Shown here: positions 1-64,000 of the stretch, one piece after another
Layout of the letters: each line of letters starts with the position of its first letter
Position numbering within the stretch: position 1 is the stretch's first letter
Source of the DNA: Bacteroidota bacterium
GTDB lineage: Bacteria > Bacteroidota > Ignavibacteria > Palsa-1295
Assembly: GCA_018266755.1 (NCBI GenBank)
Contig: JAFDZW010000005.1
Location: 1,625,963 to 1,689,962 of the forward strand
Direction of reading: 5' to 3'
Length of the DNA: 64,000 nt
Position numbers and translations under genes: made by a program
Notes under the pieces: generated by a model
What the model saw: the letters and a program-made list of their open reading frames with translations, nothing else
The model's database searches: none
What the model was told of the DNA's origin: nothing

Positions 1-3
1 TCC

Positions 4-807
4 ATGCAGCGATTTGAAACAAAGAAATCACTCGGGCAGCACTTTCTCTTTGACGAGAATATCCTCCGTCGTATTGCCGACGCGTGCGATGTGCGCGAGG
101 GCGAAAGCGTCATCGAGATCGGCCCCGGTACGGGTGCGCTTACTCGGCACTTGCTGCATCATCCGCTATCTCGGCTCATTGCGTTCGAGCTCGACGACCG
201 CGCCGTCGACGTACTCGAACGCGAGATCGCCGACCCGCGCTTCGAGGTCGTGCATACCGACTTCCTCAAGACCGATCTACAGAACATCGCGCCCGAAGCG
301 CGCCTCAATGTCGTCGGGAACATCCCGTACTACATCACAAGCCCGATTGTCTTCAAGCTGCTCGAGGAGCGGACGATCATCCGTTCTGCTACATTGCTCG
401 TGCAGTTAGAAGTTGGCGAGCGCCTCGTGGCCGTGCCGCGCACGAAGCAGTATGGTATTCCATCCGTGATCTCACAATGCTTCGCAGATGTGAAGATGCT
501 CTTCAAAGTCAAGGCCGGGGCGTTTCGTCCACCGCCGAACGTGGACTCTGCCGTCGTGCGGCTCGACTTCACGAACGACTATTTCGCCCGCTCGAACATT
601 CCGCCGCCTGCGAACTTCACCGACAAACAGTTCTCACGGATGGTCCGCACGCTCTTTTCAATGCGTCGCAAGACGATCAAGAATAATCTGAAGGCACTCG
701 GCGATACCGGCGCCGATGCCGCGGCGCTCGAACCCTACTTGCCGAAACGCGCCGAGGAGCTCGATGTCGCCGAGATGGTGAAACTCTACAGTATCCTGTA
801 TCCGTAG
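4..807 (+). CDS. rsmA: 16S rRNA dimethyladenosine transferase RsmA (KsgA)
   Basis: RsmA uses S-adenosylmethionine to dimethylate two adjacent adenines near the 3' end of 16S rRNA during small-subunit assembly in the cytoplasm. The 267-residue protein has the expected length. Visible motifs are SLGQHFL at residues 9-15, the SAM-binding EIGPGTG at 38-44, and NIPYY at 106-110, which is the family's catalytic motif IV. The ATG lies only 3 nt from the window edge, so upstream context is missing. The stop codon TAG sits inside the first bases of a palindromic repeat (GTAGGGGCGAC...), so insertion of that repeat may have defined the present C-terminus. Confidence 0.97.
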   Translation: MQRFETKKSLGQHFLFDENILRRIADACDVREGESVIEIGPGTGALTRHLLHHPLSRLIAFELDDRAVDVLEREIADPRFEVVHTDFLKTDLQNIAPEARLNVVGNIPYYITSPIVFKLLEERTIIRSATLLVQLEVGERLVAVPRTKQYGIPSVISQCFADVKMLFKVKAGAFRPPPNVDSAVVRLDFTNDYFARSNIPPPANFTDKQFSRMVRTLFSMRRKTIKNNLKALGDTGADAAALEPYLPKRAEELDVAEMVKLYSILYP

Positions 808-876
808 GGGCGACCCATACGTCGCCCGTCGTAATAATAAACCACCCGCCTCGGGCGAGGCATGCCTCGCCCCTAC
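804..876. repeat. Double-palindrome repeat, family B, copy 1
   Basis: Two short palindromic units face each other: GTAGGGGCGAC followed by GTCGCCC (804-827), and GGGCGAGGCATGCCTCGCCC plus CTAC (853-876). The outer edges GTAGGGGCGA and TCGCCCCTAC are inverted copies of each other. A second copy with the same plan lies at 11605-11682. The left edge overlaps the rsmA stop codon. It may also act as a terminator hairpin, although there is no T-run. Confidence 0.8.
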
Positions 877-975
877 AAGATTTTTTCTGGCCTCGCACAT
901 CCAATCCGACCGTCCGCCTGTATTCCTTGTATCATTCATCTGAATCTATTCACTTATTCATACGGAGAACTCACA

Positions 976-1284
976 ATGAGCAAGATCGCAATGATCATGA
1001 AATGGGACGGGATTTCCCTGGAGCAATATGAGGAAGTTCGGCAGATCGTCAAGTGGGAGCACGACATCCCGGCCGGCGCCATCTTCCACGTAGCCACACA
1101 TGACGGCTCAGCCCTGCGCGTCGTCGATGTGTGGGAAAGCCCCGAGCAATTCAACCGCTTCGTCGAAACGCGCCTGATGCCCGGGGTGATGTCAACCGGC
1201 ATTACCACCCAGCCGCAGGTCGAGATCTACCCGGCCTACGCCATATTCGCTCCGGCGTTCGAAGGCAAACTTCAAACAGCCTGA
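976..1284 (+). CDS. Small dimeric alpha/beta-barrel (ABM/EthD-like) protein
   Basis: The protein has 102 residues and no signal peptide. It looks like a stand-alone antibiotic-biosynthesis-monooxygenase-type ferredoxin-like domain: an N-terminal strand (IAMIMKWDG), a central helix, then a VDVWESPEQFNRFVE stretch typical of this fold, and a C-terminal strand ending PAYAIFAPAF. Such proteins are small dimers in the cytoplasm with varied or unknown roles, so no reaction is assigned. The ATG at 976 is preferred over an upstream in-frame codon because a GGAGA ribosome-binding site precedes it and the upstream residues lie in repeat-like DNA. The gene appears to stand alone. Confidence 0.7.
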   Translation: MSKIAMIMKWDGISLEQYEEVRQIVKWEHDIPAGAIFHVATHDGSALRVVDVWESPEQFNRFVETRLMPGVMSTGITTQPQVEIYPAYAIFAPAFEGKLQTA

Positions 1285-1347
1285 GCTCGGGCTCGCGCTC
1301 AACGATCAAGTGGACGTAGCGGCTCCGTTTGAACACTGTATGACGAC

Positions 1348-1453
1348 GTCATTCTGAGCGAAGCGAAGAATCTCTGCGGCGGAGCCTCACTACGTTTCAT
1401 TAAGGGATTCTTCGCGGAATTTACACTGAGCAAGCGAATGTGCTCAGAATGAC
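1348..1453. repeat. Palindromic repeat family A, copy 1 (diverged right arm)
   Basis: This occupies most of the 324-bp gap between 1284 and 1609. The left arm begins GTCATTCTGAGCGAAGCGAA and the right end is TGCTCAGAATGAC. The centre (GCGGCGGAGCCTCAC then GTTTCATTAAGGGATTC) matches the copy at 53127-53208. The right arm carries extra bases compared with the other copies. Confidence 0.85.
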
Positions 1454-1583
1454 AGTACCATATAGTCAAGAACTGAGTCGCTACCCGAGATGAACGCACC
1501 AAACCGATCCCTCCGGACCCCTGCATCGGGGTTGGAGGGATCGCATATTTTTGGGCGTGGCAAAATACAGCCTGGTCCGGTGG

Positions 1584-1591
1584 TATTTTTG
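1584..1591 (+). promoter_or_regulatory. Possible -7 element TATTTTTG before PAP2 gene
   Basis: TATTTTTG matches the Bacteroidota -7 consensus TAnnTTTG and lies 17 nt before the TTG start of the next gene. No TTG lies at the usual distance upstream, so only half of the promoter signature is present. Confidence 0.35.
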
Positions 1592-1608
1592 CATAATACA
1601 AAAGATTC

Positions 1609-2586
1609 TTGACCACCCGGGCATCATTCCTTTCCCGCACCTATCGCGAATTCACTTCGGTGGAGTTCGTGACGGCTGCTTTTCTTGTCGTGTTCGATGT
1701 GCTCGCGCTCGTCTTCCATAATTCGGTGGACGTCGGCGCCGTGCTCGTGAGCTCGGTCGTCATCATGCTCATCATGTTCGCGATGAACGCATTGCTTGCC
1801 GGCTACCCGAACAAATGGACGCACGCTGCGCATACGTTCTATGTCGTGCCGATCGCGTTGATGGTCTTCAAGACGGTCGAGAAGCTATCGTTCGCCATCC
1901 ACGGACGCGACTACGACGACGTATTGATCCACATCGACCGCAGCCTCTTCGGCACCGACCCGACCGTCTGGCTCTTTCATCACATCCCCACGCTGCCGGT
2001 CGTCGTTGAGTTCTTGCAGTCGTGCTACTTCATGTATTATTGGCTGCCCGTGATCGTCGCATGGGAGCTTTCGAAGAGGCGACAGCAGACTCGCTCCGAA
2101 CGCGCGACACACAACCTCGAGGAGCTGCGCTTCACCATTGTGTACGGCTTGCTGGTCTCCTACGTCTGCTACTTGCTCCTGCCCGGTGTCGGACCGCGCT
2201 TCACACTGCACGACTTCGCCGCGCTGCCGCACGAACTGCCGGGGCTCTGGCTGACCGACGGACTGCGCTTCCTCATTAACTGGGGCGAGAACATTTCGGC
2301 GGCAATGACGAACGCCGAGGCGATGAAGGTCGTCACGCGAGATGTCTTCCCGAGCGGACACACCGAGATCACGCTGCTGACGATGCTGCTGGCATTCAAG
2401 TTCAAGGTCCGCGCTCGCTGGTTCATCCTGCTTGTCGGCTCGGGCCTGATCTTCTCGACCGTCTATCTGCGCTACCACTACGTCATCGACGTCATCGGCG
2501 GCGCACTACTGGCGATGATCGTGCTCTATTCCGTGCCCTGGGCGATGCGGGTGTTTAGGAATAGAACGAAGGATGATACACGCTGA
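1609..2586 (+). CDS. PAP2-superfamily integral membrane phosphatase/transferase
   Basis: A 325-residue polytopic membrane protein of the PAP2 superfamily, closest in style to the Aur1/inositolphosphotransferase branch. The catalytic C2 motif PSGH is at residues 248-251. The C3 motif with Arg288, His290 and Asp294 is in YLRYHYVID. A GPRF segment in the middle replaces the usual C1 lysine/arginine motif. About six hydrophobic segments are visible. It probably acts on a lipid phosphate or phosphodiester in the inner membrane; the substrate cannot be read from the sequence. The start is uncertain: TTG at 1609 gives the longest form and suits a short leader after the -7-like element at 1584, but GTG codons further in are possible. 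Confidence 0.8.
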   Translation: MTTRASFLSRTYREFTSVEFVTAAFLVVFDVLALVFHNSVDVGAVLVSSVVIMLIMFAMNALLAGYPNKWTHAAHTFYVVPIALMVFKTVEKLSFAIHGRDYDDVLIHIDRSLFGTDPTVWLFHHIPTLPVVVEFLQSCYFMYYWLPVIVAWELSKRRQQTRSERATHNLEELRFTIVYGLLVSYVCYLLLPGVGPRFTLHDFAALPHELPGLWLTDGLRFLINWGENISAAMTNAEAMKVVTRDVFPSGHTEITLLTMLLAFKFKVRARWFILLVGSGLIFSTVYLRYHYVIDVIGGALLAMIVLYSVPWAMRVFRNRTKDDTR

Positions 2587-2657
2587 GCACGGCGTTCGCA
2601 TAGGGCGTCTGAGACGACCTTTGCTTTGCATGCCGCACAGATCTACCAACGGATGTC

Positions 2658-2750
2658 CTGTTCCATATCTCTAAAAGAAGTTGATGCTCTGAATGAAACC
2701 CAACTTAACTACCTGTCACAAATTCGGGGGACATCATAATATGATGCCCC
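2658..2750. repeat. Imperfect direct repeat copy 1 with hairpin end
   Basis: Positions 2658-2738 match 5274-5353 over about 80 bp with only scattered mismatches; shared words include CTGTTCCATATCTCTA and TAACTACCTG. The right end continues into a strong hairpin at 2726-2750, GGGG-A-CATCAT / ATGATG-CCCC, of which the second copy keeps only one side. The gap 2587-2812 holds nothing else recognisable. Confidence 0.75.
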
Positions 2751-2812
2751 AATGGCAACAAAAGAGGTAAGAATGGACTTCAAAGAGAGGCACGGCTTTT
2801 GCCCTACAGAGT

Positions 2813-4429
2813 ATGAAGAAAAATTGTAACCGTCGTCGCCATCGGTTGTCATTTGTATATATGCGCTTTGGGGCCTACATTCTCTTTATTTGTATCTTTT
2901 TCACTGGCCGCGTTTGGGCGCAGATCGATGATGCAAGCGATCCGGCTGCCATTGATGTGGCTCCGTTACTCAAAATTATAGACACTTCACATGAAGGATT
3001 TGGTCTATATCCTAATCTGAACATAGGCGATATAGACGGCGACGGATATGAGGACATGGGCTTCGGGTGCCATAACGATACAATTAATGCTTATACTGTT
3101 ATACATTATGGGGGGAATAAACTTTTTGATAAATCCAGTGACAGTATAGTCTTTGGTGTTCCTTATGCTTGCGCTGATTTTGACGGAAAAGATGGCAAAC
3201 AAGATTTAATAACTCTTATTGATGGGCACCCTCTCTTTAGGAAAAATTTTGGTCATTACCCTTATTTTTCTCAAATTAGAAATACTGATTCAATTTTCAG
3301 ACAAAAGGCGGACAATTCTTCACCTTCACTACAGACAGTATTTGATTATGACGAAGATGGCTATTCTGATTTCATTGTTGGCGGTGCTAACCCTGGCCCA
3401 TATTTTGGAATTTACAGCGGCGGAAGTTTCATATACCAAACTCTCTTCGGTTCAAAAGTCATCTATCCGAATGATTCGTGTATACTGACGACTACCATCT
3501 ATAACGGGGCAATTATTGGAAAATTTGGTCGCAGTCTGAACCCTATGATTGTATGCCGAAGTACAAATAGAATTGGTTTATTTAGGCATGATTTGCCTTT
3601 TTCGCAGGATACTCTATTATGGCTTACCGATTCGGGCTCTATAGATGCAAAAGTATTGTATGCGATGGATATTACTGGTGATGGAGTTACCGATCTGCTT
3701 ATCAGCGATGGAATGAACGTTTACATTTATCCTGGCAACGATAATTTTGGCACCTACAGATTGACAAAAGAGAATGCGTATTATGTAATAAAGTCACCTG
3801 CTCAACTCGATCTAACTTACAGTCTTATGAAAGATTTCGGTGGTTATATGCGTAACTGCGGAAATCTTATTGGTGATGGAACGCCATTACTCATGGTAAC
3901 TGGAACAGTAAATGATAATTTTGGCGATTACGTAACGTATGCTTTTTTCTATAGCGGGGGAAAAGCATTAGACACTTATTACGATGCTCGATACAGAGAG
4001 TTTAGGTCTACCGATTTCACGATGGATACCCTCCATTTTATAGATAATACATACCGAGGTGCGGTCGTTTTTCAAAGCACTGATGGCCCTACCGGAGAGA
4101 ATTTCTTATTGTATAACGGATGTACGGATATTCCACGAACACCGAACCCGAACCTTCGCATCGTCGAACCAGCGAGTTTTGCAACACAACTCATTCACGC
4201 TTTTCCATCTGTCGCACATCAGTATGTACGTATCTTATTTTCTTCCCTGCAAACAGCCGGTGTGCTTCGAATAGTAAATATATTAGGACAGGAGGTCGAA
4301 AGAAAAGCTCTATTACCAAACAACACAGAAGAGTACCTTCCTACATCATCGTATCCTAACGGTGTGTACGTAGCAGAACTACAGACGGCAGGTTTTACCA
4401 CGAAGGTAAAATTCGTCGTCGATCACTGA
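2813..4429 (+). CDS. Exported FG-GAP repeat protein with T9SS sorting domain
   Basis: This 538-residue protein has a basic, hydrophobic N-terminus ending VWAQ (signal peptide) and Asp-rich FG-GAP/VCBS-like blades such as DIDGDGYED, DFDGKDGKQD, DYDEDGYSD and DITGDGVTD, which probably bind calcium and form a beta-propeller. The C-terminal ~80 residues contain ILGQEV and end PNGVYVAELQT...KVKFVVDH, which is a type A T9SS sorting domain. It should therefore be exported through the T9SS and attached to or released from the surface. ATG at 2861 (MRFGAY) is an alternative start that leaves a more compact signal peptide. The gene is visibly more AT-rich than neighbouring core genes, which suggests recent acquisition. 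Confidence 0.8.
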   Translation: MKKNCNRRRHRLSFVYMRFGAYILFICIFFTGRVWAQIDDASDPAAIDVAPLLKIIDTSHEGFGLYPNLNIGDIDGDGYEDMGFGCHNDTINAYTVIHYGGNKLFDKSSDSIVFGVPYACADFDGKDGKQDLITLIDGHPLFRKNFGHYPYFSQIRNTDSIFRQKADNSSPSLQTVFDYDEDGYSDFIVGGANPGPYFGIYSGGSFIYQTLFGSKVIYPNDSCILTTTIYNGAIIGKFGRSLNPMIVCRSTNRIGLFRHDLPFSQDTLLWLTDSGSIDAKVLYAMDITGDGVTDLLISDGMNVYIYPGNDNFGTYRLTKENAYYVIKSPAQLDLTYSLMKDFGGYMRNCGNLIGDGTPLLMVTGTVNDNFGDYVTYAFFYSGGKALDTYYDARYREFRSTDFTMDTLHFIDNTYRGAVVFQSTDGPTGENFLLYNGCTDIPRTPNPNLRIVEPASFATQLIHAFPSVAHQYVRILFSSLQTAGVLRIVNILGQEVERKALLPNNTEEYLPTSSYPNGVYVAELQTAGFTTKVKFVVDH

Positions 4430-4500
4430 CATAATATAATTATTACTGGAAGTAAGATCGCCCACCTAATACTACGCATTTTTTATGATTGCTATTCATT

Positions 4501-4653
4501 CTATCGAAAAACTATTCTACCAGTTGGCAACACCCAACGCATTCTAAGGTACTGAAACGACCGACGTTCGATGCTGTATTGTTTTTCAAGTATTCCTTCT
4601 TCAGAAGTCCGAGCCCGTTCAAGTAGTTCATTCGCTTCCTTGGTCCAAGTCAT
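4501..4653 (-). CDS. Doubtful small ORF in gap between exported proteins
   Basis: A 50-codon reading frame starts MTWTKEANELLERA and ends WVLPTGRIVFR; an ATG two codons upstream is also possible. It occupies most of the 256-bp gap between the FG-GAP gene and the outer-membrane-type gene. The start vaguely resembles small PCP_red-type helical domains, but the similarity is too weak for a name. It could be a gene remnant or chance. It is recorded because nothing else fills the gap. Confidence 0.2.
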   Translation of the reverse strand: MTWTKEANELLERARTSEEGILEKQYSIERRSFQYLRMRWVLPTGRIVFR

Positions 4654-4685
4654 ACACATAGTCCTTCTTATGCTCACCCTGATCG

Positions 4686-5246
4686 CTATCGTATTGATCT
4701 CAGGCTGAATCCTACACTGAACCCGCACCAGTTGCGCCAGTGTGACGCATCGAAGAAGGGCGTGTACGCGAGCCGAATCATCGCTCCCGGCACCATAGAT
4801 TGAAATCGCAGCGCGAGAGTCCCGGTCGGTTTGAATCGGCTGTTATTGCCATCGAGGATCGCATTTCGATAGTGTGTACTCATGTCGACCACCGTACCGA
4901 TCCCCATCTCCAGACTGCTGGCCTCACCACCGAACAGATAGCCCGCCATTGCAACTAACTCTCCATCGCAGACGAGCGTCTCGAACTCGTACGGCATCCG
5001 GTAATTGAAACCAAGGCCGAACCGAGTGAAGTAATGCTTGCGCATCACCACATCGGCATTCACTGATGCCGCCGCCGCATTGCCGCCCATTTCCAAATAG
5101 AGTGTCGCCCGTGGCTCCTGCCATTGCGAACCTCCCGAAGTGACCCTGCCGTTCGAGCCGCCACCGGGGAGCTGAGGAGCAGCCTGTGCAAATGCACGAC
5201 CTATCAGCGCATGCATCATCAGCAACGCAATAAGGAGAGGCAACAT
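4686..5246 (-). CDS. Probable outer-membrane beta-barrel protein, unknown function
   Basis: The protein has about 186 residues from the chosen ATG at 5246. It begins with a clear signal peptide (MLPLLIALLMMHALIGRAFA, cleavage before QAAPQ). The mature part alternates short amphipathic strands (TLYLEMGG, GLGFNYRMP, MAGYLFGG, LEMGIGTVV, GTLALRFQS, MIRLAYTPFF) and ends GFSVGFSLRS, as in small 8-strand OMP families. An upstream in-frame ATG at 5282 would add 12 residues lying inside the direct repeat and spoil the signal peptide, so it is rejected. No enzyme motif is seen. It faces the same way as the next four or five minus-strand genes. Confidence 0.6.
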   Translation of the reverse strand: MLPLLIALLMMHALIGRAFAQAAPQLPGGGSNGRVTSGGSQWQEPRATLYLEMGGNAAAASVNADVVMRKHYFTRFGLGFNYRMPYEFETLVCDGELVAMAGYLFGGEASSLEMGIGTVVDMSTHYRNAILDGNNSRFKPTGTLALRFQSMVPGAMIRLAYTPFFDASHWRNWCGFSVGFSLRSIR

Positions 5247-5273
5247 GTACCCACCACGACCAGTATGGACGCT

Positions 5274-5353
5274 CTGTTCCATATCTCTACAAGTAGTTGG
5301 TTCTCTGTATGAATCCCAACCTAACTACCTGCCATAAGTTCTGGGGCATCATA
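5274..5353. repeat. Imperfect direct repeat copy 2
   Basis: This is the partner of 2658-2738. It lies directly upstream of the outer-membrane-type gene at 4686-5246 and within the intergenic gap before 5370. The two copies bracket 2.5 kb holding the AT-rich FG-GAP gene and the OMP gene. Confidence 0.75.
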
Positions 5354-5369
5354 GGTCAAGCTACCAGTG

Positions 5370-5948
5370 CTAGAACTGCATCAGAAAATTGAGCGAAGCC
5401 GTGTTGCCCCTCCCAAGCGACGGGTACAGCATCATCGAAGTTGTCTTGGATTCCTTTGGATGCTGGAATAGATTGTATGCGAATACGGTCAGGACGGATG
5501 GGGCGACACCGAGTGCAAGAAACTCAGGCAAGTTGAATTTATGATTATCGAGTTTGTGGTTGAAACCATACACAGCTCCGTATGTGTACGAGCAGATGAA
5601 ATCGGACACGAGGCCAATCCAAGCCGCGTGCCAATACGAGGCCTCGCAATCTGAAGTCGACTCCGCAACCGGACCCAGCGTGAACACAAGAATCAATAAG
5701 TCGAGCGGTAAGAATAGTCCTCGAATCCTGAGATACTCGTTGGAGTCAGCATCGAAGGGCTCACGCCATATCCAAAATGAGGGTACGCCCAGGACGAGGG
5801 TCGTCACACCGATCTCCAGGGCCAAGGAAGGGTGGCAGTCTGCTTTTGCCAATGACGGGGTGGGGATGGAATCGTAGCCATTTCTCTCTTGCGCATAGCC
5901 TCTTGCGACAGCAAACAGGATGAGCACAGATGCGATTAATAACTTCAT
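5370..5948 (-). CDS. Exported hydrophobic protein of unknown function
   Basis: A 192-residue protein with an N-terminal signal peptide (MKLLIASVLILFAVARGYAQ). It has three or four hydrophobic stretches (IGVTTLVLGVPSFWIW, LFLPLDLLILVFTLG, AAWIGLVSDFICS, FLALGVAPSVLTVFAYNLF) separated by polar loops and ends in a strand-like SLNFLMQF. I do not recognise the family. The closing aromatic residue leaves open a small outer-membrane barrel, but the helices look more like an inner-membrane protein. It sits in a minus-strand run of small envelope genes. Confidence 0.55.
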   Translation of the reverse strand: MKLLIASVLILFAVARGYAQERNGYDSIPTPSLAKADCHPSLALEIGVTTLVLGVPSFWIWREPFDADSNEYLRIRGLFLPLDLLILVFTLGPVAESTSDCEASYWHAAWIGLVSDFICSYTYGAVYGFNHKLDNHKFNLPEFLALGVAPSVLTVFAYNLFQHPKESKTTSMMLYPSLGRGNTASLNFLMQF

Positions 5949-6057
5949 TGTTTATTCTGCAAAGAGATGTTCGGACTGCCTCGCAGCATACCAAAAGAAC
6001 CTCGTCCTTAAGCGTATAGACACAATACCCGCTCGCAAAGCTACACGAACCTCCGAT

Positions 6058-6660
6058 TCACTCGATCCCCAGAAATCCTCCCTTGATGAAGAAGGAGACC
6101 ATCATGCCAGATGTGTCACATCGCAACATCAGGTTCGAGTGCGCGAGACGCACCTCGCCGCGGAGCACTTCCTGATCTCCTTCCTTGATGTATTTGCACC
6201 AGCCGTCACCGTCTCGAACGGCATCGAACGAATCCTTGACCGCCGTCCACCTCGAGCGCGGCAGATGAGACCTCGTAAAGTTCAACGACAAGATCGGGAC
6301 CCGCTTAGAAGCGATGTCGGCCTTGAAACAACCGGAGTCCACGCCGAAGACTGTTGCATTCCAAGCAGCGATGACGCCGTGTTTCATCGGCATTGTCGAA
6401 TCCATCGTGATGTCATCGCTGTCGATCTTCGGCTCGAGTCCTGCAGAACGTATCGCGTCGAACTCTTCGAGTCGTTCGCCGCACAGGAACATGCTGTCGA
6501 TGTCCATACGGCCGTTCAACAAGACTCGGCGGCTTGTAACCTGATCAGACCGTTTCGAGCACGAAACGAGCGATGCGATGCAACAAGCGATGCACACGCA
6601 GAGAAGGCCGGCGCTCACCGCGCGATATCGAGATATGAGAAGAGTAACTATCGTTATCAT
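6058..6660 (-). CDS. Putative lipoprotein of unknown function
   Basis: A 200-residue protein. The N-terminal hydrophobic segment ends in ASLVSC followed by SKRSD, a lipobox-like signal that would give a lipidated cysteine near residue 34. The mature part has no motif I recognise; several cysteines (MFLCGERL, DSGCFK, GDGWCKY, LRCDTS) may form disulfides. An ATG-initiated reading frame on the opposite strand covers the same DNA, but it lacks a signal peptide and a sensible composition, so this frame is preferred. The gene follows the lipoprotein gene at 6692-7441 by about 30 bp and may be cotranscribed with it. Confidence 0.55.
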   Translation of the reverse strand: MITIVTLLISRYRAVSAGLLCVCIACCIASLVSCSKRSDQVTSRRVLLNGRMDIDSMFLCGERLEEFDAIRSAGLEPKIDSDDITMDSTMPMKHGVIAAWNATVFGVDSGCFKADIASKRVPILSLNFTRSHLPRSRWTAVKDSFDAVRDGDGWCKYIKEGDQEVLRGEVRLAHSNLMLRCDTSGMMVSFFIKGGFLGIE

Positions 6661-6691
6661 TTGGGTCGCTTCTTCTGTATTAGATCTTCAC

Positions 6692-7441
6692 TCACCGTTC
6701 ATTCGAACTCGACCCAGCCTCGAATGTCGCGCCGTTCGACTTCCGCATCCAGAATTTCGTCAACTCGACGGTGGGCAATCTCCATTCAATGTGATCGCCA
6801 CTGATGCGGGCATTGGTCGCTGGCGAGACGATCCGTGGTTCTCTGCCGAATATTCTCACTACAGCGTAGTCCTTCCCTCCAAGAAATTCATTAATCGTAC
6901 TGTCGGCAGCATTGATAGCGTGACCTGAACGGGACGACGACGATACGACCGAATCCTTCATGATGTTGTACGTGTACTCGAAGGTGGTCCGCTGTTTTGC
7001 CGTTCGGACTCGCAGGCCAACGAATTCATTCGGTGGCATCGCGCTATCCGTCAGCGTGGGATCGTACCCGAACAGCATCGCATGTAGTCGCTCCACGGCA
7101 CGATCGGTCGACACGATCGCCTCCGAGATCACGAAGACCAACGAATCGGTGAGTGAGTCCCGTACTTGCAAGCGAGAAACATCCGGAATATTCATGACGG
7201 TGGCTGCACTCCACGCGTGTAGCCTATTCTCATGAGCGAACAACTCCGAATCCGATGGGATCAGGTTCTGAGTACCCGTTCGCTCGTTGATGTCGTGCAC
7301 AGCCTCGGAGCGTGAGGCGACTACGATCTCGCGAAACAGGAATCGCCCGTCGCCGAGTACGTGTATCTCCTCAATCGTATCGAGGCAACCGGACAGTGCG
7401 GTCGCGGCGATGAGGACGAACCAGAACACGCCTATTCTCAT
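6692..7441 (-). CDS. Lipoprotein, member 1 of a duplicated pair
   Basis: A 249-residue lipoprotein: MRIGVFWFVLIAATALSGC is a classic lipobox signal with the lipidated cysteine at residue 19. The mature part starts with IHVLGDGRFLFREIVVASRS, reminiscent of LppM/DUF3153-type lipoproteins in which a charged strand with a DG turn follows the anchor; that link is tentative. A paralogue lies at 7913-8659. The first ~60 coding bases are the same in both, while the mature proteins are only moderately similar (shared blocks LQVRDS-TDSL-FVISEA, RTTFEYTYNI, IEWRLP and KSNGATFE). Function unknown. Confidence 0.7.
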   Translation of the reverse strand: MRIGVFWFVLIAATALSGCLDTIEEIHVLGDGRFLFREIVVASRSEAVHDINERTGTQNLIPSDSELFAHENRLHAWSAATVMNIPDVSRLQVRDSLTDSLVFVISEAIVSTDRAVERLHAMLFGYDPTLTDSAMPPNEFVGLRVRTAKQRTTFEYTYNIMKDSVVSSSSRSGHAINAADSTINEFLGGKDYAVVRIFGREPRIVSPATNARISGDHIEWRLPTVELTKFWMRKSNGATFEAGSSSNER

Positions 7442-7560
7442 GTTGCGAAGATACGTCGGCGTTGTGAAAGTCGGCTTAAGAATTCTCCGACAAGTACTTC
7501 TGTCGAAGCAGGCGTACTCTATCTCATCTCCTGGGCGTTGTGGGTGTTCGAGTCCGAGCG

Positions 7561-7845
7561 TTAATTCTGCTTTCTTGACCTGATCTCTTGTATTTTTTGT
7601 CTGAGTTCTCTGCTCATCTCGAAAAACGACGGTAGCCCATATTTGCGGCGCATGATTAGGGACGCCGTACCGAATGCGAATGTGGTAAATATGCTCAGGT
7701 GATAGGGCATCCAGTGCGTGTTACCTGTAAAGTCGCAGTACAGCATAAAAAACCCCGAAAGCATACATGCACGCCGTACGAGACGATGTTTACGTACCTT
7801 GCTTGGATCTACTGAGTGTGTCTGCACTGAATCAGTACTTAACAT
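7561..7845 (-). CDS. Small membrane protein of unknown function
   Basis: The protein has 94 residues. Two hydrophobic segments (CMLSGFFMLYCDF and HLSIFTTFAFGTASLIM) are flanked by basic residues, and the C-terminal tail FFEMSRELRQKIQEIRSRK is a charged, probably coiled helix. It lies between the two paralogous lipoprotein genes, so it was either inserted between them after duplication or was part of the duplicated unit. No family is recognised. Confidence 0.5.
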   Translation of the reverse strand: MLSTDSVQTHSVDPSKVRKHRLVRRACMLSGFFMLYCDFTGNTHWMPYHLSIFTTFAFGTASLIMRRKYGLPSFFEMSRELRQKIQEIRSRKQN

Positions 7846-7912
7846 GAGTTACTATGTGCAGCATGTATACGTCGCTCTTGCTATGCATAGTGTGAAACGT
7901 TTATTTCAATGT

Positions 7913-8659
7913 TCACTTTGGATTGTGCTCAGGACCGACTTCAAACGTCGCACCGTTCGATTTGCGCAGCCAAGGTTCTGTAACTTCGTCCGGAGGAATC
8001 AGCCACTCAATGTGACCGTCCACGATCCGTGCGTTCGTCGCAGATTTTTTGATTCGTGGATTCGAGCCATAGATCCGTACAGTACCCCTGTTAGTTAGGC
8101 GCATTCGTTCGTTGAGCGCTGTCGAAACAGGGTCATATCGATAGGCCGAGTCGGACTGATTTGCAGGAGTTGGATCTTCTATGTTGTAGGTATAGCGAAA
8201 GGACGTACGCCCACCAGCAGAGTGAACACGAAGAGCCACCATCGATTTGTTCAATATCGTATCCATACTGAGCCCGGGTCCGAGCCAAGCAATCATTCCG
8301 TGCAACCGCTCGACGGAGGAATCTGACGATGCAACTGCCTCTGAGATAACGAAGATGAGCGAATCGGTGACAGAGTCACGGACTTGCAGATCCGTAACCC
8401 CAGATATCCTCTGGATGTCGTTCGGTTTCCAGGCGTGTAACTCATTCTCAAACGCGAAAACCTCGGAGTCACTTCTTGTATAACCGGGCGTCCGCAGCCG
8501 TTCGTTCAGAGCTTGAGGTGCGTCACTGCGGGAAACGACGGTAGTCTTTCGAACAAGGAACCGTCCGTCGCGAAGCACATGGATATCCTCGAACATTTCG
8601 AGGCAACCGGACAGTGCGGTCGCGGCGATGAGGACGAACCAGAACACGCCTATTCTCAT
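7913..8659 (-). CDS. Lipoprotein, member 2 of a duplicated pair
   Basis: A 248-residue paralogue of the protein at 6692-7441, with the same lipobox leader ending TALSGC. It has the same order of blocks: IHVLRDGRFLVRKT, LQVRDSVTDSLIFVISEA, RTSFRYTYNI, VRIYGSNPRI and a KSNGATFEVGP end. The ATG at 8659 is chosen over an upstream ATG at 8680 because it aligns exactly with the start of the paralogue and keeps a compact signal peptide. The mature part should sit in the periplasm or on the inner face of the outer membrane. Function unknown. Confidence 0.7.
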   Translation of the reverse strand: MRIGVFWFVLIAATALSGCLEMFEDIHVLRDGRFLVRKTTVVSRSDAPQALNERLRTPGYTRSDSEVFAFENELHAWKPNDIQRISGVTDLQVRDSVTDSLIFVISEAVASSDSSVERLHGMIAWLGPGLSMDTILNKSMVALRVHSAGGRTSFRYTYNIEDPTPANQSDSAYRYDPVSTALNERMRLTNRGTVRIYGSNPRIKKSATNARIVDGHIEWLIPPDEVTEPWLRKSNGATFEVGPEHNPK

Positions 8660-8697
8660 CTCACGAAGATACGTCGGCACTTTGAGGTTTGTAATTG

Positions 8698-8780
8698 TTT
8701 TTTCTCAACGGCACCTTGCAATCCTCTCGGGATTGTTGTATGTTAAAACATGAAACGATGTGCGCTGCGCGTCGTGGAAT
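8698..8780. repeat. Imperfect direct repeat flanking ankyrin gene, left copy
   Basis: TTTTCTCAACGGCACCTTGC, AATCCTCTCGGGATTGTTGT and ATGTTAAA recur at 9999-10083 with few changes. A short stem CAATCC / GGATTG lies inside. The two copies bracket the ankyrin gene on both sides in the same orientation. Confidence 0.75.
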
Positions 8781-8810
8781 GCAACACATAAGTAGAATGG
8801 ATCCATTTCA

Positions 8811-9812
8811 ATGCAATACCGACACTTGACTGTGACCATCTGCCGGTTCTCTGTAGCGGTTTATTGTTTCGTAGCTCTATCAGCTCGAACAGTCCACTCG
8901 CAGAATATTGACTCGTTGTTCTCGAGATTTGCGAGCTTGGCGATCGTACATAACGAAGACTCCGCGATGGAGGTCGTCCGTCGGAACCCAGAATTGATCG
9001 ATACTTCGGAAAGTATACATGGCAACACCTTGCTCCAGCTTGCGGTTACGTGCCACAGTTCAACCCGGGTTCTCGACGAATTATTGCGAAGAGGAGCGAG
9101 TCTGTATGCGACAGATCATAGTGGTTCTGACGCCTTTGTCGCAAGCATCATATTCTCAAACTCAGATGCGTTAGCTCTCTTGCTGGATACAGCCGAACGA
9201 AGGCACGATTCGCTTCAGATTAGCGAGCTGCTCATTCTCGCCGTGAGGCAGCGGTCTTTGGGTTGCGTGAATACACTTATTCACGCTGGAGCAAACGTGA
9301 ATTTTCTTGGGAGCCTATTCGAACTCGGAACACCGTTGTGGACGGCGATAGCGTACCCGTGTGCACCGATCGCTGAGCAATTACTCATCAGCGGCGCGGA
9401 CCCGAATGCGAAATGCAATCTGCTCGGAGATACACCGCTTGAGTATTCTTGCAGAGAAGGCCATGAAGGACTCTCACGATTACTACTCGAACATGGGGCC
9501 GACGTGAATGGCACACAACACCCGATCCGGCTTCCCTTGGCTGAAGCAATCGGCAATGGGAGCGATTCTCTTATCATGCTTCTTCTCAGGCACGGAGCAC
9601 AAATTAATCCTGCGGTCCCATTTGCTAACTCACCGCTTGCTGTTGCGTTAGTATCTGACAATCTTCCACGAGCATCGCTCCTTATTTCCAAAGGAGCAAC
9701 GATTCCGCTCGTCCTGCAAAAAGACAGTATCGCTCTCAATATGTTCATGAATAAACTGTCGATAGCCGCAAGAACATATACACAACATTATCTTCAAACA
9801 CTTCCCCATTAG
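8811..9812 (+). CDS. Exported ankyrin-repeat protein
   Basis: A 333-residue protein with a signal peptide ending SARTVHSQ. It carries about six ankyrin repeats with the usual helix-turn-helix signature: HGNTLLQLAV...LDELLRRGASLYATD, a degenerate unit, LLILAVRQ...VNTLIHAGANVNF, GTPLWTAIA...EQLLISGADPNA, GDTPLEYSCREGHEGLSRLLLEHGADVNG, and LIMLLLRHGAQINP. These domains mediate protein-protein contacts; here in the periplasm or at the surface, with unknown partner. It is the only gene between two direct repeats (8698-8780 and 9999-10083), suggesting it arrived or moved as a cassette. Confidence 0.85.
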   Translation: MQYRHLTVTICRFSVAVYCFVALSARTVHSQNIDSLFSRFASLAIVHNEDSAMEVVRRNPELIDTSESIHGNTLLQLAVTCHSSTRVLDELLRRGASLYATDHSGSDAFVASIIFSNSDALALLLDTAERRHDSLQISELLILAVRQRSLGCVNTLIHAGANVNFLGSLFELGTPLWTAIAYPCAPIAEQLLISGADPNAKCNLLGDTPLEYSCREGHEGLSRLLLEHGADVNGTQHPIRLPLAEAIGNGSDSLIMLLLRHGAQINPAVPFANSPLAVALVSDNLPRASLLISKGATIPLVLQKDSIALNMFMNKLSIAARTYTQHYLQTLPH

Positions 9813-9940
9813 ATCGCCTCTTCATGAGCATCTTGGTGCCGTCAGCACGTCCGAGTCTCAAAGAAGACTGGGGAGAACGAGGTATATAGCCGCATAAATA
9901 TTCATTAGTCGGTCGTGCATAAACTGTGGTGTGCTTCGAT

Positions 9941-9968
9941 AGGGATTCTTCGCTTCGCTCAGAATGAC
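9941..9968. repeat. Palindromic repeat family A, right half only
   Basis: AGGGATTCTTCGCTTCGCTC followed by AGAATGAC is the right arm of the family A element; the left arm is missing. It lies in the 369-bp gap between the ankyrin gene and the glcD-type gene. Confidence 0.8.
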
Positions 9969-9998
9969 AGCCTCGTAAACCATTCTCACCGAGCCGTA

Positions 9999-10116
9999 TT
10001 TTTTTTCTCGACGGGCACCTTGCAATCCTCTTAGGAATGTTGTATGTTAAATATGAAAGGATAGGCACCGCGCGGCTCGGAATGTAAAAGGCAAAATGTA
10101 AAATGTAAAATTGGGG
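9999..10116. repeat. Direct repeat right copy plus short AAAATGT tandem
   Basis: Positions 9999-10083 match 8698-8780. Immediately after, 10082-10116 contains a tandem of AAAATGT-type units (AGGCAAAATGTAAAATGTAA...). No promoter consensus for the next gene was found here. Confidence 0.65.
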
Positions 10117-10181
10117 TGCGTGTTTGTGTACAATTAGAACGTTGATAAATAATATAGTTAACTACCCCTCGATAGGTGCCC

Positions 10182-11594
10182 ATGAATGAGCGTGCGAGCG
10201 TGTGGGAAGCGTACTTGCCGGCCGAGCGGATACTCACCGCGGCGGCGGACCGGCTCGTCTATGACGCCGATGCGGTGACGCTCGAGCGCGTGCGGCCGAC
10301 GGCCGTGTTGCTTGTGCGCTCGGCCGCCGAGATCAGCGCCGTCGTGCGCCACTGCAACGAGCACGGCATTGCCTTTATCACGCGTGGTGCGGGCACGGGG
10401 CTTTCGGGCGGTGCGATCGCTTGCGGTGAATCGGTGATGATCGTTACGTCGGGGATGAATCGCATCGTTGAAGTGAACGTCGCCGAACGCTGGGCGATCG
10501 TCGAATGCGGCGTAGTGAATGGGGCGCTCTCGCGCGAGGTGCGCAAACACAATTTGCATTTCGCACCCGATCCGTCGAGCGGCGCAGCATCGAGCATCGG
10601 CGGCAACATCGCGGAGAATGCGGGCGGCCCGCATTGTTTGAAATATGGCGCAACAGCCGAGCATGTTCTCGGCGCAGAAGTAGTCTTAGCGGATGGTCGC
10701 ATTGTGTGGCTGGGTAGCGAAGGAGAATCTGCGCCGCTGCTCTCACTGATGATCGGCTCCGAAGGCACGCTCGGCATCGTGACGAAAGCGAAGGTGAAGC
10801 TCACCCCGATCGCACAAGCGGTCGAGACGATGCTCGTTGATTTCCCGACACCGCGCGATGCATCCGAAACGGTGTCGGCGATCATCGCCAGCGGCATCGT
10901 CCCTGCAGCGCTCGAGATGATCGACGCCGAAGTGCTCGATGCGCTCGAAGAAGCGTTCGGCCTCGGCTTCCCGACCGATGCAGGTGCGCTGCTACTCGTC
11001 GAGCTCGACGGCGCTGCGGCGTCGCTTGCGCGGCTCTCGAAGCAGGTGCAGGATATTTGCCGCGAACACGGTGCGCGTACGGTGCGCGTTGCGGCGAACG
11101 ACGTCGAACGCACGTCGCTCTGGATGGCCCGCAAAAAAGCGTTCGGTGCACTCGGTCGCGTGAGCCCGAGCTATTACACACAAGACGGTGTTATCCCGCG
11201 TCATGCCCTGCCCGATGTATTGGAGGAAATATATCGGATCGGGAAAAAATTTGGTCTGCGCATCGCCAATATCTTCCACGCCGGCGACGGAAATCTGCAC
11301 CCGGCCATCTTATATGACGAGCGCGACCCCGAATCTGTCAAGACGTGCCTGGCAGCAAGCGCCGAGATCCTCAAGCTCTGCATCGCCAAGAACGGCTCGA
11401 TCACCGGCGAGCATGGCGTGGGAATCGAGAAGAAAGAGGCGCTGGGCTGGATGTTCTCAGGGCCGGATATCGAGGTGATGTCGCGGCTGCGCTCGGCCTT
11501 CAATCCGGGCGGCTTGCTCAATGCGGGCAAATTCCTGCCGTCCGACCACCCGTGCATGGAAATGGGGCATAAGCACCGAAAAGTGGCGGTGTAA
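10182..11594 (+). CDS. FAD-binding oxidase, glycolate/D-lactate oxidase GlcD type
   Basis: A 470-residue cytoplasmic flavoprotein of the VAO/PCMH FAD family with the FAD-oxidase C domain. FAD-binding signatures are TRGAGTGLSGGAI and PSSGAASSIGGNIAENAGGPHCLKYG near the N-terminus, then IGSEGTLGIVTKA. The C-terminal substrate domain has IFHAGDGNLHP and GSITGEHGVGIEKK, where the histidines bind metal or substrate. It should oxidise a 2-hydroxy acid such as glycolate or D-lactate and pass electrons to a quinone or partner Fe-S protein. No glcE or glcF neighbour is present, so the exact substrate is open. ATG at 10182 is chosen; a GTG two codons upstream is possible. Confidence 0.88.
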   Translation: MNERASVWEAYLPAERILTAAADRLVYDADAVTLERVRPTAVLLVRSAAEISAVVRHCNEHGIAFITRGAGTGLSGGAIACGESVMIVTSGMNRIVEVNVAERWAIVECGVVNGALSREVRKHNLHFAPDPSSGAASSIGGNIAENAGGPHCLKYGATAEHVLGAEVVLADGRIVWLGSEGESAPLLSLMIGSEGTLGIVTKAKVKLTPIAQAVETMLVDFPTPRDASETVSAIIASGIVPAALEMIDAEVLDALEEAFGLGFPTDAGALLLVELDGAAASLARLSKQVQDICREHGARTVRVAANDVERTSLWMARKKAFGALGRVSPSYYTQDGVIPRHALPDVLEEIYRIGKKFGLRIANIFHAGDGNLHPAILYDERDPESVKTCLAASAEILKLCIAKNGSITGEHGVGIEKKEALGWMFSGPDIEVMSRLRSAFNPGGLLNAGKFLPSDHPCMEMGHKHRKVAV

Positions 11595-11604
11595 ACCACT
11601 CCTC

Positions 11605-11682
11605 GTAGGGGCGACGCATGCGTCGCCCGGCGTTCGGCGGGGTGCTATGCGAAAGAACGGTCGAGGCATGCCTCGACCCTAC
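11605..11682. repeat. Double-palindrome repeat, family B, copy 2
   Basis: GTAGGGGCGACGCATGCGTC plus GCCC (11605-11628) and GGTCGAGGCATGCCTCGACC plus CTAC (11659-11682). It has the same plan as the copy at 804-876 and again lies just past the stop codon of a plus-strand gene. Confidence 0.85.
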
Positions 11683-11955
11683 GGAGAGTAGGGAGCGCGC
11701 TGACTTGGTCAAAATCCGACCTCCGGCGTTACTTTTGGCGGCCTGACGTGTTAATTAGTAGGAAGCAGACAATCCGGGGGTGAAAATTTCTTCATTTTCC
11801 CTGTGAAGGAAAACAACGGCCTCATAAATGTGTCTATATTTGTAGGGACGAGTTTTGCGAACCGTGTTCCCGAAACTTAATGGTTATTTAACCATATAAG
11901 GTATGTGGATAACTTTCTCAAGTGACTCCTGCTACAGAAAAAGTTGGAACGATTA
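11683..11955. other. AT-rich gap with palindrome and DnaA-box-like 9-mer
   Basis: No gene is visible. There is a TATATTTG at 11835-11842 without a matching -33 TTG. An inverted repeat TGGTTA-TT-TAACCA lies at 11881-11894. TGTGGATAA at 11904-11912 is a perfect DnaA-box 9-mer (reverse of TTATCCACA). The combination could be an operator region for the downstream sigma gene or a DnaA-binding spot; neither is shown. Confidence 0.35.
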
Positions 11956-11988
11956 TTGTGAAAGTAGGTCCAAAATGTCGTATCTTTG
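11956..11988 (+). promoter_or_regulatory. Bacteroidota-type promoter of ECF sigma gene
   Basis: TTG at 11956-11958 and TATCTTTG at 11981-11988 are separated by 22 bp, matching the -33/-7 consensus TTG-N(17-23)-TAnnTTTG. The transcript should begin near 11993-11995, about 147 nt before the ATG of the sigma gene. Confidence 0.7.
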
Positions 11989-11992
11989 CACG

Positions 11993-12074
11993 TTACTGAC
12001 GGAGGGAGTAGGCTGGTGCGTATAGCCAACCTACAACATTTTCCCCCACGAAAAGAAATCCCGATAGTCAGTAA
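11993..12074 (+). ncRNA. Candidate structured 5' leader of ECF sigma mRNA
   Basis: Starting almost exactly at the predicted transcription start, TTACTGAC (11993-12000) can pair with GTCAGTAA (12067-12074). Inside, GGGA (12004-12007) can pair with TCCC (12059-12062), and GTAGGCTGG (12008-12016) pairs with CCAACCTAC (12026-12034) with one C-A mismatch. The result is a closed multi-stem RNA of about 80 nt, followed by about 65 nt to the start codon. It could be a regulatory leader or a separate small RNA. I do not recognise it as a known riboswitch class. Confidence 0.45.
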
Positions 12075-12140
12075 TTCGCGTAGATACTAACGATAGGGTA
12101 CGGGCGCATTCGTTGCGCCAGATGGCAAAGGATAAGGATA

Positions 12141-12800
12141 ATGTTGGACGACAAATTGCTCAGGGATCGGCACCGAGACTTCGAACGTGAGGCAATGCCC
12201 CACGTGACGGCGCTGTATAACTTTGCGCTTCGCATGACGAGCGATCCCGATGATGCGAACGATCTCCTGCAGGAGACGTACATGAAAGCGTACAGGTTCT
12301 GGGACAAATTCGAACCCGGGACGAACTGTAAGGCATGGTTATTTCGCATCATGAAGAATTCGTACATCAATATTTATCGTAAGGAATCGAAAGAGCCCGA
12401 TAAAGTTGATTACGAAGACATCCAGAACTTCTACAATACGATCCGTTCGGAGTACACCGACCCGAACGACATGGAGGCACGCCTCTATCGTAACCTGCTC
12501 GATGACGATCTGACGCGCGCCGTCGAATCGTTGCCCGAAGATTTTCGCACGGTCGTGATTCTTTGCGATATCGAAGGCTTCACGTACGAAGAGATCGCAG
12601 AGTTCGTCGATTGCCCGATCGGCACGGTTCGCTCACGTCTGCACCGCGGCCGCAAGCTGCTTCGCTCGAAGCTCATCGAATATGCCCGCGTTCGCGGCTA
12701 TAATGTCGATGAAGAACGCCATCGCAAAACGAAGAAGGACCTCGAGTACGAAGAGTTCGGTACCAGCGCGCTCTCGACGAGCAAGATCCACAAGAACTGA
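12141..12800 (+). CDS. RNA polymerase sigma factor, ECF (RpoE-like)
   Basis: A 219-residue sigma-70 family protein of the ECF type. Region 2 is visible as YNFALRMTSDPDDANDLLQETYMKAYRFW...CKAWLFRIMKNSYINIYRK (about residues 27-80), and region 4 as LPEDFRTVVILCDIEGFTYEEIAEFVDCPIGTVRSRLHRGRKLLRSKL (about 131-179), including the recognition helix. A charged C-terminal tail of about 40 residues follows. No anti-sigma gene lies next door, which is unusual for classic ECF factors and fits single-gene Bacteroidota ECFs. It has its own TTG/TAnnTTTG promoter and a long structured leader. A hairpin terminator follows at 12829. Confidence 0.92.
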   Translation: MLDDKLLRDRHRDFEREAMPHVTALYNFALRMTSDPDDANDLLQETYMKAYRFWDKFEPGTNCKAWLFRIMKNSYINIYRKESKEPDKVDYEDIQNFYNTIRSEYTDPNDMEARLYRNLLDDDLTRAVESLPEDFRTVVILCDIEGFTYEEIAEFVDCPIGTVRSRLHRGRKLLRSKLIEYARVRGYNVDEERHRKTKKDLEYEEFGTSALSTSKIHKN

Positions 12801-12828
12801 TCGAGTTCGGTTCTGTTTTGATTCTCTC

Positions 12829-12853
12829 GGGCAGCCATCACCCATGGCTGCCC
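12829..12853 (+). terminator. Rho-independent terminator after ECF sigma gene
   Basis: GGGCAGCCAT (12829-12838), loop CACCC, then ATGGCTGCCC (12844-12853): a perfect 10-bp stem followed by GTTCTGTTTTCTG. Confidence 0.85.
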
Positions 12854-12922
12854 GTTCTGTTTTCTGTGCGACGCTCTGCACGAATGCATTCAACTGCTAC
12901 GACACTATTCGCCCACGAACGT

Positions 12923-14740
12923 ATGATGACCAGAGCAATCCGTTCTATTGCGACGGTAGTTCTCTTCTTACTCTGTTCCGCGATCTCGGCCACCGCCCAG
13001 ATCGACATTTCGAGCCCCCCTACGACCAAGACTATACCGGCATTCGAACAATTCATCGAGGCGAATGCCCCGAGTGAAGATGCATTCGTGGCGGTTCAAC
13101 GCTTAGCCTATTGGCCGATTAAACAGGAACGGTGGGACGAGGCTGTCACAATTTTTCGCAAATACGAGGATCGTTTCCCCTCGATGCGCGAGCGGTTCGA
13201 GAAGATCATCCACATTCTCCAGGCGCCTTCTGAGCACCTCGTCCTGACGAATCTCGGACCGTCGGTGAACTCGGCAAAAGAGGAATTCTCACCCACGCTC
13301 TCGGTCGACGGAACAACGCTCTACTTCACTAAAGATAATGGGACCAGCGAAGACGAGTACGACGAGGACATCATGGTCTCAGAATTTAGCAACGGTGCCT
13401 GGCAGCCGGCGAAGGATGTCGGCAGCGGCATTAATACGAAGTCGAGCGAATCGGTCAACAGCATCGCTGCCGATGGAATGACAATGGTTCTCTTCGGCAA
13501 CTACGCATCGAGTCTGGGCCGAGGCGACCTATTCTATTCTGTCAAGCAAAGTGACGGATCATGGGGCGAGGTACACCATTTCCCAGAGCCGATCAATACC
13601 AAAGATTTTGAAGGCGACGGTTGTCTCACGAGTGACGGGACTGCAATGCTCTTCTCATCCGATCGTCCCGGCGGAGTCGGCGCATTTCACGAAAAAGGTC
13701 AACCGTATCACGGCGACAAGTGGGGCAACACCGATATTTACGTTACGCTGCGTCAACCCGATGGCACGTGGGGAACACCGATCAATCTCGGACCGACGAT
13801 CAATACCTCCTTCTCCGAACGCAAAGCATTTCTGCATCCGGACGGGAAGACGCTCTACTTTTGCTCGGATGGTCATGCAGGCCTCGGCATGTTCGATATT
13901 TTTAAGAGCACACGACTCAACGATACGTCATGGACCGAATGGAGCGAGCCGGTGAATCTTGGCAAGGAGATCAACAACGGTGCAGATAATTTCGGCTACC
14001 GGGTCTCGACCGATGGCACGAAGGCTTATTTGAGTCTTGACAACCGTGAAGACGGATACGGCGGAGGCGATATCTACACCATGACGCTCTCCGAAGCAGC
14101 GAAACCGGCTGCAGTGGCAACGATCTCCGGTACGGTTACCGATGAAAACGGTAAACCGCTCGTTGCGAACATCCGGTGGGAAGACCTCAGCCGCAACCGA
14201 ACCGTCGGCGAACTATCGAGCGATCCGACTTCCGGTTCGTTCTTCATCACGTTACCGCTCGAAAAGAATTATGGGTACTACGCCGAGAAACCAGGTTATT
14301 ATCCTGTCTCGAAGAACATCGACTTGCGCGCCGCAACAACACCGATGAGACAAACGGAGAACATCGTCCTTGTCTCGATCGGATCGTTGCGAGATGAAGG
14401 AAAGGGGATCAGGCTCAATAATCTCTTTTTCGACTTCAACAAAGCGGAGTTGCAGCATGAGTCATACCCGGAGCTCGACCGTCTGGTGACGTTTCTGCAC
14501 ACGTACCCTGACCTGAAGGTTGAGATCGGAGGACATACCGACAATAAAGGATCGGCACAGTACAACCTGTCACTATCGAAAAAACGCGCGCAGTCGGTCG
14601 TCGATTACCTTGCCGATCACGGCTGCGAACGCGACCGATTGATCGCGAAAGGATACGGCGACACTCGCCCTGTTGCCAGCAACGATACGGACGAAGGCCG
14701 AACACAAAATCGTCGTGTCGAGGTGCGATTCATAAAATGA
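12923..14740 (+). CDS. PorE-like TPR/PD40/CRD/OmpA outer-membrane protein
   Basis: About 605 residues after choosing ATG 12923 (12926 is equally possible). The signal peptide ends ISATAQ. Domains in order are: a TPR-like helical part (RLAYWPIKQERWDEAVTIFRKYEDRFP); a PD40/WD40-like propeller with repeated phrases such as FSPTLSVDGTTLYFTKD, GDGCLTSDGTAMLFSSDRPGG and KAFLHPDGKTLYFCSDGHAGLG; a carboxypeptidase-regulatory-like domain (ISGTVTDENGKPL); and a C-terminal OmpA peptidoglycan-binding domain (FFDFNKAEL, GHTDNKGS, NRRVEVRFIK). This four-domain order matches PorE, the T9SS protein linking the machinery to peptidoglycan. Unlike P. gingivalis PorE, no lipobox is evident. Generic OmpA/PD40 proteins share parts of this plan, so the assignment is probable. 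Confidence 0.72.
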   Translation: MMTRAIRSIATVVLFLLCSAISATAQIDISSPPTTKTIPAFEQFIEANAPSEDAFVAVQRLAYWPIKQERWDEAVTIFRKYEDRFPSMRERFEKIIHILQAPSEHLVLTNLGPSVNSAKEEFSPTLSVDGTTLYFTKDNGTSEDEYDEDIMVSEFSNGAWQPAKDVGSGINTKSSESVNSIAADGMTMVLFGNYASSLGRGDLFYSVKQSDGSWGEVHHFPEPINTKDFEGDGCLTSDGTAMLFSSDRPGGVGAFHEKGQPYHGDKWGNTDIYVTLRQPDGTWGTPINLGPTINTSFSERKAFLHPDGKTLYFCSDGHAGLGMFDIFKSTRLNDTSWTEWSEPVNLGKEINNGADNFGYRVSTDGTKAYLSLDNREDGYGGGDIYTMTLSEAAKPAAVATISGTVTDENGKPLVANIRWEDLSRNRTVGELSSDPTSGSFFITLPLEKNYGYYAEKPGYYPVSKNIDLRAATTPMRQTENIVLVSIGSLRDEGKGIRLNNLFFDFNKAELQHESYPELDRLVTFLHTYPDLKVEIGGHTDNKGSAQYNLSLSKKRAQSVVDYLADHGCERDRLIAKGYGDTRPVASNDTDEGRTQNRRVEVRFIK

Positions 14741-14866
14741 TACTCCCAAAGTAACGCAAAGAAAAACAACTATTTACTCAGCAATCTACTGCAGAGATAC
14801 CGATACCGACGCCCTCTTGGTATAATTCGCCTACACGATTCTGCAACAAAAACCGAGAAATGGGGT

Positions 14867-14874
14867 TATATTTG
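14867..14874 (+). promoter_or_regulatory. Possible -7 element TATATTTG before kelch/Omp28 gene
   Basis: TATATTTG fits TAnnTTTG and lies about 100 nt before the ATG at 14976. The expected upstream TTG is absent. The 235-bp gap 14741-14975 contains no other recognised signal except a weak CCCCGAAG/CTCCGGGG stem around 14896-14921. Confidence 0.4.
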
Positions 14875-14975
14875 CTGTTCGTGCCGTTTGTAAAATCCCC
14901 CGAAGTACATTCCCTCCGGGGTATGCGAGTGTTTTATACTTCAGAAATCAGTTCAATTCATCAATAGAACCAACT

Positions 14976-17318
14976 ATGAAACGTCTGGTACTCTTTGCAT
15001 CTCTACTACTGTCGATTGTCGCGGGTACGACCCGTGCGCAATGGACAAGCGCCCCGCCTCTCCCGGTCGTGCTCGACTGGCCGATGACGGCACAAGTAAA
15101 CGGTACGATCTACGTCTTTGGCGGAATCATCAGTGACGGAAATTCGGTATCGAAGAATGTCTATTCCTACACACCGGGCGATGCAGCTTGGAAGAAGCTC
15201 AGCGTGACAATGCCGAAAGCAAAGTTCGGCGGCTACGCAGAAGCGGTCGGCGGCAAGATTTATATCACGGCCGGCATGACCACCACGGCACAAACGGGTC
15301 TGGATAACTCGACGTTTGTGTTCGACCCCGCGGCATCCACCTTCACTTCAAAGGCAGCGATCACGACGAAGACTGCCTGGTGCGATGGTGCAACCGTCGA
15401 TGGCAAATTGTATGTCATGGGCGGTATCATGTATAACGGCGGTCAGGGATATTACGTCACCGCCGTACAGATCTATGATCCGGCATCGGATGCATGGACC
15501 ACTGCAACAACCCCCGTGCCGTATAATGCACAGTATTCGTCAAGCTTCGGCCTCAATGGTAAGATCTATATGATCGGCGGCGTCGATAACACCGGATACC
15601 TTACCAGTGTTTGGCAGGGTGTATCCGACGGCACCGACGTGACGTGGACTCAAGTCGCAGATCTTCCCGACGGCCTCGCGCGCGCTTCGGCTGGATCGGT
15701 AGGCGGCAAGCTCATCGTTGCCAGCGGTATCAGCACTGCTTCTTCGACCTTCACCCCGACGTATGTGTACGACGATGCTGCCGATAAGTGGAGCAAAACG
15801 TATGCCCTCGCAGGCCCGATCTATAACGCCGGTCAGCTTGTCACCGTTGGTAGCAACGTGTATATCATGGGCGGTTATTCCAATACGTTGGTGTATTCGC
15901 TGACGTATCCCCCGACCCAAACGGTCGCAGTCGCGGATATTACCACAAGCAACAGCTTCCTGACGCTGAGCCAGAACGAGTCGCGTACGTTAACGTATGC
16001 TGCAACTAATCTGGGCGCTGCCGATCTGAACGTGACCATTGCGATCCCTGATAGCGTGAAGGCTTGGGTGTCGCCAGTAAGCTCGCCTGAGACGATTCCA
16101 GCAGCAACCAATGGAACGTATGGATTGACCATCAATGCAGGAACACTATCCCCCGGCTTGCATAAGGCGACCATCTCGATGACAACGAATGACAATGCAC
16201 ATCCGTCGTACAGCTTCGATGTCAGGTTGTATGTACTGCCTTCGACGATTACCCCACAAAAAACAAAGGTGGTGCTCGAAGAGGGAACGGGTTCGTGGTG
16301 CGGCTACTGCCCGCAGGGACATGAGATCTCGAAGAGTATCGTCGATCAGTACAATGGCGATGTGATCGCATTGCAGTACCACGGCGGCGGCGCTGTCGAT
16401 ACCTTTATCATTTCCGCAGGTCAGAACCTCATAAATGATCTCGGACTGCAAGGTTACCCGAATGCATCGATCCAGCGTTGGCATTTCCCTGGAGAGCAGT
16501 ATCAGATGACCAATCGCGGACAATGGGCTGGCTATGTCCAGAACGTATTCGATCAGCAGCCGAAAGCGCCGGTTGGACTGACGATCACCGACTACAGCTT
16601 CGACCCGACGACACACAAGGTTCATGCTGTGGTTGACGTGGCCCAGAACATGGCCATGATCAACACGAGCTCGACGATCAACTTGACCGCGGTCATCTCG
16701 GAGGACAACATGGTCGTAAACAACTATCAGGAAGATTACCGGTTGCCCAGCCCGTACTTTGTCGACACATATACATGGGAGGGTACCGTTCATCAGTTGT
16801 ATCCGAACGAGTTCGGAAAAGCGGTCACCTTCGACAATCCTACGATTGTCGATGGCGACGTGATCGTACCAGGTAGTACAAAGACGATGACACTTGACTT
16901 TACCGTACCGTCGAAGGGTGTCTTCGATTGGGCGAATTGTAATATCACCTTCATCGCCAGCGTCGTCAATAGCGACAACACCTTCGGTGACGTACTTCAG
17001 GCGTCACAGCGTCCGCTGCTTTCGGGCGCGGGTGTGCATGCAGGCACGGGCGTAACCGGCTTCACGCTCGAGGGCAACTACCCGAACCCGGTGCAGGGCG
17101 AGACGAAGATCGTTTATTCGCTCGACGGACGCATGCCGGTGAGCCTCGCCGTCTATGACGTGCTTGGCCGCAAGGTAGCCGAGGTCGTTAACACGACGCA
17201 GGATGCAGGCTCCTACACCGTAAACTTCGACGCATCGAAGCTCACGACAGGCACCTACACCTACTCACTCACGGCCGGCGAGCAGAAGCTCACGCGCACG
17301 ATGAATGTGATTAAGTAA
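14976..17318 (+). CDS. T9SS-exported kelch plus Omp28/thioredoxin-like protein
   Basis: A 780-residue exported protein. The signal peptide ends TTRAQ. Residues about 25-320 form kelch repeats (NGTIYVFGGII, GGKIYITAGM, DGKLYVMGGI, NGKIYMIGGV, GGKLIVASGI, GSNVYIMGGY), i.e. a beta-propeller. Next is an Ig-like linker (FLTLSQNESRTLTYAATNLG). An Omp28-related domain follows with VVLEEGTGSWCGYCPQGHE, giving a thioredoxin-like CGYC at residues 442-445. The end is a T9SS type A sorting domain (LEGNYPNPVQGETKIVYSL...YDVLGRKVAEVV...TRTMNVIK). It is probably secreted through the T9SS and may have a surface redox or disulfide role. A perfect hairpin terminator follows. Confidence 0.85.
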   Translation: MKRLVLFASLLLSIVAGTTRAQWTSAPPLPVVLDWPMTAQVNGTIYVFGGIISDGNSVSKNVYSYTPGDAAWKKLSVTMPKAKFGGYAEAVGGKIYITAGMTTTAQTGLDNSTFVFDPAASTFTSKAAITTKTAWCDGATVDGKLYVMGGIMYNGGQGYYVTAVQIYDPASDAWTTATTPVPYNAQYSSSFGLNGKIYMIGGVDNTGYLTSVWQGVSDGTDVTWTQVADLPDGLARASAGSVGGKLIVASGISTASSTFTPTYVYDDAADKWSKTYALAGPIYNAGQLVTVGSNVYIMGGYSNTLVYSLTYPPTQTVAVADITTSNSFLTLSQNESRTLTYAATNLGAADLNVTIAIPDSVKAWVSPVSSPETIPAATNGTYGLTINAGTLSPGLHKATISMTTNDNAHPSYSFDVRLYVLPSTITPQKTKVVLEEGTGSWCGYCPQGHEISKSIVDQYNGDVIALQYHGGGAVDTFIISAGQNLINDLGLQGYPNASIQRWHFPGEQYQMTNRGQWAGYVQNVFDQQPKAPVGLTITDYSFDPTTHKVHAVVDVAQNMAMINTSSTINLTAVISEDNMVVNNYQEDYRLPSPYFVDTYTWEGTVHQLYPNEFGKAVTFDNPTIVDGDVIVPGSTKTMTLDFTVPSKGVFDWANCNITFIASVVNSDNTFGDVLQASQRPLLSGAGVHAGTGVTGFTLEGNYPNPVQGETKIVYSLDGRMPVSLAVYDVLGRKVAEVVNTTQDAGSYTVNFDASKLTTGTYTYSLTAGEQKLTRTMNVIK

Positions 17319-17340
17319 TACACAAATTACTGTGCGATCG

Positions 17341-17370
17341 AACAGCGCGGCCCATTCGGGCCGCGCTGTT
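17341..17370 (+). terminator. Strong hairpin terminator
   Basis: AACAGCGCGGCCC (17341-17353), loop ATTC, GGGCCGCGCTGTT (17358-17370): a perfect 13-bp stem followed by TATTTATC. It closes the kelch/Omp28 gene and insulates dnaB. Confidence 0.85.
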
Positions 17371-17413
17371 TATTTATCAACAACAATCCACATCACTATT
17401 CAAAACTTGTTCA

Positions 17414-17443
17414 TTGTGTCGCGGTGTTGTCGTAGTAGATTTG
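17414..17443 (+). promoter_or_regulatory. Bacteroidota-type promoter of dnaB
   Basis: TTG at 17414-17416, 19-bp spacer, TAGATTTG at 17436-17443. The start site would be near 17449, giving a leader of about 30 nt that contains the GAAGGAG ribosome-binding site before the GTG at 17478. TTATCAACA, a DnaA-box variant, lies at 17374-17382 just upstream. Confidence 0.7.
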
Positions 17444-17477
17444 CAACCCGTTTTTTCGTACCGAAGGAGCACCATAG

Positions 17478-18983
17478 GTGAGCGTAATTCCCATTCAGGC
17501 AAAAGAAACAGCCGGCAAGCGACGCAGTCAGGCGTACTTACGGAGCTTTAGCGAACTCTTCGAGCGCATCAGCGGCTCGGGGCTTGTCCCGCCGCAGGCG
17601 GTCGAGATCGAGGAATCGCTCCTCGGCGCCATGATGATCGATAAGGTCGCCGCCAACCGAGCGCTCGAAGTGCTCGGCGACCGTACGCTCGAAGACTCCC
17701 CGTTCTACCGAGAAGCCCACACGGCGATTTACCGCGCGATGGTGGACCTCGATAGCAAAGGCGAACCGATCGACGTGCTTTCGGTCACGAGCCGTCTGCG
17801 GCTCAACGGTACGCTCGAAGAAGTCGGAGGTCCGGCATATCTCGTCGAACTGACGTCGAAAGTCGTCACGACCGCGAATGTCGAAGCACATGCGCGGCTG
17901 CTGCTCGAAAAGTATCTCGGCCGCGAACTCATTCGTACCTGCGAAGAAATTAAGCTCCGCGCCTTCCTCGGCGAAGATGACACGTTCGAGCTGCTCGACC
18001 AGGCAGAAGGATCGCTGTTCCATCTGTCCGAAACTCGTCACCGCCGAAGCTTCCAGCGTATGGACCGTCTCTCGCACGAGACGATGGAGCATCTGCAGCA
18101 CATTCACGATCATCACTCGAGCATCACCGGTGTGCAAACCGGCCTTACCGATCTCGACGAGATTACCGGCGGCTGGCAAAAGACCGATCTGATCATCATT
18201 GCAGCACGTCCGTCACAAGGAAAAACGGCACTGTCGCTGACTCTTGCACGCAATGCGGCGATGAACCCGATCAAAGAACACCGCGTCCCGGTCGCGATCT
18301 TCTCACTCGAAATGGGTGCACAGCAGTTGGTGCTACGTATGCTCTGCTCGGAATCCCAAGTCGACATGCAATCTGCCCGCAAAGGCAGATTGAGCGGCGA
18401 GGATTGGAAAAAAGTATCGCATGGCATCAGCCGCCTGCACGAAGCGCCGCTTTTTATCGACGACACGGCCGGCATTACGCCGCTCGAACTTCGCGCGAAA
18501 TGCCGCCGGCTCAAGGCAACGGAGAACATCGGCCTGGTGATCGTCGACTACTTGCAGCTCATGGAAGTCTCGCGCTCGATGGATTCGCGCGAGCGAGAAA
18601 TTTCGACGATCTCTCGTTCGCTCAAAGCATTGGCGAAAGAGCTAAACATCCCTGTGATCGCACTGAGCCAGCTTAATCGCGGCGTTGAAAGCCGTCCGGA
18701 CAAACGACCGATGCTCTCGGATCTTCGTGAATCAGGCGCCATCGAGCAGGACGCCGATCTCGTGCTCTTTATCTATCGCCCCGAGACCTACGGCATCGAA
18801 CAATACGAAGACGGAAAGCCGACCGAAGGCACGGCCGAGATTATTATCGGTAAGCACCGTAACGGCCCTATCGGCCAGGCGCGTGTCGCATTCCGAGGCA
18901 GTGTCGGCCGCTTCGACAACCTGATCTATATGCCGCAGTTCGAAGACGACACACCAAAACCATCCACCTCACCGGCGTTCTAA
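17478..18983 (+). CDS. dnaB: Replicative DNA helicase DnaB
   Basis: A 501-residue hexameric replicative helicase. The N-terminal DnaB domain (about residues 38-145) starts PPQAVEIEESLLGAMMID, with a linker after it. The RecA-like motor has Walker A RPSQGKT at 244-250, Walker B IGLVIVDYLQLM, and the switch/arginine region ALSQLNRGVESRPDKRPMLSDLRESGAIEQDADL. It unwinds DNA at the fork using ATP. The GTG start at 17478 is supported by GAAGGAG nine bases upstream. An N-terminal extension of about 35 residues precedes the usual start of homology. ridA starts 5 nt after the stop codon. Confidence 0.97.
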   Translation: MSVIPIQAKETAGKRRSQAYLRSFSELFERISGSGLVPPQAVEIEESLLGAMMIDKVAANRALEVLGDRTLEDSPFYREAHTAIYRAMVDLDSKGEPIDVLSVTSRLRLNGTLEEVGGPAYLVELTSKVVTTANVEAHARLLLEKYLGRELIRTCEEIKLRAFLGEDDTFELLDQAEGSLFHLSETRHRRSFQRMDRLSHETMEHLQHIHDHHSSITGVQTGLTDLDEITGGWQKTDLIIIAARPSQGKTALSLTLARNAAMNPIKEHRVPVAIFSLEMGAQQLVLRMLCSESQVDMQSARKGRLSGEDWKKVSHGISRLHEAPLFIDDTAGITPLELRAKCRRLKATENIGLVIVDYLQLMEVSRSMDSREREISTISRSLKALAKELNIPVIALSQLNRGVESRPDKRPMLSDLRESGAIEQDADLVLFIYRPETYGIEQYEDGKPTEGTAEIIIGKHRNGPIGQARVAFRGSVGRFDNLIYMPQFEDDTPKPSTSPAF

Positions 18984-18987
18984 CACC

Positions 18988-19380
18988 ATGCCCGAGATCA
19001 TCAACCCACCCGAACTCGCCAAGCCTGTCGGATTTGCACATGCTGTGAAGGCCACTGGCACAATGGTCTTTCTTGGCGGGCAGGTCGCATTCGATGCGAA
19101 CGGCGTTGTCATGCATCCCGGCGACATCGTTGGTCAGTTTCGTCAGACGCTCGCAAACCTTCAGGTCGCCATCCGTGCATCAGGCGGCGAGATGACGGAC
19201 ATCACACGTCTGAACATCTATGTGACGGATAAGCACGTCTACAAAGCCAATGTTCGCGAGCTCGGGAAGATTTATCAGGAGCTCTTCGGCAAATACTATC
19301 CCGCGATGTCGCTTGTGCAGGTCGCCGCGCTCTTTGAAGACGAAGCGATGATCGAGATCGAAGGCATCGCCGTCCTGTAA
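18988..19380 (+). CDS. RidA/YjgF family enamine/imine deaminase
   Basis: A 130-residue Rid-family protein; members form trimers and hydrolyse reactive 2-aminoacrylate-type enamines produced by PLP enzymes. The fold signature is visible: FAHAVKATGTMVFLGGQVAFD, then GDIVGQFRQTLANLQVAIRASGGEMTDITRLNIYVTD, and the C-terminal LVQVAALFEDEAMIEIEGIAVL. In place of the classic R-x-x-x-x-V-ALP end there is VQVAALFEDEAMIEIE, which retains the acidic patch. The canonical substrate arginine is not evident, so it may belong to a Rid subgroup other than true RidA. It is probably cotranscribed with dnaB. Confidence 0.88.
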   Translation: MPEIINPPELAKPVGFAHAVKATGTMVFLGGQVAFDANGVVMHPGDIVGQFRQTLANLQVAIRASGGEMTDITRLNIYVTDKHVYKANVRELGKIYQELFGKYYPAMSLVQVAALFEDEAMIEIEGIAVL

Positions 19381-19400
19381 CGGTTGCATGTCGATCCTAC

Positions 19401-19431
19401 GGTGATGCTGAGCAACGCCAAGAATCCCTTT
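19401..19431. repeat. Palindromic repeat family A, degraded left half
   Basis: GGTGATGCTGAGCAACGCCA followed by AGAATCCCTTT resembles the left arm of family A, closest to the copy at 25292. No right arm is present. The rest of the 187-bp gap to 19568 ends in low-complexity words (TTCCAATTCTTCATTCTCAA). Confidence 0.6.
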
Positions 19432-19567
19432 CGGCTTACACAAAGCATTTCACCAGCAACAAGGGAGATTTGTACGCTGTGCAGACTCTTGGGTATGACC
19501 TCCTCGCAGCCCGACACTTATTCCCTCGTTTCTGCATTTCCAATTCTTCATTCTCAATTTCTATCAC

Positions 19568-20716
19568 GTGTTTTCTCCGGACGAACTTCGCTGGCAGCAG
19601 ATCGCGCGTGACTTCGCGCAGAACGAGGTCGCACCCATCGCCCGTGAGATGGACGAACGCGGCGAGATGCCCATGTCGCTCGTCGCTCGAATGGCCGATC
19701 TTGGTCTTCTTGGCGCTACGATCGGCCGTGAACACGGCGGCAGCGGCATGAGCGCACTGGCGCTCGCCATGATCTACGAAGAGCTTGGGCGTGCCTGTTC
19801 GAGCACACGCGGCTTCATGACCGTGCACTCGTCGCTCGTAATGCAGTGCGTGAACCAATGGGGCAGCGACGCGCACAAACGCGAATATCTGCCGAAGCTT
19901 GCATCGGGCGCGCTCATCGGCTGTTATTGCCTCACCGAGCCGGAAGCAGGCAGCGACGCGGCAGGCATCCGCACGATGGCAACGCCTGTCGACGGCGGAT
20001 ACTCACTTAACGGTGAAAAGATCTGGATCACCAACGGTGGCATCGCAACATTCGCTATTGTCTTCGCAAAACTTCCGGCGCTCGACGGTGAGAAACCACA
20101 CGGCGCAATCACTGCATTCATCGTCGATCCAACGTCAAAGGGTTTTCATCGTGAACCCATGCCCGGGAAAGAGCTTGGCCACCGTGCAAGCGATCACGCG
20201 CACATCACTTTTACCGATTGCTTCGTCCCTGCAACGAACGTGCTCGGCACCGAGCGTACCGGTTTCAAAGTTGCGATGAGCGCGCTCGATCACGGACGTC
20301 TCGGCGTTGCCGCGGGCGCGCTCGGCGTGCATCAGGCGTGTCTCGATGCAAGCGTAGCCTTTGTCCGTCAGCGCAAGCAGTTCGGCTCGCGCCTTGGCGA
20401 CTTCGAAATGATCCAGGCGAACATCGCGGACATGAAAGTCTCGCTCGACGCATCGCGCGCACTCGTCTATCAAGCAGCAACGAAAAAGGACCGCGGCGAA
20501 TCGGTCTCACTCGAGACCTCCGTCGCAAAGTTACACGCAACGGAAGCCGCGCTGAACGCCGCGAGCGATGCCGTGCTCATTCACGGCGGACGCGGCTACT
20601 CGAACGAGTATCCGGTCGAACGGTACTACCGCGACATAAAGGGCCTGCAGATCTACGAAGGCACCTCGCACATCCAACGCATCGTCATCGCTCGTCACGT
20701 GATCGGCAAACCCTAA
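19568..20716 (+). CDS. Acyl-CoA dehydrogenase
   Basis: A 382-residue FAD-dependent acyl-CoA dehydrogenase, full length for the family. Signatures are CYCLTEPEAGSDAAGIRTMA (acyl-CoA dehydrogenase signature 1), WITNGG, RKQFGSRLGDFEMIQANIADM, and near the end QIYEGTSHIQRIVIARHV, where Glu364 is the expected catalytic base. It catalyses alpha,beta-dehydrogenation of a short- or medium-chain acyl-CoA and passes electrons to an electron-transfer flavoprotein; chain length cannot be told. The start codon is GTG at 19568. A small membrane-protein gene follows after 1 nt. Confidence 0.93.
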   Translation: MFSPDELRWQQIARDFAQNEVAPIAREMDERGEMPMSLVARMADLGLLGATIGREHGGSGMSALALAMIYEELGRACSSTRGFMTVHSSLVMQCVNQWGSDAHKREYLPKLASGALIGCYCLTEPEAGSDAAGIRTMATPVDGGYSLNGEKIWITNGGIATFAIVFAKLPALDGEKPHGAITAFIVDPTSKGFHREPMPGKELGHRASDHAHITFTDCFVPATNVLGTERTGFKVAMSALDHGRLGVAAGALGVHQACLDASVAFVRQRKQFGSRLGDFEMIQANIADMKVSLDASRALVYQAATKKDRGESVSLETSVAKLHATEAALNAASDAVLIHGGRGYSNEYPVERYYRDIKGLQIYEGTSHIQRIVIARHVIGKP

Positions 20717-20717
20717 G

Positions 20718-20945
20718 ATGGCAGTATTCAACAAACGGTTGGCAAGCTTCGGGCGCGAAGATCGCAGTTCGGGTATTCGTGCCTTCCTGCGATCGGATTC
20801 GATCGTGATCCGGCTGATCGTATTTATTGTCATGAGCGGCATCTTCTACCTTGTCGTTCAAGCAACGCACAAAGCCCCTCGCAACACAACCGAGCCGCCG
20901 CAAAGCGAGCAACCTGCCGGCGAAAAGCAACCCGCAACGAAATGA
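20718..20945 (+). CDS. Small single-pass membrane protein
   Basis: A 75-residue protein with a basic N-terminus, one transmembrane helix (IVIRLIVFIVMSGIFYLVV, about residues 29-47) and a Pro/Gln/Glu/Lys-rich tail. It is tightly packed: it starts 2 nt after the acyl-CoA dehydrogenase stop codon and overlaps anmK by 4 nt (ATGA), so it is almost certainly translated. Function unknown; no family recognised. Confidence 0.65.
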   Translation: MAVFNKRLASFGREDRSSGIRAFLRSDSIVIRLIVFIVMSGIFYLVVQATHKAPRNTTEPPQSEQPAGEKQPATK

Positions 20946-22111
20946 CCGTCGAAACCAACCCACGCGATCTGTTTATCGGCATCATGTCGGGCACAAGTCT
21001 CGACGGTATCGACGTCGTGATTGCCCGATTCGATGGCGGTGTCGAATGCATCTCGCATCACGCAACCGATTTCGCTCCGGAATTTCGCAGCCTGCTCTAT
21101 GAGTGTGCTACCGCGCGACGAATCGATATCGATACACTCGTTCGCGCACACTTCGTCCTTGCGCGAGTATATGCCGAAGGAGTACAGGCTGCACTGGCGG
21201 CGGCACATCTCTCTTCAACAGATATTCGAGCGATAGGCGCACACGGACAAACTATCCGCCACCTGCCAATCCCAATGGCCGTAACTGCAGACACACCATC
21301 GGTCGGCGCAACCTTCCAGCTCGGCTCCGGAGCGGCCCTCGCCGCACTCAGTGGCATCGATGTCGTCAGCGATTTTCGAAGTGCAGACGTCGCGCTCGGC
21401 GGACAAGGGGCACCACTCGTTCCGATGTTCGACACAGTGTTCCTGCAAGATGATCATCGCGATCGTGTTGCGCTCAATATCGGCGGCATTGCGAACGTCA
21501 CGATCCTCCCCGCCCGATCAAGCGGCAAAGAGATTGTCGCGTTCGACAGCGGCCCGGGCAATATGATTATCGACGAACTCATGCGCCGTTTCTTCGATAA
21601 GCCGTACGACGAAGACGGGAAAGTTGCCGCGAGCGGAACACTCAACGAAGAACTGCTCACGCGAATGATGCTCGACGATTACTTTGCTGCGCCTGCACCG
21701 AAATCGACGGGGCGCGAACTCTTCGGCGGGAAATTTCTGGCGCAATTTACCAATGCAGTTGAGAACGTCAAGATTTCAGCCGTCGATGCTGTCACGACAG
21801 CGACCGAATTAACGGCTCGCTCGACGGCATTTGCACTGACCGGCTGCCAGGCCGACATCTATGTAAGCGGCGGCGGCGCAAAGAATCTCTTCCTGCTCAA
21901 GCGCCTGCGTGTGCTGATCCCGGGCTGCACAGTCACCACCTCCGCCGACCTTGGCATTCTGCCCGAAGCGAAAGAGGGTGTCGCATTCGCATTTTTCGCG
22001 AAAGCATTTCTCGACGAAATCCCGATCCATCTCCCTAAAACCACTGGTGCGTCACGCACACAAATTCTCGGTTCGCTCGCACGCGGCAATGCTTTTTTCG
22101 GCAGTAGATAA
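20942..22111 (+). CDS. anmK: Anhydro-N-acetylmuramic acid kinase AnmK
   Basis: A 389-residue sugar kinase of the actin-like ATPase fold that cleaves and phosphorylates 1,6-anhydro-MurNAc to MurNAc-6-phosphate during cell-wall recycling in the cytoplasm. Motifs are FIGIMSGTSLDGIDVV at the N-terminus (phosphate-binding loop), ALNIGGIANVTILP, FDSGPGNMIIDELM, a D-E-DGKVAASG segment, and YVSGGGAKNLFLLKRL near the C-terminus. It is the last gene of a close-packed set that starts with the acyl-CoA dehydrogenase. A murQ etherase is not nearby. Confidence 0.95.
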   Translation: MTVETNPRDLFIGIMSGTSLDGIDVVIARFDGGVECISHHATDFAPEFRSLLYECATARRIDIDTLVRAHFVLARVYAEGVQAALAAAHLSSTDIRAIGAHGQTIRHLPIPMAVTADTPSVGATFQLGSGAALAALSGIDVVSDFRSADVALGGQGAPLVPMFDTVFLQDDHRDRVALNIGGIANVTILPARSSGKEIVAFDSGPGNMIIDELMRRFFDKPYDEDGKVAASGTLNEELLTRMMLDDYFAAPAPKSTGRELFGGKFLAQFTNAVENVKISAVDAVTTATELTARSTAFALTGCQADIYVSGGGAKNLFLLKRLRVLIPGCTVTTSADLGILPEAKEGVAFAFFAKAFLDEIPIHLPKTTGASRTQILGSLARGNAFFGSR

Positions 22112-22400
22112 ATTCTTTCGTATCATCGTATAGGATGATGAATGCCGAACGATGTGAACCGATTGTGGATAACTTCTGAGGCTCAAGCAGGATAAGGCGA
22201 AACGATGTGATTATCTTTTGACAATACGAGTGTAATAGGGCTCGCTTGGTATTCATCCTTCCGTTTCTCGCACGATCGACGTATGATCGCAGTGTCGGCG
22301 AGTGCCAGCCGACATCGTTGAAACTCTTGTTGAGCTAATAACAATTGTACGAACAGTGTTAGTTGAATCAGCCCCCAGTTCGGACGCATTGGCGTCCGTG
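22112..22400. other. dnaA upstream region with one perfect DnaA box and hairpin
   Basis: A 289-bp gap between anmK and the chosen dnaA start. It contains a perfect DnaA box on the minus strand (TGTGGATAA, 22164-22172) and a perfect 7-bp hairpin CGGACGC-ATTG-GCGTCCG at 22381-22398, ending 2 nt before the ATG. Only one good DnaA box was found, so this is not convincing as oriC; it is equally compatible with DnaA autoregulation. No TAnnTTTG promoter was found. Confidence 0.45.
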
Positions 22401-23939
22401 ATGATGAGAGAATTAGATACAAGCATGCCCCCAGCCAGTGGTGGAGCCATATCGGAGATAGTGCTGACCCCCGGGGTCGCAGCCGGCGACGAGCTTCGTT
22501 CGGCCGCGATCGCCGTATGGTCGCGCTGTACCGAAAAGATCCGCGCACAGGTATCGCCGCAAAGCTATACGACCTGGTTCGAGCCGCTTTCGGCTCGTTC
22601 GCTCGAGGGGACCCGTCTTGAACTCATGGCCCCGAGCGGCTTTATCGCCGAATGGGTGTTGCAGCATTACGAACCGCTGCTCGTAACCGTCCTGACCGAA
22701 TTCCTCGGTCAATCGGCTGAGGTCAGGATCGACCATAGCGCCGAAGTCGAAGGCGTCGAGACTGCCCTCGCACCCGTCGCTGTCGTTCAGGCCGCTCCTG
22801 CTGTACAGCCCGTGGAGCCCCTCAACCGCTTCGACGCTCCGTTACAGCCGTTGCGCGAGAACAAGCCCTCGGGTGTATCCGCGACCGTCACAGCCCCGAA
22901 GCCGCCTCTGGTCTCGAACGTCAATCCGAACTACACGTTCGATTCGTTTATTCGAGGCGAATCCAACAAGCTTGCCTACGCTGCGGCCGTCGCCGTTGCG
23001 AACAATCCGGGCGGTACGAAGTACAACCCGCTCGTGATGTACGGCAATGTGGGTCTTGGCAAAACGCACTTGATCCATGCCGTCGGCAACGCCGCGCTCG
23101 AAAAATTTCCGGGTGTGCGCGTGTATTACACGTCGAGCGAACGCTTCACCAAGGAGTTTGTCGAAGCGATCCAGTCCGACCGCATCAACGATTTCAATAC
23201 GTTCTATCGCTCGATCGATCTCTTGATCATCGACGACGTGCAGTTCTTCGCCGGCAAAGAGCGCACGCAGGACAGCTTCTTCCACACGTTCAACGAACTG
23301 CGCGAGAACGGTAAGCAGATCATCCTGACCTGCGACCGTCCGCCGAAAGAACTGCGCGACATCGACGATCGTCTGCTGAACCGACTACAATGGGGGCTGA
23401 CGACCGACATCCAGCCGCCGGATCTCGAGATGCGCATCGCCATCTTGCGTCACAAAGCGGTTCGCGACGGCTTTGACATCTCGGAAGAAGTGCTCGAGTA
23501 CATCGCATCGAACGTCACGACGAACATCCGCGAACTCGAAGGCTGCTTGATCTCGCTCGAAGCCGCGATCTCGCTCGAAGGTAAAGAAGGCACGGTCGAA
23601 CTTGCCCGCGATGTGCTGCGCAAAGTAGCGCGCCGCTCGGCGCCGATCTTGTCGGTCGAGACGATCCAGAAGTACACCGCGAAGTTCTTCAATATCGAAG
23701 AAGCACTATTGCGCGACAAGACACGCAAGCAGGAAGTCGTGCAAGCGCGTCAGGTGGCGATGTATCTCTGCAAAGAACTCACTGCAAGTACACTCAATAC
23801 GATCGGCTTGCATTTCGGTGGCCGTGATCACTCGACGGTGATTCACGCACAGCAAACGGTATTGGATGATATGCGCAACGACCCACTCTTCGCTAATCGC
23901 GTCGGCGAGCTCAAGCGCCAGCTCGAAATGCTGCAATAG
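22401..23939 (+). CDS. dnaA: Chromosomal replication initiator DnaA
   Basis: A 512-residue initiator from ATG 22401. Domain I (VWSRCTEKIRAQVSPQSYTTWFEPL) is near residue 37. Domain II is a Pro/Val-rich linker. Domain III starts NPNYTFDSFIRGESNKLAYAAA, with Walker A GLGKT at 218-222 and Walker B LLIIDDVQFFAGKE. Domain IV ends with the DNA-binding signature LHFGGRDHSTVIHAQ. It binds DnaA boxes and opens oriC. An in-frame GTG at 22302 would add 33 residues without family support, so 22401 (or 22404) is preferred. dnaN and recF are not adjacent. Confidence 0.96.
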   Translation: MMRELDTSMPPASGGAISEIVLTPGVAAGDELRSAAIAVWSRCTEKIRAQVSPQSYTTWFEPLSARSLEGTRLELMAPSGFIAEWVLQHYEPLLVTVLTEFLGQSAEVRIDHSAEVEGVETALAPVAVVQAAPAVQPVEPLNRFDAPLQPLRENKPSGVSATVTAPKPPLVSNVNPNYTFDSFIRGESNKLAYAAAVAVANNPGGTKYNPLVMYGNVGLGKTHLIHAVGNAALEKFPGVRVYYTSSERFTKEFVEAIQSDRINDFNTFYRSIDLLIIDDVQFFAGKERTQDSFFHTFNELRENGKQIILTCDRPPKELRDIDDRLLNRLQWGLTTDIQPPDLEMRIAILRHKAVRDGFDISEEVLEYIASNVTTNIRELEGCLISLEAAISLEGKEGTVELARDVLRKVARRSAPILSVETIQKYTAKFFNIEEALLRDKTRKQEVVQARQVAMYLCKELTASTLNTIGLHFGGRDHSTVIHAQQTVLDDMRNDPLFANRVGELKRQLEMLQ

Positions 23940-23990
23940 GAATTCGTGTGAATGATGGATGAATGAGACAGCCCCCTCATGACTAAGACG

Positions 23991-24020
23991 AACAGCCGAG
24001 GACGAAAATCCTCGGCTGTT
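23991..24020. terminator. Bidirectional terminator between dnaA and ECF42 gene
   Basis: AACAGCCGAGGA (23991-24002), loop CGAAAA, TCCTCGGCTGTT (24009-24020): a perfect 12-bp stem between convergent genes. Confidence 0.8.
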
Positions 24021-24047
24021 CTGGTTATTGACGTTTGTAGTCGTTGT

Positions 24048-25271
24048 TTAGGATAGGCGCTCGATCCGGCTACGAAGAAGTGCTCGTTCCGATTCTCCAC
24101 GAGCGATTTGCAATGCCCTGTCGAAATGAAAGGTAGCTTGTTGGTTGTCGATGCCAGCATAGAGTTCGCCGAGCAGTGCATGGTAGAAGCGGTTGTTCAT
24201 TAATGCCAGCCGTTGCGCTTCCTCGATCGCCATTTGCGTCCCATGTACTTTTGAAACCGCATAGGTACGGTTGAGTGCGACGATTGGCGAATGCTCAAGT
24301 GCGAGGAGCCGGTCGTAGAGTCCGAGGACGTTCTCCCACTTCTCCGGTGTGTCTTCTTTGCAGGTACTCCAGTACGCGATCGACGCTTCGAGGTGATACT
24401 TCGAGATCGTATCACCGCGAGCAGCGCAGCTCATGAAATAGGCGCCTTTGCTGATGAGAGCCTCGTTCCATAGCGAATCATCTTGATCACCATACAGAAT
24501 CAACTCGCCCTCCGCGCCAATGCGTGCATCGAAGCGAGACGTATGAAAGCACATGAGCGCCATTAAGGCATTCGCCTGCGGCGTGTCTGTTGCCGGATAT
24601 TCGATGAGCATCATGCACAATCGCATTGCCTCGATGCACAGATCCTTGCGGACGACCGCATCCGAATGCTGCGAATAATATCCTTCGTTGAACAGTAGAT
24701 AGATCGTCCGCAGGACGGTGCCGAGCCGCGCATCAAGTTCTTCGGGCGATGGAAATTCGAGTTCGACCTTTGCTTCGCGCAACTTCTCCTTCGCACGGAA
24801 GAGCCGTTTGTTGATCGTCTCCTTGTTTGATAAGAATGCCGAAGCGATCTCATCGATGCTAAAGCCGCAGAGGATGCGTAAGGAAAGTCCGATCTGTGCC
24901 TCAACGGGGATCGACGGATCGCAAACCGCGAACATCATCTGCAACTGGCTATCGACGATATTCTGTTCACTCAGATCGAGTTCGTACGTATCATCCGCAC
25001 CGTGGCGAAGCTCGGGCGCAATGTGTGTCGCAAAGAGTCGTTCTCGCTTGAGCGCATTCGCCGCTTTGTTCTTCGCGACCGCATAGAGCCATGCCACAGG
25101 TTCATCCGGAATCCCGCCGAGCGCCCACGTTTGTGCAGCCGTCAGGAATGTCTCGCTCGCAATGTCTTCGGCCGCTTCGCGAAACTCGAGACCAAAGCGC
25201 TTACACAAGACCGAGACGATCTTGCTGTACTCGCTACGGAAGAGATGAGGGATGAGGTCGGTGCTGTGCAT
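24048..25271 (-). CDS. ECF42-type sigma factor with TPR-like C-terminal extension
   Basis: A 407-residue sigma factor, about twice the usual ECF length. The N-terminal sigma-70 region 2 is around DIASETFLTAAQTWALGGIPDEPVAWLYAVAKNKAANALKRE. Region 4 includes LSLRILCGFSIDEIASAFLSNKETINKRLFRAKEKLRE. The remaining ~220 residues are the helical extension typical of ECF42 (IYLLFNEGYYSQHSD, LCIEAMRL, VGLYDRLLALEHSPIVALNRTYAVSKVHG, FYHALLGELYAGI), which serves in place of an anti-sigma factor. The DGPF/YCII gene 125 bp upstream on the same strand is the family's usual partner. A palindromic repeat lies between the two genes. Confidence 0.93.
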   Translation of the reverse strand: MHSTDLIPHLFRSEYSKIVSVLCKRFGLEFREAAEDIASETFLTAAQTWALGGIPDEPVAWLYAVAKNKAANALKRERLFATHIAPELRHGADDTYELDLSEQNIVDSQLQMMFAVCDPSIPVEAQIGLSLRILCGFSIDEIASAFLSNKETINKRLFRAKEKLREAKVELEFPSPEELDARLGTVLRTIYLLFNEGYYSQHSDAVVRKDLCIEAMRLCMMLIEYPATDTPQANALMALMCFHTSRFDARIGAEGELILYGDQDDSLWNEALISKGAYFMSCAARGDTISKYHLEASIAYWSTCKEDTPEKWENVLGLYDRLLALEHSPIVALNRTYAVSKVHGTQMAIEEAQRLALMNNRFYHALLGELYAGIDNQQATFHFDRALQIARGESERALLRSRIERLS

Positions 25272-25291
25272 TGCATCAGATAGTCATGAGA

Positions 25292-25390
25292 GTCATTCTG
25301 AGCAACGCGAAGAATCCCTTTCGGACTGTCAGTACGATTGCGCAACACCGAAAGGGATTCTTCGTCGGGCTGAAGCCTCCTCAGAATGAC
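25292..25390. repeat. Palindromic repeat family A, copy between DGPF and ECF42 genes
   Basis: The left arm is GTCATTCTGAGCAACGCGAA, and the right side is GGGATTCTTCGTCGGGCTGA ending CTCAGAATGAC. The centre differs from copies 1, 53127 and 57862, and carries its own CTTTCGG/CCGAAAG inner stem. It lies inside an apparent two-gene unit. Confidence 0.85.
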
Positions 25391-25395
25391 GTTGT

Positions 25396-25749
25396 TTACT
25401 TTGCTCCGCCGCCGTGCGCGATGCGCCGCACTTCGATGCTATTGCCATCTCCTTGCAGCACCGGTAAGTCTTTCGCAATTTCTGCGGCCTCGGCGGAAGA
25501 TACGGCTTTGACGATGACGTAGCCGCCGAGCGTCTCTTTGATCTCGCCGAACGGACCGTCGGTCACGACACCTTTGTGCCAGACGACTTTTGCATCGTCG
25601 AACGCAAGTCCGTTGCCACCGACAAGCTGGCCCGTTGCTGCCACGCGATCCATCCAATCGCGCGTCTGCTTCATCCACATTTGAAGCTGCTCGGGCGAAG
25701 CAACCTTGAGACCGTCCTGATGACGGAAGATCAACATGTATTCGTTCAT
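25396..25749 (-). CDS. YCII-related DGPF-domain protein, partner of ECF42
   Basis: A 117-residue single-domain protein with the dimeric alpha/beta-barrel YCII fold. The diagnostic sequence is VVTDGPFGEIKETLGGYVIVKAVSSAEAAEIA, containing the DGPF motif that names the family. DGPF genes almost always sit beside ECF42 sigma factors, as here, yet their role is not established; a ligand-sensing or small enzymatic function has been suggested. Transcription would run from this gene into the sigma gene. The gap 25750-26042 upstream contains an 8-bp inverted repeat around TATAAT at 25892-25913. Confidence 0.9.
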   Translation of the reverse strand: MNEYMLIFRHQDGLKVASPEQLQMWMKQTRDWMDRVAATGQLVGGNGLAFDDAKVVWHKGVVTDGPFGEIKETLGGYVIVKAVSSAEAAEIAKDLPVLQGDGNSIEVRRIAHGGGAK

Positions 25750-25891
25750 GATATGCCTTTCAGTATAGTGAATTACATACCCATGACAATCGAGTAGTCA
25801 GATATTGGACAACTGATAATTACTCAGTTCGGAGCCTCCCCATTTAGGCTTCGGTACCTGAAATATTACAGATTAATGGACACCTGCTGAC

Positions 25892-25913
25892 ATATACTAT
25901 ATAATTAGTATAT
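25892..25913. promoter_or_regulatory. Inverted repeat ATATACTA-N6-TAGTATAT
   Basis: A perfect 8-bp inverted repeat with the spacer TATAAT, in the 293-bp gap between the divergent DGPF gene and M42 peptidase gene. The TATAAT spacer would be a -10-like element for a housekeeping sigma, so this could be an operator overlapping a promoter. It is AT-rich enough that chance is not excluded. Confidence 0.35.
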
Positions 25914-26042
25914 CCGTTGAATGAAATTCGAGCTTCTGAGTGGGGTGGTAGCGGCTGCCAGGAGTTTCAGCTCGCGCGGATGGGCGAATCTCTCGGGGCC
26001 GAATATCGTTGTTTTGCGTTCATCAATTCGAATTTCTGACCT

Positions 26043-27113
26043 ATGACCCAATCCCAAGAGCAATTCTTGCAGACGCTGATCGAGACGCCGGGCGTTTCGA
26101 ACTATGAAGAGAACGTTCAGGCCCTCTGGCGCGACGCCGTCCGACCGTATTCCGATTCGATCGAGGTCGTCGGGCACGGTAACAATATCGCCACGCTCAA
26201 AGGGACCGACGATATCTCGGTGCTCATCGTGGGTCATGCCGACGAGATCGGCCTGGTCATCCGCTACATCACGAGCGACGGGTTTTTGTACGTCTCGCGC
26301 GTCGGTGGCGTCGATCCGGCGATCCTGCCCTCGCATCGAATCCGTATTTTTTCGTCGAAGACAGGCGGCATCGTCAACGGCGTTGTCGGCCGCACGGCAC
26401 CGCATCACATGAAGGACGGCGCAGGCGATAAGAAGATCACCTATACCGACGTCTGGATTGACATCGGCGCGAAGAACAAAGAAGAAGCAGAGAAGTATGT
26501 TGCCATCGGCGACGTCGCGATCTACGGAGAAGGCTACAACCGACTGATCGACACGCGTGCGACCGCACGCTGCTTCGACAACCGGATCGGCATCTATATC
26601 GTCGCCGAAGTGATGAAGAACTTGCACGCACGACGCAAGGAGCTCAAGGCGACCGTGTACGGCGTCAGCTCGATCCAGGAAGAGACGGGTGTGTGGGGCG
26701 CCGGTCAAGCTGGGTATCATCTCAACCCGACGCTTGCCGTCGCGCTCGACGTGACGCCGGCGACCGATTCGCCAGGCATTTCGAAAGAGTTGTGGGGACA
26801 GGTTGACGTCTCGAAGGGCGCTGTCATCTCGCGCGGCATTCGCAACAACCGCAAGATCAGCGACCTGATGATCAAAGTCGCCACCGACAAGAAGATCCCC
26901 TATCAGATCGAAGTGGATAACGGTTACACCTCCACCGATGCCGACCCGATCAGCCAGGCACGCTCGGGCATTCCGATCAATGTGCTCAGCCCGGCGACGC
27001 GCTACCTGCATTCGTCGGTCGAAGTACTCGACCTCGATGATATCGATCACTGCGTGAATCTGCTGACCGAGTTCATCCTGAGCCTCAAGGGCGGCATGGA
27101 TTTCAGACCGTAA
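26043..27113 (+). CDS. M42-family metallo-aminopeptidase
   Basis: A 356-residue cytoplasmic peptidase of the M42 family (FrvX/TET/deblocking aminopeptidase), normally a self-compartmentalising dodecamer. Metal and active-site motifs in order are: LIVGHADEIGLVI (first metal-binding His/Asp), RCFDNRIGIYIV (bridging Asp), SSIQEETGVWGAGQAG (general-base Glu and metal Glu), AVALDVTPATDSPG (metal Asp), and RYLHSSVEVLDLDDI (C-terminal metal His). It removes N-terminal residues from peptides. ATG 26043 gives the family-typical MTQSQEQFLQTLIETPGVSNYE start. A long ORF on the opposite strand is only its shadow. Confidence 0.94.
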   Translation: MTQSQEQFLQTLIETPGVSNYEENVQALWRDAVRPYSDSIEVVGHGNNIATLKGTDDISVLIVGHADEIGLVIRYITSDGFLYVSRVGGVDPAILPSHRIRIFSSKTGGIVNGVVGRTAPHHMKDGAGDKKITYTDVWIDIGAKNKEEAEKYVAIGDVAIYGEGYNRLIDTRATARCFDNRIGIYIVAEVMKNLHARRKELKATVYGVSSIQEETGVWGAGQAGYHLNPTLAVALDVTPATDSPGISKELWGQVDVSKGAVISRGIRNNRKISDLMIKVATDKKIPYQIEVDNGYTSTDADPISQARSGIPINVLSPATRYLHSSVEVLDLDDIDHCVNLLTEFILSLKGGMDFRP

Positions 27114-27150
27114 TATTCACTCCACCACATACTACTATCGGGAGCAACCT

Positions 27151-27861
27151 ATGGCACGCCAACGATCGTGGCAGATCATTGTTCTGGTCGTCGCCCTCGT
27201 TGCGATCGTTCTTCTGCTGTGGCTTAAGAGTAACGGGCCGAAACGAACGGTACCCCTCGCTTCGTCATCGGCTGCTGCTTTTCACGGAATTCCGCCCGAA
27301 GGAAGCGGTGGCGATCCGGAGCTGAATCGGCACAAGAATCGGTGGAGCGAACCGGCATCGTACACCGACATGAGCGTACCACAGATTATCGCATTCGATC
27401 ATTCGGCGCTCGACGATGCCGGGCGCAAACAGCGTTCGAACTGGAGCGCAACCGCAACTGCACAAGCGGCGAAATATGAGCAAATGGGCGTTCGTGTCGA
27501 GGGCTACTTGGTTGCTGCAAAGCAATCGGGTGCCGAGAGCTGCAACGGGGAAAGCGAGACGTATCGTGACGACCACTTATGGCTCGCTGCTTCGGCTGAC
27601 GATCAGAAACGCGATGGACTCGTCGTCGAGGTCACCCCCTACTGGAACGAGAGACACCCGGAGTGGGATCTCAAAACGCTCACTCGCCTTGCTCGCGAAC
27701 ACACACGAATCCGTGTGAGCGGATGGATACTGTGGGACGAAGAGCACGCCGACGAAGTCGGGAAGTCTCGAGGCTCGCAGTGGGAAATTCATCCGATTAC
27801 CCGGATCGAGGTTGCCCAGGGCAACGGATGGCAATTGCTCTCCGCAGAGAATCCATTGTAA
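27151..27861 (+). CDS. Membrane-anchored protein with OB-fold-like domain, unknown function
   Basis: A 236-residue protein with one N-terminal transmembrane helix (IIVLVVALVAIVLLLWL) and a soluble domain presumably outside the membrane. The soluble part has the pattern VRVEGYLVAA...SCNGES...DDHLWL...VVEVTPYWNERHPEWD...IRVSGWILWDEEH...SQWEIHPITRIEV. This series of conserved Cys-Asn, Asp-His and WEIHPIT motifs resembles OB-like domains seen in uncharacterised Bacteroidota proteins, often next to nuclease-like modules. No catalytic role can be assigned. The promoter of the next gene overlaps its stop codon. Confidence 0.6.
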   Translation: MARQRSWQIIVLVVALVAIVLLLWLKSNGPKRTVPLASSSAAAFHGIPPEGSGGDPELNRHKNRWSEPASYTDMSVPQIIAFDHSALDDAGRKQRSNWSATATAQAAKYEQMGVRVEGYLVAAKQSGAESCNGESETYRDDHLWLAASADDQKRDGLVVEVTPYWNERHPEWDLKTLTRLAREHTRIRVSGWILWDEEHADEVGKSRGSQWEIHPITRIEVAQGNGWQLLSAENPL

Positions 27862-27886
27862 GGCGCTCGTACAGATAGTAACTTTG
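27856..27886 (+). promoter_or_regulatory. Bacteroidota-type promoter for DUF2059 gene
   Basis: TTG at 27856-27858, 20-bp spacer, TAACTTTG at 27879-27886. The TTG lies in the last codons of the upstream gene. Transcription should start near 27892, 40 nt before the ATG. Confidence 0.7.
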
Positions 27887-27931
27887 CCCTGTAGTTTCTC
27901 GTTAGAAGTAGCTCTAAATCAAACGTATTGT

Positions 27932-28585
27932 ATGAACCGTAGTATAGTATTCATCCTCGTTCTTTCTGCGATCGGCGCACGTCTGGTCGCACAGCCCGCA
28001 GCCCCGGGAATGGTCCCCGGTCGGTCGTTGGAGCTCACTGCAACGAAGCAATCGTATAAAGACAGTGCTGAGTTTGCAAAGGTCTTTAAAGAGATCTTCC
28101 CCATCGTCGGACCGAAAAAGACGGTACAGGAAGATGCGAAAGAGTATCTCGCTCGCATGTCGCGTTCGTTCACCGTGCAAGGCATCGATAGTGTCAAAGC
28201 CGACAGTGTTGCATTGATTGGCCTGGATGCAGATGCATACCGAAAGATTTATTTCACTGCGTACCGCAGTAATCTCACTGCGATCGAATTAAAGAAATAT
28301 CTTGACTTCGTCAAGACGCCGGAAGGCAAAAAGGTACTTTCCGTACTGCCGCAGCTCGAGCGGCTGGCGCAACAATCGAACTCGTATATCGCGCAACTGA
28401 TCAACACGAATGTTTCACCACTGCGGCAAGAGGCATTCGAACGGATGCGTAAAGAGCGTCCGCCGACACAGCGCAACAAGGTGCCATCGCCGATCGGTGT
28501 CCCCGGCACACCAGGTGTGCCGCCGGGTGGAATGACGCCGCCCGAACCGCCGAGCCCGCCGATCGCTCCGCAGCCGAAACAATAA
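27932..28585 (+). CDS. Exported DUF2059-like protein with Pro-rich tail
   Basis: A 217-residue exported protein. The signal peptide MNRSIVFILVLSAIGARLVAQ is followed by a helical domain. The second half fits DUF2059: YRSNLTAIELKKYLDFVKTPEGKKVLSVLPQL is the family's diagnostic 'elk-y..F..TpeGKK' helix pair. The last 45 residues are Pro/Gly-rich (GVPGTPGVPPGGMTPPEPP) and probably disordered or wall-spanning. DUF2059 proteins are periplasmic with no fixed role. ATG 27932 is used because the longer frame upstream would destroy the signal peptide. murI starts 5 nt after the stop codon, so the two are likely cotranscribed. Confidence 0.72.
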   Translation: MNRSIVFILVLSAIGARLVAQPAAPGMVPGRSLELTATKQSYKDSAEFAKVFKEIFPIVGPKKTVQEDAKEYLARMSRSFTVQGIDSVKADSVALIGLDADAYRKIYFTAYRSNLTAIELKKYLDFVKTPEGKKVLSVLPQLERLAQQSNSYIAQLINTNVSPLRQEAFERMRKERPPTQRNKVPSPIGVPGTPGVPPGGMTPPEPPSPPIAPQPKQ

Positions 28586-28589
28586 TTCG

Positions 28590-29402
28590 ATGAGCGCGAA
28601 CACGATCGCTGTTTTCGATTCCGGTATTGGCGGGCTGACCGTCGTACGCGAGCTCTTCGCTCTGCTGCCGCACGAACGCATCGTGTATTTCGGCGACACG
28701 GCACGAGTCCCCTACGGTTCTCGCTCGCCTGAGATCATCCGCCGATACGCCCGCGAGGATACCGAGTTACTCCTGCAGCATAATCCGTCGCTGATCGTCG
28801 TTGCCTGCGGCACTGTCAGCTCGGTCGCTCTCGATGTGGTGCAAGAGACCGCTTCGGGTATCGATGTCATCGGGATGATCCCGGCCGCAAGCGCCGAAGC
28901 GCTCGCCGCAACTCGCAACGGCCGGATCGGCATCATCGGCACGGAGGCGACGATCGGTTCGAATGCCTATGGCGCCGAGATTCGGGCCAATGCGGGCAGC
29001 CGTCACATCGAGACATTTTCGCAAGCCTGCCCGCTCTTCGTCCCGATCGCCGAAGAAGGTTGGCAAGACCATCAAGCGGCGCGGCTCATCGCCGAAGAGT
29101 ACTTGGCCCCGCTCAACGAGGTCGGCGTCGATACGCTGATCCTCGGTTGCACACATTATCCCGTACTGCGATCGGTGATCCAATCGGTGATGGGACCGAA
29201 TGTGACGCTCGTCAACCCGGGCGCCGCGAGTGCGAAGATCGTGCAAAGCCGGGTAACACCTTCCGGCGATGCTCCTGCGGACCATGTGCTCATGGTCAGC
29301 GACATTCCCCGGAAGTTTCAGAGCGTCGGCGAGCGCTTCCTGGGATACGAGTTGCCTCCGGTTCGCCGCGTAGTCTATAAAGAGGCTTGGGTCGTTGCGT
29401 GA
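28590..29402 (+). CDS. murI: Glutamate racemase MurI
   Basis: A 270-residue cofactor-independent racemase that makes D-glutamate for peptidoglycan. N-terminal FDSGIGGLTVVREL and GDTARVPYGSRSPE match the family. The two catalytic cysteines are Cys73 in VACGTVSS and Cys187 in LGCTHYPVL. The residue after the first cysteine is Gly where most MurI proteins have Asn (ACNT); this substitution occurs in a subset of the family and the Thr is kept, so activity is still expected. It begins the envelope-gene stretch murI-floA-mutase-uppS-bamA. Confidence 0.95.
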   Translation: MSANTIAVFDSGIGGLTVVRELFALLPHERIVYFGDTARVPYGSRSPEIIRRYAREDTELLLQHNPSLIVVACGTVSSVALDVVQETASGIDVIGMIPAASAEALAATRNGRIGIIGTEATIGSNAYGAEIRANAGSRHIETFSQACPLFVPIAEEGWQDHQAARLIAEEYLAPLNEVGVDTLILGCTHYPVLRSVIQSVMGPNVTLVNPGAASAKIVQSRVTPSGDAPADHVLMVSDIPRKFQSVGERFLGYELPPVRRVVYKEAWVVA

Positions 29403-29461
29403 GGCGACAGGCGTTTCTTTCGTAGTTTTGTGCTACAATTTCACCCTCATCGGAGCGTTCT

Positions 29462-30478
29462 ATGAATTCCATCAGCGGGCTGTCGATCGCGATCCTCATC
29501 GCAGGCTTCTTTTTTCTGATTTTTGTCCTGTATATGGTGCCGCTCGGCCTGTGGATCACAGCGGTTTCCTCCGGTGTGCGTGTGCGCATCTTCGGTGACC
29601 TCGTCGGCATGCGTTTTCGCAAAGTGCCGCCGGATCTGATCGTCCGCTCCAAGATCACCGCGCAGAAGGCAGGCATCCCGGCCGAGATCGGTCGGCTGGA
29701 AGCTCACTACATGGCCGGTGGCAATGTCGCAAAGGTCGTCAATGCGCTCATTAGTGCGCACAAAGCGAACATCGATCTTGACTTTGACCGCGCCGCTGCG
29801 ATCGACCTCGCCGGTCGCGACGTACTCGAAGCCGTGAAGCTTTCGGTAAATCCAAAGGTGATCGAGACGCCCCCGGTTGCAGCAGTCGCGAAGAACGGCA
29901 TTCAGGTGACCGCCGTCGCTCGCGTGACCATTCGCGCCAACATCGAGCGACTCGTCGGCGGCGCAGGCGAAGCGACCATCCTCGCACGCGTAGGCGAAGG
30001 CATCGTCACTACGATCGGTTCGAGCGAATCGCACAAGGAAGTACTCGAAAGCCCGGACAATATTTCCAAAACCGTGCTTAACAAGGGGCTCGATTCCGGC
30101 ACGGCATACGAGATCCTCTCGATCGATATTGCCGACGTGGATATCGGACAAAACATCGGCGCAAAACTTCAGAGCGACCAGGCCGAAGCCGAGCTCAAGA
30201 TCGCCCGTGCAAAGGCAGAAGAGCGTCGCGCTAGCGCGATTGCCTACGAGCAGGAAATGAAAGCCAAAGTTCAGGAAATGCGTGCTCGCGTCGTCGAGGC
30301 GGAAGCGCAAATCCCGATGGCGATGGCCGAAGCCTTCCGCGCCGGTCGACTTGGCGTGATGGACTATTACAATATGCAGAACGTCCAGTCCGACACCGCC
30401 ATGCGCAAGGCGATCGCCGAAAGTTCGTCACCCGACATGGGCGCCATGGGCGGGACAACGACGACAGGGAATGCATAA
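29462..30478 (+). CDS. floA: Flotillin-like protein FloA
   Basis: A 338-residue SPFH/flotillin-like membrane-domain scaffold (UPF0365). The N-terminal hydrophobic hairpin ([26 protein letters not shown]) inserts in the membrane. The SPFH part includes [44 protein letters not shown] and [37 protein letters not shown]. The C-terminal Glu/Ala-rich coiled region ([18 protein letters not shown]...) supports oligomerisation. It organises detergent-resistant membrane patches. A TAGTTTTG at 29423-29430 is -7-like, but its nearest TTG is 25 bp away, so a separate promoter is only possible. Confidence 0.94.
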
Positions 30479-30483
30479 GCAAT

Positions 30484-30551
30484 TATGAGCCATGAACTAT
30501 GGACTATGAAGCAGTCGTTTGATGATACTGCTTCATAGTTCATAGCTCATA
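30484..30551. repeat. Long imperfect inverted repeat between floA and mutase gene
   Basis: ATGAAGCAGT (30506-30515) pairs perfectly with ACTGCTTCAT (30527-30536). Outside it TATGAGCcATGAACT pairs with AGTTCATAGCTCATA, leaving an ATGGACT bulge on the left. The words ATGAACT/ATGGACT/ATGAAGC are themselves tandem-like. There is no T-run, so it is not a clear terminator. Confidence 0.65.
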
Positions 30552-30559
30552 CCGACCCC

Positions 30560-31915
30560 GTGCTCATCCGCTCTATATCCGGCCTTCGAGGCATTACCGA
30601 CGCTCCTGACGGACTCACCAACGAGACGATCATCGCCTATGCATCGTCGTTCGCGACCATGCTCGGCAATGCCGGCACTGTTGCGCTTGGCTTCGATGGC
30701 AGGCTCGGCGGCAAGCGCATCTACGAGTTGGTTGCCGAAACGCTGACCGTTTGCGGATGCGATGTCATTCTCCTCGGTATGGTCCCGACGCCGACCGTGA
30801 TGTTCGCCGTCGAAAAGAACGAGGGCGTTCGCGGAGGCATCGCAGTCACCGCCAGCCACAATCCGCAAGAGTGGAATGGCATGAAGTTCATCGCCTCAAC
30901 GGGGCTGTTCCTCGACAAAGCAGAGAACGAAACGCTGTGGTCGATCCTCGATAACCGCTCGTGGAAGAGCGATGCAACGCGCGGCACAATGCGAGACGGA
31001 TCGGATGTCGTCGAGGCGCATATCGCAGCAGTGCTTGCGATGCCATCGCTTGCTCTGGATGCCATCGCAAGTAGAAAGCTTCGAGTCGTGCTTGATACCG
31101 TCAATGCAAGCGGCTCGTTCATTCAACAAGAATTGATCTCAAGACTTGGCGCTGCCGAAGTAATCGGTGTTGCGACCGACGGCTCAGGCCGCTTCCCGCA
31201 TACACCGGAGCCAATCCCGCAAAATCTGACCACGCTCTGCAGCGCCGTTGTCGAGCATGGCGCGGATATCGGAATCGCGATCGACCCCGATGCCGACCGC
31301 TGCGTGCTCATCACCGAACAAGGTGAGCCGTTCATCGAAGAGAACACCATCGTACTCGCTGTCGAAGAAGTCTTGTCCGCCGCACCCGCAGGTCAGCACG
31401 TTGTGGTAAACCTCTCAACGACACGCGCAGTCGAAGACATTGCCGCGAAGTTCGGCGCTACGGTCCACCGCACACCCGTCGGTGAGATCAACGTGGCGAA
31501 GAAAATGCGCGAGGTCGGCGCCATCATTGGCGGCGAAGGTTCTGGCGGCGTTATCTACCCGGATGTTCACACCGGCCGTGACTCGCTCGTGGCCGTTGCG
31601 CTCGCACTGAGCAATCTGGCCCGCAGCGGGATGACGCTTTCTCAGAAACGCTCCGCACTGCCGCAGTATGAGATCGTCAAAGCGAAAATCACGCTTGCAA
31701 GCCAATCTGACGCCCTGCCTGTGATCGCTCGCATCAAAGCCGCAATGGCCCCGAACGCCACCGGCATCAACGAAGAAGACGGCCTGCGTATGGAGTTCGG
31801 CAACACCTGGCTCCACGTGCGCGCCTCCAACACCGAGCCGATCATGCGCATCATCGCCGAGGCCCCGACCAAGGCGGAGGCCGAGGCACTTATAGCGCGG
31901 GCTCAGGCGGCCTGA
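30560..31915 (+). CDS. Phosphoglucomutase/phosphoglucosamine mutase-family enzyme
   Basis: A 451-residue alpha-D-phosphohexomutase in the cytoplasm. The phospho-serine loop is VTASHNP with Ser99. The magnesium loop is DPDADR at 242-247. The sugar-binding loop is GGEGSGGVIYPDVHTGRD, and the phosphate-binding loop near the end is VRASNTEPIMRIIAE. The EGSGG version and overall length fit the GlmM/ManB-like branch that interconverts hexosamine or hexose 1- and 6-phosphates for wall and LPS precursors. Location beside murI, uppS and bamA favours glucosamine-phosphate mutase, but the sequence alone does not separate GlmM from phosphomannomutase. Confidence 0.9.
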   Translation: MLIRSISGLRGITDAPDGLTNETIIAYASSFATMLGNAGTVALGFDGRLGGKRIYELVAETLTVCGCDVILLGMVPTPTVMFAVEKNEGVRGGIAVTASHNPQEWNGMKFIASTGLFLDKAENETLWSILDNRSWKSDATRGTMRDGSDVVEAHIAAVLAMPSLALDAIASRKLRVVLDTVNASGSFIQQELISRLGAAEVIGVATDGSGRFPHTPEPIPQNLTTLCSAVVEHGADIGIAIDPDADRCVLITEQGEPFIEENTIVLAVEEVLSAAPAGQHVVVNLSTTRAVEDIAAKFGATVHRTPVGEINVAKKMREVGAIIGGEGSGGVIYPDVHTGRDSLVAVALALSNLARSGMTLSQKRSALPQYEIVKAKITLASQSDALPVIARIKAAMAPNATGINEEDGLRMEFGNTWLHVRASNTEPIMRIIAEAPTKAEAEALIARAQAA

Positions 31916-31983
31916 ACGTGGCCCGAAATTTCCCCGAATCATTTAGGCTCGTTTTGGCGTAGGCAGGCGTTATTACGAGCGGC

Positions 31984-32859
31984 GTGGCAATTCTACGGAA
32001 TATATTCAAACCAGGCGAGTATGAGCAGACTCCGGCGGACAAGCAAGTCCAGCAGGAGCTGATCTCGCGCGGCCGTATTCCGGAGCACGTCGCAATTATC
32101 ATGGATGGCAACGGCCGCTGGGCCGAGGAGCGCAAATTCCCTCGCGCTGTGGGCCACCAAGCAGGGATTGCGAGCGTCCGGGATATCACCCGTTCGGCCA
32201 GAGAACTTGGGATCCGCTACGTAACGCTCTATGCGTTCAGCACCGAGAACTGGCGCCGGCCCCGCAAGGAAGTCGCGATGCTCATGCGGCTGCTGCGCAA
32301 GATGCTGCACGAGGAGATTGAGGAGATGCTCCAGAACGGGGTGCGGCTCACGACCATCGGCCAGACCAACGCGCTGCCGCCGGAGGTCCAGAAGGATCTC
32401 TACGACGCCATCGAACGCACGTCCGGCAATAACCGCCTTACTCTCACGCTTGCGCTTTCGTATTCCGGCCGCTGGGATCTGGTACGGGCCATGCAACTGA
32501 TGGCGCTCGATATTCGTCGTGGCAAACTCTCACCCGAAGATGTCAACGACGGCTTGGTAAAGTCGTATCTGACGACAGCCGAGATGCCGGACCCGGACCT
32601 GATGATCCGCACATCCGGCGAAATGCGACTCTCGAATTTCTTGCTCTGGGAGATGGCGTATAGCGAGATCCACATCACCAAAGTGTTCTGGCCCGATTTT
32701 CGTCGCGAACATCTCTATGAGGCGATTCGCGATTACCAGAGCCGCGAACGTCGATACGGGATGACCGGCGCGCAACTCAAAGCGAAGGACGACGTACCGG
32801 CCGAACATGCGTCCTACATCAAACAGATCGTCGGTGCCCTGACGAAAGGGAAACCGTAA
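31984..32859 (+). CDS. uppS: Isoprenyl transferase (undecaprenyl diphosphate synthase) UppS
   Basis: A 291-residue cis-prenyltransferase that builds the undecaprenyl diphosphate carrier lipid. Family motifs are HVAIIMDGNGRWAEER with catalytic Asp41, GHQAGIASVRDITR, YAFSTENWRRPRKEV, and near the end DPDLMIRTSGEMRLSNFLLWEMAYSEI. The protein is longer than E. coli UppS because of a ~30-residue N-terminal extension from the GTG at 31984; the next Met is inside the catalytic motif, so this start, or none nearby, must be right. bamA follows after 28 bp. Confidence 0.96.
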   Translation: MAILRNIFKPGEYEQTPADKQVQQELISRGRIPEHVAIIMDGNGRWAEERKFPRAVGHQAGIASVRDITRSARELGIRYVTLYAFSTENWRRPRKEVAMLMRLLRKMLHEEIEEMLQNGVRLTTIGQTNALPPEVQKDLYDAIERTSGNNRLTLTLALSYSGRWDLVRAMQLMALDIRRGKLSPEDVNDGLVKSYLTTAEMPDPDLMIRTSGEMRLSNFLLWEMAYSEIHITKVFWPDFRREHLYEAIRDYQSRERRYGMTGAQLKAKDDVPAEHASYIKQIVGALTKGKP

Positions 32860-32887
32860 CATCGAGATCAGCCAGCCGATTGTACGA

Positions 32888-35338
32888 ATGAAGCTTCTTC
32901 ACCGCAAACTCACGTATCTACGCTTGAATCCGTCGTTGCGTCTTTTGTTTGTGCTCTTAGTCTGCGCCCTGAGCCTTGGCTCCGCACGCCTCGCGAATGC
33001 ACAACAAGTGCCACACGATCAGGAATACACGATCCTCGGTATTTCGGTCGAAGGCAATCGTTCGGGCGATGCAAGCACGATCATCGCGCAGAGCCAGTTG
33101 CGCAAAGGTGCGAAGTTCACGATGCCGAGCGACGATATTCGCAAAGCGATCGATCGTCTGTGGGCTCAAAATCTCTATAGCGACGTGCACGTCCTCGCCC
33201 AGAAGGTAATCGCGCAGGCAGACGGCACGCCCGGAGTGTATCTGGTAATCAAAGTCACCGAATTCCCACGTATCGATTCCGTTGTCGTCGAAGGCAACAA
33301 GCATCTTTCGCGAACGGATATCGACAAGGCATACGCATTCTACAAGAATGAGTTCATGCGCCCGTGGGATATCCAAACCGCGAAGAACCGCATCAAAGCG
33401 GCGTATGTGAAAGATGGCTATAACTTCGTACAGATCTCGGACGAAGTCGAGCAGAAGGCCGATGACAAAGTATGGCTGCATCTGAAGATCGACGAAGGAA
33501 CGGAAGTCACGATCAAACACATCGACTTCACCGGCAATACGCTCGTCAGCTCCGGTGATCTGCGCGGCAGCTTTGACGACACACACGAAAAGCCGTGGTG
33601 GAATATTTTCCGCAGCGGTTCGTTCGACGAACGCAAGTATGCCGACGACAAACAGAAGCTGCTGGCGTACTACCGTTCGCGTGGGTTCCGAGATGCTGCC
33701 ATCCTCTCGGATTCAATCTGGGTGACCAACGGCTCCAACCTGAATATCCTCGTGCATGTGTACGAAGGTCCGTTGTATTACCTTCGCAATATCGCGATCG
33801 TCGGCAACGAAGTCTTCACCGACGACGAGGTCCGTCGTGCAGTCGGATTCAAGAAGGGCGACATCTACAACCTCGAGAAATTCCAGCTCAACCTGAAGGG
33901 GCCAACCGCCGACTTTAACGACGTCGGTTCACTCTACTACGATCGCGGATACCTTGCGAATATCGTCCCCGAGGAGATCGTGGTCCCGGGTGATTCCGTC
34001 GATGTGACGGTTCGCATTCAGGAAGGCAAACGACACTACTTCCGCAATATCGATATTGCAGGCAACACGAAGACCAAGGACTATGTGATCCGCCGCGAAC
34101 TCTATACACGGCCGGGCGATCCGTTCAGCCGCTCGGCGATCATCCGTTCGCTTCGTCAGCTTGCACAGCTCAATTATTTCAACCAGGAGAAGCTCCAACC
34201 CGATGTAAAGCCGGTACCTGACGCAACGGCATTCGACGTCACGTACAATGTCGAAGAGAAATCGAGCGATACGTTCAATGCGTCGATCGGCTACGGCGGC
34301 GCACTCGGGCTGACAGGCTCGATCGGTGTGTCGTTCAACAATTTCGATATTGCCGATCCGTTACACGGTGGTGCTGGTCAGATATTCTCGGTTTCCGCAG
34401 AGTTCGGCCAGCTCAGCTACCGCACACTGTCGTTGTCGTTCAGCGAACCGTGGCTCTTCCAGGAGCCGACATCGCTCGGCTTTACGATCTACAATACACA
34501 GAGTAATGTGTATTACGAACAGCGTTCGACCGGCGCAACGATCTCAGTCGGCCGCCGTTTCCGTTGGCCGGATGATTTCTTCCGAGGCGATTGGTCAATC
34601 TCGGCAGCACATACCGATATCGTCAACGGCGGCGGATACTATGCGACCGGTATCCACGACGAGCTCGCCCTTCAACAAGTAATCTCTCGTAATTCTGTGG
34701 ACGACCCGCTCTTCCCGGGCTCCGGCTCCGAGTTCTCGTTCCTGACCAGACTTGCGTTGCTGCCTCTGAAATCCGTCGCGCCGAACCAACCGGCGAACTA
34801 CTACCGTCTTGGTCTGACAATGAAATTTTACCAGACGCTCTTCGGCTTCAACGCCACGAATAAGTTCGTCTTCGCAACGACCGGGGAAATCGGCCAGCTC
34901 GGCGATGTGACGGGTTCGCCGTTCGTACCGCCGCAGGAGCGCTTCGTTATGGGTGGCTCAGGCCTGACAAGCGGCTTCTATACGATCCCGTTGCGTGGCT
35001 ATGACGATGCCAGCATCGGCACGCAGCATGCATCCGGCAATACATACGCACAAGGCGGGAACGCGTATATGCGTTTTGCCGCGGAGCTTCGCTTCCAGGT
35101 AGCTCGCGAACCGATCCCGTTGTTCCTGCTCGTCTTTGGCGAGGCCGGCGACGTATGGGGCAGTTTCTCGCAGGCAGATCCGTTCAACCTCAAACGTTCA
35201 CTCGGCGTCGGCGCACGATTGCAGGTACCTGCAGTCGGGCTCATCGGCCTCGATCTCGGATACGGATTCGACAACGTGACTCCGTTCGGCGCGCCGAGCG
35301 GCTATCACACCCACTTCCAGTTCGGGAAGTTCTTCTAA
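32888..35338 (+). CDS. bamA: Outer-membrane assembly factor BamA
   Basis: An 816-residue Omp85 protein, the core of the BAM complex that folds beta-barrels into the outer membrane. The signal peptide ends RLANAQ. Five POTRA domains follow (starting YTILGISVEGNRSGDASTI, RIDSVVVEGNKHLSRTDI, VTIKHIDFTGNTLVSSGDL, YYLRNIAIVGNEVFTDDEV and HYFRNIDIAGNTKTKDYVI), to about residue 450. The C-terminal 16-strand barrel contains the lid motif PLRGYDD (RGY in place of VRGF) and ends HFQFGKFF with the terminal aromatic beta-signal. The uppS-bamA order is common in this group. A perfect 14-bp hairpin terminator follows. Confidence 0.96.
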   Translation: MKLLHRKLTYLRLNPSLRLLFVLLVCALSLGSARLANAQQVPHDQEYTILGISVEGNRSGDASTIIAQSQLRKGAKFTMPSDDIRKAIDRLWAQNLYSDVHVLAQKVIAQADGTPGVYLVIKVTEFPRIDSVVVEGNKHLSRTDIDKAYAFYKNEFMRPWDIQTAKNRIKAAYVKDGYNFVQISDEVEQKADDKVWLHLKIDEGTEVTIKHIDFTGNTLVSSGDLRGSFDDTHEKPWWNIFRSGSFDERKYADDKQKLLAYYRSRGFRDAAILSDSIWVTNGSNLNILVHVYEGPLYYLRNIAIVGNEVFTDDEVRRAVGFKKGDIYNLEKFQLNLKGPTADFNDVGSLYYDRGYLANIVPEEIVVPGDSVDVTVRIQEGKRHYFRNIDIAGNTKTKDYVIRRELYTRPGDPFSRSAIIRSLRQLAQLNYFNQEKLQPDVKPVPDATAFDVTYNVEEKSSDTFNASIGYGGALGLTGSIGVSFNNFDIADPLHGGAGQIFSVSAEFGQLSYRTLSLSFSEPWLFQEPTSLGFTIYNTQSNVYYEQRSTGATISVGRRFRWPDDFFRGDWSISAAHTDIVNGGGYYATGIHDELALQQVISRNSVDDPLFPGSGSEFSFLTRLALLPLKSVAPNQPANYYRLGLTMKFYQTLFGFNATNKFVFATTGEIGQLGDVTGSPFVPPQERFVMGGSGLTSGFYTIPLRGYDDASIGTQHASGNTYAQGGNAYMRFAAELRFQVAREPIPLFLLVFGEAGDVWGSFSQADPFNLKRSLGVGARLQVPAVGLIGLDLGYGFDNVTPFGAPSGYHTHFQFGKFF

Positions 35339-35359
35339 GTTCGTTCGTGCGCAAAGCAG

Positions 35360-35390
35360 ACGGCCGCTGTCACCAAGTGACAGCGGCCGT
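35360..35390. terminator. Bidirectional terminator after bamA
   Basis: ACGGCCGCTGTCAC (35360-35373), loop CAA, GTGACAGCGGCCGT (35377-35390), then TTTCTGTGT. It lies between convergent bamA and the DUF4382 gene. Confidence 0.88.
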
Positions 35391-35415
35391 TTCTGTGTCT
35401 ATGCATTCCCCTCGT

Positions 35416-36186
35416 TCAGAATTTGGACCAAACTGTGATCGCTGTCCGCAACGCTGCGTCGATGAGCGGACGGTTTGCCGGATCGCGCGGGTCGAGTGCG
35501 AAGCCGATGACTTTGAACAAATACACCGGATCGAGCCGCAATACCAGCATGTGTTCCGAGCCTCCCGAGAGCGTGATGGCCGGATTGAACCGCCAAGTCA
35601 GGTTCGCCGTAACCTTCGAGTAGTACGTGAACGGGCTCTTTACTGCGCCATTCCATACATATCCGCTGATCACGATCGTGTACGGGTCCGGCGCCTGAAA
35701 GAGCGCGGAGGAATCGTCCACATCGAGATCGTTGTGTTCGTCGTGATCGCGATCGAATTTATGGATCTCGAATTTGATACGGTCGTATGTCCCCGGCGTG
35801 ATCGCGGTGGTCGTGAGCAGCCGTGCACCGGCCGAGTCGTACACGACGACGAACGGACCGAATCGGAGCGTTTCGTCATGATCGTCGGCGAGCGAGTCGT
35901 TCTCTTCGTGATGGAGTTTGATATCGCGGATCACATAGCGTGCGCTGGTGATCTCGAGCGAATCGACGACCATGCCGTGGAATCCTTGTGGCGTGGATTT
36001 ATCCCACGGGGTGACCGATTCGGGCGTTACACGCGATGTTGCAAGCTGCGATTCGACGTTCATCATGGAATGGTTCGTATCCGGCGGCACCGTCGTGTTC
36101 GAACAACCGATGATCGTACTGACGAGAACGAGACAAAAAACGCACGAGGCGATGTAGCGGGGAAGGGTGTGAGTGGTGCTGTACAT
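35416..36186 (-). CDS. DUF4382-type lipoprotein
   Basis: A 256-residue lipoprotein. The N-terminal hydrophobic segment ends STIIGC, giving a lipidated cysteine at residue 28. The body resembles DUF4382/Ig-like carbohydrate-associated exported domains: VVDSLEITSARYVIRDIKLHH, ITPGTYDRIKFEIHKFDRDHDEH and SGYVWNGAVKSPFTYYSKVTANLTWRFNPAITLSGGSEHMLVLRLDP. Acidic and His clusters (HEENDSLADDHDE, DRDHDEHNDLDVDD) suggest metal binding. Role unknown. It stands alone and shares the bamA terminator. The 241-bp gap upstream of it holds only the promoter described at 36389. Confidence 0.68.
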   Translation of the reverse strand: MYSTTHTLPRYIASCVFCLVLVSTIIGCSNTTVPPDTNHSMMNVESQLATSRVTPESVTPWDKSTPQGFHGMVVDSLEITSARYVIRDIKLHHEENDSLADDHDETLRFGPFVVVYDSAGARLLTTTAITPGTYDRIKFEIHKFDRDHDEHNDLDVDDSSALFQAPDPYTIVISGYVWNGAVKSPFTYYSKVTANLTWRFNPAITLSGGSEHMLVLRLDPVYLFKVIGFALDPRDPANRPLIDAALRTAITVWSKF

Positions 36187-36388
36187 ACAAGCTCCTTTCT
36201 TTTGTGATTGGATACTGTTGTACGTCTGGTGCGAGTATTAATACACTATGAAAACAACGTGCCAAACCATGCAAGTTGTGACATTTCAACGCGCTCCCAC
36301 TCTACACCAATTGGGTCCCCAATGACCCGAAGGATATGATTGTAGAGTTTGGACTACGAAAGTGACTCATCAGTGCAACAACGGGGCT

Positions 36389-36422
36389 TTGGACCGCTCC
36401 CTGTCGTGCGGCAGTATTTTTG
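36389..36422 (+). promoter_or_regulatory. Bacteroidota-type promoter giving a near-leaderless transcript
   Basis: TTG at 36389-36391, 23-bp spacer, TATTTTTG at 36415-36422. The ATG of the DUF2127 gene begins at 36428, just 5 nt after the -7 element, so transcription would start at or within a base or two of the start codon. Confidence 0.55.
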
Positions 36423-36427
36423 TATGT

Positions 36428-36931
36428 ATGTCAGCACCGCACCCGGCACGAACATTTGTCGATCGCGCATTTCGCATCAGCCTGTTTATCAAGGCGTTTG
36501 ACGGGACGCTGCAACTGATCGGCGGATCACTCCTTTTCTTTGTCGAGCCGCAGGAGTTGGGTCGATGGATGAACTTCCTGACACGGCACCTCATCTCCGA
36601 CAACCCCAATAACGTCATCGCCCACTGGCTGCATCATCAGGCCGAAACGCTCTCAGTCGATACGACGCTGCTCGTAAGCCTCTATATGCTCAGTCATGGG
36701 GTGATCAAACTTGGGTTGGTGTACGGGCTGCTGCGTGAGAAGCTGTGGGTCTTCCCGTTCGCATTCGTGGGCTTCGGTGCGATCCTCTCGATCGAGATCT
36801 ACCGCATCCTCTTCCACTTCTTCTGGGGCGTCTGCATCCTCATGGCCTTCGACACCTTTGTGCTGACGATGGTGATATTGGAGTACCAGAAGCTAAGGCG
36901 TGAGAATCCGAATCGCCTGAGTAACAGGTAA
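36428..36931 (+). CDS. DUF2127 integral membrane protein
   Basis: A 167-residue protein with about four transmembrane helices. The family pattern is clear: RAFRISLFIKAFDGTLQLIGGSLLFFV at the N-terminus, LYMLSHGVIKLGLVYGLLREKLWVFPFAFVGFGAILSIEIYRI in the middle, and a last helix FFWGVCILMAFDTFVLTMVILEYQKLRR. DUF2127 proteins are small inner-membrane proteins of unknown function. ATG 36428 is chosen over a GTG at 36362 because the homologous region starts right after it and because the promoter overlaps the upstream stretch. Confidence 0.82.
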   Translation: MSAPHPARTFVDRAFRISLFIKAFDGTLQLIGGSLLFFVEPQELGRWMNFLTRHLISDNPNNVIAHWLHHQAETLSVDTTLLVSLYMLSHGVIKLGLVYGLLREKLWVFPFAFVGFGAILSIEIYRILFHFFWGVCILMAFDTFVLTMVILEYQKLRRENPNRLSNR

Positions 36932-37042
36932 CATAGTAACAACCGTATGGTCACCGTTGCTGCAGTATGTTTCTGCTCATCTACGGCCTTCAAAAAGATG
37001 CTGGAAGTTGCAGGGTAATTTCACCCAGAAGAGTAAATCGAT

Positions 37043-38305
37043 TTACTCCTTCAGTAGGCGTTCAACGAAGTTGGCTATGACAATTTCTGTTGAACCATGA
37101 AGAAAACCATGAAGAATCTTTCGAACACGCTTGTTGCCATCAAGTATGACGAATGTCGGATATTCGTGGATACCACAGCGTGATGTTACCTCAGGATCCA
37201 CAAAATACGTTGGGAATGTCCGGCCGAATCGCTCAGAGAACCGCGAGAAAGTCACAGGAGAGGTTCTATCGGATCGATTGGGATCCACGCCTACAATGTC
37301 AACCGAACGATTACGATAGGTTTCTTTGAGAGCCGAAATGGGTTTCATCGATTCGATGCATGGCACGCAACTCATATGCCACACCTCAACGATAACGGCC
37401 TTGGAATTGGGATTGAAGAGGTTTACTGTATCCCCGTGATTATTTAATGCGGATTGAATGGGGAAATGGTCTCCGACCGACAACTCGGCGATACCGCGAT
37501 TATCTGTAACGGAGCCTTGCCGGCTGTATATCTGGAATCCGGAATCCCGCTGCAACTGATGCAAATACGCCTTTGCGTCTTCGACAATGGTCGTATCCGG
37601 CAGCATTGAGTAAGCCCCGTTAAGGACGGCTTGTTGCTCGCTTTCAACTCCAAAGCCGTTGTACTCTCGCTGTTCAAATTGAGAGCATTGCATGGAGCCC
37701 GGTGAGATGATATACGATCTGCACAGCGAGTCAAAATGCAGGGGGCCTGTATCATCAGACCGTTGAGTTGGGTACTGCACGAGGAAACACCGTCCACAAC
37801 TGCCAACCGTGTCGAAGACCGTCAGATGAATATTGCTATCCTCCAAATCTGACACTAGTTGGTTAGGAATTCCGAGGGTGGATCTCAAGAACATATTCCA
37901 TCTAGGATCAAGAACTTCCATTGGCGAGCGGGGCAATATTTCGATCGTCTTGTCGGCAGTTCTGATGGCGTACAGTGTATCCGGGAGATACACATATTCA
38001 TACCGGTCCCCACTAGTCAAGTACTGCTTTGTGATAAAGACGAACCCCTGCCTCAACGTAGAGTAGCGAAGATCACACCGACGGATAATCGTGTCGTCCC
38101 GCAACGCCATCTTTATTCGAACCTCAAAGACAGCAAAGCCGGATCGTATGCTGTCATTGGCTGTAATGAGACGGTCTCGCGCTGATGCAAGACCCGCGAC
38201 TCTGTGTGATTGTGTATTGCCTCGACTCGCTAACAGAAATGAGGGGAGGGCGACACACAGCAGCAATCTGAGCCCCACCGTTCTCGTCAGAGAGCTGAAA
38301 CACAT
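37043..38305 (-). CDS. Exported TlpA-like thioredoxin-fold protein with large N-terminal domain
   Basis: A 420-residue protein from ATG 38305; an in-frame ATG at 38338 adds 11 residues. The signal peptide is LRLLLCVALPSFLLASRGNTQ. The N-terminal ~240 residues form an unassigned periplasmic domain rich in strands, with the motif SCGRCF. The C-terminal domain is a redoxin: LSVGDHFPIQSALNNHGDTVNLFNPNSKAVIVEVWHMSCVPCIESMKPI, with active-site CVPC at residues 324-327 (numbered from the longer start), then HEYPTFVILDGNKRVRKI, containing the cis-Pro. It probably reduces or rearranges disulfides outside the cytoplasm. It is separate from the TlpA protein at 58046. Confidence 0.78.
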   Translation of the reverse strand: MCFSSLTRTVGLRLLLCVALPSFLLASRGNTQSHRVAGLASARDRLITANDSIRSGFAVFEVRIKMALRDDTIIRRCDLRYSTLRQGFVFITKQYLTSGDRYEYVYLPDTLYAIRTADKTIEILPRSPMEVLDPRWNMFLRSTLGIPNQLVSDLEDSNIHLTVFDTVGSCGRCFLVQYPTQRSDDTGPLHFDSLCRSYIISPGSMQCSQFEQREYNGFGVESEQQAVLNGAYSMLPDTTIVEDAKAYLHQLQRDSGFQIYSRQGSVTDNRGIAELSVGDHFPIQSALNNHGDTVNLFNPNSKAVIVEVWHMSCVPCIESMKPISALKETYRNRSVDIVGVDPNRSDRTSPVTFSRFSERFGRTFPTYFVDPEVTSRCGIHEYPTFVILDGNKRVRKILHGFLHGSTEIVIANFVERLLKE

Positions 38306-38470
38306 AGAATGTATCCTCTTCGCTTTGTAGTCCCCCATAGGGTGGCAATCAATTTGTCGCTATACTCCGAAGAGCAATCTCTACTAGAGCCTGTACAAGA
38401 TGGCGACCAGATGTGAATTGAATTGGTTCCCTATGGGATGTTTTTCAATGTTGCGGACTGTTCACACACG

Positions 38471-39082
38471 TCAGTATTTCGTCCCATTGTACCAAAGATT
38501 ACTTGCTTTCAGTACTAGGTAACTAAATGGCCCGTAGACTACTGAGTACCCGTCATTATTATGTGCAATAATGTATGACTGAGGGGCGCATTCACCATCT
38601 GCGTCCATACAAGTCCCATCACATTCCGGCCAGACAATAACAACGAAACCCATATCGAGAATACGGTAGATCACGCGACAAACATCACCTTCCGGATGCC
38701 AAGGATTGCATCTGCAATGAATTGCACCCGAGCCTCCGAGTCCGCTATAGATTGGTTTGGCTCCTGAAGAAGTGTCGAACGGTACATAGTAGTATTTCTG
38801 ACCATTATTGGGGATGACAAAAGTTATACTGTCTGTACCCCACTGTGTCACAATGGATGTGTCAGCAATCCCTAGTCGATATCCATCGCCCATGGACAAA
38901 GGAGCGCCAGTAGTTACAATTGAGTATTCAGTATCGTTCAGTTGGGTTATTGCCATTATCGACGAGGACGTACTAGAGATTTGTGCCCGTAGCGTGTCGG
39001 CCCCTATCGCAACCGTAGGTGAGCCAATGGCGGCAATACAAAGGACTACTGCAAATAGAATCATCTTGACAAGCGTGTTCAT
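38471..39082 (-). CDS. Exported Cys-rich protein of unknown function
   Basis: A 203-residue protein with a signal peptide (MNTLVKMILFAVVLCIAAIGSPTVAIGA). The mature part is strand-rich (STSSSIMAITQLNDTEYSIVTTG...) and has a cysteine cluster: AIHCRCNPWHPEGDVCRVIYRI and WPECDGTCMDADGECAPQSY, suggesting disulfides or metal binding. ATG 39082 is used because the longer frame to 39223 adds 47 residues ahead of the signal peptide. I do not recognise the family. The gaps around it (38339-38470 and 39083-39270) show nothing convincing. Confidence 0.55.
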   Translation of the reverse strand: MNTLVKMILFAVVLCIAAIGSPTVAIGADTLRAQISSTSSSIMAITQLNDTEYSIVTTGAPLSMGDGYRLGIADTSIVTQWGTDSITFVIPNNGQKYYYVPFDTSSGAKPIYSGLGGSGAIHCRCNPWHPEGDVCRVIYRILDMGFVVIVWPECDGTCMDADGECAPQSYIIAHNNDGYSVVYGPFSYLVLKASNLWYNGTKY

Positions 39083-39270
39083 AGTGGTATACATATAATG
39101 GCGACAGTCATGCAGAACATGGGGATCACCCCTGAACGGTCTCCAGTTCATGAATTGATTGTTGGCTTGATGAAGGATTCGACCCGACTCCAGGATCGCT
39201 TCTTGTGCAAAGTTATACATCATCTCCTGAAATCGTACTCACGATTTCTCACGATTCCTCACAGAACCTC

Positions 39271-39552
39271 TCACAAATTCTTTAAAAGTTCATGCAGAAG
39301 GAAGGTTTCGAGATGCTGACCGGATGTAAGTCCTAGTTTCTTCCGAATTCTTGAGCGATGACTTTCGACTGCGTGTTCATCTATACCAAGCCGTGCACCG
39401 ATCTCCCATGAGCGACGCCCCTGAAGAATGTGCGCGCATACCCTGATCTGTGCAAGGGTAAGTACCGGATAGCGTTGGCAGAGTTGACGAACAAGCGCTT
39501 CGAATTCAACGTCTGTGTTCTTCCGCGCCACGGGTGCGGAATCCACCAGCAT
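39271..39552 (-). CDS. LuxR/GerE-type HTH DNA-binding protein, possibly truncated form
   Basis: The frame as read gives 93 residues that are mostly a GerE/LuxR helix-turn-helix: YPVLTLAQIRVCAHILQGRRSWEIGARLGIDEHAVESHRSRIRKKLGL. Such domains bind DNA as the output module of response regulators or quorum regulators, but no receiver or ligand domain is present here. If one G were gained in the G11 tract at 39624-39634, the frame would continue upstream to an ATG near 39672-39674, adding about 40 residues (MENLVVPNAEERV...RKAESVVRPTPLGS). The present short form may therefore be an out-of-frame state, or the tract length may be a sequencing error. Confidence 0.7.
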   Translation of the reverse strand: MLVDSAPVARKNTDVEFEALVRQLCQRYPVLTLAQIRVCAHILQGRRSWEIGARLGIDEHAVESHRSRIRKKLGLTSGQHLETFLLHELLKNL

Positions 39553-39612
39553 TGACCCAAGAGGCGTTGGCCTTACTACGCTCTCAGCCTTACGTACTGC
39601 TATTGAACTTTC

Positions 39613-39634
39613 TGTGTGTGTGTGGGGGGGGGGG
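39613..39634. repeat. (TG)6 plus G11 simple-sequence tract upstream of HTH gene
   Basis: Six TG units (39613-39624) run directly into eleven G residues (39624-39634). On the coding strand of the HTH gene this is C11 then (CA)6. It lies 60-80 nt upstream of the ATG at 39552 and within an otherwise open region. Both units are slippage-prone. Confidence 0.85.
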
Positions 39635-39790
39635 TAACCCTCTCCTCAGCATTCGGAACGACCAGATTCTCCATACCGACCAAGAATATCTCTAATGTTA
39701 GAATAATACAGGCAAGGTCCCGGCCCAATTTCTTATAAACACCAGGAATTCACAGAGACCAACATTTGTCGGAACAAAAAATTCCAGGGG

Positions 39791-40891
39791 CTACTTCGCC
39801 GCCGCGACCCGATTCGTCAGGTCACCAAGCAGATCGATCGAGCAGGTGACCTCGTCGCCGATGCCAAGCCAGCGGTTGTCGTAGACCTTCGATCCGTTGA
39901 GCTCGAGGAAACAACCGGTGCCGACTGTGCCGGAGCCGATAACGTCGCCTGGGTACAATGTAACGCCGTAGCTGGCGCGTTCGATGATCTGCGCGAACGT
40001 CCAGGTCATGTCCTTAAGGTTGCCGCGCGAGACTTCCTCGGTACCGACGCGACAGGTCATCGTCAGATCGTACCGTTCACCGACGGGGCTCGTGATGCGA
40101 CGCGGTGCGAGTTCATCCCGGGTGACGAGATACGGACCGATCGCCGTTGCAAAGTCTTTCCCTTTCGCGGGTCCGAGCGAGAGCTTCATCTCTTCCATTT
40201 GCAGATACCGAGCGCTCCAGTCGTTCATGACCATGTAACCGAAGATGTAATCGTCGGCCTCGGATGCTTTGACATTACGGCACTCCTTCCCAATAACGAT
40301 ACACGCTTCGAGTTCAAAGTCGAGCTTCTTCAAATGCTCGGGCATCACCTCCATCGGTCCGGGACCGATCACGGCCTGATGATTCGTGAAGTAGAACACC
40401 GGGAAGAGGTCGAACTCGGGGATCATCTCTACACCGCGGTTACGTCGCGCAGCTTCGACGTGCTGACGGAATGCGTAGCCATCACGCATCGACGTCGGGC
40501 GCGGAACGGGCGCAAGCAGTTCGGTATCCTTCACCGAACCGACGCGTACGCCGAGTGATTGCAGTTCGTCGTCGGTCTTGGACATGCACCAGGCGAAGAC
40601 ATCCTTCGCAGCGGCGGTGGCTGCATCGCCCATAGCGAGAAACGTAATGATATCCGACGGCAGCGTGGTCGCACCGTTGACATTGTGGTAGAACGCATAC
40701 ACGAGCGATGCCTGCTCGACGTCGACGATACTCTCGCCGATCACGAGACCGAGCCTACCCTTCGGCGAGAACGGCAGTTCGATGCGCCGATGCGTCGGGT
40801 CCAGCGAGATCCGACCTTTGACGAACTCGACAAACTCCGGCGATCCCTTCGGGGTGTAGCTAACCTGCTTGGTATGCGTAACGAACTTCAT
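39791..40891 (-). CDS. Fumarylacetoacetate hydrolase-family protein
   Basis: A 366-residue protein of the FAH superfamily (metal-dependent C-C hydrolases, decarboxylases or isomerases of keto-enol acids). The metal site is visible as DFELEACIVIGKECRNVKASEADDYIFGYMVMNDWSARYLQ. Other family segments are HQAVIGPG, GPAKGKDFATAIGPYLVT and TLYPGDVIGSGTVGTGCFLELNG. The N-terminal ~100 residues differ from short FAH proteins and resemble the fumarylacetoacetase-type long members. The substrate is probably an aromatic-degradation intermediate; fumarylacetoacetate itself is possible but not shown. ATG 40891 is used because it starts MKFVTHTKQVSY; a minus-strand TATTTTTG lies at 40912-40919. Confidence 0.82.
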   Translation of the reverse strand: MKFVTHTKQVSYTPKGSPEFVEFVKGRISLDPTHRRIELPFSPKGRLGLVIGESIVDVEQASLVYAFYHNVNGATTLPSDIITFLAMGDAATAAAKDVFAWCMSKTDDELQSLGVRVGSVKDTELLAPVPRPTSMRDGYAFRQHVEAARRNRGVEMIPEFDLFPVFYFTNHQAVIGPGPMEVMPEHLKKLDFELEACIVIGKECRNVKASEADDYIFGYMVMNDWSARYLQMEEMKLSLGPAKGKDFATAIGPYLVTRDELAPRRITSPVGERYDLTMTCRVGTEEVSRGNLKDMTWTFAQIIERASYGVTLYPGDVIGSGTVGTGCFLELNGSKVYDNRWLGIGDEVTCSIDLLGDLTNRVAAAK

Positions 40892-40990
40892 GGTGGTATT
40901 AGTATAGAATGCAAAAATACGTCGGAAGACGATTCGGGCGATCAGGATTGCACGGGAGCAAAAGAAACCCGAATCGTGGTTCTCTTCGGC

Positions 40991-41374
40991 ATGAAGAATA
41001 TCGCATTGCTCATCCTCGTCGCGATCACGTTCACCGCTTGCTCCAAAAAGAGCGACGATCCCTCGCACGCCAATGACTCGCTGCTGACCAAACCGATGAG
41101 TGTTCCTGCAGTCGTACAGCCACCGCCGACTGCCAGTGACTCGGGGCTTGTCATCGACCGTTCGCGGTTACGCACACCCGAACACCAGAAACTGCTGGCC
41201 CGCTTTCAGCCTATGGACGTGGTGAACATCTACCACGACTTCAAACCATTGCGAAAAGAAAGTACTCCGCAGTCGCAAATCGACGAATTCCTGACGAAAA
41301 AGAAGATTACACTCGATGAGTTGAAGGCAGTACTCGAAGAGGGCGACCGCCTCGGCTGGAACAACGCACGATGA
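40991..41374 (+). CDS. Small lipoprotein of unknown function
   Basis: A 127-residue protein. MKNIALLILVAITFTAC is a lipobox signal with Cys17, followed by a Ser/Pro-rich linker (SHANDSLLTKPMSVPAVVQPPPTASDSG). A C-terminal helical part, LARFQPMDVVNIYHDFKPLRKESTPQSQIDEFLTKKKITLDELKAVLEEGDRLGW, comes next. The reading frame is open far upstream, but ATG 40991 is the only start giving a signal peptide. Its TGA overlaps the ATG of the EamA transporter gene (ATGA), implying translational coupling. Role unknown. Confidence 0.65.
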   Translation: MKNIALLILVAITFTACSKKSDDPSHANDSLLTKPMSVPAVVQPPPTASDSGLVIDRSRLRTPEHQKLLARFQPMDVVNIYHDFKPLRKESTPQSQIDEFLTKKKITLDELKAVLEEGDRLGWNNAR

Positions 41375-42291
41375 GCAGCGATATCCGTCGCGGCTCGTTT
41401 CTGGTCATCCTGGCAGCATTGCTCTGGAGTACCGGTGGACTCTTCATCAAGTCAGTATCGATCGACGGCTACGGCGTGTCGTTGTGGCGAAGTTCGTTCG
41501 CTGCGCTGACGCTCTACGCGGTCTATCGCCGCGAATACCGATCACAGCTCGTCGCACATCGGTCGTTGTGGCTCAGCGGCCGTACACTGGTGATGGGCTT
41601 GGTCTATGCAGGGCTCCTGATCCTCTTCGTCCTGGCAACAAAGCATACCACGAGCGCAAACGCAATCTTCCTCCAATACACCGCACCGATCTACGTCTTG
41701 TTCTTCGAACCGATCATCTCGAAGACCAAGCTCAAGCGAACGGACATCCTGAGTGTTACGATTACGGTCGCAGCAATGGCCTTGTTCTTCGTTGGGAAGT
41801 TCGATACGTCGTCCGTGCTCGGCAATGTGCTCGCATTAGCTAGTGGGGTGTTCTTTGCGGCGTATGCATTGCTGCTCAAGCATGAGCAGACCGACGAGGC
41901 GATGCGGTGGCAATCGGTCATCGTGGGTCATGGTATCATCGTAGCGCTGAGCGCCATTATGTGGGCAACAGGCAACTCGAACCCAACCCCACAGAGTGCG
42001 ACCGAGGTTGCGGAGCTTGCATTTCTTGGCATCTTCCAGATCGGGTTAGCCTATACGCTGTTCACGAAGGGCATACACTACATTCGTGCGCTTGATGCAT
42101 TACTACTCTCGATGCTCGAGCCCGTACTGAATCCGGTGTGGGTATATTTCGGAATCGGCGAGACGCCGACGATCTACGCCATCGTCGGCGGACTGGTCAT
42201 ACTCTCGGTTTCTGCGTACCGAACGTGGAGCGAATCAGCGGCCGCCCAGGATCTCGATAATGTAGTAGGTACCGCCGGCGATCGCGGCTGA
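41371..42291 (+). CDS. EamA/DMT-family transporter
   Basis: A 306-residue inner-membrane protein with ten hydrophobic helices in two EamA halves. The first half starts GSFLVILAALLWSTGGLFIKSVSIDGYGVSLWRSSFAAL and includes TKHTTSANAIFLQYTAPIYVLFFEP. The second includes LGNVLALASGVFFAAYALLLKHEQ and ending LLSMLEPVLNPVWVYFGIGETPTIYAIVGGLVILSV. Drug/metabolite transporters of this type export amino acids, purines or other small solutes; the substrate is not predictable. The 3' end overlaps the convergent pit gene by 57 bp. Confidence 0.88.
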   Translation: MSSDIRRGSFLVILAALLWSTGGLFIKSVSIDGYGVSLWRSSFAALTLYAVYRREYRSQLVAHRSLWLSGRTLVMGLVYAGLLILFVLATKHTTSANAIFLQYTAPIYVLFFEPIISKTKLKRTDILSVTITVAAMALFFVGKFDTSSVLGNVLALASGVFFAAYALLLKHEQTDEAMRWQSVIVGHGIIVALSAIMWATGNSNPTPQSATEVAELAFLGIFQIGLAYTLFTKGIHYIRALDALLLSMLEPVLNPVWVYFGIGETPTIYAIVGGLVILSVSAYRTWSESAAAQDLDNVVGTAGDRG

Positions 42292-43227
42292 GGCCGGAAT
42301 CGTCAGCACCCATGCCCAAACAATACGCGTCGCAACGCCCCATCGCACTGCCGACGGGCGCTTCGTAGAACCGACACCGACGATGGCACCGGTAATGGTG
42401 TGGGTCGTCGAGACCGGAATGCCTGCAGCGGCAGAACCGAGGAGCGTGACCGCTGCTGCTGCTTCGGCCGAGAACCCACCGATCGGCTTTAAGGCCGTAA
42501 TGCGCATACCCATTGTCTTCACGATTCGCCATCCGCCGGAAAGCGTCCCGAGTCCGATCGCCGCATGCGCCGCAAGAATGACCCACATCGGGATATCGAA
42601 TGTCGGGATCAGTTTGTTCGCAAACAACACACCGGCAATGATACCCATCGTCTTCTGGGCGTCGTTCGTCCCGTGACCGAGTGAGTATGCCGCAGCACTA
42701 AAGAGCTGTCCCCGACGGAACCACTTGTCCACCGCAAACGGGGAGCGCTTGCGATTGAGCCACGACACCCCGACCATAATGAAGAACCCAAGCACCATCC
42801 CGATCAGCGGAGAAAGGACGATGAACAATAGTGTCTTGATCCAACCGCCGGCAATTATGACCGAGAGCGTACCGGCCTTTGCAACTGCCGCACCGGCATA
42901 GCCGCCAATGAGCGCATGCGACGAGCTCGTCGGCAAGCCGAACCACCACGTCAACAGATCCCAGACGATCGCGCCAGCCAAACCGGCAAGGATGACATAC
43001 GACGTCACGACGGAGATGTCGATCATCCCCGAGCCGATCGTCTTTGCAACACCGGTCCCGAAGCCGAACGCGGCGACGAAGTTAAAGAATGCCGCCCACA
43101 GCACCGCTTGACCGGGAGTGAGCACGCGCGTTGATACAACTGTGGCGATCGAGTTCGCGGCATCGTGGAAGCCGTTGATGTAGTCGAAGCACAGAGCGAT
43201 CGCAATGACAATAATGACGAGCGTCAT
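42235..43227 (-). CDS. pit: Low-affinity inorganic phosphate transporter, Pit family
   Basis: A 330-residue polytopic PiT (PF01384) transporter, driven by H+ or Na+ and moving metal-phosphate. The two signature repeats are visible: CFDYINGFHDAANSIATVVSTRVLTP near the N-terminus and YSLGHGTNDAQKTMGIIAGVLFA in the middle. GLPTSSSHALIGGYAGAAV and GIPVSTTHTITGAIVGVGS are their second halves. ATG 43227 is used, since the longer frame to 43296 runs through the DUF47 intergenic space. The DUF47 accessory gene lies 17 bp upstream on the same strand, the standard Pit partner. Confidence 0.93.
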   Translation of the reverse strand: MTLVIIVIAIALCFDYINGFHDAANSIATVVSTRVLTPGQAVLWAAFFNFVAAFGFGTGVAKTIGSGMIDISVVTSYVILAGLAGAIVWDLLTWWFGLPTSSSHALIGGYAGAAVAKAGTLSVIIAGGWIKTLLFIVLSPLIGMVLGFFIMVGVSWLNRKRSPFAVDKWFRRGQLFSAAAYSLGHGTNDAQKTMGIIAGVLFANKLIPTFDIPMWVILAAHAAIGLGTLSGGWRIVKTMGMRITALKPIGGFSAEAAAAVTLLGSAAAGIPVSTTHTITGAIVGVGSTKRPSAVRWGVATRIVWAWVLTIPASAAIAGGTYYIIEILGGR

Positions 43228-43244
43228 ACGTACCTCGGATCGGA

Positions 43245-43898
43245 TTAGGCGTACTTGATGACGACGGTTTCGATCAGGTTGGCCACATGCTCGCACTTAT
43301 CGATGGCCTCTTCGATATCGCTCAGGATTTCCTTGAGCTTGATGAGCATGATCGGATCTTTCTGTTCGCGGAAGAGCCGTGCGATGGCATTATGGTAAAT
43401 GTCGTCGCCTGCGTTCTCGCAGGTATTGATGTGTTCGCATAGCGACTTGATCGTATCGACATGCTCGCTGCGAAGATCGGACAGCAGAGGCACGACCGTC
43501 CCGAGATCCTTCACCGCCATCAAGAGCGTATCGGTGAGGTCGCGGAAGTCGTTCGGGAATGTGTTCACCTCATACAATACCGTACGAAGCGCGACGTCCT
43601 CCATGAGGTCGAGGATATCGTCGAGTCGTGCGGCAAGCGCATGAATATCTTCGCGGTCGATCGGCGTGATGAACGTCTGCGAGACGTCGTTGAAGATCTC
43701 ATGGGTGATCAGGTCGCCGCGATGTTCGGCATCCTCGATCTGCGAGATCAGAACCTTTCGCTCCGATTCACTTTGCGCATCGAGAAGCTTACGCAAGTTT
43801 TCCGCTGCCGATTGAATGTTGCCAACATTCGTGGTGAACAGATCGAAGAACCGGTTCTCCTTGGGCAGGAGCTTTCTGATGAACGACGAGAATGCCAT
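43245..43898 (-). CDS. DUF47 (PhoU-like) Pit accessory protein
   Basis: A 217-residue cytoplasmic all-helical protein of the DUF47/phosphate-transport-regulator family. Starting FSSFIRKLLPKENRFFDLFTTNVGNIQSAAENLRKLL, it keeps the PhoU-like signatures IEDAEHRGDLITHEIFNDVSQTFITPIDREDIHALAARLDDILDLMED and CENAGDDIYHNAIARLF. These proteins control the Pit transporter encoded next to them. TTACCA (43924-43929) and TTACCT (43935-43940), spaced 11 bp, lie just upstream; this is a weak match to the Pho-box pattern of the neighbouring porin genes. Confidence 0.92.
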   Translation of the reverse strand: MAFSSFIRKLLPKENRFFDLFTTNVGNIQSAAENLRKLLDAQSESERKVLISQIEDAEHRGDLITHEIFNDVSQTFITPIDREDIHALAARLDDILDLMEDVALRTVLYEVNTFPNDFRDLTDTLLMAVKDLGTVVPLLSDLRSEHVDTIKSLCEHINTCENAGDDIYHNAIARLFREQKDPIMLIKLKEILSDIEEAIDKCEHVANLIETVVIKYA

Positions 43899-43974
43899 AT
43901 ATTAAGAAATTGCAAGAGAAGTATTACCACAAAATTACCTCATTTCACGGCCAACTGCAAGAAAACGGCAATAA

Positions 43975-44000
43975 AAAAGGCGGCAAAATTGCCGCCTTTT
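43975..44000. terminator. Terminator downstream of phoU
   Basis: AAAAGGCGGCAA (43975-43986), loop AA, TTGCCGCCTTTT (43989-44000). The A/T flanks make it intrinsic in both directions; on the minus strand it ends the pst-phoU transcript before the DUF47-pit unit. Confidence 0.85.
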
Positions 44001-44023
44001 GAATATGACAGATTGCGCTAAGT

Positions 44024-44728
44024 CTATTCAGAACGGTCGGTTACCGTCTCCTGCGATTGATGTTTGAGCATTCGAGCCTCGACGATAAAGATTACGTCCT
44101 CGGCGATATTTGTCGCATGGTCGGCAAGCCGCTCGACATGGCGCAGCAACCCCATCGCATGTGCGCCCGGCTCGACGAGCAACGGGTCGGATTTCATCTC
44201 GGTGATCAGGAGGTCGAAGGCACGGTGAGCAATCTTATCGATAGATGCCTCGCGCTCGAAAAGCGAGCGTGCGAGATCGACATCGCTATTGATGAACGAA
44301 TCGAACGCGAAGCGAAACATCCGATGCGATTCCTGTAGCATCGTCTTCAGACCGACTCGATCGAGCAGGTCGTAATAGCCGTCGAGCACCGATGCGCGCT
44401 CGGCGATATTGACGGCGATATCGCCGATGCGCTCGAATTCGGAGTCAAGCCGCATCGCTGCGATCAGTGTGCGCAGATCGGTCGCGACCGGTTGCGTGAG
44501 TGCGAGGATACGCTGGCAGAGCGCATCGACCATCAAATCGTACTCGTTCACGCGAGCCTCGCGTTTGACAACGAATCGTGCGGCCTCTTCTTCTGCCGTC
44601 AGCACGGCCTGTGTCGCCAGTTCGATCTGTTCGTCGACAAGCGACCCCATGCGAATGAGGAGTGCGCGTAGTTTTGCGATCTCGTCTTCGAAATGTCGAT
44701 GGATACGGGGTGTTTGAATATTCTCCAT
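44024..44728 (-). CDS. phoU: Phosphate signalling regulator PhoU
   Basis: A 234-residue protein (239 from an ATG at 44743) with two three-helix PhoU domains. Signatures are RHFEDEIAKLRALLIRMGSLVDEQIELATQAVLTA...EYDLMVDALCQRILALTQPVATDLRTLIAAMRLDSEFERIGDIAVNIAER, and in the second half MGLLRHVERLADHATNIAEDVIFIVEA, with the E-x-x-x-D metal-cluster motifs. It links the Pst transporter to the PhoR sensor kinase and shuts down the Pho response when phosphate is ample. It is the last gene of the pst operon. phoR and phoB are not in this window. Confidence 0.95.
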   Translation of the reverse strand: MENIQTPRIHRHFEDEIAKLRALLIRMGSLVDEQIELATQAVLTAEEEAARFVVKREARVNEYDLMVDALCQRILALTQPVATDLRTLIAAMRLDSEFERIGDIAVNIAERASVLDGYYDLLDRVGLKTMLQESHRMFRFAFDSFINSDVDLARSLFEREASIDKIAHRAFDLLITEMKSDPLLVEPGAHAMGLLRHVERLADHATNIAEDVIFIVEARMLKHQSQETVTDRSE

Positions 44729-44735
44729 AATGGTA

Positions 44736-45581
<846 letters not shown>

Positions 45582-45601
45582 ACGGTTTGTCCGATTATAT
45601 C

Positions 45602-46561
45602 TCAGCCATGTTGTGCGTTGCTGCGAATGCGCGAGCGAAGCACGACGGCGATAATATTTAGCGAGAACGTGAGCCCCAAGAGCACAAGCGTCGTCGCATA
45701 TTGCAGCGGGATCGTCTTATCGACGTTCGCCGACTGTGTTGCAAGCACGTAGATATGATATCCGAGGTGCATGAACTGCTGTGAGAGCGCATGCGGCACT
45801 TCCGGCAGGAAGAACGCTGCACCGGTAAACAAAATTGGTGCAACTTCGCCGGCACCTCGGCTGATCGCGAGGATCATACCGGTGAGAATACCGGAAAGCG
45901 AACTCGGGATCACGATCTTTCTGATGGTCTGCATCCGCGTTGCCCCGAGTGCGAGCGACGCATCTCGCCAATCGCGCGGCACCGTACGGATCGCTTCTTC
46001 GACCGAGACGATTACTACCGGCATCGTGAGCAGCCCCATCGTCATCGACGCCCATAGAATGTTGGGTTGCCCCCAGACGAGCGTCCCTGGGTTCGCGACG
46101 GAGTCGATCCCCTTCCCGATAAACTGAACGAAGAAGCCGAGACCGAAGAGGCCGAACACGATCGATGGGATCGACGCAAGCGTATTGACCGCAAAGCGAA
46201 TCGCTCGCGCAAAGATCGACGTCGGACTCGCAAATTCGGAGAGATAGATTGCCGTGATCGTCCCGAGCGGAACGGCCATCACGGACATGAGCAGTGTCAT
46301 GAGCACCGTACCGACGATCGCAGGGAAAATACCGCCTTCCATCATCCCTTCGCGCGGAGCCTGCGTGAGGAATTCCCACGAGAGCGTGCTCCAACCGCCG
46401 ATGACGATGGAGACGACGATTGTCACGACAATCGCAACGATCACGAGCGCAGCCGCGCCCGTCACTCCGCCTGCCAGGCTGCCCGCCACACGCTTGCGCA
46501 GCGAATCCTGACCGAGCAGACTACCGCCCCTGGATGCGTTTAATGAGACGCTTACGGACAT
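45602..46561 (-). CDS. pstA: Phosphate ABC transporter permease PstA
   Basis: A 319-residue inner-membrane permease with six or so helices and the MetI-like fold. Conserved PstA segments include [65 protein letters not shown], the EAA-like loop [55 protein letters not shown], and [13 protein letters not shown]. Its start overlaps the end of pstC by 41 nt, so the two are almost certainly translated from one mRNA. Confidence 0.96.
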
Positions 46562-48083
46562 AGAATTCTACAAGTGCATTGAGTGAAAATGTAAACACGA
46601 ACAGCAAAGCGCCGATCAAAAAGAGTACTGTGTAGTGCTGATCGCCGAAGACGACCTCTGCCATTTCCGCGCCGATGGTCGCTGCAAACGTACGAATCGG
46701 CTCGAACGGGTTGGCACTCGTGATCGATGCATTTCCGGTTGCCATGAGCGCGATCATTGTTTCGCCGAATGCTCGGCCAAACCCGAGAATGATCGCAGCG
46801 AATACACCGGGAATCGCCGACGGCAAGACTACACGAAATGCGGTCTGCCATTTCGATGCCCCCAGCGCCGTGCTTGCATCGCGCAGTGCCTGCGGAACGG
46901 CCGTCAGCGCATCTTCGCTGATCGTGTAGATGATCGGGATGATCGCAAAACTCATCGCGATGCCACCGACAAATGCGTTGAGCCGGAATTGATATCCGAA
47001 CGCATCCTGCAGCAGCGTTGCCATCACCATCAACGCAAAGAAACCGACGACCACACTCGGAAAGCCGGCCAATAGTTCGATCACCGGCTTCAATATTTCG
47101 CGTGCCCATTTGGGGGCGAAGGTGCTCGTAAAAAGTGCAGCGAGGATCGCAAGCGGGGCCCCGAACAGAATCGAAAGAAGCGTTACTTTCAGCGTACCGA
47201 CAAACAACGGGACGAAACCGAACTTCGGTACCGTCGAGACCGGCTGCCAGATATCTCCGAAGAATAGCGACGAAAAGGTTGTCGCTTCCTCTTTTGCGAT
47301 CGAATCGCGGCGTTCGCGAGCGACCGCACTATCGGCCTCGATCTTCGCTTGCGCCAGCGAGAGCGAATCGACGCCACTCACACCGACCGGGCCACTGGCG
47401 ACGGAGTCTTTCTTCTGAACCTGTGATCCTTTCTGCCCCGGAATCGAGGGTATCCCCTTCTCGTCGGCAAAAGGATCGAAGACTTCCTGCTCGACCTGAC
47501 CGCCTTCTGTAGTAGTATATACTTTCTCTGGTGAATGTACTGACGTGTCACTTTTCGATGTTGCAGCAACAGGCTGCTTCTTCTTTTTTACAGGAGCCTT
47601 CGCTACAGTATCGCTAACTAATGGCTTGCTCGGAAGCACTTCTTCCTTCGGTTTCTCTGCCGGCGAGCTGTCATCCGCAAGCGGATCATAGACCTCTTGT
47701 TCGACCGCGCCGCCGTTCTTCGTCAGCTTGACCTTCTTACCGCTGGCATCTTCTTTGATTGCAATATCGGTCCCTTTGATGCCTTCTTTTGATTTGATCA
47801 CGCCGACCGTTTTCATCTGCGCGAACGTCGTATCGGTCGAAGCGGATACGGAGATGGGAGCAGTGTTCCTATGGGCGGAAGTGTCTGTCGCAACGACTGG
47901 CGCGTCGGGTTTGGACTTGCCGAAGAAGATCGGCGACGCTTCCTTAAATACAAACACGAAGATCAGGATGATCGCCGCGAATGAAACGAAGGCGAGTATC
48001 CTGATCAGGTTCTCTGCAATTAGCTCGCCGATGCGTCGGCGTTTGCCAAGCGTCAGCGGAGTCGTTGGTTGTTGTGGTGACAT
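46521..48083 (-). CDS. pstC: Phosphate ABC transporter permease PstC with large low-complexity insert
   Basis: The protein has 520 residues, about 200 longer than typical PstC. Residues 20-57 form the first helix (NLIRILAFVSFAAIILIFVFVF) and the start of the conserved region. The usual domain resumes at about 270 with FFGDIWQPVSTVPKFGFVPLFVGTLKVTLLS, then ELLAGFPSVVVGFFALMVMATLL and the EAA-like ALRDASTALGASKWQTAFRVVLPSAIPGVFAAIILGFGRAFGETMIALMATGN. Between them lies a polar, Lys/Ser/Asp-rich stretch containing two near-identical motifs, EQEVYDPLAD (128-137) and EQEVFDPFAD (198-207), 70 residues apart. By topology this insert sits in the first periplasmic loop. Otherwise it is a standard Pst permease. 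Confidence 0.93.
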   Translation of the reverse strand: MSPQQPTTPLTLGKRRRIGELIAENLIRILAFVSFAAIILIFVFVFKEASPIFFGKSKPDAPVVATDTSAHRNTAPISVSASTDTTFAQMKTVGVIKSKEGIKGTDIAIKEDASGKKVKLTKNGGAVEQEVYDPLADDSSPAEKPKEEVLPSKPLVSDTVAKAPVKKKKQPVAATSKSDTSVHSPEKVYTTTEGGQVEQEVFDPFADEKGIPSIPGQKGSQVQKKDSVASGPVGVSGVDSLSLAQAKIEADSAVARERRDSIAKEEATTFSSLFFGDIWQPVSTVPKFGFVPLFVGTLKVTLLSILFGAPLAILAALFTSTFAPKWAREILKPVIELLAGFPSVVVGFFALMVMATLLQDAFGYQFRLNAFVGGIAMSFAIIPIIYTISEDALTAVPQALRDASTALGASKWQTAFRVVLPSAIPGVFAAIILGFGRAFGETMIALMATGNASITSANPFEPIRTFAATIGAEMAEVVFGDQHYTVLFLIGALLFVFTFSLNALVEFYVRKRLIKRIQGR

Positions 48084-48127
48084 CTCTGTTGTCGTAGAGA
48101 ATACATGGCGGTGACACTGTCTGAGTT

Positions 48128-48172
48128 ATCTCCCGGGGGGTGTGCCGCAATGGGAAAGCCCCCCGGGGAGAT
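48128..48172 (-). terminator. Strong hairpin between pstS and pstC
   Basis: ATCTCCCGGGGGG (48128-48140) pairs with CCCCCCGGGGAGAT (48159-48172) with one bulged G. It stands in the 111-bp gap after pstS without a T-run. Such a hairpin commonly stabilises the binding-protein mRNA or lowers read-through to the permease genes. Confidence 0.7.
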
Positions 48173-48194
48173 CGTATGTGTCACCACACTACTC

Positions 48195-49046
48195 TTAGCG
48201 AACCGGGAAGAACCCTTCGTTCTTCACGACAGCCTGTCCCTCCGATCCGAGGATCCAGGTGATATACTCCTTCAGTGCACCCGTCGGCTTCTGGCGGAGG
48301 TAGATGTAGAGGAAGCGTGTAATCGGATAATTGCCGCTCTTCACGTTCTCTTCGGTCGGCTTATATGCTTGGCCGCCATCGTACATCTTTACACCGCATT
48401 CTTTGATCCCTTTTGCATACCCAGCGCCGCCGTAGCCGATACCGTTTACGTCCTTCTTCACAGCGTTCACGACCGCTGCCGTACCCGGAAGCGTCTGCAC
48501 ACTGGAGGCATAGTCGGCATCGTTGAGTACGCGCTCTTTGAAGAACGAGTACGTACCCGAGCTATTCTCGCGACCATATAGGATGATCGGAGCATCTGCG
48601 CCGCCGACTTCTTTCCAGTTCTTGATTGCACCGGTGAAGATCCCTTTGAGCTGCGAGAAGCTCAGTTCATTGACACCGTTTGCTTCGTTGAGATACACCG
48701 TGAGGCCGTCCTTTGCAGTGCGAACTTCGATACCGGTCGAGCCGTAACGCTCACGAAGTTTCAGCTTCTCGGCATCCTTCATCGGTCGCGAAGCGTCACA
48801 AACGTCGATCGTGCCGTTGATCAGTGCGCTGATGCCCGTACCCGAGCCACCGCCGTTGACCTGAATATTCACTTCGGGATGTGCCTTCATATATTTTTCG
48901 GCCCACCGTTGCGCGAGCTGCACCATCGTGTCGGATCCCTTCACGGTGATCGTCTCGGCCGAAACCGATGCGAACCCGAAGACCGACGTAAGCAGGCAGA
49001 TCGCGACTGCGAGCTTCATCGTAAGATTTGATCTGAAAGAGTTCAT
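48195..49046 (-). CDS. pstS: Phosphate ABC transporter substrate-binding protein PstS
   Basis: A 283-residue periplasmic binding protein. The signal peptide is MNSFRSNLTMKLAVAICLLTSVFGFASVSA, with cleavage near SAE. PstS signatures are ITVKGSDTMVQLAQRWAEKYMKAHPEVNIQVNGGGSGTGISALINGTIDVCDASRPMKD, VYLNEANGVNELSFSQLKGIFTGAIKNWKEVGG, ILYGRENSSGTYSFFKERVL and GIGYGGAGYAKGIK. It captures phosphate and delivers it to PstCA. It lies 38 bp downstream of the porin gene 49085-50668, so the two probably share the Pho-box promoter. Confidence 0.97.
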   Translation of the reverse strand: MNSFRSNLTMKLAVAICLLTSVFGFASVSAETITVKGSDTMVQLAQRWAEKYMKAHPEVNIQVNGGGSGTGISALINGTIDVCDASRPMKDAEKLKLRERYGSTGIEVRTAKDGLTVYLNEANGVNELSFSQLKGIFTGAIKNWKEVGGADAPIILYGRENSSGTYSFFKERVLNDADYASSVQTLPGTAAVVNAVKKDVNGIGYGGAGYAKGIKECGVKMYDGGQAYKPTEENVKSGNYPITRFLYIYLRQKPTGALKEYITWILGSEGQAVVKNEGFFPVR

Positions 49047-49084
49047 CGTAGCTATTCCTTTTCCTAATAGATTTGTATCCGTGA

Positions 49085-50668
49085 TTAGAACTTGTACTGC
49101 ATGCGGAATGTGAAGCGATCGTCATGCGCATCGGCAACCGTCGCAACCACCGGCGCGGAGCTCGTGCCGCCGTTCTTCGTGAATTGTTCTGTGGTGGGAT
49201 GATCGTAATCGAACATCAGGCGCATCGAACCCGAGACGAACACGTTCAGATCGACCGAAATCGTATTGACGGCGAGGTCGCCGCCGAAGCCGGAACTGGC
49301 AGACACTCCGCGAAGCGACGAACCCTTACCACTCCCGTCGATCGAGAAGAAATCGGTGCCTTTCACCTTGGTATTCGGATCGAACATCTCATAGCGAACC
49401 GCAAGCTGCAACTCGTCCGAGAGGTTCTGCACGAGCATCGCATAGAAACCCATGACGTTCTTGTAGATCGTCGATGCGATCGGGTCGCCAAGCGCCGTGT
49501 AATCTGCCGAGGTAAAGAGTTTTGCCGAACCGTAGAACGGTGTCTGGCCGGAGTAGAACTCGGTCTTGACGATCGTACCGCCGATCGGAAGCACCGAGAG
49601 ATAGAACTGCGCATCGGCACCGATGATCGAACGGTTTGTCGGCAGGAATGTGTGGTTCTGGTTGTTGAAAGTATGATTGCCATACTTGCCCTCGTTCGAA
49701 AGTACGAGCGCACCGTTTGTGCCTTCGTACTTGCCGATTACCTGCGACGGCTCGGTGATACCACCCATCGAGATGGAGCCCCCGATGTCGAAGCTGAACT
49801 CGTCGCTAAGGAGAAACGGCACACGGAAATGCCCGATGAGCTCCTTGCCCGGCTGGCCGATCGGCGAGCCGGTGGTACCGCCCGGAAGGCCGCCCTGTGT
49901 AGCCAACTGCAATCCCGTTTCTTTTGCAACGGCTGCGTTCGTCTTTACCTGAAAGAGCGAGTCAGCGCCGGCTGGTACAGCATACGTGCCTTGGCCGATC
50001 GGGGCCGAGGTGAAGCCCATCTTGTTATTCGCTCCCGGAAGCGCACCCGAGGGGCCCGTACCGAAATTATCCGTGCCGTTGAAGATGCCGAGTTCGATAA
50101 GCGGCTTAATACCTCCGAGATTCGGAGCGTATGCGACCTGCAAACCGAGATCGCGCTCGCCGTTAAAGAAGCGATTCTCGAAGAGCGAACGCTCCGTAAC
50201 TTCGCGGGCGCTCGAGGAGTAGGCAATTTCATAACCGAATGGGCGGTTCATCGCGCCCATCGAGACCGTCAACTCCTTCGTTGCAAACCAGTCGGCGAAG
50301 ACTTCCTTCATGACAACGCCGTTCTCCGTGATATCGGGATAGAGCGTATAGCCGATGCTGCCGGTCTTGTGAACAAACTTCACTCGACCACGACGGATCG
50401 TGAACGCGTTGCGGCTATTTACCTGGCTGCCGAGCGAATCGACATCCTGCCATTGCCACTGCGGTTGAATATACCCGGAGATCTTGAGCTTCGAGAGACC
50501 GCTGACGGTATTCTCCAGCTCGGTCACACGGTCGGTAACGCCGTCGACTTTGCCTTCGAGCGTGGATATCTTTTCGTCCTGTGCCGAAGCGTTATAGACT
50601 CCGACTGTCGAAACGAATGCAAGAAGAAAGAACAGTCTCATCCAGAGACGGGGTAAAGAGGTAGTCAT
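49085..50668 (-). CDS. Phosphate-selective porin (OprP/OprO-like) of the pst operon
   Basis: A 527-residue outer-membrane protein. The signal peptide ends NASAQ. A short coiled coil (EKISTLEGKVDGVTDRVTELENTVSGL) follows, probably for trimerisation or periplasmic contact. The barrel starts SGYIQPQWQWQDVDSL, includes FTIRRGRVKFVHKTGSIGYTLYPDITENGVVMKEVFADW and MNRPFGYEIAYSSSAREVTERSLFENRFFNGERDLGLQVAY, as in phosphate-selective porin O/P (PF07396), and ends FTFRMQYKF with a terminal Phe. It should let phosphate across the outer membrane. It is first in the pst operon and preceded by a four-unit Pho box. Confidence 0.85.
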   Translation of the reverse strand: MTTSLPRLWMRLFFLLAFVSTVGVYNASAQDEKISTLEGKVDGVTDRVTELENTVSGLSKLKISGYIQPQWQWQDVDSLGSQVNSRNAFTIRRGRVKFVHKTGSIGYTLYPDITENGVVMKEVFADWFATKELTVSMGAMNRPFGYEIAYSSSAREVTERSLFENRFFNGERDLGLQVAYAPNLGGIKPLIELGIFNGTDNFGTGPSGALPGANNKMGFTSAPIGQGTYAVPAGADSLFQVKTNAAVAKETGLQLATQGGLPGGTTGSPIGQPGKELIGHFRVPFLLSDEFSFDIGGSISMGGITEPSQVIGKYEGTNGALVLSNEGKYGNHTFNNQNHTFLPTNRSIIGADAQFYLSVLPIGGTIVKTEFYSGQTPFYGSAKLFTSADYTALGDPIASTIYKNVMGFYAMLVQNLSDELQLAVRYEMFDPNTKVKGTDFFSIDGSGKGSSLRGVSASSGFGGDLAVNTISVDLNVFVSGSMRLMFDYDHPTTEQFTKNGGTSSAPVVATVADAHDDRFTFRMQYKF

Positions 50669-50709
50669 AAATAGAATGTACTGCGAATGGAATCATGAAT
50701 AATCGGATG

Positions 50710-50767
50710 CAAAAATCGCAGACCGGGGTTGCGAGAGAATTACAGAACCATTACTAAATTATTAAAT
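50710..50767 (-). promoter_or_regulatory. Candidate Pho box plus -7 element before porin-pst operon
   Basis: Read on the plus strand, TTGCGA (50729), TTACAG (50740), TTACTA (50751) and TTAAAT (50762) start exactly 11 bp apart. CAAAAATC at 50710-50717, i.e. GATTTTTG on the coding strand, is a -7-like element 11 nt from the nearest unit and 42-49 nt before the ATG. The layout is the same as at 52619-52676. Confidence 0.65.
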
Positions 50768-50798
50768 AGCAAACGATACCGCAATAACCTGTTGATAA

Positions 50799-51260
50799 TC
50801 AATGAATTGCGATCGGCATAACCGCTTTGGAATCGGAGAGAATTTTTACGGTCGAAATGTCGGTCACCGATACGGATGCCTGGGCGTGGTTCAGAAGTTC
50901 GTAGCCCGTCCAGCGTTTCCCGCCGCCGATGCTAACGTCATTGTCTTCTACTTTTATGGTCTGGAGGTAGAACCGGTAGGTCGTCCCGTAGATATCGCGG
51001 ACTTCGATCTTCGTCTTGGCATCGACCGCTAACCGATAAAATCTTCCCGACTCATCCACCACCGGGATGCTCGTAATGCTCTGCCCATCGTAGGTCCAAC
51101 GGGTAGAATCGGGGTTGTTGCGTTGTCGCTCTGCGTCGTTCGGGAGGCGGTAGGTATAGATCGTCTGACAGCCGCTCGAGAACATGACAAACACGAATGC
51201 AATCACCGCAGCAACACTGATGCTGCGTCTGGGCTGAACGATATCGTGCGCTGTGTTCAT
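50799..51260 (-). CDS. Putative lipoprotein of unknown function
   Basis: A 153-residue protein. The hydrophobic N-terminus VAAVIAFVFVMFSSGC ends in a lipobox with Cys near residue 31. The mature part is strand-rich (TYRLPNDAERQRNN, GRFYRLAVDAKTKIEVRDIYGTTYRFYLQTIKVEDNDVSIGGG) and may form a small beta-barrel or SH3-like fold. It lies between the two porin genes on the same strand, so a phosphate-linked role is possible but unsupported. A strong terminator separates it from the upstream porin-like gene. Confidence 0.6.
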   Translation of the reverse strand: MNTAHDIVQPRRSISVAAVIAFVFVMFSSGCQTIYTYRLPNDAERQRNNPDSTRWTYDGQSITSIPVVDESGRFYRLAVDAKTKIEVRDIYGTTYRFYLQTIKVEDNDVSIGGGKRWTGYELLNHAQASVSVTDISTVKILSDSKAVMPIAIH

Positions 51261-51334
51261 CGGCTCAAGGAAAGCGATGGAAGGGACGCATCAGTTCCGA
51301 GACAACACGAAGTTAATACACCCATAATACGCGG

Positions 51335-51371
51335 CGTCGTCCTGAACCCCACAAGTGGGTACAGGACGACG
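51335..51371 (-). terminator. Terminator after porin-like gene 51436-52572
   Basis: CGTCGTCCTG (51335-51344) pairs with CAGGACGACG (51362-51371), and CCCAC/GTGGG pairs inside, with a small internal loop. It stands 65 bp past the stop codon on the minus strand. Confidence 0.75.
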
Positions 51372-51435
51372 AGCTCCATTCGCGTGATTATTCGTTTCTG
51401 GGAGGACGATCCGCGCGACGATTCCTCGGTCGCTG

Positions 51436-52572
51436 TTAGAACTTATAGAAACACGTCACGCGCGGGACGATATCGGCATCCGATTCGACCTTGCCGCTAA
51501 CGTTCGGCAGCTTGCTCGAATAGCCGGTGTACCAGAGGTTCGGCATGATGTGTACGTTTGTGACCGGCGTCCAGTCAAGACCGGCAACGATGAAGTTCTC
51601 CTTCGTCGTCGACGACTTTACATAAGTCGGCTGGTAGCCGATGCCGGTCTGTTCGTAGTTCTGATCGGGATTGAACATGTCGTAGCGAGCGAAGAAGTTC
51701 AGCTTCTTCTCGATGATGTTGCCCGTCACGTAGAACGAGAGACCGAATTTCTTCTGGTCAAGATTCGCTTTCGCAATCGTATCGACAACCGCATTCCCGA
51801 GCGTCTGGATGAATCCTTCAACGCCGATAGTCAGCGGAGCGGTCGCATAGGCTACGAAGAATTTCATTGTGCTATTGTCCTTCGGCAGCTCGGACTTGCG
51901 CTCAAGGTCGCCATAGACATTGACAATAAGCTTCTTGTCCATGAACTTGGCCCACAAGTCGCCATAGACACGCTTGTAGCGATCGTTCTCCGGCGCAGCG
52001 CCGGTGCCGTTCGCGTACATGATGTCGTATCCATAATTCTTATCGTCGGTAAACGAACCGCGCAGGCCAACACCGACGTCGTTCGATCCGGCGATGCCGT
52101 TCTTATCGAGCAATGTTTTCTCGACCGAGCGGTAACCCCAAACGCCTTCGCTCAGGAGAGCAAAGCTCGGCGTCGCTTGAGCGCCGAAGACCGCCGTCGC
52201 ATTCGAGAAGATATTCTTCCACTGAATGTTCGCTAACTTCACATACACGGTGCGCTTACCGCTTGCATCGTTATTGCCTTCGTATGCAAGCAAAAACTCC
52301 GTCGTGAAATCGGGTGAGATGTCGTAGTTGTACCCGAGATAGACGCGCCGAACCTCGAAATTCGAGTAATCCTTTGGGACGCCGGCCCCGGAATACTGAT
52401 TCGAGCCACGACCGAGCGAATCGGCATGTACCTTATAATAATAATCGGAAAAGAACTGAGCACTGAATTTGCCGGACGGCTTGAATGCGGAATCGGATTG
52501 CGCAAAGCCCGTGCCCCGCACGCCGACCAGCAAAATCACCGCCGCGGCTGCGATGTAGAAGTACTGTTTCAT
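51436..52572 (-). CDS. Porin-like outer-membrane protein with its own Pho box
   Basis: A 378-residue protein. The signal peptide ends GTGFAQ. The mature part alternates amphipathic strands and turns: GKFSAQFFSDYYYKVHADSLGRGSNQYSG, FEVRRVYLGYNYDISPDFTTEFLLAYEG, TVYVKLANIQWKN, VGVGLRGSFTDDKNYGYDIMYANGTG. It ends RVTCFYKF with a C-terminal Phe. This is a 16-strand-type porin, probably for anions, though no named family is obvious. A candidate Pho box upstream with the same geometry as that of the pst operon points to a phosphate-starvation porin. It has its own terminator. Confidence 0.72.
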   Translation of the reverse strand: MKQYFYIAAAAVILLVGVRGTGFAQSDSAFKPSGKFSAQFFSDYYYKVHADSLGRGSNQYSGAGVPKDYSNFEVRRVYLGYNYDISPDFTTEFLLAYEGNNDASGKRTVYVKLANIQWKNIFSNATAVFGAQATPSFALLSEGVWGYRSVEKTLLDKNGIAGSNDVGVGLRGSFTDDKNYGYDIMYANGTGAAPENDRYKRVYGDLWAKFMDKKLIVNVYGDLERKSELPKDNSTMKFFVAYATAPLTIGVEGFIQTLGNAVVDTIAKANLDQKKFGLSFYVTGNIIEKKLNFFARYDMFNPDQNYEQTGIGYQPTYVKSSTTKENFIVAGLDWTPVTNVHIMPNLWYTGYSSKLPNVSGKVESDADIVPRVTCFYKF

Positions 52573-52618
52573 GAGATAGTGAGTAATTTCAGATAGAACG
52601 TGTGTGAATGCACGCCTA

Positions 52619-52676
52619 CAAAAATCACAGTTGGACGTTACGTAGCATTTATGGGAACATTACGTCACTATTAACT
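52619..52676 (-). promoter_or_regulatory. Candidate Pho box plus -7 element before porin-like gene
   Basis: TTACGT (52638), TTATGG (52649), TTACGT (52660) and TTAACT (52671) start exactly 11 bp apart on the plus strand. CAAAAATC at 52619-52626 (GATTTTTG on the coding strand) is 11 nt from the nearest unit and 47-54 nt before the ATG. Confidence 0.65.
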
Positions 52677-52721
52677 TATGGGTACCCAATATATTGGCCT
52701 CCAATCGTAGAGGTCGCAATA

Positions 52722-53045
52722 TTATCTACTTCGGGCCTCGATGGTGCCAACTGCCCGAATCTGAACACGAAAGCCATCGATCGACGTCGGCAATTGCTTG
52801 CGAATCGCGGGCGTATTGCGTTCAACGAAAATAACGACGCATGGCTTCCCATGCAGACGGCCTTCCCCGGTGCCGGTGACGCCGGGTATTTTCATCCATC
52901 GGTCCGTATTGCGCGCAAGCACTTCGGTGATGGTCATCGACTTCTTGGATTGAGTATGAGTTACAGCAGAATCACGGCGCACAGTCGAGTCGCCCCGGGC
53001 ATGACCGAGTTGGAGCGAGAGTAGGAGGAATAGAAATACATTCAT
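52722..53045 (-). CDS. Small exported protein related to N-terminal domain of neighbouring protease
   Basis: The protein has 107 residues from ATG 53045. The signal peptide is MNVFLFLLLSLQLGHARG. After a short linker, residues 53-104 (IPGVTGTGEGRLHGKPCVVIFVERN...LPTSIDGFRVQIRAVGTIEA) match the layout of residues 71-120 in the NAL1-like protease encoded next door (LPSVVGAGVGVNDDGSPAIVVFA...VPQNIEGVRTRTEYVGEVRA). It is thus a free-standing copy of what looks like that protease's propeptide-like domain. A longer frame to 53168 enters repeat DNA and is rejected. It may modulate the protease; that is inference. Confidence 0.62.
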   Translation of the reverse strand: MNVFLFLLLSLQLGHARGDSTVRRDSAVTHTQSKKSMTITEVLARNTDRWMKIPGVTGTGEGRLHGKPCVVIFVERNTPAIRKQLPTSIDGFRVQIRAVGTIEARSR

Positions 53046-53126
53046 GCAAAAAACAACAGAGGGGCATCGAAAACGATGCCCCTCTGTATTCGGTTGGTGG
53101 TTACGATTTAAACGGCGTACAATGCT

Positions 53127-53208
53127 GTCATTCTGAGCGAAGCGAAAATCCCTGTGGCGGATCCTCACTGCGTTTCATTAAGGGATTCTTCGCTTCGCTC
53201 AGAATGAC
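53127..53208. repeat. Palindromic repeat family A, complete copy
   Basis: The left arm is GTCATTCTGAGCGAAGCGAA, and the right arm is GATTCTTCGCTTCGCTCAGA ending ATGAC. The arms are almost perfect inverted copies. The centre reads CTGTGGCGGATCCTCACTGC then GTTTCATTAAG. It is the best-preserved copy in the window and lies between the small exported gene and the protease gene. Confidence 0.92.
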
Positions 53209-53269
53209 GATGATCATACAATCCGAAACTGATCCACGATTTATAGCCCACAAAAACCGTACGCTCCGA

Positions 53270-54298
53270 TTAGAACGGCACGACGCTCACACCGAACGAG
53301 ATGAGCACACTCGTGATCGGATTGCCGAACGTACCGCTCGAACCACCGGCAAACAGCAGTGCCACCGGATCGTTCGACGATGCCTCGACGATCAGCGAGC
53401 CGGAATCGCCTGCAGCGCTGAACGTGCCGGGCGTTACATACACCTGGTTGATGAAGCGAGCCGTTCCATGTGAGTATTGCACATTGATCGTGACGTTCAC
53501 CGCGCTGACCGTCCCACCGGTCAACCCGGTAGTACGCCCGGTCTTTTTCACCGTCATGCCGACAGTTGCATTCCGTGCATTCGTCGTCGGCGTGTACGAA
53601 CTAAGAGCCATCTGGCTTGTCGGGTTGATGCCGGACCCAATATTGGCGATTGCGCAATCAACCACATTGCTTGCATTACGCTTCATCACGATCTTCACGA
53701 AGCTATTGAGCGTGCCGACCTGTCCGGACGGACCGCAATTGAACTCATACCGACCTGGCTGATCGATCTTTTCACCGATCTTCGCGCTATTCTCGCGGGC
53801 GAATACATGGTTGTTGCTCAGCAAGTAGAACGTATTGTTCACGTTGTTCTTGACAACGCAGCCGATCGTCCCGGCAGCGCACTCATTATCGTTGCCAACG
53901 CTCACTCCGCTCCACATCGGAGCACGATACGTGCCGGTGAATTGTAGTGCACGTACTTCGCCGACATACTCCGTTCGGGTGCGCACACCTTCGATGTTCT
54001 GCGGAACGCCACGAACACCGTGATCGCTAGCGAACACGACAATCGCGGGCGAGCCGTCGTCGTTGACACCGACACCGGCGCCGACAACGCTTGGAAGTGC
54101 GAGTAATTCATCTTCGTGACGGGCTTTAATATCCGTCACACGATCGACATCCGCTTGGGGTAATTGGATGTGTGCTGCCATCGGCTGCACAGACGACGGA
54201 TTCTGGCCGTCACCATTCGGCGTATTACATCCGCCGAGCATAGACGCGAGCATCATAACGGCGACGAGCGCCGATGCTCTGAACGAACGTGATTTCAT
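53270..54298 (-). CDS. NAL1-like trypsin-fold serine protease, lipoprotein
   Basis: 342 residues from ATG 54298 (345 from 54307). The signal ends ASMLGGC, a lipobox. Numbered from the longer start, residues 71-120 are a small domain also found alone at 52722-53045. The trypsin-like part carries His167 in LLSNNHVFA, Asp217 in VVDCAIANI and Ser302 in FSAAGDSGS, a full catalytic triad. Further blocks are VKKTGRTTGLTGGTVSAVNVTI and DPVALLFAGGSSGTFGNPI, as in NARROW LEAF 1-type proteases and related bacterial peptidases. It should act on the outer face of a membrane; substrate unknown. Confidence 0.8.
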   Translation of the reverse strand: MKSRSFRASALVAVMMLASMLGGCNTPNGDGQNPSSVQPMAAHIQLPQADVDRVTDIKARHEDELLALPSVVGAGVGVNDDGSPAIVVFASDHGVRGVPQNIEGVRTRTEYVGEVRALQFTGTYRAPMWSGVSVGNDNECAAGTIGCVVKNNVNNTFYLLSNNHVFARENSAKIGEKIDQPGRYEFNCGPSGQVGTLNSFVKIVMKRNASNVVDCAIANIGSGINPTSQMALSSYTPTTNARNATVGMTVKKTGRTTGLTGGTVSAVNVTINVQYSHGTARFINQVYVTPGTFSAAGDSGSLIVEASSNDPVALLFAGGSSGTFGNPITSVLISFGVSVVPF

Positions 54299-54307
54299 TA
54301 GGGTCAT

Positions 54308-54644
54308 TCGTAGTTTCCTCCGAGATCAAATAAGAGAAGTCAGTCGCGAGGAGGTCAGGGGGCTCCTCTGACAGAACATAGTGTCCCAATATAATCACTT
54401 TACGCACGATTTGGAGCCCGCGAGCGACATTTTTCTGGCGGCATGGAACGGCACATCCTTCTATGAATGTGTTATAATATATTCGATTCATGGCAGTTAC
54501 TAGAGACCAGACAAGCGTGTTGGCAGACCCTCAATCCAAGGAAAAAACTCGTGAAATCACCACACCCCGACGGGTGTTTTACCGCCTTACACTGTTTAGA
54601 CAAACGGCGAGCATCACATCGACCGCTATGCCGTGCCCAGAACA
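54308..54644. other. Intergenic gap between divergent protease and E1 genes
   Basis: 337 bp with no credible gene. GTTATAATATATTCG around 54471-54485 contains a TATAAT-like -10. No TAnnTTTG element, family A repeat or terminator was found. Short ORFs reading into the E1 gene in other frames look like shadows. Confidence 0.4.
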
Positions 54645-56663
54645 ATGGCAAAGAAAATCACACTTCAAGAGATCGACTGGACTGCAGTCGCACGGACCGT
54701 ACTGACCTCACGAGCGATCGACACGATCGAAGAGACGGAGCTCGTTCCGCAGGGGTTGGTCACCTATCAATTCTCCGCACGCGGTCACGACATGATCCAG
54801 GCCATCCTGAGCGAGCAGATCACACACCCGCACGATGGCGCAACCGTGTACTACCGCTCACGTCCGTTCGTGCTTGGACAAGGGCTCACGCCGGAAGAAT
54901 CGATGGCCGCATCGATGGCGCGCAGCGGCGGAGTGCATGGCGGGCGCGATATCGGGGTCGTACACTTCCTTCGTCCGCGCGGACGCGGAACAGTGCTTCC
55001 GGCATCGGGCGACGTCGGCGCGCAATACTCGCCGGCGATCGGCTGGGCACAGTCGATCCTTTACCACGCAACTGTTCTCGGCGACGAATCGTACAAAGGC
55101 GCGATCGCCGTTGCGCTTGGCGGCGACGGCTCCGTTGCGGCAAACGGGTTCTGGGCAGCGCTCAATGCGGCGACGACGCAGAAACTTCCGCTGCTATTCT
55201 TCATCGAGAATAATGGATATGGCATCTCGGTGACCGGCGACTATCAAACGCCAGGCGCGAACATTGCGAAAAATCTCGCTTCGTTCGGCAATCTGAAGAT
55301 CTTCGACGGCGACGGTACCGATCCGCAGCAGGCGAGCAAGTTGATCACCGATGCCGTTTCGTATGTTCGTTCATGGAGCGGTCCGGCACTGATTCATCTA
55401 ACCATTCCCCGACTCGAGGGTCATTCGTTCGTCGATACACAGAGCTACAAATCGAAGGAGTTACTCGAACAAGAGCGTGCGAACGATCCGCTGGAAAAAC
55501 TCAAGAAGTTCGTGCAGGGGCGGATCATGAGCCAGAAGCAGTGGGAAACGCTTGAGGCAGAAGTGACATCCGAAGTCGCTGCCGCGCGCGACCGCGCAAA
55601 GGCATCGCCAGTGCCCGACACGTCCACGGTGATGCAGCATGTATTCAGCATGTCGCAGCCCCAGATCAATCCGACAAAGGACGAAGGCGTACGCATGAAT
55701 TTGCAGGATGCCGTGCGCAAGACGCTCGAAGTCGAACTTGCACGGAATCCGAAGCTATTGATCTTCGGTGAAGATGTCGGCGCAAAAGGCGGCGTCCATG
55801 GCGCGACGGTCGATCTGCAGCACAAATTCGGGAAAGATCGTGTCTTCGACACGTCGCTTTCGGAAGAAGGCATTATCGGTCGCTCGGTTGGTATGGCCTT
55901 TAGCGGTCTCAAGCCGGTACCTGAGATTCAATTCCGCAAGTATGCCGATCCGGCAACCGAACAGATCAACGATGCCGGCACCGTTCGCTGGCGCACGCGT
56001 TCCGAGTTCGTTGCAGATATGGTCGTGCGCATTCCGGCAGGATATGCAAAGAAGACCGGCGATCCGTGGCATTCCGTTAGCGGCGAGGCGGCATTTGCAC
56101 ACCAGATCGGTTGGCGCATTGCGTTCCCGTCGAATGCCGAAGACGCCGTCGGTCTTCTGCGAACCGCACTGCGTTCGAGCGATCCGACGTTCTTCTTCGA
56201 GCACCGAGCGCTGCTCGACACACCGCAAGGTCGCGCGAATTATCCCGGCGATGAATTCATGGTACCGTTTGGCAAAGCCCGAATTGTCCGCGAAGGCACC
56301 GACGTTACGATCGTCGCATGGGGAGCAATGGTCTCCCGAGCGGAAGAAGCGGCAACGGCTTCGGGCGCATCGGTGGAAGTGATCGATCTTCGCACCGTCA
56401 TGCCGTGGGACAAAGCGGCCGTGCTTGCATCGGTTCATAAGACGAGCAAAGTGATCGTACTCTGCGAAGACAACTGGACGGCGAACATGGCCGCAGAGAT
56501 CGCAGCAACGATCACTCAGGAGGCGTTCGAAGCGCTCGATGCTCCGGTAGAACGTCTTTCAACGCCGGACGTACCGATCCCCTACAATGTCGGATTGATG
56601 GATGTAGTACTGCCAAGCGTAGAGAAGATCACCGAGACAATAGCGAAGCTCGTTCGGTATTAG
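54645..56663 (+). CDS. 2-oxo acid dehydrogenase E1, alpha and beta fused
   Basis: A 672-residue thiamine-diphosphate enzyme with both E1 subunits on one chain. The alpha half (to about 330) has HDMIQAILSEQ, YYRSRPFVLGQGLTPEES and the ThDP motif GGDGSVAANGFWAALNAATTQKLPLLFFIENNGYGIS. The beta half starts VRMNLQDAVRKTLEVELARNPKLLIFGEDVGAKGGVHGAT and includes TSLSEEGIIGRSVGMAFSGLKPVPEIQF, FFFEHRALLD and the transketolase C-terminal domain. It decarboxylates a 2-oxo acid, probably branched-chain 2-oxo acids or pyruvate, and feeds E2. No E2 or E3 gene is near. ATG 54645 (MAKKITLQE) is preferred to 54633. It ends 4 nt inside the convergent porQ-like gene. Confidence 0.92.
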   Translation: MAKKITLQEIDWTAVARTVLTSRAIDTIEETELVPQGLVTYQFSARGHDMIQAILSEQITHPHDGATVYYRSRPFVLGQGLTPEESMAASMARSGGVHGGRDIGVVHFLRPRGRGTVLPASGDVGAQYSPAIGWAQSILYHATVLGDESYKGAIAVALGGDGSVAANGFWAALNAATTQKLPLLFFIENNGYGISVTGDYQTPGANIAKNLASFGNLKIFDGDGTDPQQASKLITDAVSYVRSWSGPALIHLTIPRLEGHSFVDTQSYKSKELLEQERANDPLEKLKKFVQGRIMSQKQWETLEAEVTSEVAAARDRAKASPVPDTSTVMQHVFSMSQPQINPTKDEGVRMNLQDAVRKTLEVELARNPKLLIFGEDVGAKGGVHGATVDLQHKFGKDRVFDTSLSEEGIIGRSVGMAFSGLKPVPEIQFRKYADPATEQINDAGTVRWRTRSEFVADMVVRIPAGYAKKTGDPWHSVSGEAAFAHQIGWRIAFPSNAEDAVGLLRTALRSSDPTFFFEHRALLDTPQGRANYPGDEFMVPFGKARIVREGTDVTIVAWGAMVSRAEEAATASGASVEVIDLRTVMPWDKAAVLASVHKTSKVIVLCEDNWTANMAAEIAATITQEAFEALDAPVERLSTPDVPIPYNVGLMDVVLPSVEKITETIAKLVRY

Positions 56664-57709
56664 AACAGGTACGCCGCACCAAAGCGGTGTACGTCCGAGA
56701 TCGCCGGGCCCATGGCGCTCAGGGAGTAGTCGATATGGAGCTTCTGGAATACCATTCCGAAGCCGAAGGAGAAGCCGCCCATCCCGAGGCCGGAGGGCGT
56801 TTCGAGATCGCGACGTTTCTGGTTTTCATACCCGAAACGCAGACGGACGACTTTGCTGACGGTGAACTCACCGCCGATCGAAAAATCATTCAACGCGTAC
56901 CAGAAATTGCGGCCCTCTCGGTCGCGCGTCAGGTTGCGAAACGCAAGATGAACGGTCAGCGGCAACCGCTCCAGCTTCTTCGATACGCCGACTTCGAGAT
57001 TGAACGGAAGGTTCTCCATCACTCCGTTATAGCTCGAGAGCTGCTTGCCGATATTGAGAGCAGATGCACCGATCGTCAGCAGTAACGGCTTGCTTTCGTA
57101 AAACACACCGAGATCCGCAGCAAGCCCCGATGCACTATACGAACCCGACACGAGCGTCGACGAAATGTATTTCACCGTCACGCCATAGCGGACCGGCTGC
57201 TCGGGGATAATCGAAGAATATGCCGCCGAGAGCACGACATCGGACGCCGAGAACGTACTCGTTGCCTGCCCGAGTGCATCAGCGCCTTGGAAGGTGCCAT
57301 AATCCATATACACTGCCCCGAAGCCGATCCACGCATCCGACCCCAAAAATTCCGGTGCCGGCTGACTATAGACGAGGTATCCCTTCGACATCCCTTGGTC
57401 TGCCCCGACAGGCAGTGTTGTATAACCGACGGAGATCAACGACCCGGGAGCCGAAGAATCTCGTTTCGTCTGGGTCGAAAGCGCAGCAGGATTCGTGAAT
57501 AATGTCGTCGGGTCGTCCTTCATCGCCACAAAGGTATTCCCCAGTGCCGCAGCCCGTGGGCTGACCGCCGTGGTGAGGATATCGAATACCTTGGCACGAC
57601 CGGAATTCTCATCCCCGCCGATCGTCGACGCAGTTTGAGCAAATGCAACACTTCCAAGCGTCGTCACCAGGACGAGAACGCTTGCGGCAGAGTGGACGAT
57701 ATGACGCAT
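56660..57709 (-). CDS. porQ: Type IX secretion system protein PorQ
   Basis: A 349-residue outer-membrane beta-barrel of the PorV/PorQ (FadL-like) group. The signal peptide ends GSVAFAQ. PorQ signatures are SPRAAALGNTFVAMKDDPTTLFTNPAALS near the N-terminus, VYMDYGTFQGAD, FSASDVVLSAAYSSI, YGVTVKYISSTLVSGSYSASGLAADLGVFYES, LTIGASALNIGKQLSSY, and PFNLEVGVSKKLERLPLTVHLAFRNL. The protein ends HRFGAAYLF. In T9SS organisms PorQ works with PorU, PorV and PorZ at the cell surface to process and attach cargo. ATG 57709 is used; a longer frame to 57757 spoils the signal peptide. No other por genes lie next to it. Confidence 0.85.
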   Translation of the reverse strand: MRHIVHSAASVLVLVTTLGSVAFAQTASTIGGDENSGRAKVFDILTTAVSPRAAALGNTFVAMKDDPTTLFTNPAALSTQTKRDSSAPGSLISVGYTTLPVGADQGMSKGYLVYSQPAPEFLGSDAWIGFGAVYMDYGTFQGADALGQATSTFSASDVVLSAAYSSIIPEQPVRYGVTVKYISSTLVSGSYSASGLAADLGVFYESKPLLLTIGASALNIGKQLSSYNGVMENLPFNLEVGVSKKLERLPLTVHLAFRNLTRDREGRNFWYALNDFSIGGEFTVSKVVRLRFGYENQKRRDLETPSGLGMGGFSFGFGMVFQKLHIDYSLSAMGPAISDVHRFGAAYLF

Positions 57710-57861
57710 TTTCAGCAAGTTGTACTTACTACACCCGAACCTCCATGTGAGTTTCACTACTGGTGGGGTAATAATCCGGTTACTCGAGCCGCAAACCGGT
57801 ATGAATCTTCAGTCCACAGTAGCCGTGGACGTAGTGAATCGTCTCAACTAACCGTTTAGCT

Positions 57862-57944
57862 GTCATTCTGAGCAATGCGAAGAATCCCTCGATGAAACCC
57901 AGTGAGGTACCGCCACAGAGATTCTTCGCATTGCTCAGAATGAC
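57862..57944. repeat. Palindromic repeat family A, inverted copy
   Basis: The left arm is GTCATTCTGAGCAATGCGAA, and the right arm is GATTCTTCGCATTGCTCAGA ending ATGAC. The centre (CTCGATGAAACCCAGTGAGG then TACCGCCACAG) is the reverse complement of the centre in copies 1348 and 53127, so this copy points the other way. It takes up a quarter of the 336-bp gap 57710-58045. Confidence 0.9.
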
Positions 57945-58008
57945 ACCCGCGTAAACCGTTCAAACGGAACCACTCCCCGCCACCGCGAGTCCGCACGAAA
58001 AACGCGGA

Positions 58009-58027
58009 AAGTTTGTATTACAAACTT
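58009..58027. promoter_or_regulatory. Perfect palindrome, candidate operator of tlpA-like gene
   Basis: AAGTTTGTA (58009-58017), T, TACAAACTT (58019-58027): 9-bp arms with a 1-nt centre. It ends 1 nt before the GGAAGGAG ribosome-binding site and 18 nt before the ATG at 58046. A repressor bound here would block transcription or translation start; as RNA it would form a weak hairpin. Confidence 0.5.
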
Positions 58028-58045
58028 GGAAGGAGTCGTACTATT

Positions 58046-58579
58046 ATGAAGAGTAAGCGCTCAGTGGTCGTCGTAGCTTTTTTCCTCGTTGCAGCGATGG
58101 GGATTTTCCTGTTTGCACGCCCCAAAGCAGAGGACATGAAAACCACCGTTATCGAAGAACAACAACCGGCCAATGACTTCTCATTGCAGGACCTTAACGG
58201 TAAGACCGTTAAACTCTCGGACTTCCGAGGAAAGACCGTCGTGTTGAATTTCTGGGCAACATGGTGCGGCCCGTGCCGGAAAGAGATTCCGGATTTCATC
58301 GATCTCCAAAATCAATACGGGAAGGACGGCCTGCAATTTATCGGCATTGCCATCGATCAGGAAGGAGCCTCGGTCATCAAGCCGTTTGCCGAGAATGCGA
58401 AAATGAACTACCCGGTGCTTGTCGGCAACGACGAAGTATTCGCAAAGTTCGGCGGCAGTAATGCGATTCCCGTGACGCTCTTGATCGACAAGAAAGGCAC
58501 CATCCGCAATACCTACGTCGGGGCCAAGCCGAAGCAAGCGGTCGAAGACATGGTATTGGCGCTGATGCGCGAGAAATAA
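58046..58579 (+). CDS. TlpA/ResA-family thiol-disulfide oxidoreductase
   Basis: A 177-residue membrane-anchored thioredoxin-fold protein. One N-terminal helix (SVVVVAFFLVAAMGIFLFA) anchors it, with the catalytic domain outside the cytoplasm: NDFSLQDLNGKTVKLSDFRGKTVVLNFWATWCGPCRKEIPDFIDLQNQYG, with active-site WCGPC at residues 73-77, and the cis-Pro loop SNAIPVTLLIDKKGTIRNTYVG. ResA/TlpA proteins reduce disulfides for cytochrome c maturation or other envelope thiols. ATG 58046 is preceded by a good GGAAGGAG site. A perfect palindrome overlaps the leader. Confidence 0.93.
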   Translation: MKSKRSVVVVAFFLVAAMGIFLFARPKAEDMKTTVIEEQQPANDFSLQDLNGKTVKLSDFRGKTVVLNFWATWCGPCRKEIPDFIDLQNQYGKDGLQFIGIAIDQEGASVIKPFAENAKMNYPVLVGNDEVFAKFGGSNAIPVTLLIDKKGTIRNTYVGAKPKQAVEDMVLALMREK

Positions 58580-58605
58580 TCGAGCGCACTCGCAATCCGA
58601 TTAGC

Positions 58606-60879
58606 ATGAAGCGATTCCTGCGGCGATTCTTCGAGCGCATCACGCGCGCCTTGCGCAGTAATCGGTGGCGTCGTTCGAAATTCGTTCGGCTGACGATCGG
58701 TATCGGCTTGACGCTCGTGCTTGCCGTGCTGTTCCCGCAAGCACAATCGCCGCAGAATGTGACCGGTTACTCCGTCGGCGCACTCTGGACGAGCGCCGAT
58801 GTCGTCGCGCCGTTTAACTTCCGCCTTCTCAAAGATCCGACCAAGTACCGCGGAGAGGTCAACCGCGCGTTAGAGAACTATTATCCGGTGTTCATCTTCG
58901 ACACGTCGGCAAAACAACGGACGATCGACAGCGTCCGCACCGTCTTGGCGGCGATCGGCGCGACGAGCGATAGCGGTGCGACAGCGTCCGAACCGGTCTC
59001 GAAGATCGTTGCGACTGCAGAACTCTCGTCCGACGAGACGACGCTAATTCGCCGCTACGTCAATGAATCGCGAACGTTGACTGCAAAATCTGCCGAGCCG
59101 GATTTGCAGGCGATCACATCGGTCATCGGTGCGGTATTCGATAAGAGTCGCATCTGCACCAACGTCCCTGCCGAGTATCAGTCCACCGATCGGAAGATCG
59201 TGATTCGCAATCGTTCGACCGAGGAAATTCTTGTTACGGCCGGAAGCCTCGCGTCCCGAGACGCCGCGAAGAACGATCTCACCGAAGGCTTCGATCGTGT
59301 CGTGCGAGGAAAGAGCGAACTTCGCAAAGCACTGGGCAAACTCAGCGCCGCGTTGCTGGTGCCGAATGTATCCTACGATCAATCGCAATCCGACAGTTCG
59401 CGCAAGCTGATCGCGGCGCGCGTCCCTCGTACCGAAGGCGTGGTACTCGAAGGGCAGAAGATTATCGGCAAAGGCGACGTCATTACGCCGCAGGCCAAAG
59501 CCGCGCTCGAAAGCCTGGCCGAAGCACGCATCGAGCAAGGCGGTACCGGCACGATGATCGGCCGTGCGCTCGGCACAATCGGGCACGTCTTCATCATCGT
59601 GACGCTGTTCGTACTCTACGTCAAGTTTATTCGCCGGCGCATTTATAAAGACAATGCGCAACTACTTCTGATCTCGGTCATCCTGATCTTCCCCGCGCTG
59701 CTGGCGTATGTGTCGGTACTGATCCACACCTCGTTCCCGGTCGAGTATCTGATCTTGATCCCGGTATCGTCGATGCTGCTGACGGTGCTCTTCGATTCGC
59801 GAACCGGATTCTATGGGACTGTAATCGCCGCGCTGCTTGTCGCCGGTATCCGCGGCAACGACTATAACGTAGCACTCGCCGGACTTTCGGCCGGGGCGTT
59901 CGCTGCCTACACCGTACGCGATCTTCGCAGCCGCTCGCAACTCTTCACGAGCATCGGGTTCATCTTCCTCGGCTACGTGATCGCGATTGCAGCGCTGTCG
60001 TTCGAGCGCGGCATGCCGCTGAACGAACTGGGGCTCGAGCTAATCGCCGCCGCGGTGAATTCGCTGATCTCGCCTGTGCTGACGCTCGCATTCGTCTATG
60101 TCGTCGAAGGGATGTTCGATACCGTCAGCGACCTCCGGCTTGTGGAATTCGACGACATCAACCATCCGCTTCTGCAGCGGCTTTCGCTCGAAGCGCCTGG
60201 GACGTATCATCACACAATGCTTGTCGCGCAGCTATCGGAGAATGCCGCCGTTGCCATCGGAGCGAACGCCCTGCTCGCGAAAGTTGGTGCACTCTACCAC
60301 GACATCGGCAAGATCGCATCGCCCACGGATTTTATCGAAAACCAGATCGCCGATCAAGCGAACGTGCACGACACACTCTCCGCGATCGAAAGCGCTTCGA
60401 GAGTACGCGCACATGTCATTGCCGGGATCGCACTCGCGCGCGAACATAACTTGCCCGAGAAACTGGTTGATTTCATCCCGATGCATCACGGTACGATGCG
60501 CATCTCGTTTTTCTATCAGCAGGCGTTGAACTCGATGTCGGCCGGCGGAACGCTTGACGATTCGCTCTTCCGCTATCCAGGCCCGAAGCCAAATTCGAAA
60601 GAGACGGCGATCCTCATGCTTGCCGATGCGTCCGAAGCCATCACCCGCAATCTCGGTTCGCACATCGAAGAACCGACTGTCGAGATCCTTGAAACAGAAC
60701 TCGGCATGCTCTTCCGCGACCGCATTGCCGACGGGCAGCTCGACGAGTGCGACCTGACGATGCGCGACCTCGTGATCGTTCGCAACGTTTTCGCACGACT
60801 GCTTATCGGCACATTCCACTCGCGCATCAACTACCCGCAAGCGTCTGCAAAGCGTACCGAGCCCGCCTCCAATGCCTGA
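58606..60879 (+). CDS. 7TM-HD family phosphodiesterase, PgpH-like
   Basis: A 757-residue membrane protein with the PgpH/YqfF plan: an N-terminal helix, a large extracytoplasmic 7TMR-HDED domain (about residues 55-325, with VLEGQKIIGKGDVITPQAKAALESL), seven membrane helices (about 335-510), and a cytoplasmic HD domain. The HD motifs are SLEAPGTYHHTMLVAQLSENAA, LLAKVGALYHDIGK (the HD pair) and FIPMHHGT. Characterised members hydrolyse the second messenger c-di-AMP to pApA. No c-di-AMP cyclase lies in the window, so the substrate is inferred from family. The 3' end overlaps xerD by 8 nt. Confidence 0.93.
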   Translation: MKRFLRRFFERITRALRSNRWRRSKFVRLTIGIGLTLVLAVLFPQAQSPQNVTGYSVGALWTSADVVAPFNFRLLKDPTKYRGEVNRALENYYPVFIFDTSAKQRTIDSVRTVLAAIGATSDSGATASEPVSKIVATAELSSDETTLIRRYVNESRTLTAKSAEPDLQAITSVIGAVFDKSRICTNVPAEYQSTDRKIVIRNRSTEEILVTAGSLASRDAAKNDLTEGFDRVVRGKSELRKALGKLSAALLVPNVSYDQSQSDSSRKLIAARVPRTEGVVLEGQKIIGKGDVITPQAKAALESLAEARIEQGGTGTMIGRALGTIGHVFIIVTLFVLYVKFIRRRIYKDNAQLLLISVILIFPALLAYVSVLIHTSFPVEYLILIPVSSMLLTVLFDSRTGFYGTVIAALLVAGIRGNDYNVALAGLSAGAFAAYTVRDLRSRSQLFTSIGFIFLGYVIAIAALSFERGMPLNELGLELIAAAVNSLISPVLTLAFVYVVEGMFDTVSDLRLVEFDDINHPLLQRLSLEAPGTYHHTMLVAQLSENAAVAIGANALLAKVGALYHDIGKIASPTDFIENQIADQANVHDTLSAIESASRVRAHVIAGIALAREHNLPEKLVDFIPMHHGTMRISFFYQQALNSMSAGGTLDDSLFRYPGPKPNSKETAILMLADASEAITRNLGSHIEEPTVEILETELGMLFRDRIADGQLDECDLTMRDLVIVRNVFARLLIGTFHSRINYPQASAKRTEPASNA

Positions 60880-61780
60880 GCCGAGGAAACGAAGCCCCGA
60901 GGAACGCGCGTATCTGTCGTACCTAAAGATCGAGCGTGGCCTCAGCGGCAACTCGCTCGACGCCTATGGCCGTGACATCGCGAAGCTCGTGACGTTCCTC
61001 TCGGATCATAGCAAATCTGTATCGACTGCGCGAACGGCCGACCTACAACGATTCGTCAAAGAACTCTCCGAAGCCGGACTCGAACGCACGAGCATCGCGC
61101 GCATCGTCTCTGCGATTCGCGGCTTTTACCGGTATCTGCTTTCGGAGCGAATGCTCACGAGCGATCCGACCGAAGCGCTCGAACTGAAGTCCCCACGCCG
61201 GCAACCGCCCGAAGTGCTCAGTATCGACGAAATCGAACGTATCCTTTCGCAGCCAGACCGCTCGACTCACAAAGGTATTCGCGACCGTGCCATTCTGGAG
61301 TTCTTGTATGCAACGGGTGCGCGAGTATCCGAAGCGACCACTCTCACGCTCTCACAGTTGTTTCTTGCCGATGGTATGGTCCGACTGTTCGGCAAAGGAA
61401 GCAAGGAGAGGATTGTGCCGATCGGCGGTGTTGCGATCGAATTCCTCGACGAATATCTTTCGACCGTTCGTCCCATACTGATTCATAGCGACCGCATGAC
61501 CGATGCAGTGTTCTTGAATCAAAAGCTCGGCACCGGGATGAGCCGCATGGCGATCTGGAATATCATTCAGGAATATTGCCGCGCCGCTGAGATCGAAAAG
61601 CACATCACGCCGCACACGATGCGCCACTCGTTCGCCACCCATCTGCTCGAAGGCGGCGCCGACCTGCGCATCGTGCAAGAACTCCTCGGCCACGCGGATA
61701 TCTCAACGACCGAGATCTATACGCATGTTGATCGGTCGTATCTGTTGGAAGTGCATAAACAGTTTCATCCGAGGGGGTAG
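60872..61780 (+). CDS. Site-specific tyrosine recombinase XerD/XerC
   Basis: A 302-residue tyrosine recombinase with an N-terminal SAM-like core-binding domain (YLSYLKIERGLSGNSLDAYGRDIAKLVTFL). The C-terminal catalytic domain has the full residue set: Arg151 (ATGARVSEA), Lys175 (FGKGSKER), His248 and Arg251 (TPHTMRHSFATHLLEGGADL), His274 (LLGHADISTTEIYTHV) and nucleophile Tyr283. It resolves chromosome dimers at dif with FtsK. The closest style is XerD, but XerC/XerD cannot be told with certainty and only one copy is in the window. No dif-like site was noticed nearby. Confidence 0.93.
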   Translation: MPEPRKRSPEERAYLSYLKIERGLSGNSLDAYGRDIAKLVTFLSDHSKSVSTARTADLQRFVKELSEAGLERTSIARIVSAIRGFYRYLLSERMLTSDPTEALELKSPRRQPPEVLSIDEIERILSQPDRSTHKGIRDRAILEFLYATGARVSEATTLTLSQLFLADGMVRLFGKGSKERIVPIGGVAIEFLDEYLSTVRPILIHSDRMTDAVFLNQKLGTGMSRMAIWNIIQEYCRAAEIEKHITPHTMRHSFATHLLEGGADLRIVQELLGHADISTTEIYTHVDRSYLLEVHKQFHPRG

Positions 61781-61863
61781 CCGAACCTGCGCCTATAGTG
61801 GAGGCGGCACGCAGCAACCCTATAGGATTGCAATAATATCGACCGCAGATTCGTTTTATCTAC

Positions 61864-62073
61864 ATGCGAAGTCTCTTCGTTTTGCTCATCAGGCTCTACC
61901 AGAAACTGCTCTCGCCGTTTCTTGGCAACAACTGCCGGTTTCATCCAACCTGTAGCGAGTATATGGCTCAGGCCGTCACGAAGTATGGTGTGTTCAAAGG
62001 AGGATGGATGGGTATGAAGCGCATCGGCCGTTGCCATCCGATGCATCCGGGCGGCTATGATCCCGTGCCCTGA
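61864..62073 (+). CDS. yidD: Membrane protein insertion efficiency factor YidD
   Basis: A 69-residue amphipathic protein of the YidD/DUF37 family, which assists YidC in inserting inner-membrane proteins. The whole sequence fits: [62 protein letters not shown], with the three conserved cysteines. Normally yidD sits between rnpA and yidC on the same strand. Here it is on the opposite strand from rnpA, convergent, with 19 bp of 3' overlap, and yidC is absent from this side. Confidence 0.95.
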
Positions 62074-62483
62074 TTCTTACTGACGACGAGCGCGAGAGCC
62101 GAGAGGATCGCGTCCACTTCACCGACGACGATATCCCAATGCATCGTTGCCGACGGCGGAGCATCTACTTTGATACTCACAAGAATCTGCTTCCCTCGTT
62201 CGGCGGCCATCAAGATCAATTCGGAGTGAGCCGCTGAACGAATAATGGCCTCCCGAAACCACCGCTTGATCGTGTTGCGCTGATTCGCGCGGCGGACCGT
62301 CCGCTTCGGAACGATGAATATGAACATCACCGCACACTCTCCCTCATCGAGATCACGGAGTGCGTACCGAACCGGCAATCTGCCCGAATGACGCAGCCGC
62401 TTACCGCCTCGAAAGACGAGGTCGATATCCCGCTCGAGGCGGATCATCGTCGGGGCGATATGTCGGTGAGTCGCTTCGATCAT
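62055..62483 (-). CDS. rnpA: Ribonuclease P protein component RnpA
   Basis: A 142-residue basic protein that helps the RNase P RNA bind pre-tRNA. The RNP motif is [20 protein letters not shown], preceded by [10 protein letters not shown]. The N-terminus contains the usual [20 protein letters not shown] second ATG at codon 13 ([18 protein letters not shown]) is an equally good start, so the first 12 residues are uncertain. It follows rpmH on the minus strand with an 81-bp gap, as in most bacteria. Confidence 0.93.
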
Positions 62484-62564
62484 CGTCGGCTAAAAGTACG
62501 AAGAGCATCGCCGACCGTGGTCAGCGATGCTCTCCAATGAATTTCTTGCGCAGTACGCCGAGAC

Positions 62565-62711
62565 TTACTTCTCGTCGCTGACCGTCAGCTTCCAACGGCC
62601 TTTGGCGCGACGTGCACTCAGGACGCGCTGACCGTTCTTCGTGGCCATTCTGGCGCGGAAACCGTGCTTATTGGCCCGTTTGCGGCGGCTGGGTTGGAAT
62701 GTACGCTTCAT
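62565..62711 (-). CDS. rpmH: 50S ribosomal protein L34
   Basis: A 48-residue very basic protein, complete: it begins [18 protein letters not shown], has [21 protein letters not shown] in the middle and ends WKLTVSDEK. This is a textbook L34, an 'early' component of the large subunit. A GAAGGAG ribosome-binding site precedes the ATG. The short length hides it from ORF calls with a 60-codon cut-off. TTTTCCACA, a DnaA-box variant, lies upstream around 62788-62796. Confidence 0.97.
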
Positions 62712-62804
62712 TTCTTACTTTCTCCTTCGTCTTAAAATTGGGACGCTGATAACGCCCTTGGGGGCCGGAAAGTTCTGATTCGACATTTTTTCCACAATCT
62801 GACG

Positions 62805-62812
62805 TATTTTTG
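62805..62812 (+). promoter_or_regulatory. Possible -7 element TATTTTTG before molybdopterin oxidoreductase gene
   Basis: TATTTTTG lies 17 nt before the ATG at 62829. A TTC at 62779-62781, 23 bp upstream, stands where TTG is expected. The 117-bp gap is shared with divergent rpmH. Confidence 0.4.
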
Positions 62813-62828
62813 ACGCATAACAAATACC

Positions 62829-63524
62829 ATGATGTGCCGATCGTTTTTTAGCGTACTGATCTCTGCCTGTCTCTGCCTCGCCTCCTGCGATGCAACACCG
62901 GACGGGAAGGTCGAGAAAGTCCTTAACGGCTTCCAACGATGGAATGACGCTGTGCAACAATCGGCCTTCAGCCAGACCAAACGTGCACCCCAAATCGAGG
63001 ATAAGGATCTGACGCCGGAATCGAAATTTCGCGTCAACAACTACGATACCGATACCCCGCCATCCGATACCACCGATAACTGGCGGCTGCTCGTCACCGG
63101 GAAGGTGAAGCATCCCGGCTATTATTCACTCGCCCAGATCAAGGAGTTGGCGAAGCAGGTACAAAATTCAAAGCATGTTTGCGTCGAAGGATGGAGCATG
63201 AACGTTAAGTGGGGCGGTGTCGCCCTGTGGTATTTCCTCGATTGGGTCGGCGCCGATTCAACGGCCCCATACCTGTACGTCGAGTGCGCAGACGGTTACT
63301 ACGAGGGCTATGACATGGCAAGTGTCCGTCATCCCGAGACACTTCTCTGCTACGAGGCCTACGGCAAGCCGTTGACACTGAAGCATGGCGCTCCGTGCCG
63401 CATCGTGATGCCAACGAAACTTGGATACAAGAGCGCAAAGTGGCTCAGGAAGATGATCATCACCGACAAGAAGCCGGGAGGCTATTGGGAAGATCAGGGG
63501 TACGATTGGAATGCGGGTCTCTAA
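62829..63524 (+). CDS. Exported molybdopterin-dependent oxidoreductase (sulfite-oxidase fold)
   Basis: A 231-residue exported protein with signal-lipobox CLCLASC (Cys20). It consists of one sulfite-oxidase-type molybdopterin domain: WRLLVTGKVKHPGYYSLAQIKEL at its start, and the molybdenum-ligand cysteine Cys118 in KHVCVEGWSMNVKWGG. Pterin contacts are in ECADGYYEGYDMAS and HGAPCRIVMPTKLGYKSAKWLRKMIITDK. It is short like YedY/MsrP-type catalytic subunits and probably reduces or oxidises a small S- or N-oxide in the periplasm. The next gene encodes a cytochrome b, its probable electron partner. A lipobox rather than Tat RR motif is notable, because cofactor-loaded enzymes usually use Tat. Confidence 0.87.
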   Translation: MMCRSFFSVLISACLCLASCDATPDGKVEKVLNGFQRWNDAVQQSAFSQTKRAPQIEDKDLTPESKFRVNNYDTDTPPSDTTDNWRLLVTGKVKHPGYYSLAQIKELAKQVQNSKHVCVEGWSMNVKWGGVALWYFLDWVGADSTAPYLYVECADGYYEGYDMASVRHPETLLCYEAYGKPLTLKHGAPCRIVMPTKLGYKSAKWLRKMIITDKKPGGYWEDQGYDWNAGL

Positions 63525-63528
63525 GGCA

Positions 63529-64000
63529 ATGCGAGTCAAGAACGGTAAGGCATATCATCATCCGATCATCGTCAGGCTAACACACTGGCTAAACTTCGTC
63601 GCACTCTGTTTGATGATTGCAAGCGGTATGCGTATCTTCAATGCGTCTCCGCTCTTCGATTTCAAATTTCCACATGTAATCACGCTCGGCGGCTGGCTTG
63701 GCGGGGCACGTCAGTGGCATTTCGCCGCAATGTGGCTCTTCGTATTTAACGGCGTGGTTGCAGTGACCTACAACATTATCTCGCGTCACGGCCGCACGAC
63801 AACGATCTTTCGCACGTCGGACATCGGCGGAGTACTTCCAATGATCCGCTATTACTTGCGTCTCGACAAGCAACATCCGCCGGTCGAGAAATACAATGCA
63901 TTACAGAAGCTCGCCTACACCACTACGCCGTTTCTCGGCCTTGGCGTCGTACTCTCGGGGCTGGCGATGTATATGCCAGTCACTTTACAAGAGATCACGT
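63529..64000 (+). CDS. Cytochrome b561-type membrane subunit, cut by window end
   Basis: The first ~157 residues of a polytopic cytochrome b (Ni-hydrogenase/formate-dehydrogenase b561 type). It begins MRVKNGKAYHHPIIVRLTHW, where RLTHWLNFVALCLMIASG gives the first haem-ligand His in helix 1. A second helix, QWHFAAMWLFVFNGVVAVTYNII, has another candidate His, and a third begins near the window edge (FLGLGVVLSGLAMYMP). It starts 4 nt after the molybdopterin oxidoreductase stop codon, so the pair likely forms an operon and a membrane-bound electron chain. The C-terminus is outside the window. Confidence 0.85.
   Translation, partial: MRVKNGKAYHHPIIVRLTHWLNFVALCLMIASGMRIFNASPLFDFKFPHVITLGGWLGGARQWHFAAMWLFVFNGVVAVTYNIISRHGRTTTIFRTSDIGGVLPMIRYYLRLDKQHPPVEKYNALQKLAYTTTPFLGLGVVLSGLAMYMPVTLQEIT

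Follow-up and report, generated by a model that had tools for sequence, protein, structure and literature searches.

How is an ECF sigma factor restrained when no anti-sigma gene adjoins its own? For SigH/SigR-type sigma factors the textbook answer is a redox-sensing anti-sigma protein. A relative of SigH is encoded in the window (the whole 64-kb stretch of DNA that was analysed) of a 3.55 Mb genome, G000, whose relatives include Candidatus Kapaibacterium by name. In this family the sigma factor has been kept and no anti-sigma gene adjoins it; what is conserved instead is an element in the leader of the sigma gene. The comparison set comprises 13 genomes from five genera, and the family and the order hold the same 13. 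Eleven family loci (L031-L041) were taken as the same records as loci among these genomes. Covariation is testable on these 13 sequences only; viral contigs were searched for more relatives of the leader, and none were found.

The sigma factor has the architecture of an ECF protein, with only sigma-70 region 2 and region 4_2 (PF04542, PF08281). Its best match among solved proteins is M. tuberculosis SigH (169 bits). The best NCBIfam match is TIGR02947 (SigH_actino), at 197.4 bits, which is under the curated cutoff of 251.55 bits. Region 2 contains GTNxKAWLxRIxxNxYINxYRK, in near-identity to M. tuberculosis SigH. The protein also carries PIGTVRSRLHRGR, with an Arg at the position of a Met in M. 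tuberculosis SigH. In our reading this Arg is the equivalent of Met170 of C. glutamicum SigH, which makes the -31/-30 contact; C. glutamicum SigE has Arg185 there (PMC10012870, in the part available). A match to the sigma factor is encoded by all 61 genomes of the relatives search, and the 12 other genomes of the order have an orthologue at 91-96% identity.

The sequence-only reading had described a sigma gene without an anti-sigma partner, and the description holds for the 13-genome family: no anti-sigma gene adjoins it. There is no conserved gene 3' of sigma in the family. An OmpA/PD40 protein is encoded there in G000; other family loci have sucC-like, TetR-like, unrelated or opposite-strand genes (names assigned by eye). 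Outside this family 16 sigma orthologues were inspected, and in many of these the next gene encodes a small or a membrane protein. One of four such downstream proteins (L053) has a zf-HC2 anti-sigma zinc finger, and three are without an informative Pfam match. An anti-sigma factor may act from elsewhere in the genome. ECF factors without an anti-sigma are controlled by transcription and other means (available sections of PMC8999054); the word "riboswitch" is absent from the main text of that paper.

The proximal promoter had been called as TTG-N22-TATCTTTG, and the call stands (TTG at 11956-11958, N22, TATCTTTG at 11981-11988). It is sound because TANNTTTGC is over-represented in the 64-kb window, with 15 observed occurrences against 4.6 expected. 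Identity of the promoter between genera is 75% (20 nt ending with TTTG), and TAnnTTTG precedes the sigma gene in all 13 genomes. From this motif, the transcript would start at about 11993. A further, distal ECF-like promoter may lie approximately 90-115 nt upstream; it is recognisable at 12 of the 13 loci, by a pattern fitted after the loci had been viewed; the exact form GAAACT-N15-CGAATA is present at eight of them. Since the distal -10 is CGAATA or CGTC in most relatives, the sigma gene is probably driven by two promoters, proximal and distal. In F. psychrophilum, TAnnTTTG has been described as the -7 box, alongside an ECF motif with a CGT box, and because the median 5' UTR in that species is 24 nt (PMC9723704, available part), a leader of 147 nt is long for the phylum. 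The leader is not far longer than others in the window, as had been thought. Two of the 15 TANNTTTGC sites exceed it in their distance to the next ATG open reading frame: 168 nt at site 1584 and 182 nt at site 17436. Upstream of both promoters, GC-rich palindromic repeats (GGGCGACGCATGCGTCGCCC; GGTCGAGGCATGCCTCGACC) of a REP-like kind occupy 11600-11700, right after the FAD-oxidase gene.

Table 1. Features of the sigma locus; positions are counted from the first base of the window.
Feature	Position	Strand	Basis and remarks
Distal ECF-like promoter, GAAACT-N15-CATATA	11872..11898	+	weak -10 here; most relatives CGAATA or CGTC
Proximal promoter, housekeeping type, TTG-N22-TATCTTTG	11956..11988	+	motif; conserved between genera
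Outer stem P1, 5' strand, TTACTGAC	11993..12000	+	folding; lineage-specific; at the inferred transcript start
Inner closing stem, 5' strand, GGGA	12004..12007	+	folding
Hairpin GTAGGCTGG...CCAACCTAC, one mismatch	12008..12034	+	folding; varies between relatives
Conserved element as modelled (R1)	12020..12063	+	one copy per genome, in the sigma leader, 13/13
Box 1, CAACA (YAACA)	12034..12038	+	77% identity between genera; minus strand TGTTG, SigH-like -10
Antisense SigH-type promoter-like dyad, GGGATT-N19-GTT	12035..12062	-	one mismatch; in other leaders too
Box 2, AAAAGAAATCCC (GAAANRAATCCC)	12051..12062	+	77% identity between genera; minus strand GGGATT..., SigH-like -35
Inner stem, 3' strand, TCCC	12059..12062	+	folding; inside box 2
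Outer stem P1, 3' strand, GTCAGTAA	12067..12074	+	folding
ECF sigma factor gene, 219 aa	12141..12800	+	closest solved relative M. tuberculosis SigH

Between the proximal promoter and the start codon lies a two-part element, YAACA ... GAAANRAATCCC, which is found in the sigma leader of all 13 genomes of the order (12034-12062 in G000). Outside the two boxes conservation is lost: identity between genera drops to 20% over the 10 nt that follow AACA and is 26-42% in the remaining sequence outside the boxes and the promoter. The distance from the promoter to the end of AATCCC or AATCCT is 74-78 nt in 12 of the 13 leaders and 156 nt in L009. The L009 leader is longer by about 80 nt, which lie between promoter and element and contain hairpins; judging from this sequence, a change in length between the 5' end and the element is tolerated there. 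A leader peptide was considered and rejected, as the reading frame that crosses the element is interrupted by stop codons in L002, L003 and L004 (by eye).

In every one of the 13 genomes the R1 profile of the element retrieves exactly the sigma-leader site, at E 3e-6 to 0.023, and no other match lies below E 0.27. Because R1 contains the 13 sequences that it then finds, a held-out-genus test was run, and models trained without the genus under test give the element the top rank at every one of the 13 loci. A class search with R1 gave 13 of 294 genomes at E <= 0.01. Twelve are from the family and one, G095, is from outside it, where about three such matches are expected by chance at this threshold in 294 genomes. 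The G002 element was missed in the class search, under a stricter filter, and was recovered in the 13-genome profile search. At the gathering threshold Rfam has no matches in the window; at E up to 10 the only match is the MS2 operator hairpin (14.7 bits against 40, E 0.47), outside the element. By its position, conservation and uniqueness, the element is real, conserved and single-target. On the preferred reading it is a new lineage-specific leader element that would control the ECF sigma gene, probably at the RNA level.

Control at the RNA level had been proposed from the fold of this one leader. The proposal stands insofar as an element is conserved between promoter and start codon in all 13 genomes, but the exact stems named are not conserved. 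In G000 itself they are all where they had been placed: TTACTGAC with GTCAGTAA, GGGA with TCCC, and a hairpin with one mismatch. The 84-nt domain has an MFE of -28.4 kcal/mol and a z-score of -4.13, with none of 200 shuffles as good. The full 148-nt leader has a z-score of -1.96 (8 of 200 shuffles as good), and most pairs of the 84-nt domain are predicted in it at a pair probability near 1. Stability alone is not decisive, because equal or better folding is seen in 32 of 1114 GC-matched 84-nt windows of the 64 kb (approximately 3%). The strong fold is found mainly here and in the single same-genus relative; measured to 14 nt past the element, folding is strong (z -2.5 or lower) in three of the 13 leaders and ordinary in most relatives. 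Identity of the hairpin region between genera is 29-30%, which is the background level, and outer stem P1 is clearly cognate in four of the 13. On these sequence comparisons, the P1 stem and the hairpin named earlier are lineage-specific. A separate hairpin of the GGCGC...GCGCC type lies a short way ahead of the start region in the two same-genus leaders, at 12103-12120 here and in L002; the sequences differ, and no U-run lies behind it.

The reading tentatively preferred here, at a little under even confidence, is that the sigma leader carries a lineage-specific cis-regulatory element which acts as RNA. Transcription from the TAnnTTTG promoter would place the element at about +40 to +70. TCCC would pair with G-rich sequence close to the 5' end (in this leader GGGA) and close a domain at the start of the message; the AACA box and an A-rich strand would be left single-stranded as a conserved binding surface. 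In many relatives the first transcript bases may also pair with the segment before the A-rich strand, giving a pseudoknot of the H type whose third loop is A-rich. The AACA/A-rich surface would then bind a ligand, a protein or a small RNA, and this binding would set the amount of sigma factor and so replace the missing adjacent anti-sigma. We infer the pseudoknot, as well as the partner that would bind and the step at which output is set. A bolder version, in which a pseudoknotted leader RNA confined to one Kapaibacterium-type order took over the anti-sigma job and the message itself senses stress, is unlikely as a whole. Arguing for RNA are the contrast between the boxes (77%) and the spacer and flanks (20-42%), the constant distance to the promoter, and the single copy per genome. 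Arguing against it are a family-wise p of about 0.1 for the best pairing and the fact that two boxes with a random, fixed-length spacer resemble a DNA dyad.

The closing pairing is statistically supported, not proven. When 3' halves were swapped between leaders (chimera permutation), the cognate combination was the better at p 0.002-0.007 with 14-30 nt after TCCC included, and at p 0.07-0.13 with 8 nt. The signal comes mostly from L001, L002, L010, L011, L007 and L013. Duplex permutation tests gave p 0.03-0.05 with TCCC and 0.26 without it. The p-value for the closing pairing rises to 0.12 when both same-genus genomes are left out, and to 0.35 without those and L010. A strict GGG/CCC helix extension is not cognate (p ~0.24), and RNAalifold on MAFFT alignments of the leaders returned no common structure. 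L009, with its 80-nt longer leader, was excluded from the main MAFFT alignments and one later alignment; it was included in all permutation tests but one labelled "without L009". L012 was misaligned by MAFFT in one alignment set. As examples of helices that fit the possible pseudoknot, L003 can form UUCCU/AGGAA together with UUGGGGU/AUCCCAA, L011 can form GCCGAAU/GUUCGGU together with GGGA/UCCC, and L012 can form UCUGGA/UCCAGA. In L007, UCCU replaces UCCC and AAGGA replaces GGGA.

In a scan of 569 window pairs, the top score (z -3.58, family-wise p 0.098) went to the pairing of the 5' end with the segment directly ahead of the A-rich strand, which would be the first helix of the pseudoknot. 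The best z in another scan, of 766 pairs, was -3.49, where -3.89 is needed for 5% family-wise. In 12 of 13 leaders the joint pseudoknot score beats the average obtained with shuffled 5' ends (Stouffer -4.4), and it is cognate at p 0.0003; for both figures the windows were chosen after the scan. The segment before the A-rich strand has more than one possible partner, because in a second cluster it pairs with bases 21-41 (p 0.0006 for this window pair). At 37 C the predictions leave AACA over 70% unpaired in 10 of the 13 leaders and UCCC under 40% unpaired in 12; because one fixed AACA position was used, it is shifted by 2 nt in L004 and by 1 nt in L005. There is modest support for RNA pairing of TCCC with the 5' end, and this pairing possibly forms part of a pseudoknot.

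The same boxes can be read as DNA. Here and in most relatives the minus strand has GGGATT-N19-GTT[AG], one mismatch from the SigH promoters of C. glutamicum (GGAAt-N18-19-GTT; gGGAAta and t/cGTTgaa; PMC10012870, available part). The conserved element would then be an antisense SigH-type promoter read by the adjacent sigma factor itself. From about 12020-12028 the holoenzyme would transcribe leftward, and it would either run into sense transcription or occupy its path; such a self-limiting arrangement would replace the anti-sigma. The adjoining gene does encode a relative of SigH whose region 2 is almost identical, a coincidence to be taken seriously. The spacing is N19 in 11 of 13 leaders (N18 and N17 in the remaining ones), the spacer is random (20% identity), as is typical of promoters, and HrpL-RNAP blocks its own promoter in Pseudomonas (PMC8999054, in part). 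A leftward gene is present in some genomes, doxX at seven of seven genus-3 loci, but L001, L002, L003 and L012 have none, and doxX starts 360-517 nt away, mostly with a GAAACT-N14-16-CGTA promoter of its own. At the -35 contact the sigma factor carries Arg in place of the Met of SigH, the sense distal GAAACT-N15-CGAATA is a competing autoregulatory site, and the constant distance to the sense promoter would be unneeded. A regulon was sought with GGGATT-N18-20-GTTR, a spacing scan, and tighter and start-anchored patterns, and no genome-wide set emerged. GGGATT-N18-20-GTT just before ATG has 167 matches in the 13 genomes against 187 at the control spacing N24-26, no N19 peak is seen in G000 (read from the match list), and the R1 profile yields one copy per genome only. 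A tight dyad pattern has 24 matches, 11 of which are sigma leaders; the genes around all of them were inspected. The genes around 16 dyad matches in the source genome were likewise inspected, with no excess before starts; a few dyad matches lie 12-16 nt before ATG (L122, L196, L198). A dispersed repeat with GGGATTCTTCGCTTCGCTCAGAATGAC is present on several G000 contigs and confounds GGGATT searches. The DNA reading is weakened, since no regulon of the GGGATT/GTT dyad was found elsewhere, and since there is no excess of GGGATT-N18-20-GTT before starts the antisense promoter is ranked second, after RNA. We regard it as a serious rival, of a probability somewhat below that of the RNA reading.

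Two fixed boxes, a random spacer and a fixed promoter distance would also suit a DNA operator at which a repressor or an activator binds on the downstream side of the promoter. Read directly, neither box repeats the other, in direct or in inverted orientation. No second copy is present in any of the 13 genomes, and its regulator would therefore be single-target; such an operator is improbable. The strong fold of the window may simply be chance stability without function, with only the promoter and the start codon mattering. The 32 equally stable windows and the weak folding of most relatives agree with this. Chance may explain the z-score of the window, not the conservation, and two boxes in 13 of 13 leaders are left without an explanation; that it accounts for the locus is quite improbable. 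A stress-type sigma gene with a structured leader had also brought to mind an RNA thermosensor that masks the start codon, and this suggestion is not supported. No common helix closes the start region, which is predicted to be 44-76% unpaired at 37 C across the 13 leaders. Predicted opening with temperature is gradual: in L001 the unpaired share of the region goes from 37% at 15 C to 62% at 37 C, and relatives show similar or smaller changes. The conserved boxes are also far from the start, and a thermosensor is barely credible. No intrinsic terminator-like site was found in 11850-12200 of the window. Since the start is not masked by a helix and a terminator was not found, an expression platform is not in sight; as neither attenuation nor a thermometer can be seen, AACA and the A-rich strand, both predicted to be single-stranded in most leaders, would on the simplest RNA reading be a binding surface for a protein or small RNA.

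H-type pseudoknot riboswitches with an A-rich strand include preQ1-I, preQ1-II and SAM-II. The leader element resembles these in its possible interlocked short helices, in the A-rich strand before the last helix strand, and in its place at the 5' end of the message. It differs in having no Rfam match, a single gene target and no visible expression platform, and the gene suggests no ligand; the comparison was tested against Rfam. SigH/SigR-type promoters (GGAAT-N18-19-GTT) are matched by the minus-strand GGGATT-N19-GTT and by an adjacent sigma factor related to SigH. They differ in that the element is antisense with one mismatch, Met is changed to Arg in the -35 helix, and no regulon was found. 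As in the negative autoregulation of HrpL, sigma holoenzyme could occupy the control region of its own gene; unlike here, where occupancy is hypothetical, HrpL blocks a sigma-54 promoter (PMC8999054, available sections). Streptomyces sigR is under translational control via a GTC start codon, which is likewise an extra message-level layer on a SigH/SigR-type sigma factor; as described in the available part of PMC5472188, that control acts through the start codon and IF3, with no leader element. In the available portions of the literature on Kapabacteria riboswitches, ECF leaders, sigma thermometers and Bacteroidetes ECF factors without anti-sigma, the element is not described. An RNA switch or a self-limiting antisense promoter would, if true, each be an alternative way to restrain an ECF sigma factor.

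The doxX gene adjoins the sigma gene divergently at the seven genus-3 loci (L036-L040, L007 and L035). The conserved element was considered as its promoter and rejected, as doxX is far away and mostly has its own. A GAAACT-like box (GAAACA in one case), N14-16 and CGTA precede doxX at six of the seven loci (by eye). With a GAAAC-type ECF-like promoter of its own, doxX is likely a target of the same sigma factor. Together with the distal GAAACT-N15-CGAATA, these GAAACT-like promoters before doxX look like better candidates for the sigma factor's own promoters.

Follow-up and report, generated by a model that had tools for sequence, protein, structure and literature searches.

The PhoP box of Bacillus subtilis is built of TT(A/T)ACA units, and regulators of the OmpR family generally bind tandem repeats. 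In the general format of Pho boxes, 11-nt units follow one another head to tail (PMC4415409); the box of Escherichia coli PhoB, whose regulon comprises pst, porin and phosphatase genes, is arranged in this way and overlaps the -35 position (PMC3616915). In the SphR box of cyanobacteria, CTTAACCT, 8 bp are combined with a 3-bp linker, and three or more units occur (PMC1906773). Among the Bacteroidota, a DAP-seq motif TTTAACA has been reported for PhoP of Riemerella anatipestifer, a virulence regulator with hundreds of peaks whose motif was likened to that of ArcA; neither a four-unit architecture nor a fixed distance to the -7 element is described in the accessible part of that report (PMC9603813). 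PhoB of Bacteroides fragilis binds the pstC promoter in EMSA and is needed for pst induction, with no box sequence defined in the accessible part of the article (PMC3547664). In Flavobacterium johnsoniae, low phosphate induces TonB transporters, lipoproteins, phosphatases and the PhoX locus, in a paper which describes no box and contains zero occurrences of the terms "pho box" and "promoter" (PMC8115612).

The window analysed here, a stretch of 64,000 nt (G000:C5:1625963-1689962) from a 3.55-Mb genome, harbours two sites which we read, with a probability of roughly 0.9, as Pho boxes, operators of the PhoB type, each joined to a Bacteroidota-type promoter for the primary sigma factor. They resemble the E. 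coli box in their head-to-tail 11-nt units, in their location over the place of the -35 element and in the pst, porin and phosphatase genes of the regulon; however, the core is TTAAC/TAAT here and CTGTCAT in E. coli, and up to four units are combined with the Bacteroidota -7 element TAnnTTTG. The SphR box has a nearly identical core (CTTAAC), the same 11-bp period and several units, but belongs to another phylum and another promoter core and differs in the downstream half of the unit. TTAACA-like units spaced at ~11 bp are shared with the B. subtilis box as well, whereas phylum and sigma factor are not. The motif given for Riemerella PhoP has the same core and comes from the same phylum; the PhoB-bound pst promoter of B. 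fragilis belongs to this phylum as well, and the Pho regulon of F. johnsoniae comprises the same kinds of genes as those found behind the boxes here.

Both putative boxes lie on the minus strand and consist of four 11-bp units. Box 1 (50722..50765), before porin1-pst, reads TTAATAATTTA GTAATGGTTCT GTAATTCTCTC GCAACCCCGGT, with the coding-strand cores TAAT/TAAT/TAAT/CAAC, the last unit being weaker; box 2 (52631..52674), before porin2, reads TTAATAGTGAC GTAATGTTCCC ATAAATGCTAC GTAACGTCCAA, with the cores TAAT/TAAT/TAAA/TAAC. For the triplets TAA/TAA/TAA/CAA of porin1 and TAA/TAA/TAA/TAA of porin2, the distances to the TTTG end of the -7 element are 55, 44, 33 and 22 nt. An earlier note on this DNA had placed TT starts on the plus strand at 50729/50740/50751/50762 and 52638/52649/52660/52671; all of these coordinates are exact, and the exact 11-bp period with four units per promoter, which it had also claimed, is seen at both sites on the coding strand. 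As the pattern was picked by eye in that first reading, a chance arrangement in two AT-rich intergenic regions has to be considered, and bare TT at 11 bp is indeed unexceptional, TT quadruples being found at other periods of the window too. Hence it is the TAA core that counts. The window holds three TAA triples at period 11, all within boxes 1 and 2, whereas the remaining fixed periods between 5 and 18 yield zero; when both intergenic regions were resampled by a first-order Markov procedure that keeps their dinucleotide steps, three or more triples arose in 0 of 2000 runs (mean 0.008). Given this rarity and the conservation in relatives presented below, the latter already refuting chance, the probability of a coincidence is practically negligible.

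The -7 element of both promoters is GATTTTTG, located at 50710..50717 before porin1-pst and at 52619..52626 before porin2 (minus strand). It was indeed found on the coding strand, running from 50717 to 50710 and from 52626 to 52619, where the earlier reading had put it; the 11-nt gap to the nearest hexamer is exact in both promoters, and 42 and 47 nt separate the last base of the element from the first base of the ATG, within the claimed range of 42-54 nt. With the TTTG taken to end at -5 (PMC9723704), the predicted transcription starts fall at ~50705 and ~52614, leaving leaders of ~37 and ~42 nt, respectively. In this phylum the primary sigma factor uses TAnnTTTG, at -12 to -5, as its -7 element (PMC9723704); GATTTTTG departs from it by one mismatch, T to G. 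Of the 45 other box-linked sites, 39 have T as the first base and 6 have C; G was seen nowhere but in the two promoters of the window and in that of a candidate RNA of one relative (G004, see below). The idea that a modified -7 is the form of the whole lineage was thus rejected: relatives use TAnnTTTG, and GATTTTTG is a local one-base departure.

A TTTG near -33 is known from B. fragilis (PMC7366714); TTG near this position is missing in 41 of the 45 sites with a -7 element. In box-linked sites, TAA positions cluster at 22, 33, 44 and 55 nt from the TTTG end, the last-unit TAA being 22 nt away in the window and in relatives alike. Since TTTG ends at -5, the boxes would cover approximately -60 to -17 and overlap the -33 place; they take up the position of the upstream core element of the promoter, and their distance from the -7 is fixed. 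As TTG near -33 is missing in nearly all of these sites, it is fair to infer that the promoters are activator-dependent, and the geometry of the boxes suggests that activation would occur by contact with sigma. A GATTTTTG to TATTTTTG change that raised the uninduced activity would fit such dependence.

The genes behind the boxes, all on the minus strand, are largely those of phosphate uptake. Box 1 precedes porin1 (49085..50668), a member of the phosphate-selective porin O/P family (PF07396, E 8.4e-9) and the first gene of the pst operon, which continues with pstS (48195..49046; PF12849, TIGR02136 above cut-off), pstC (46521..48083; PF00528), pstA (45602..46561; assigned as an ORF by position), pstB (44736..45581; an ORF with ATP-binding motifs and a tentative start codon) and phoU (44024..44743; PF01895). 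Further downstream lie genes for a PhoU_div (DUF47) protein (43245..43898; PF01865) and a Pit-type phosphate transporter (42235..43296; PF01384), preceded at 43919..43942 by two degenerate units, TAATTTTGTGG TAATACTT. This stretch is the third best match of the window to the box model (E 0.53), and the orthologous PhoU_div gene carries stronger boxes in G002 and G006; it is possibly a third Pho box, a suggestion made with low confidence. Between porin2 and porin1, a putative lipoprotein of 153 aa (50799..51260) is encoded, which has a hydrophobic N-terminus with a cysteine (SGC) and no Pfam match.

Box 2 precedes porin2 (51436..52572), a beta-barrel porin of 378 aa assigned through its homologues and predicted structure. 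The protein itself matches no Pfam family, PF07396 included, and a sequence profile search against the PDB found no relative; 2 of its 15 homologues match PF07396, and among the many porins that its predicted fold (mean pLDDT 78) matches are trimeric ones such as OprP (2o4v, E 6.7e-11) and OprO. In genus g3 (G003, G007, G008, G010, G012) the porin2 orthologue adjoins or sits between pstS-like genes, and porin2 is therefore assigned to phosphate uptake on genomic grounds too. Upstream of porin2, two neighbouring proteins (53270-54307 and 52722-53168, minus strand) resemble each other in one stretch (LPSVVGAGVG / IPGVTGTGEG), and the longer one looks secreted and trypsin-like. Elsewhere in the genome, a second pstA/pstC-like set (G000:C5:484185-489942; L196 7186-12943) lies downstream of SusC/SusD-like genes and showed no Pho-box match.

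The named relatives of the organism are metagenome assemblies of Ignavibacteriae and 'Candidatus Kapaibacterium'. In related genomes, the four units are kept upstream of the porin/pst orthologues, with neither the 11-bp period nor the distance to the -7 altered. Four 11-bp units with 22 nt to the -7 end were found before porin1 in G001, G009 and G006 and before porin2 in G002. A matrix made from these sites and those of the window revealed more sites before porin1 (G034, G025), porin2 (G007, G008, G010) and a TonB transporter-pstS pair (G005); in G012 and G003 the spacing, judged by eye, is one base longer. At 35 Bacteroidota-type pstS loci, period 11 yielded 110 TAA triples and 37 quadruples, whereas the other periods gave 10-46 and 0-5, respectively. 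The pstS loci of Verrucomicrobia and Myxococcota, which are G+C-richer (0.61 vs 0.40), contained no TAA triples of period 11. In a phylum-wide search with a strict threshold, the box was present in 9 of 24 genomes of the class and in 3 of 75 outside it, so that its exact form is not claimed for the phylum, looser matches being found at pstS loci of Flavobacterium, Porphyromonas and Chitinophagaceae.

These counts also bear on the possibility that the TAA periodicity is no operator but a helical-phase A-tract of strong promoters, acting by curvature or in the manner of an UP element, as AT-rich units roughly in helix phase upstream of a -7 might suggest. The period, however, is 11 and not 10 (110 vs 15 triples at the Bacteroidota-type loci), the spacers between the TTAAC cores of the units vary, and the genome has few such sites, most of them before phosphate genes, which leaves this explanation very improbable.

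For the genome-wide search, a sequence-only model was built from ten sites of relatives, the window's own sites being excluded. Its E-values are rough, and some training sites had been found with the matrix containing the window's sites, a mild circularity that does not touch the period counts of TAA triples, which are independent of the model and its training set. Six matches at E up to 10 were obtained in the whole genome: the porin2 box ranked first (E 4.6e-5), followed by a site at C5:1313793 that faces no ORF (E 1.6e-4), a site at C5:1154321 before a Metallophos lipoprotein, i.e. a metallophosphoesterase (E 2.1e-4), the porin1-pst box in fourth place (E 9.2e-3; 1.7e-4 in the window alone), and sites before a PF04185 phosphoesterase (C5:1532413, E 0.05) and polyphosphate kinase (C11:54513, E 0.36). 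At E up to 0.1, matches were present in 29 of 41 genomes (its own and 40 relatives), where the boxed genes code for porins, pstS, pstB, PhoU_div, PhoX/phytase-like proteins, PhoD, phosphoesterases and TonB-dependent transporters, as well as for a PhoB-like DNA-binding domain, a glycosyltransferase and large surface proteins. The large surface proteins of L227 and L235 (G001, G005) share a type of N-terminal repeat and are perhaps comparable to the lipoproteins induced by low phosphate in F. johnsoniae.

Three OmpR-type response regulators are encoded in the genome: a PhoB-like one beside a PhoR-like kinase, and two CopR-like ones of the heavy-metal type. The best family of the first (G000:C1:64227-64940) is PhoB, although it does not reach the NCBIfam curated cut-offs (246 vs 296; 241 vs 270); the kinase that follows it is PhoR/PnpS-like, the nearest solved relative of the regulator by sequence is RegX3, and the genome holds one such PhoB-PhoR pair. 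Five genomes show linkage of a PhoB orthologue to boxed genes: in G011 the orthologue is divergent from a boxed pstB, in G021 it directly precedes a boxed TonB-transporter-like gene, and in G033, G035 and G014 it shares a contig with a boxed pst cluster. Of the 33 genomes that are at least 95% complete, 24 encode a PhoB with 54% identity or more; boxes are present in 20 of these and in 2 of the 9 others (Fisher p 0.002, an optimistic value, the genomes being related). The tandem binding common to OmpR-family members, together with the presence of two more of them, raises the question of whether the repeats might bind another regulator, e.g. a CopR-like one, with the phosphate link being secondary. 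This is unlikely, as both group with heavy-metal regulators, while across the class the genes that carry boxes are phosphate genes and it is the PhoB orthologue that shows linkage to them.

The assignment of the repeats to PhoB/PhoP-type sites, proposed at the outset, is thus supported by the units conserved before porin/pst orthologues and by the same element at other phosphate genes. From these sequence data we infer binding by PhoB, activation and a phosphate response at the boxes. When phosphate is scarce, the single PhoR-like kinase of the genome would phosphorylate PhoB (G000:C1:64227-64940), monomers of which would occupy the four 11-bp TTAAY-type units head to tail from about -60 to -17, stand in for the absent -33 element and bring polymerase to the -7 GATTTTTG. 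As a result, the two outer-membrane porins, the Pst transporter and PhoU would be produced together.

The box match at C5:1313793, to which no ORF corresponds, is followed on the plus strand by a candidate small RNA at G000:C5 ~1313852-1314010; the whole stretch of box and RNA, G000:C5:1313793-1314010 (L189 5794-6011; L260), lies between an anti-sigma-kinase-like pair and a gene starting MALQIKTFRI. A box with a -7 occupies the same interval in G001, G002, G006, G007 and G009 according to the model, in G004 by eye and, with poorer units, in G008, and the site is syntenic in at least 7, probably 8, of the 13 genomes of the family, the genome of the window included. G003, G010, G011 and G012 lack it, their interval being closed up, and it did not turn up in G005. 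From the predicted start, a conserved, unstructured 5' part, GAC(GC)ACAAC...CTCACC, leads to a strong 3' hairpin, after which most genomes have a T run. In a class-wide pattern search, the sequence core proved to be single-copy in its place and confined to the family, non-syntenic matches remaining at the background level of the reversed pattern, and no Rfam family matched credibly. That the conserved ATGACAAGAAGGACAACGATCGA stretch is coding was judged unlikely, a one-base deletion in G002 (by eye) breaking the frame. The ORF-less box thus probably drives a small RNA ended by a terminator. We lean, somewhat less firmly, towards an undescribed RNA of the family under a Pho-box promoter, through which PhoB activation would also extend to the post-transcriptional level. 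PhoB-induced small RNAs are known elsewhere, namely in the control of rpoS in E. coli (cited in PMC8829014), so a PhoB-controlled RNA here would be a new family and no new principle.

The sequence comparisons support well the view that the box is a known kind of operator with a classical mechanism, apparently undescribed for this lineage. The literature search found no Pho box for Kapabacteria or Ignavibacteria, an absence which is no proof, and to this extent the claim of novelty for the lineage stands. It does not extend to the phylum, where TTTAACA is known for Riemerella PhoP (PMC9603813), and with this motif already reported the box is new at most for the class. With this finding, phosphate control in the Kapabacteria-type lineage around the genome studied has an operator sequence that can be put to the test. 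It would allow the phosphate regulon, with its porins, phosphoesterases, polyphosphate kinase and TonB transporters, to be read straight from genomes, and it points to a family-wide candidate small RNA that may be under the same control.
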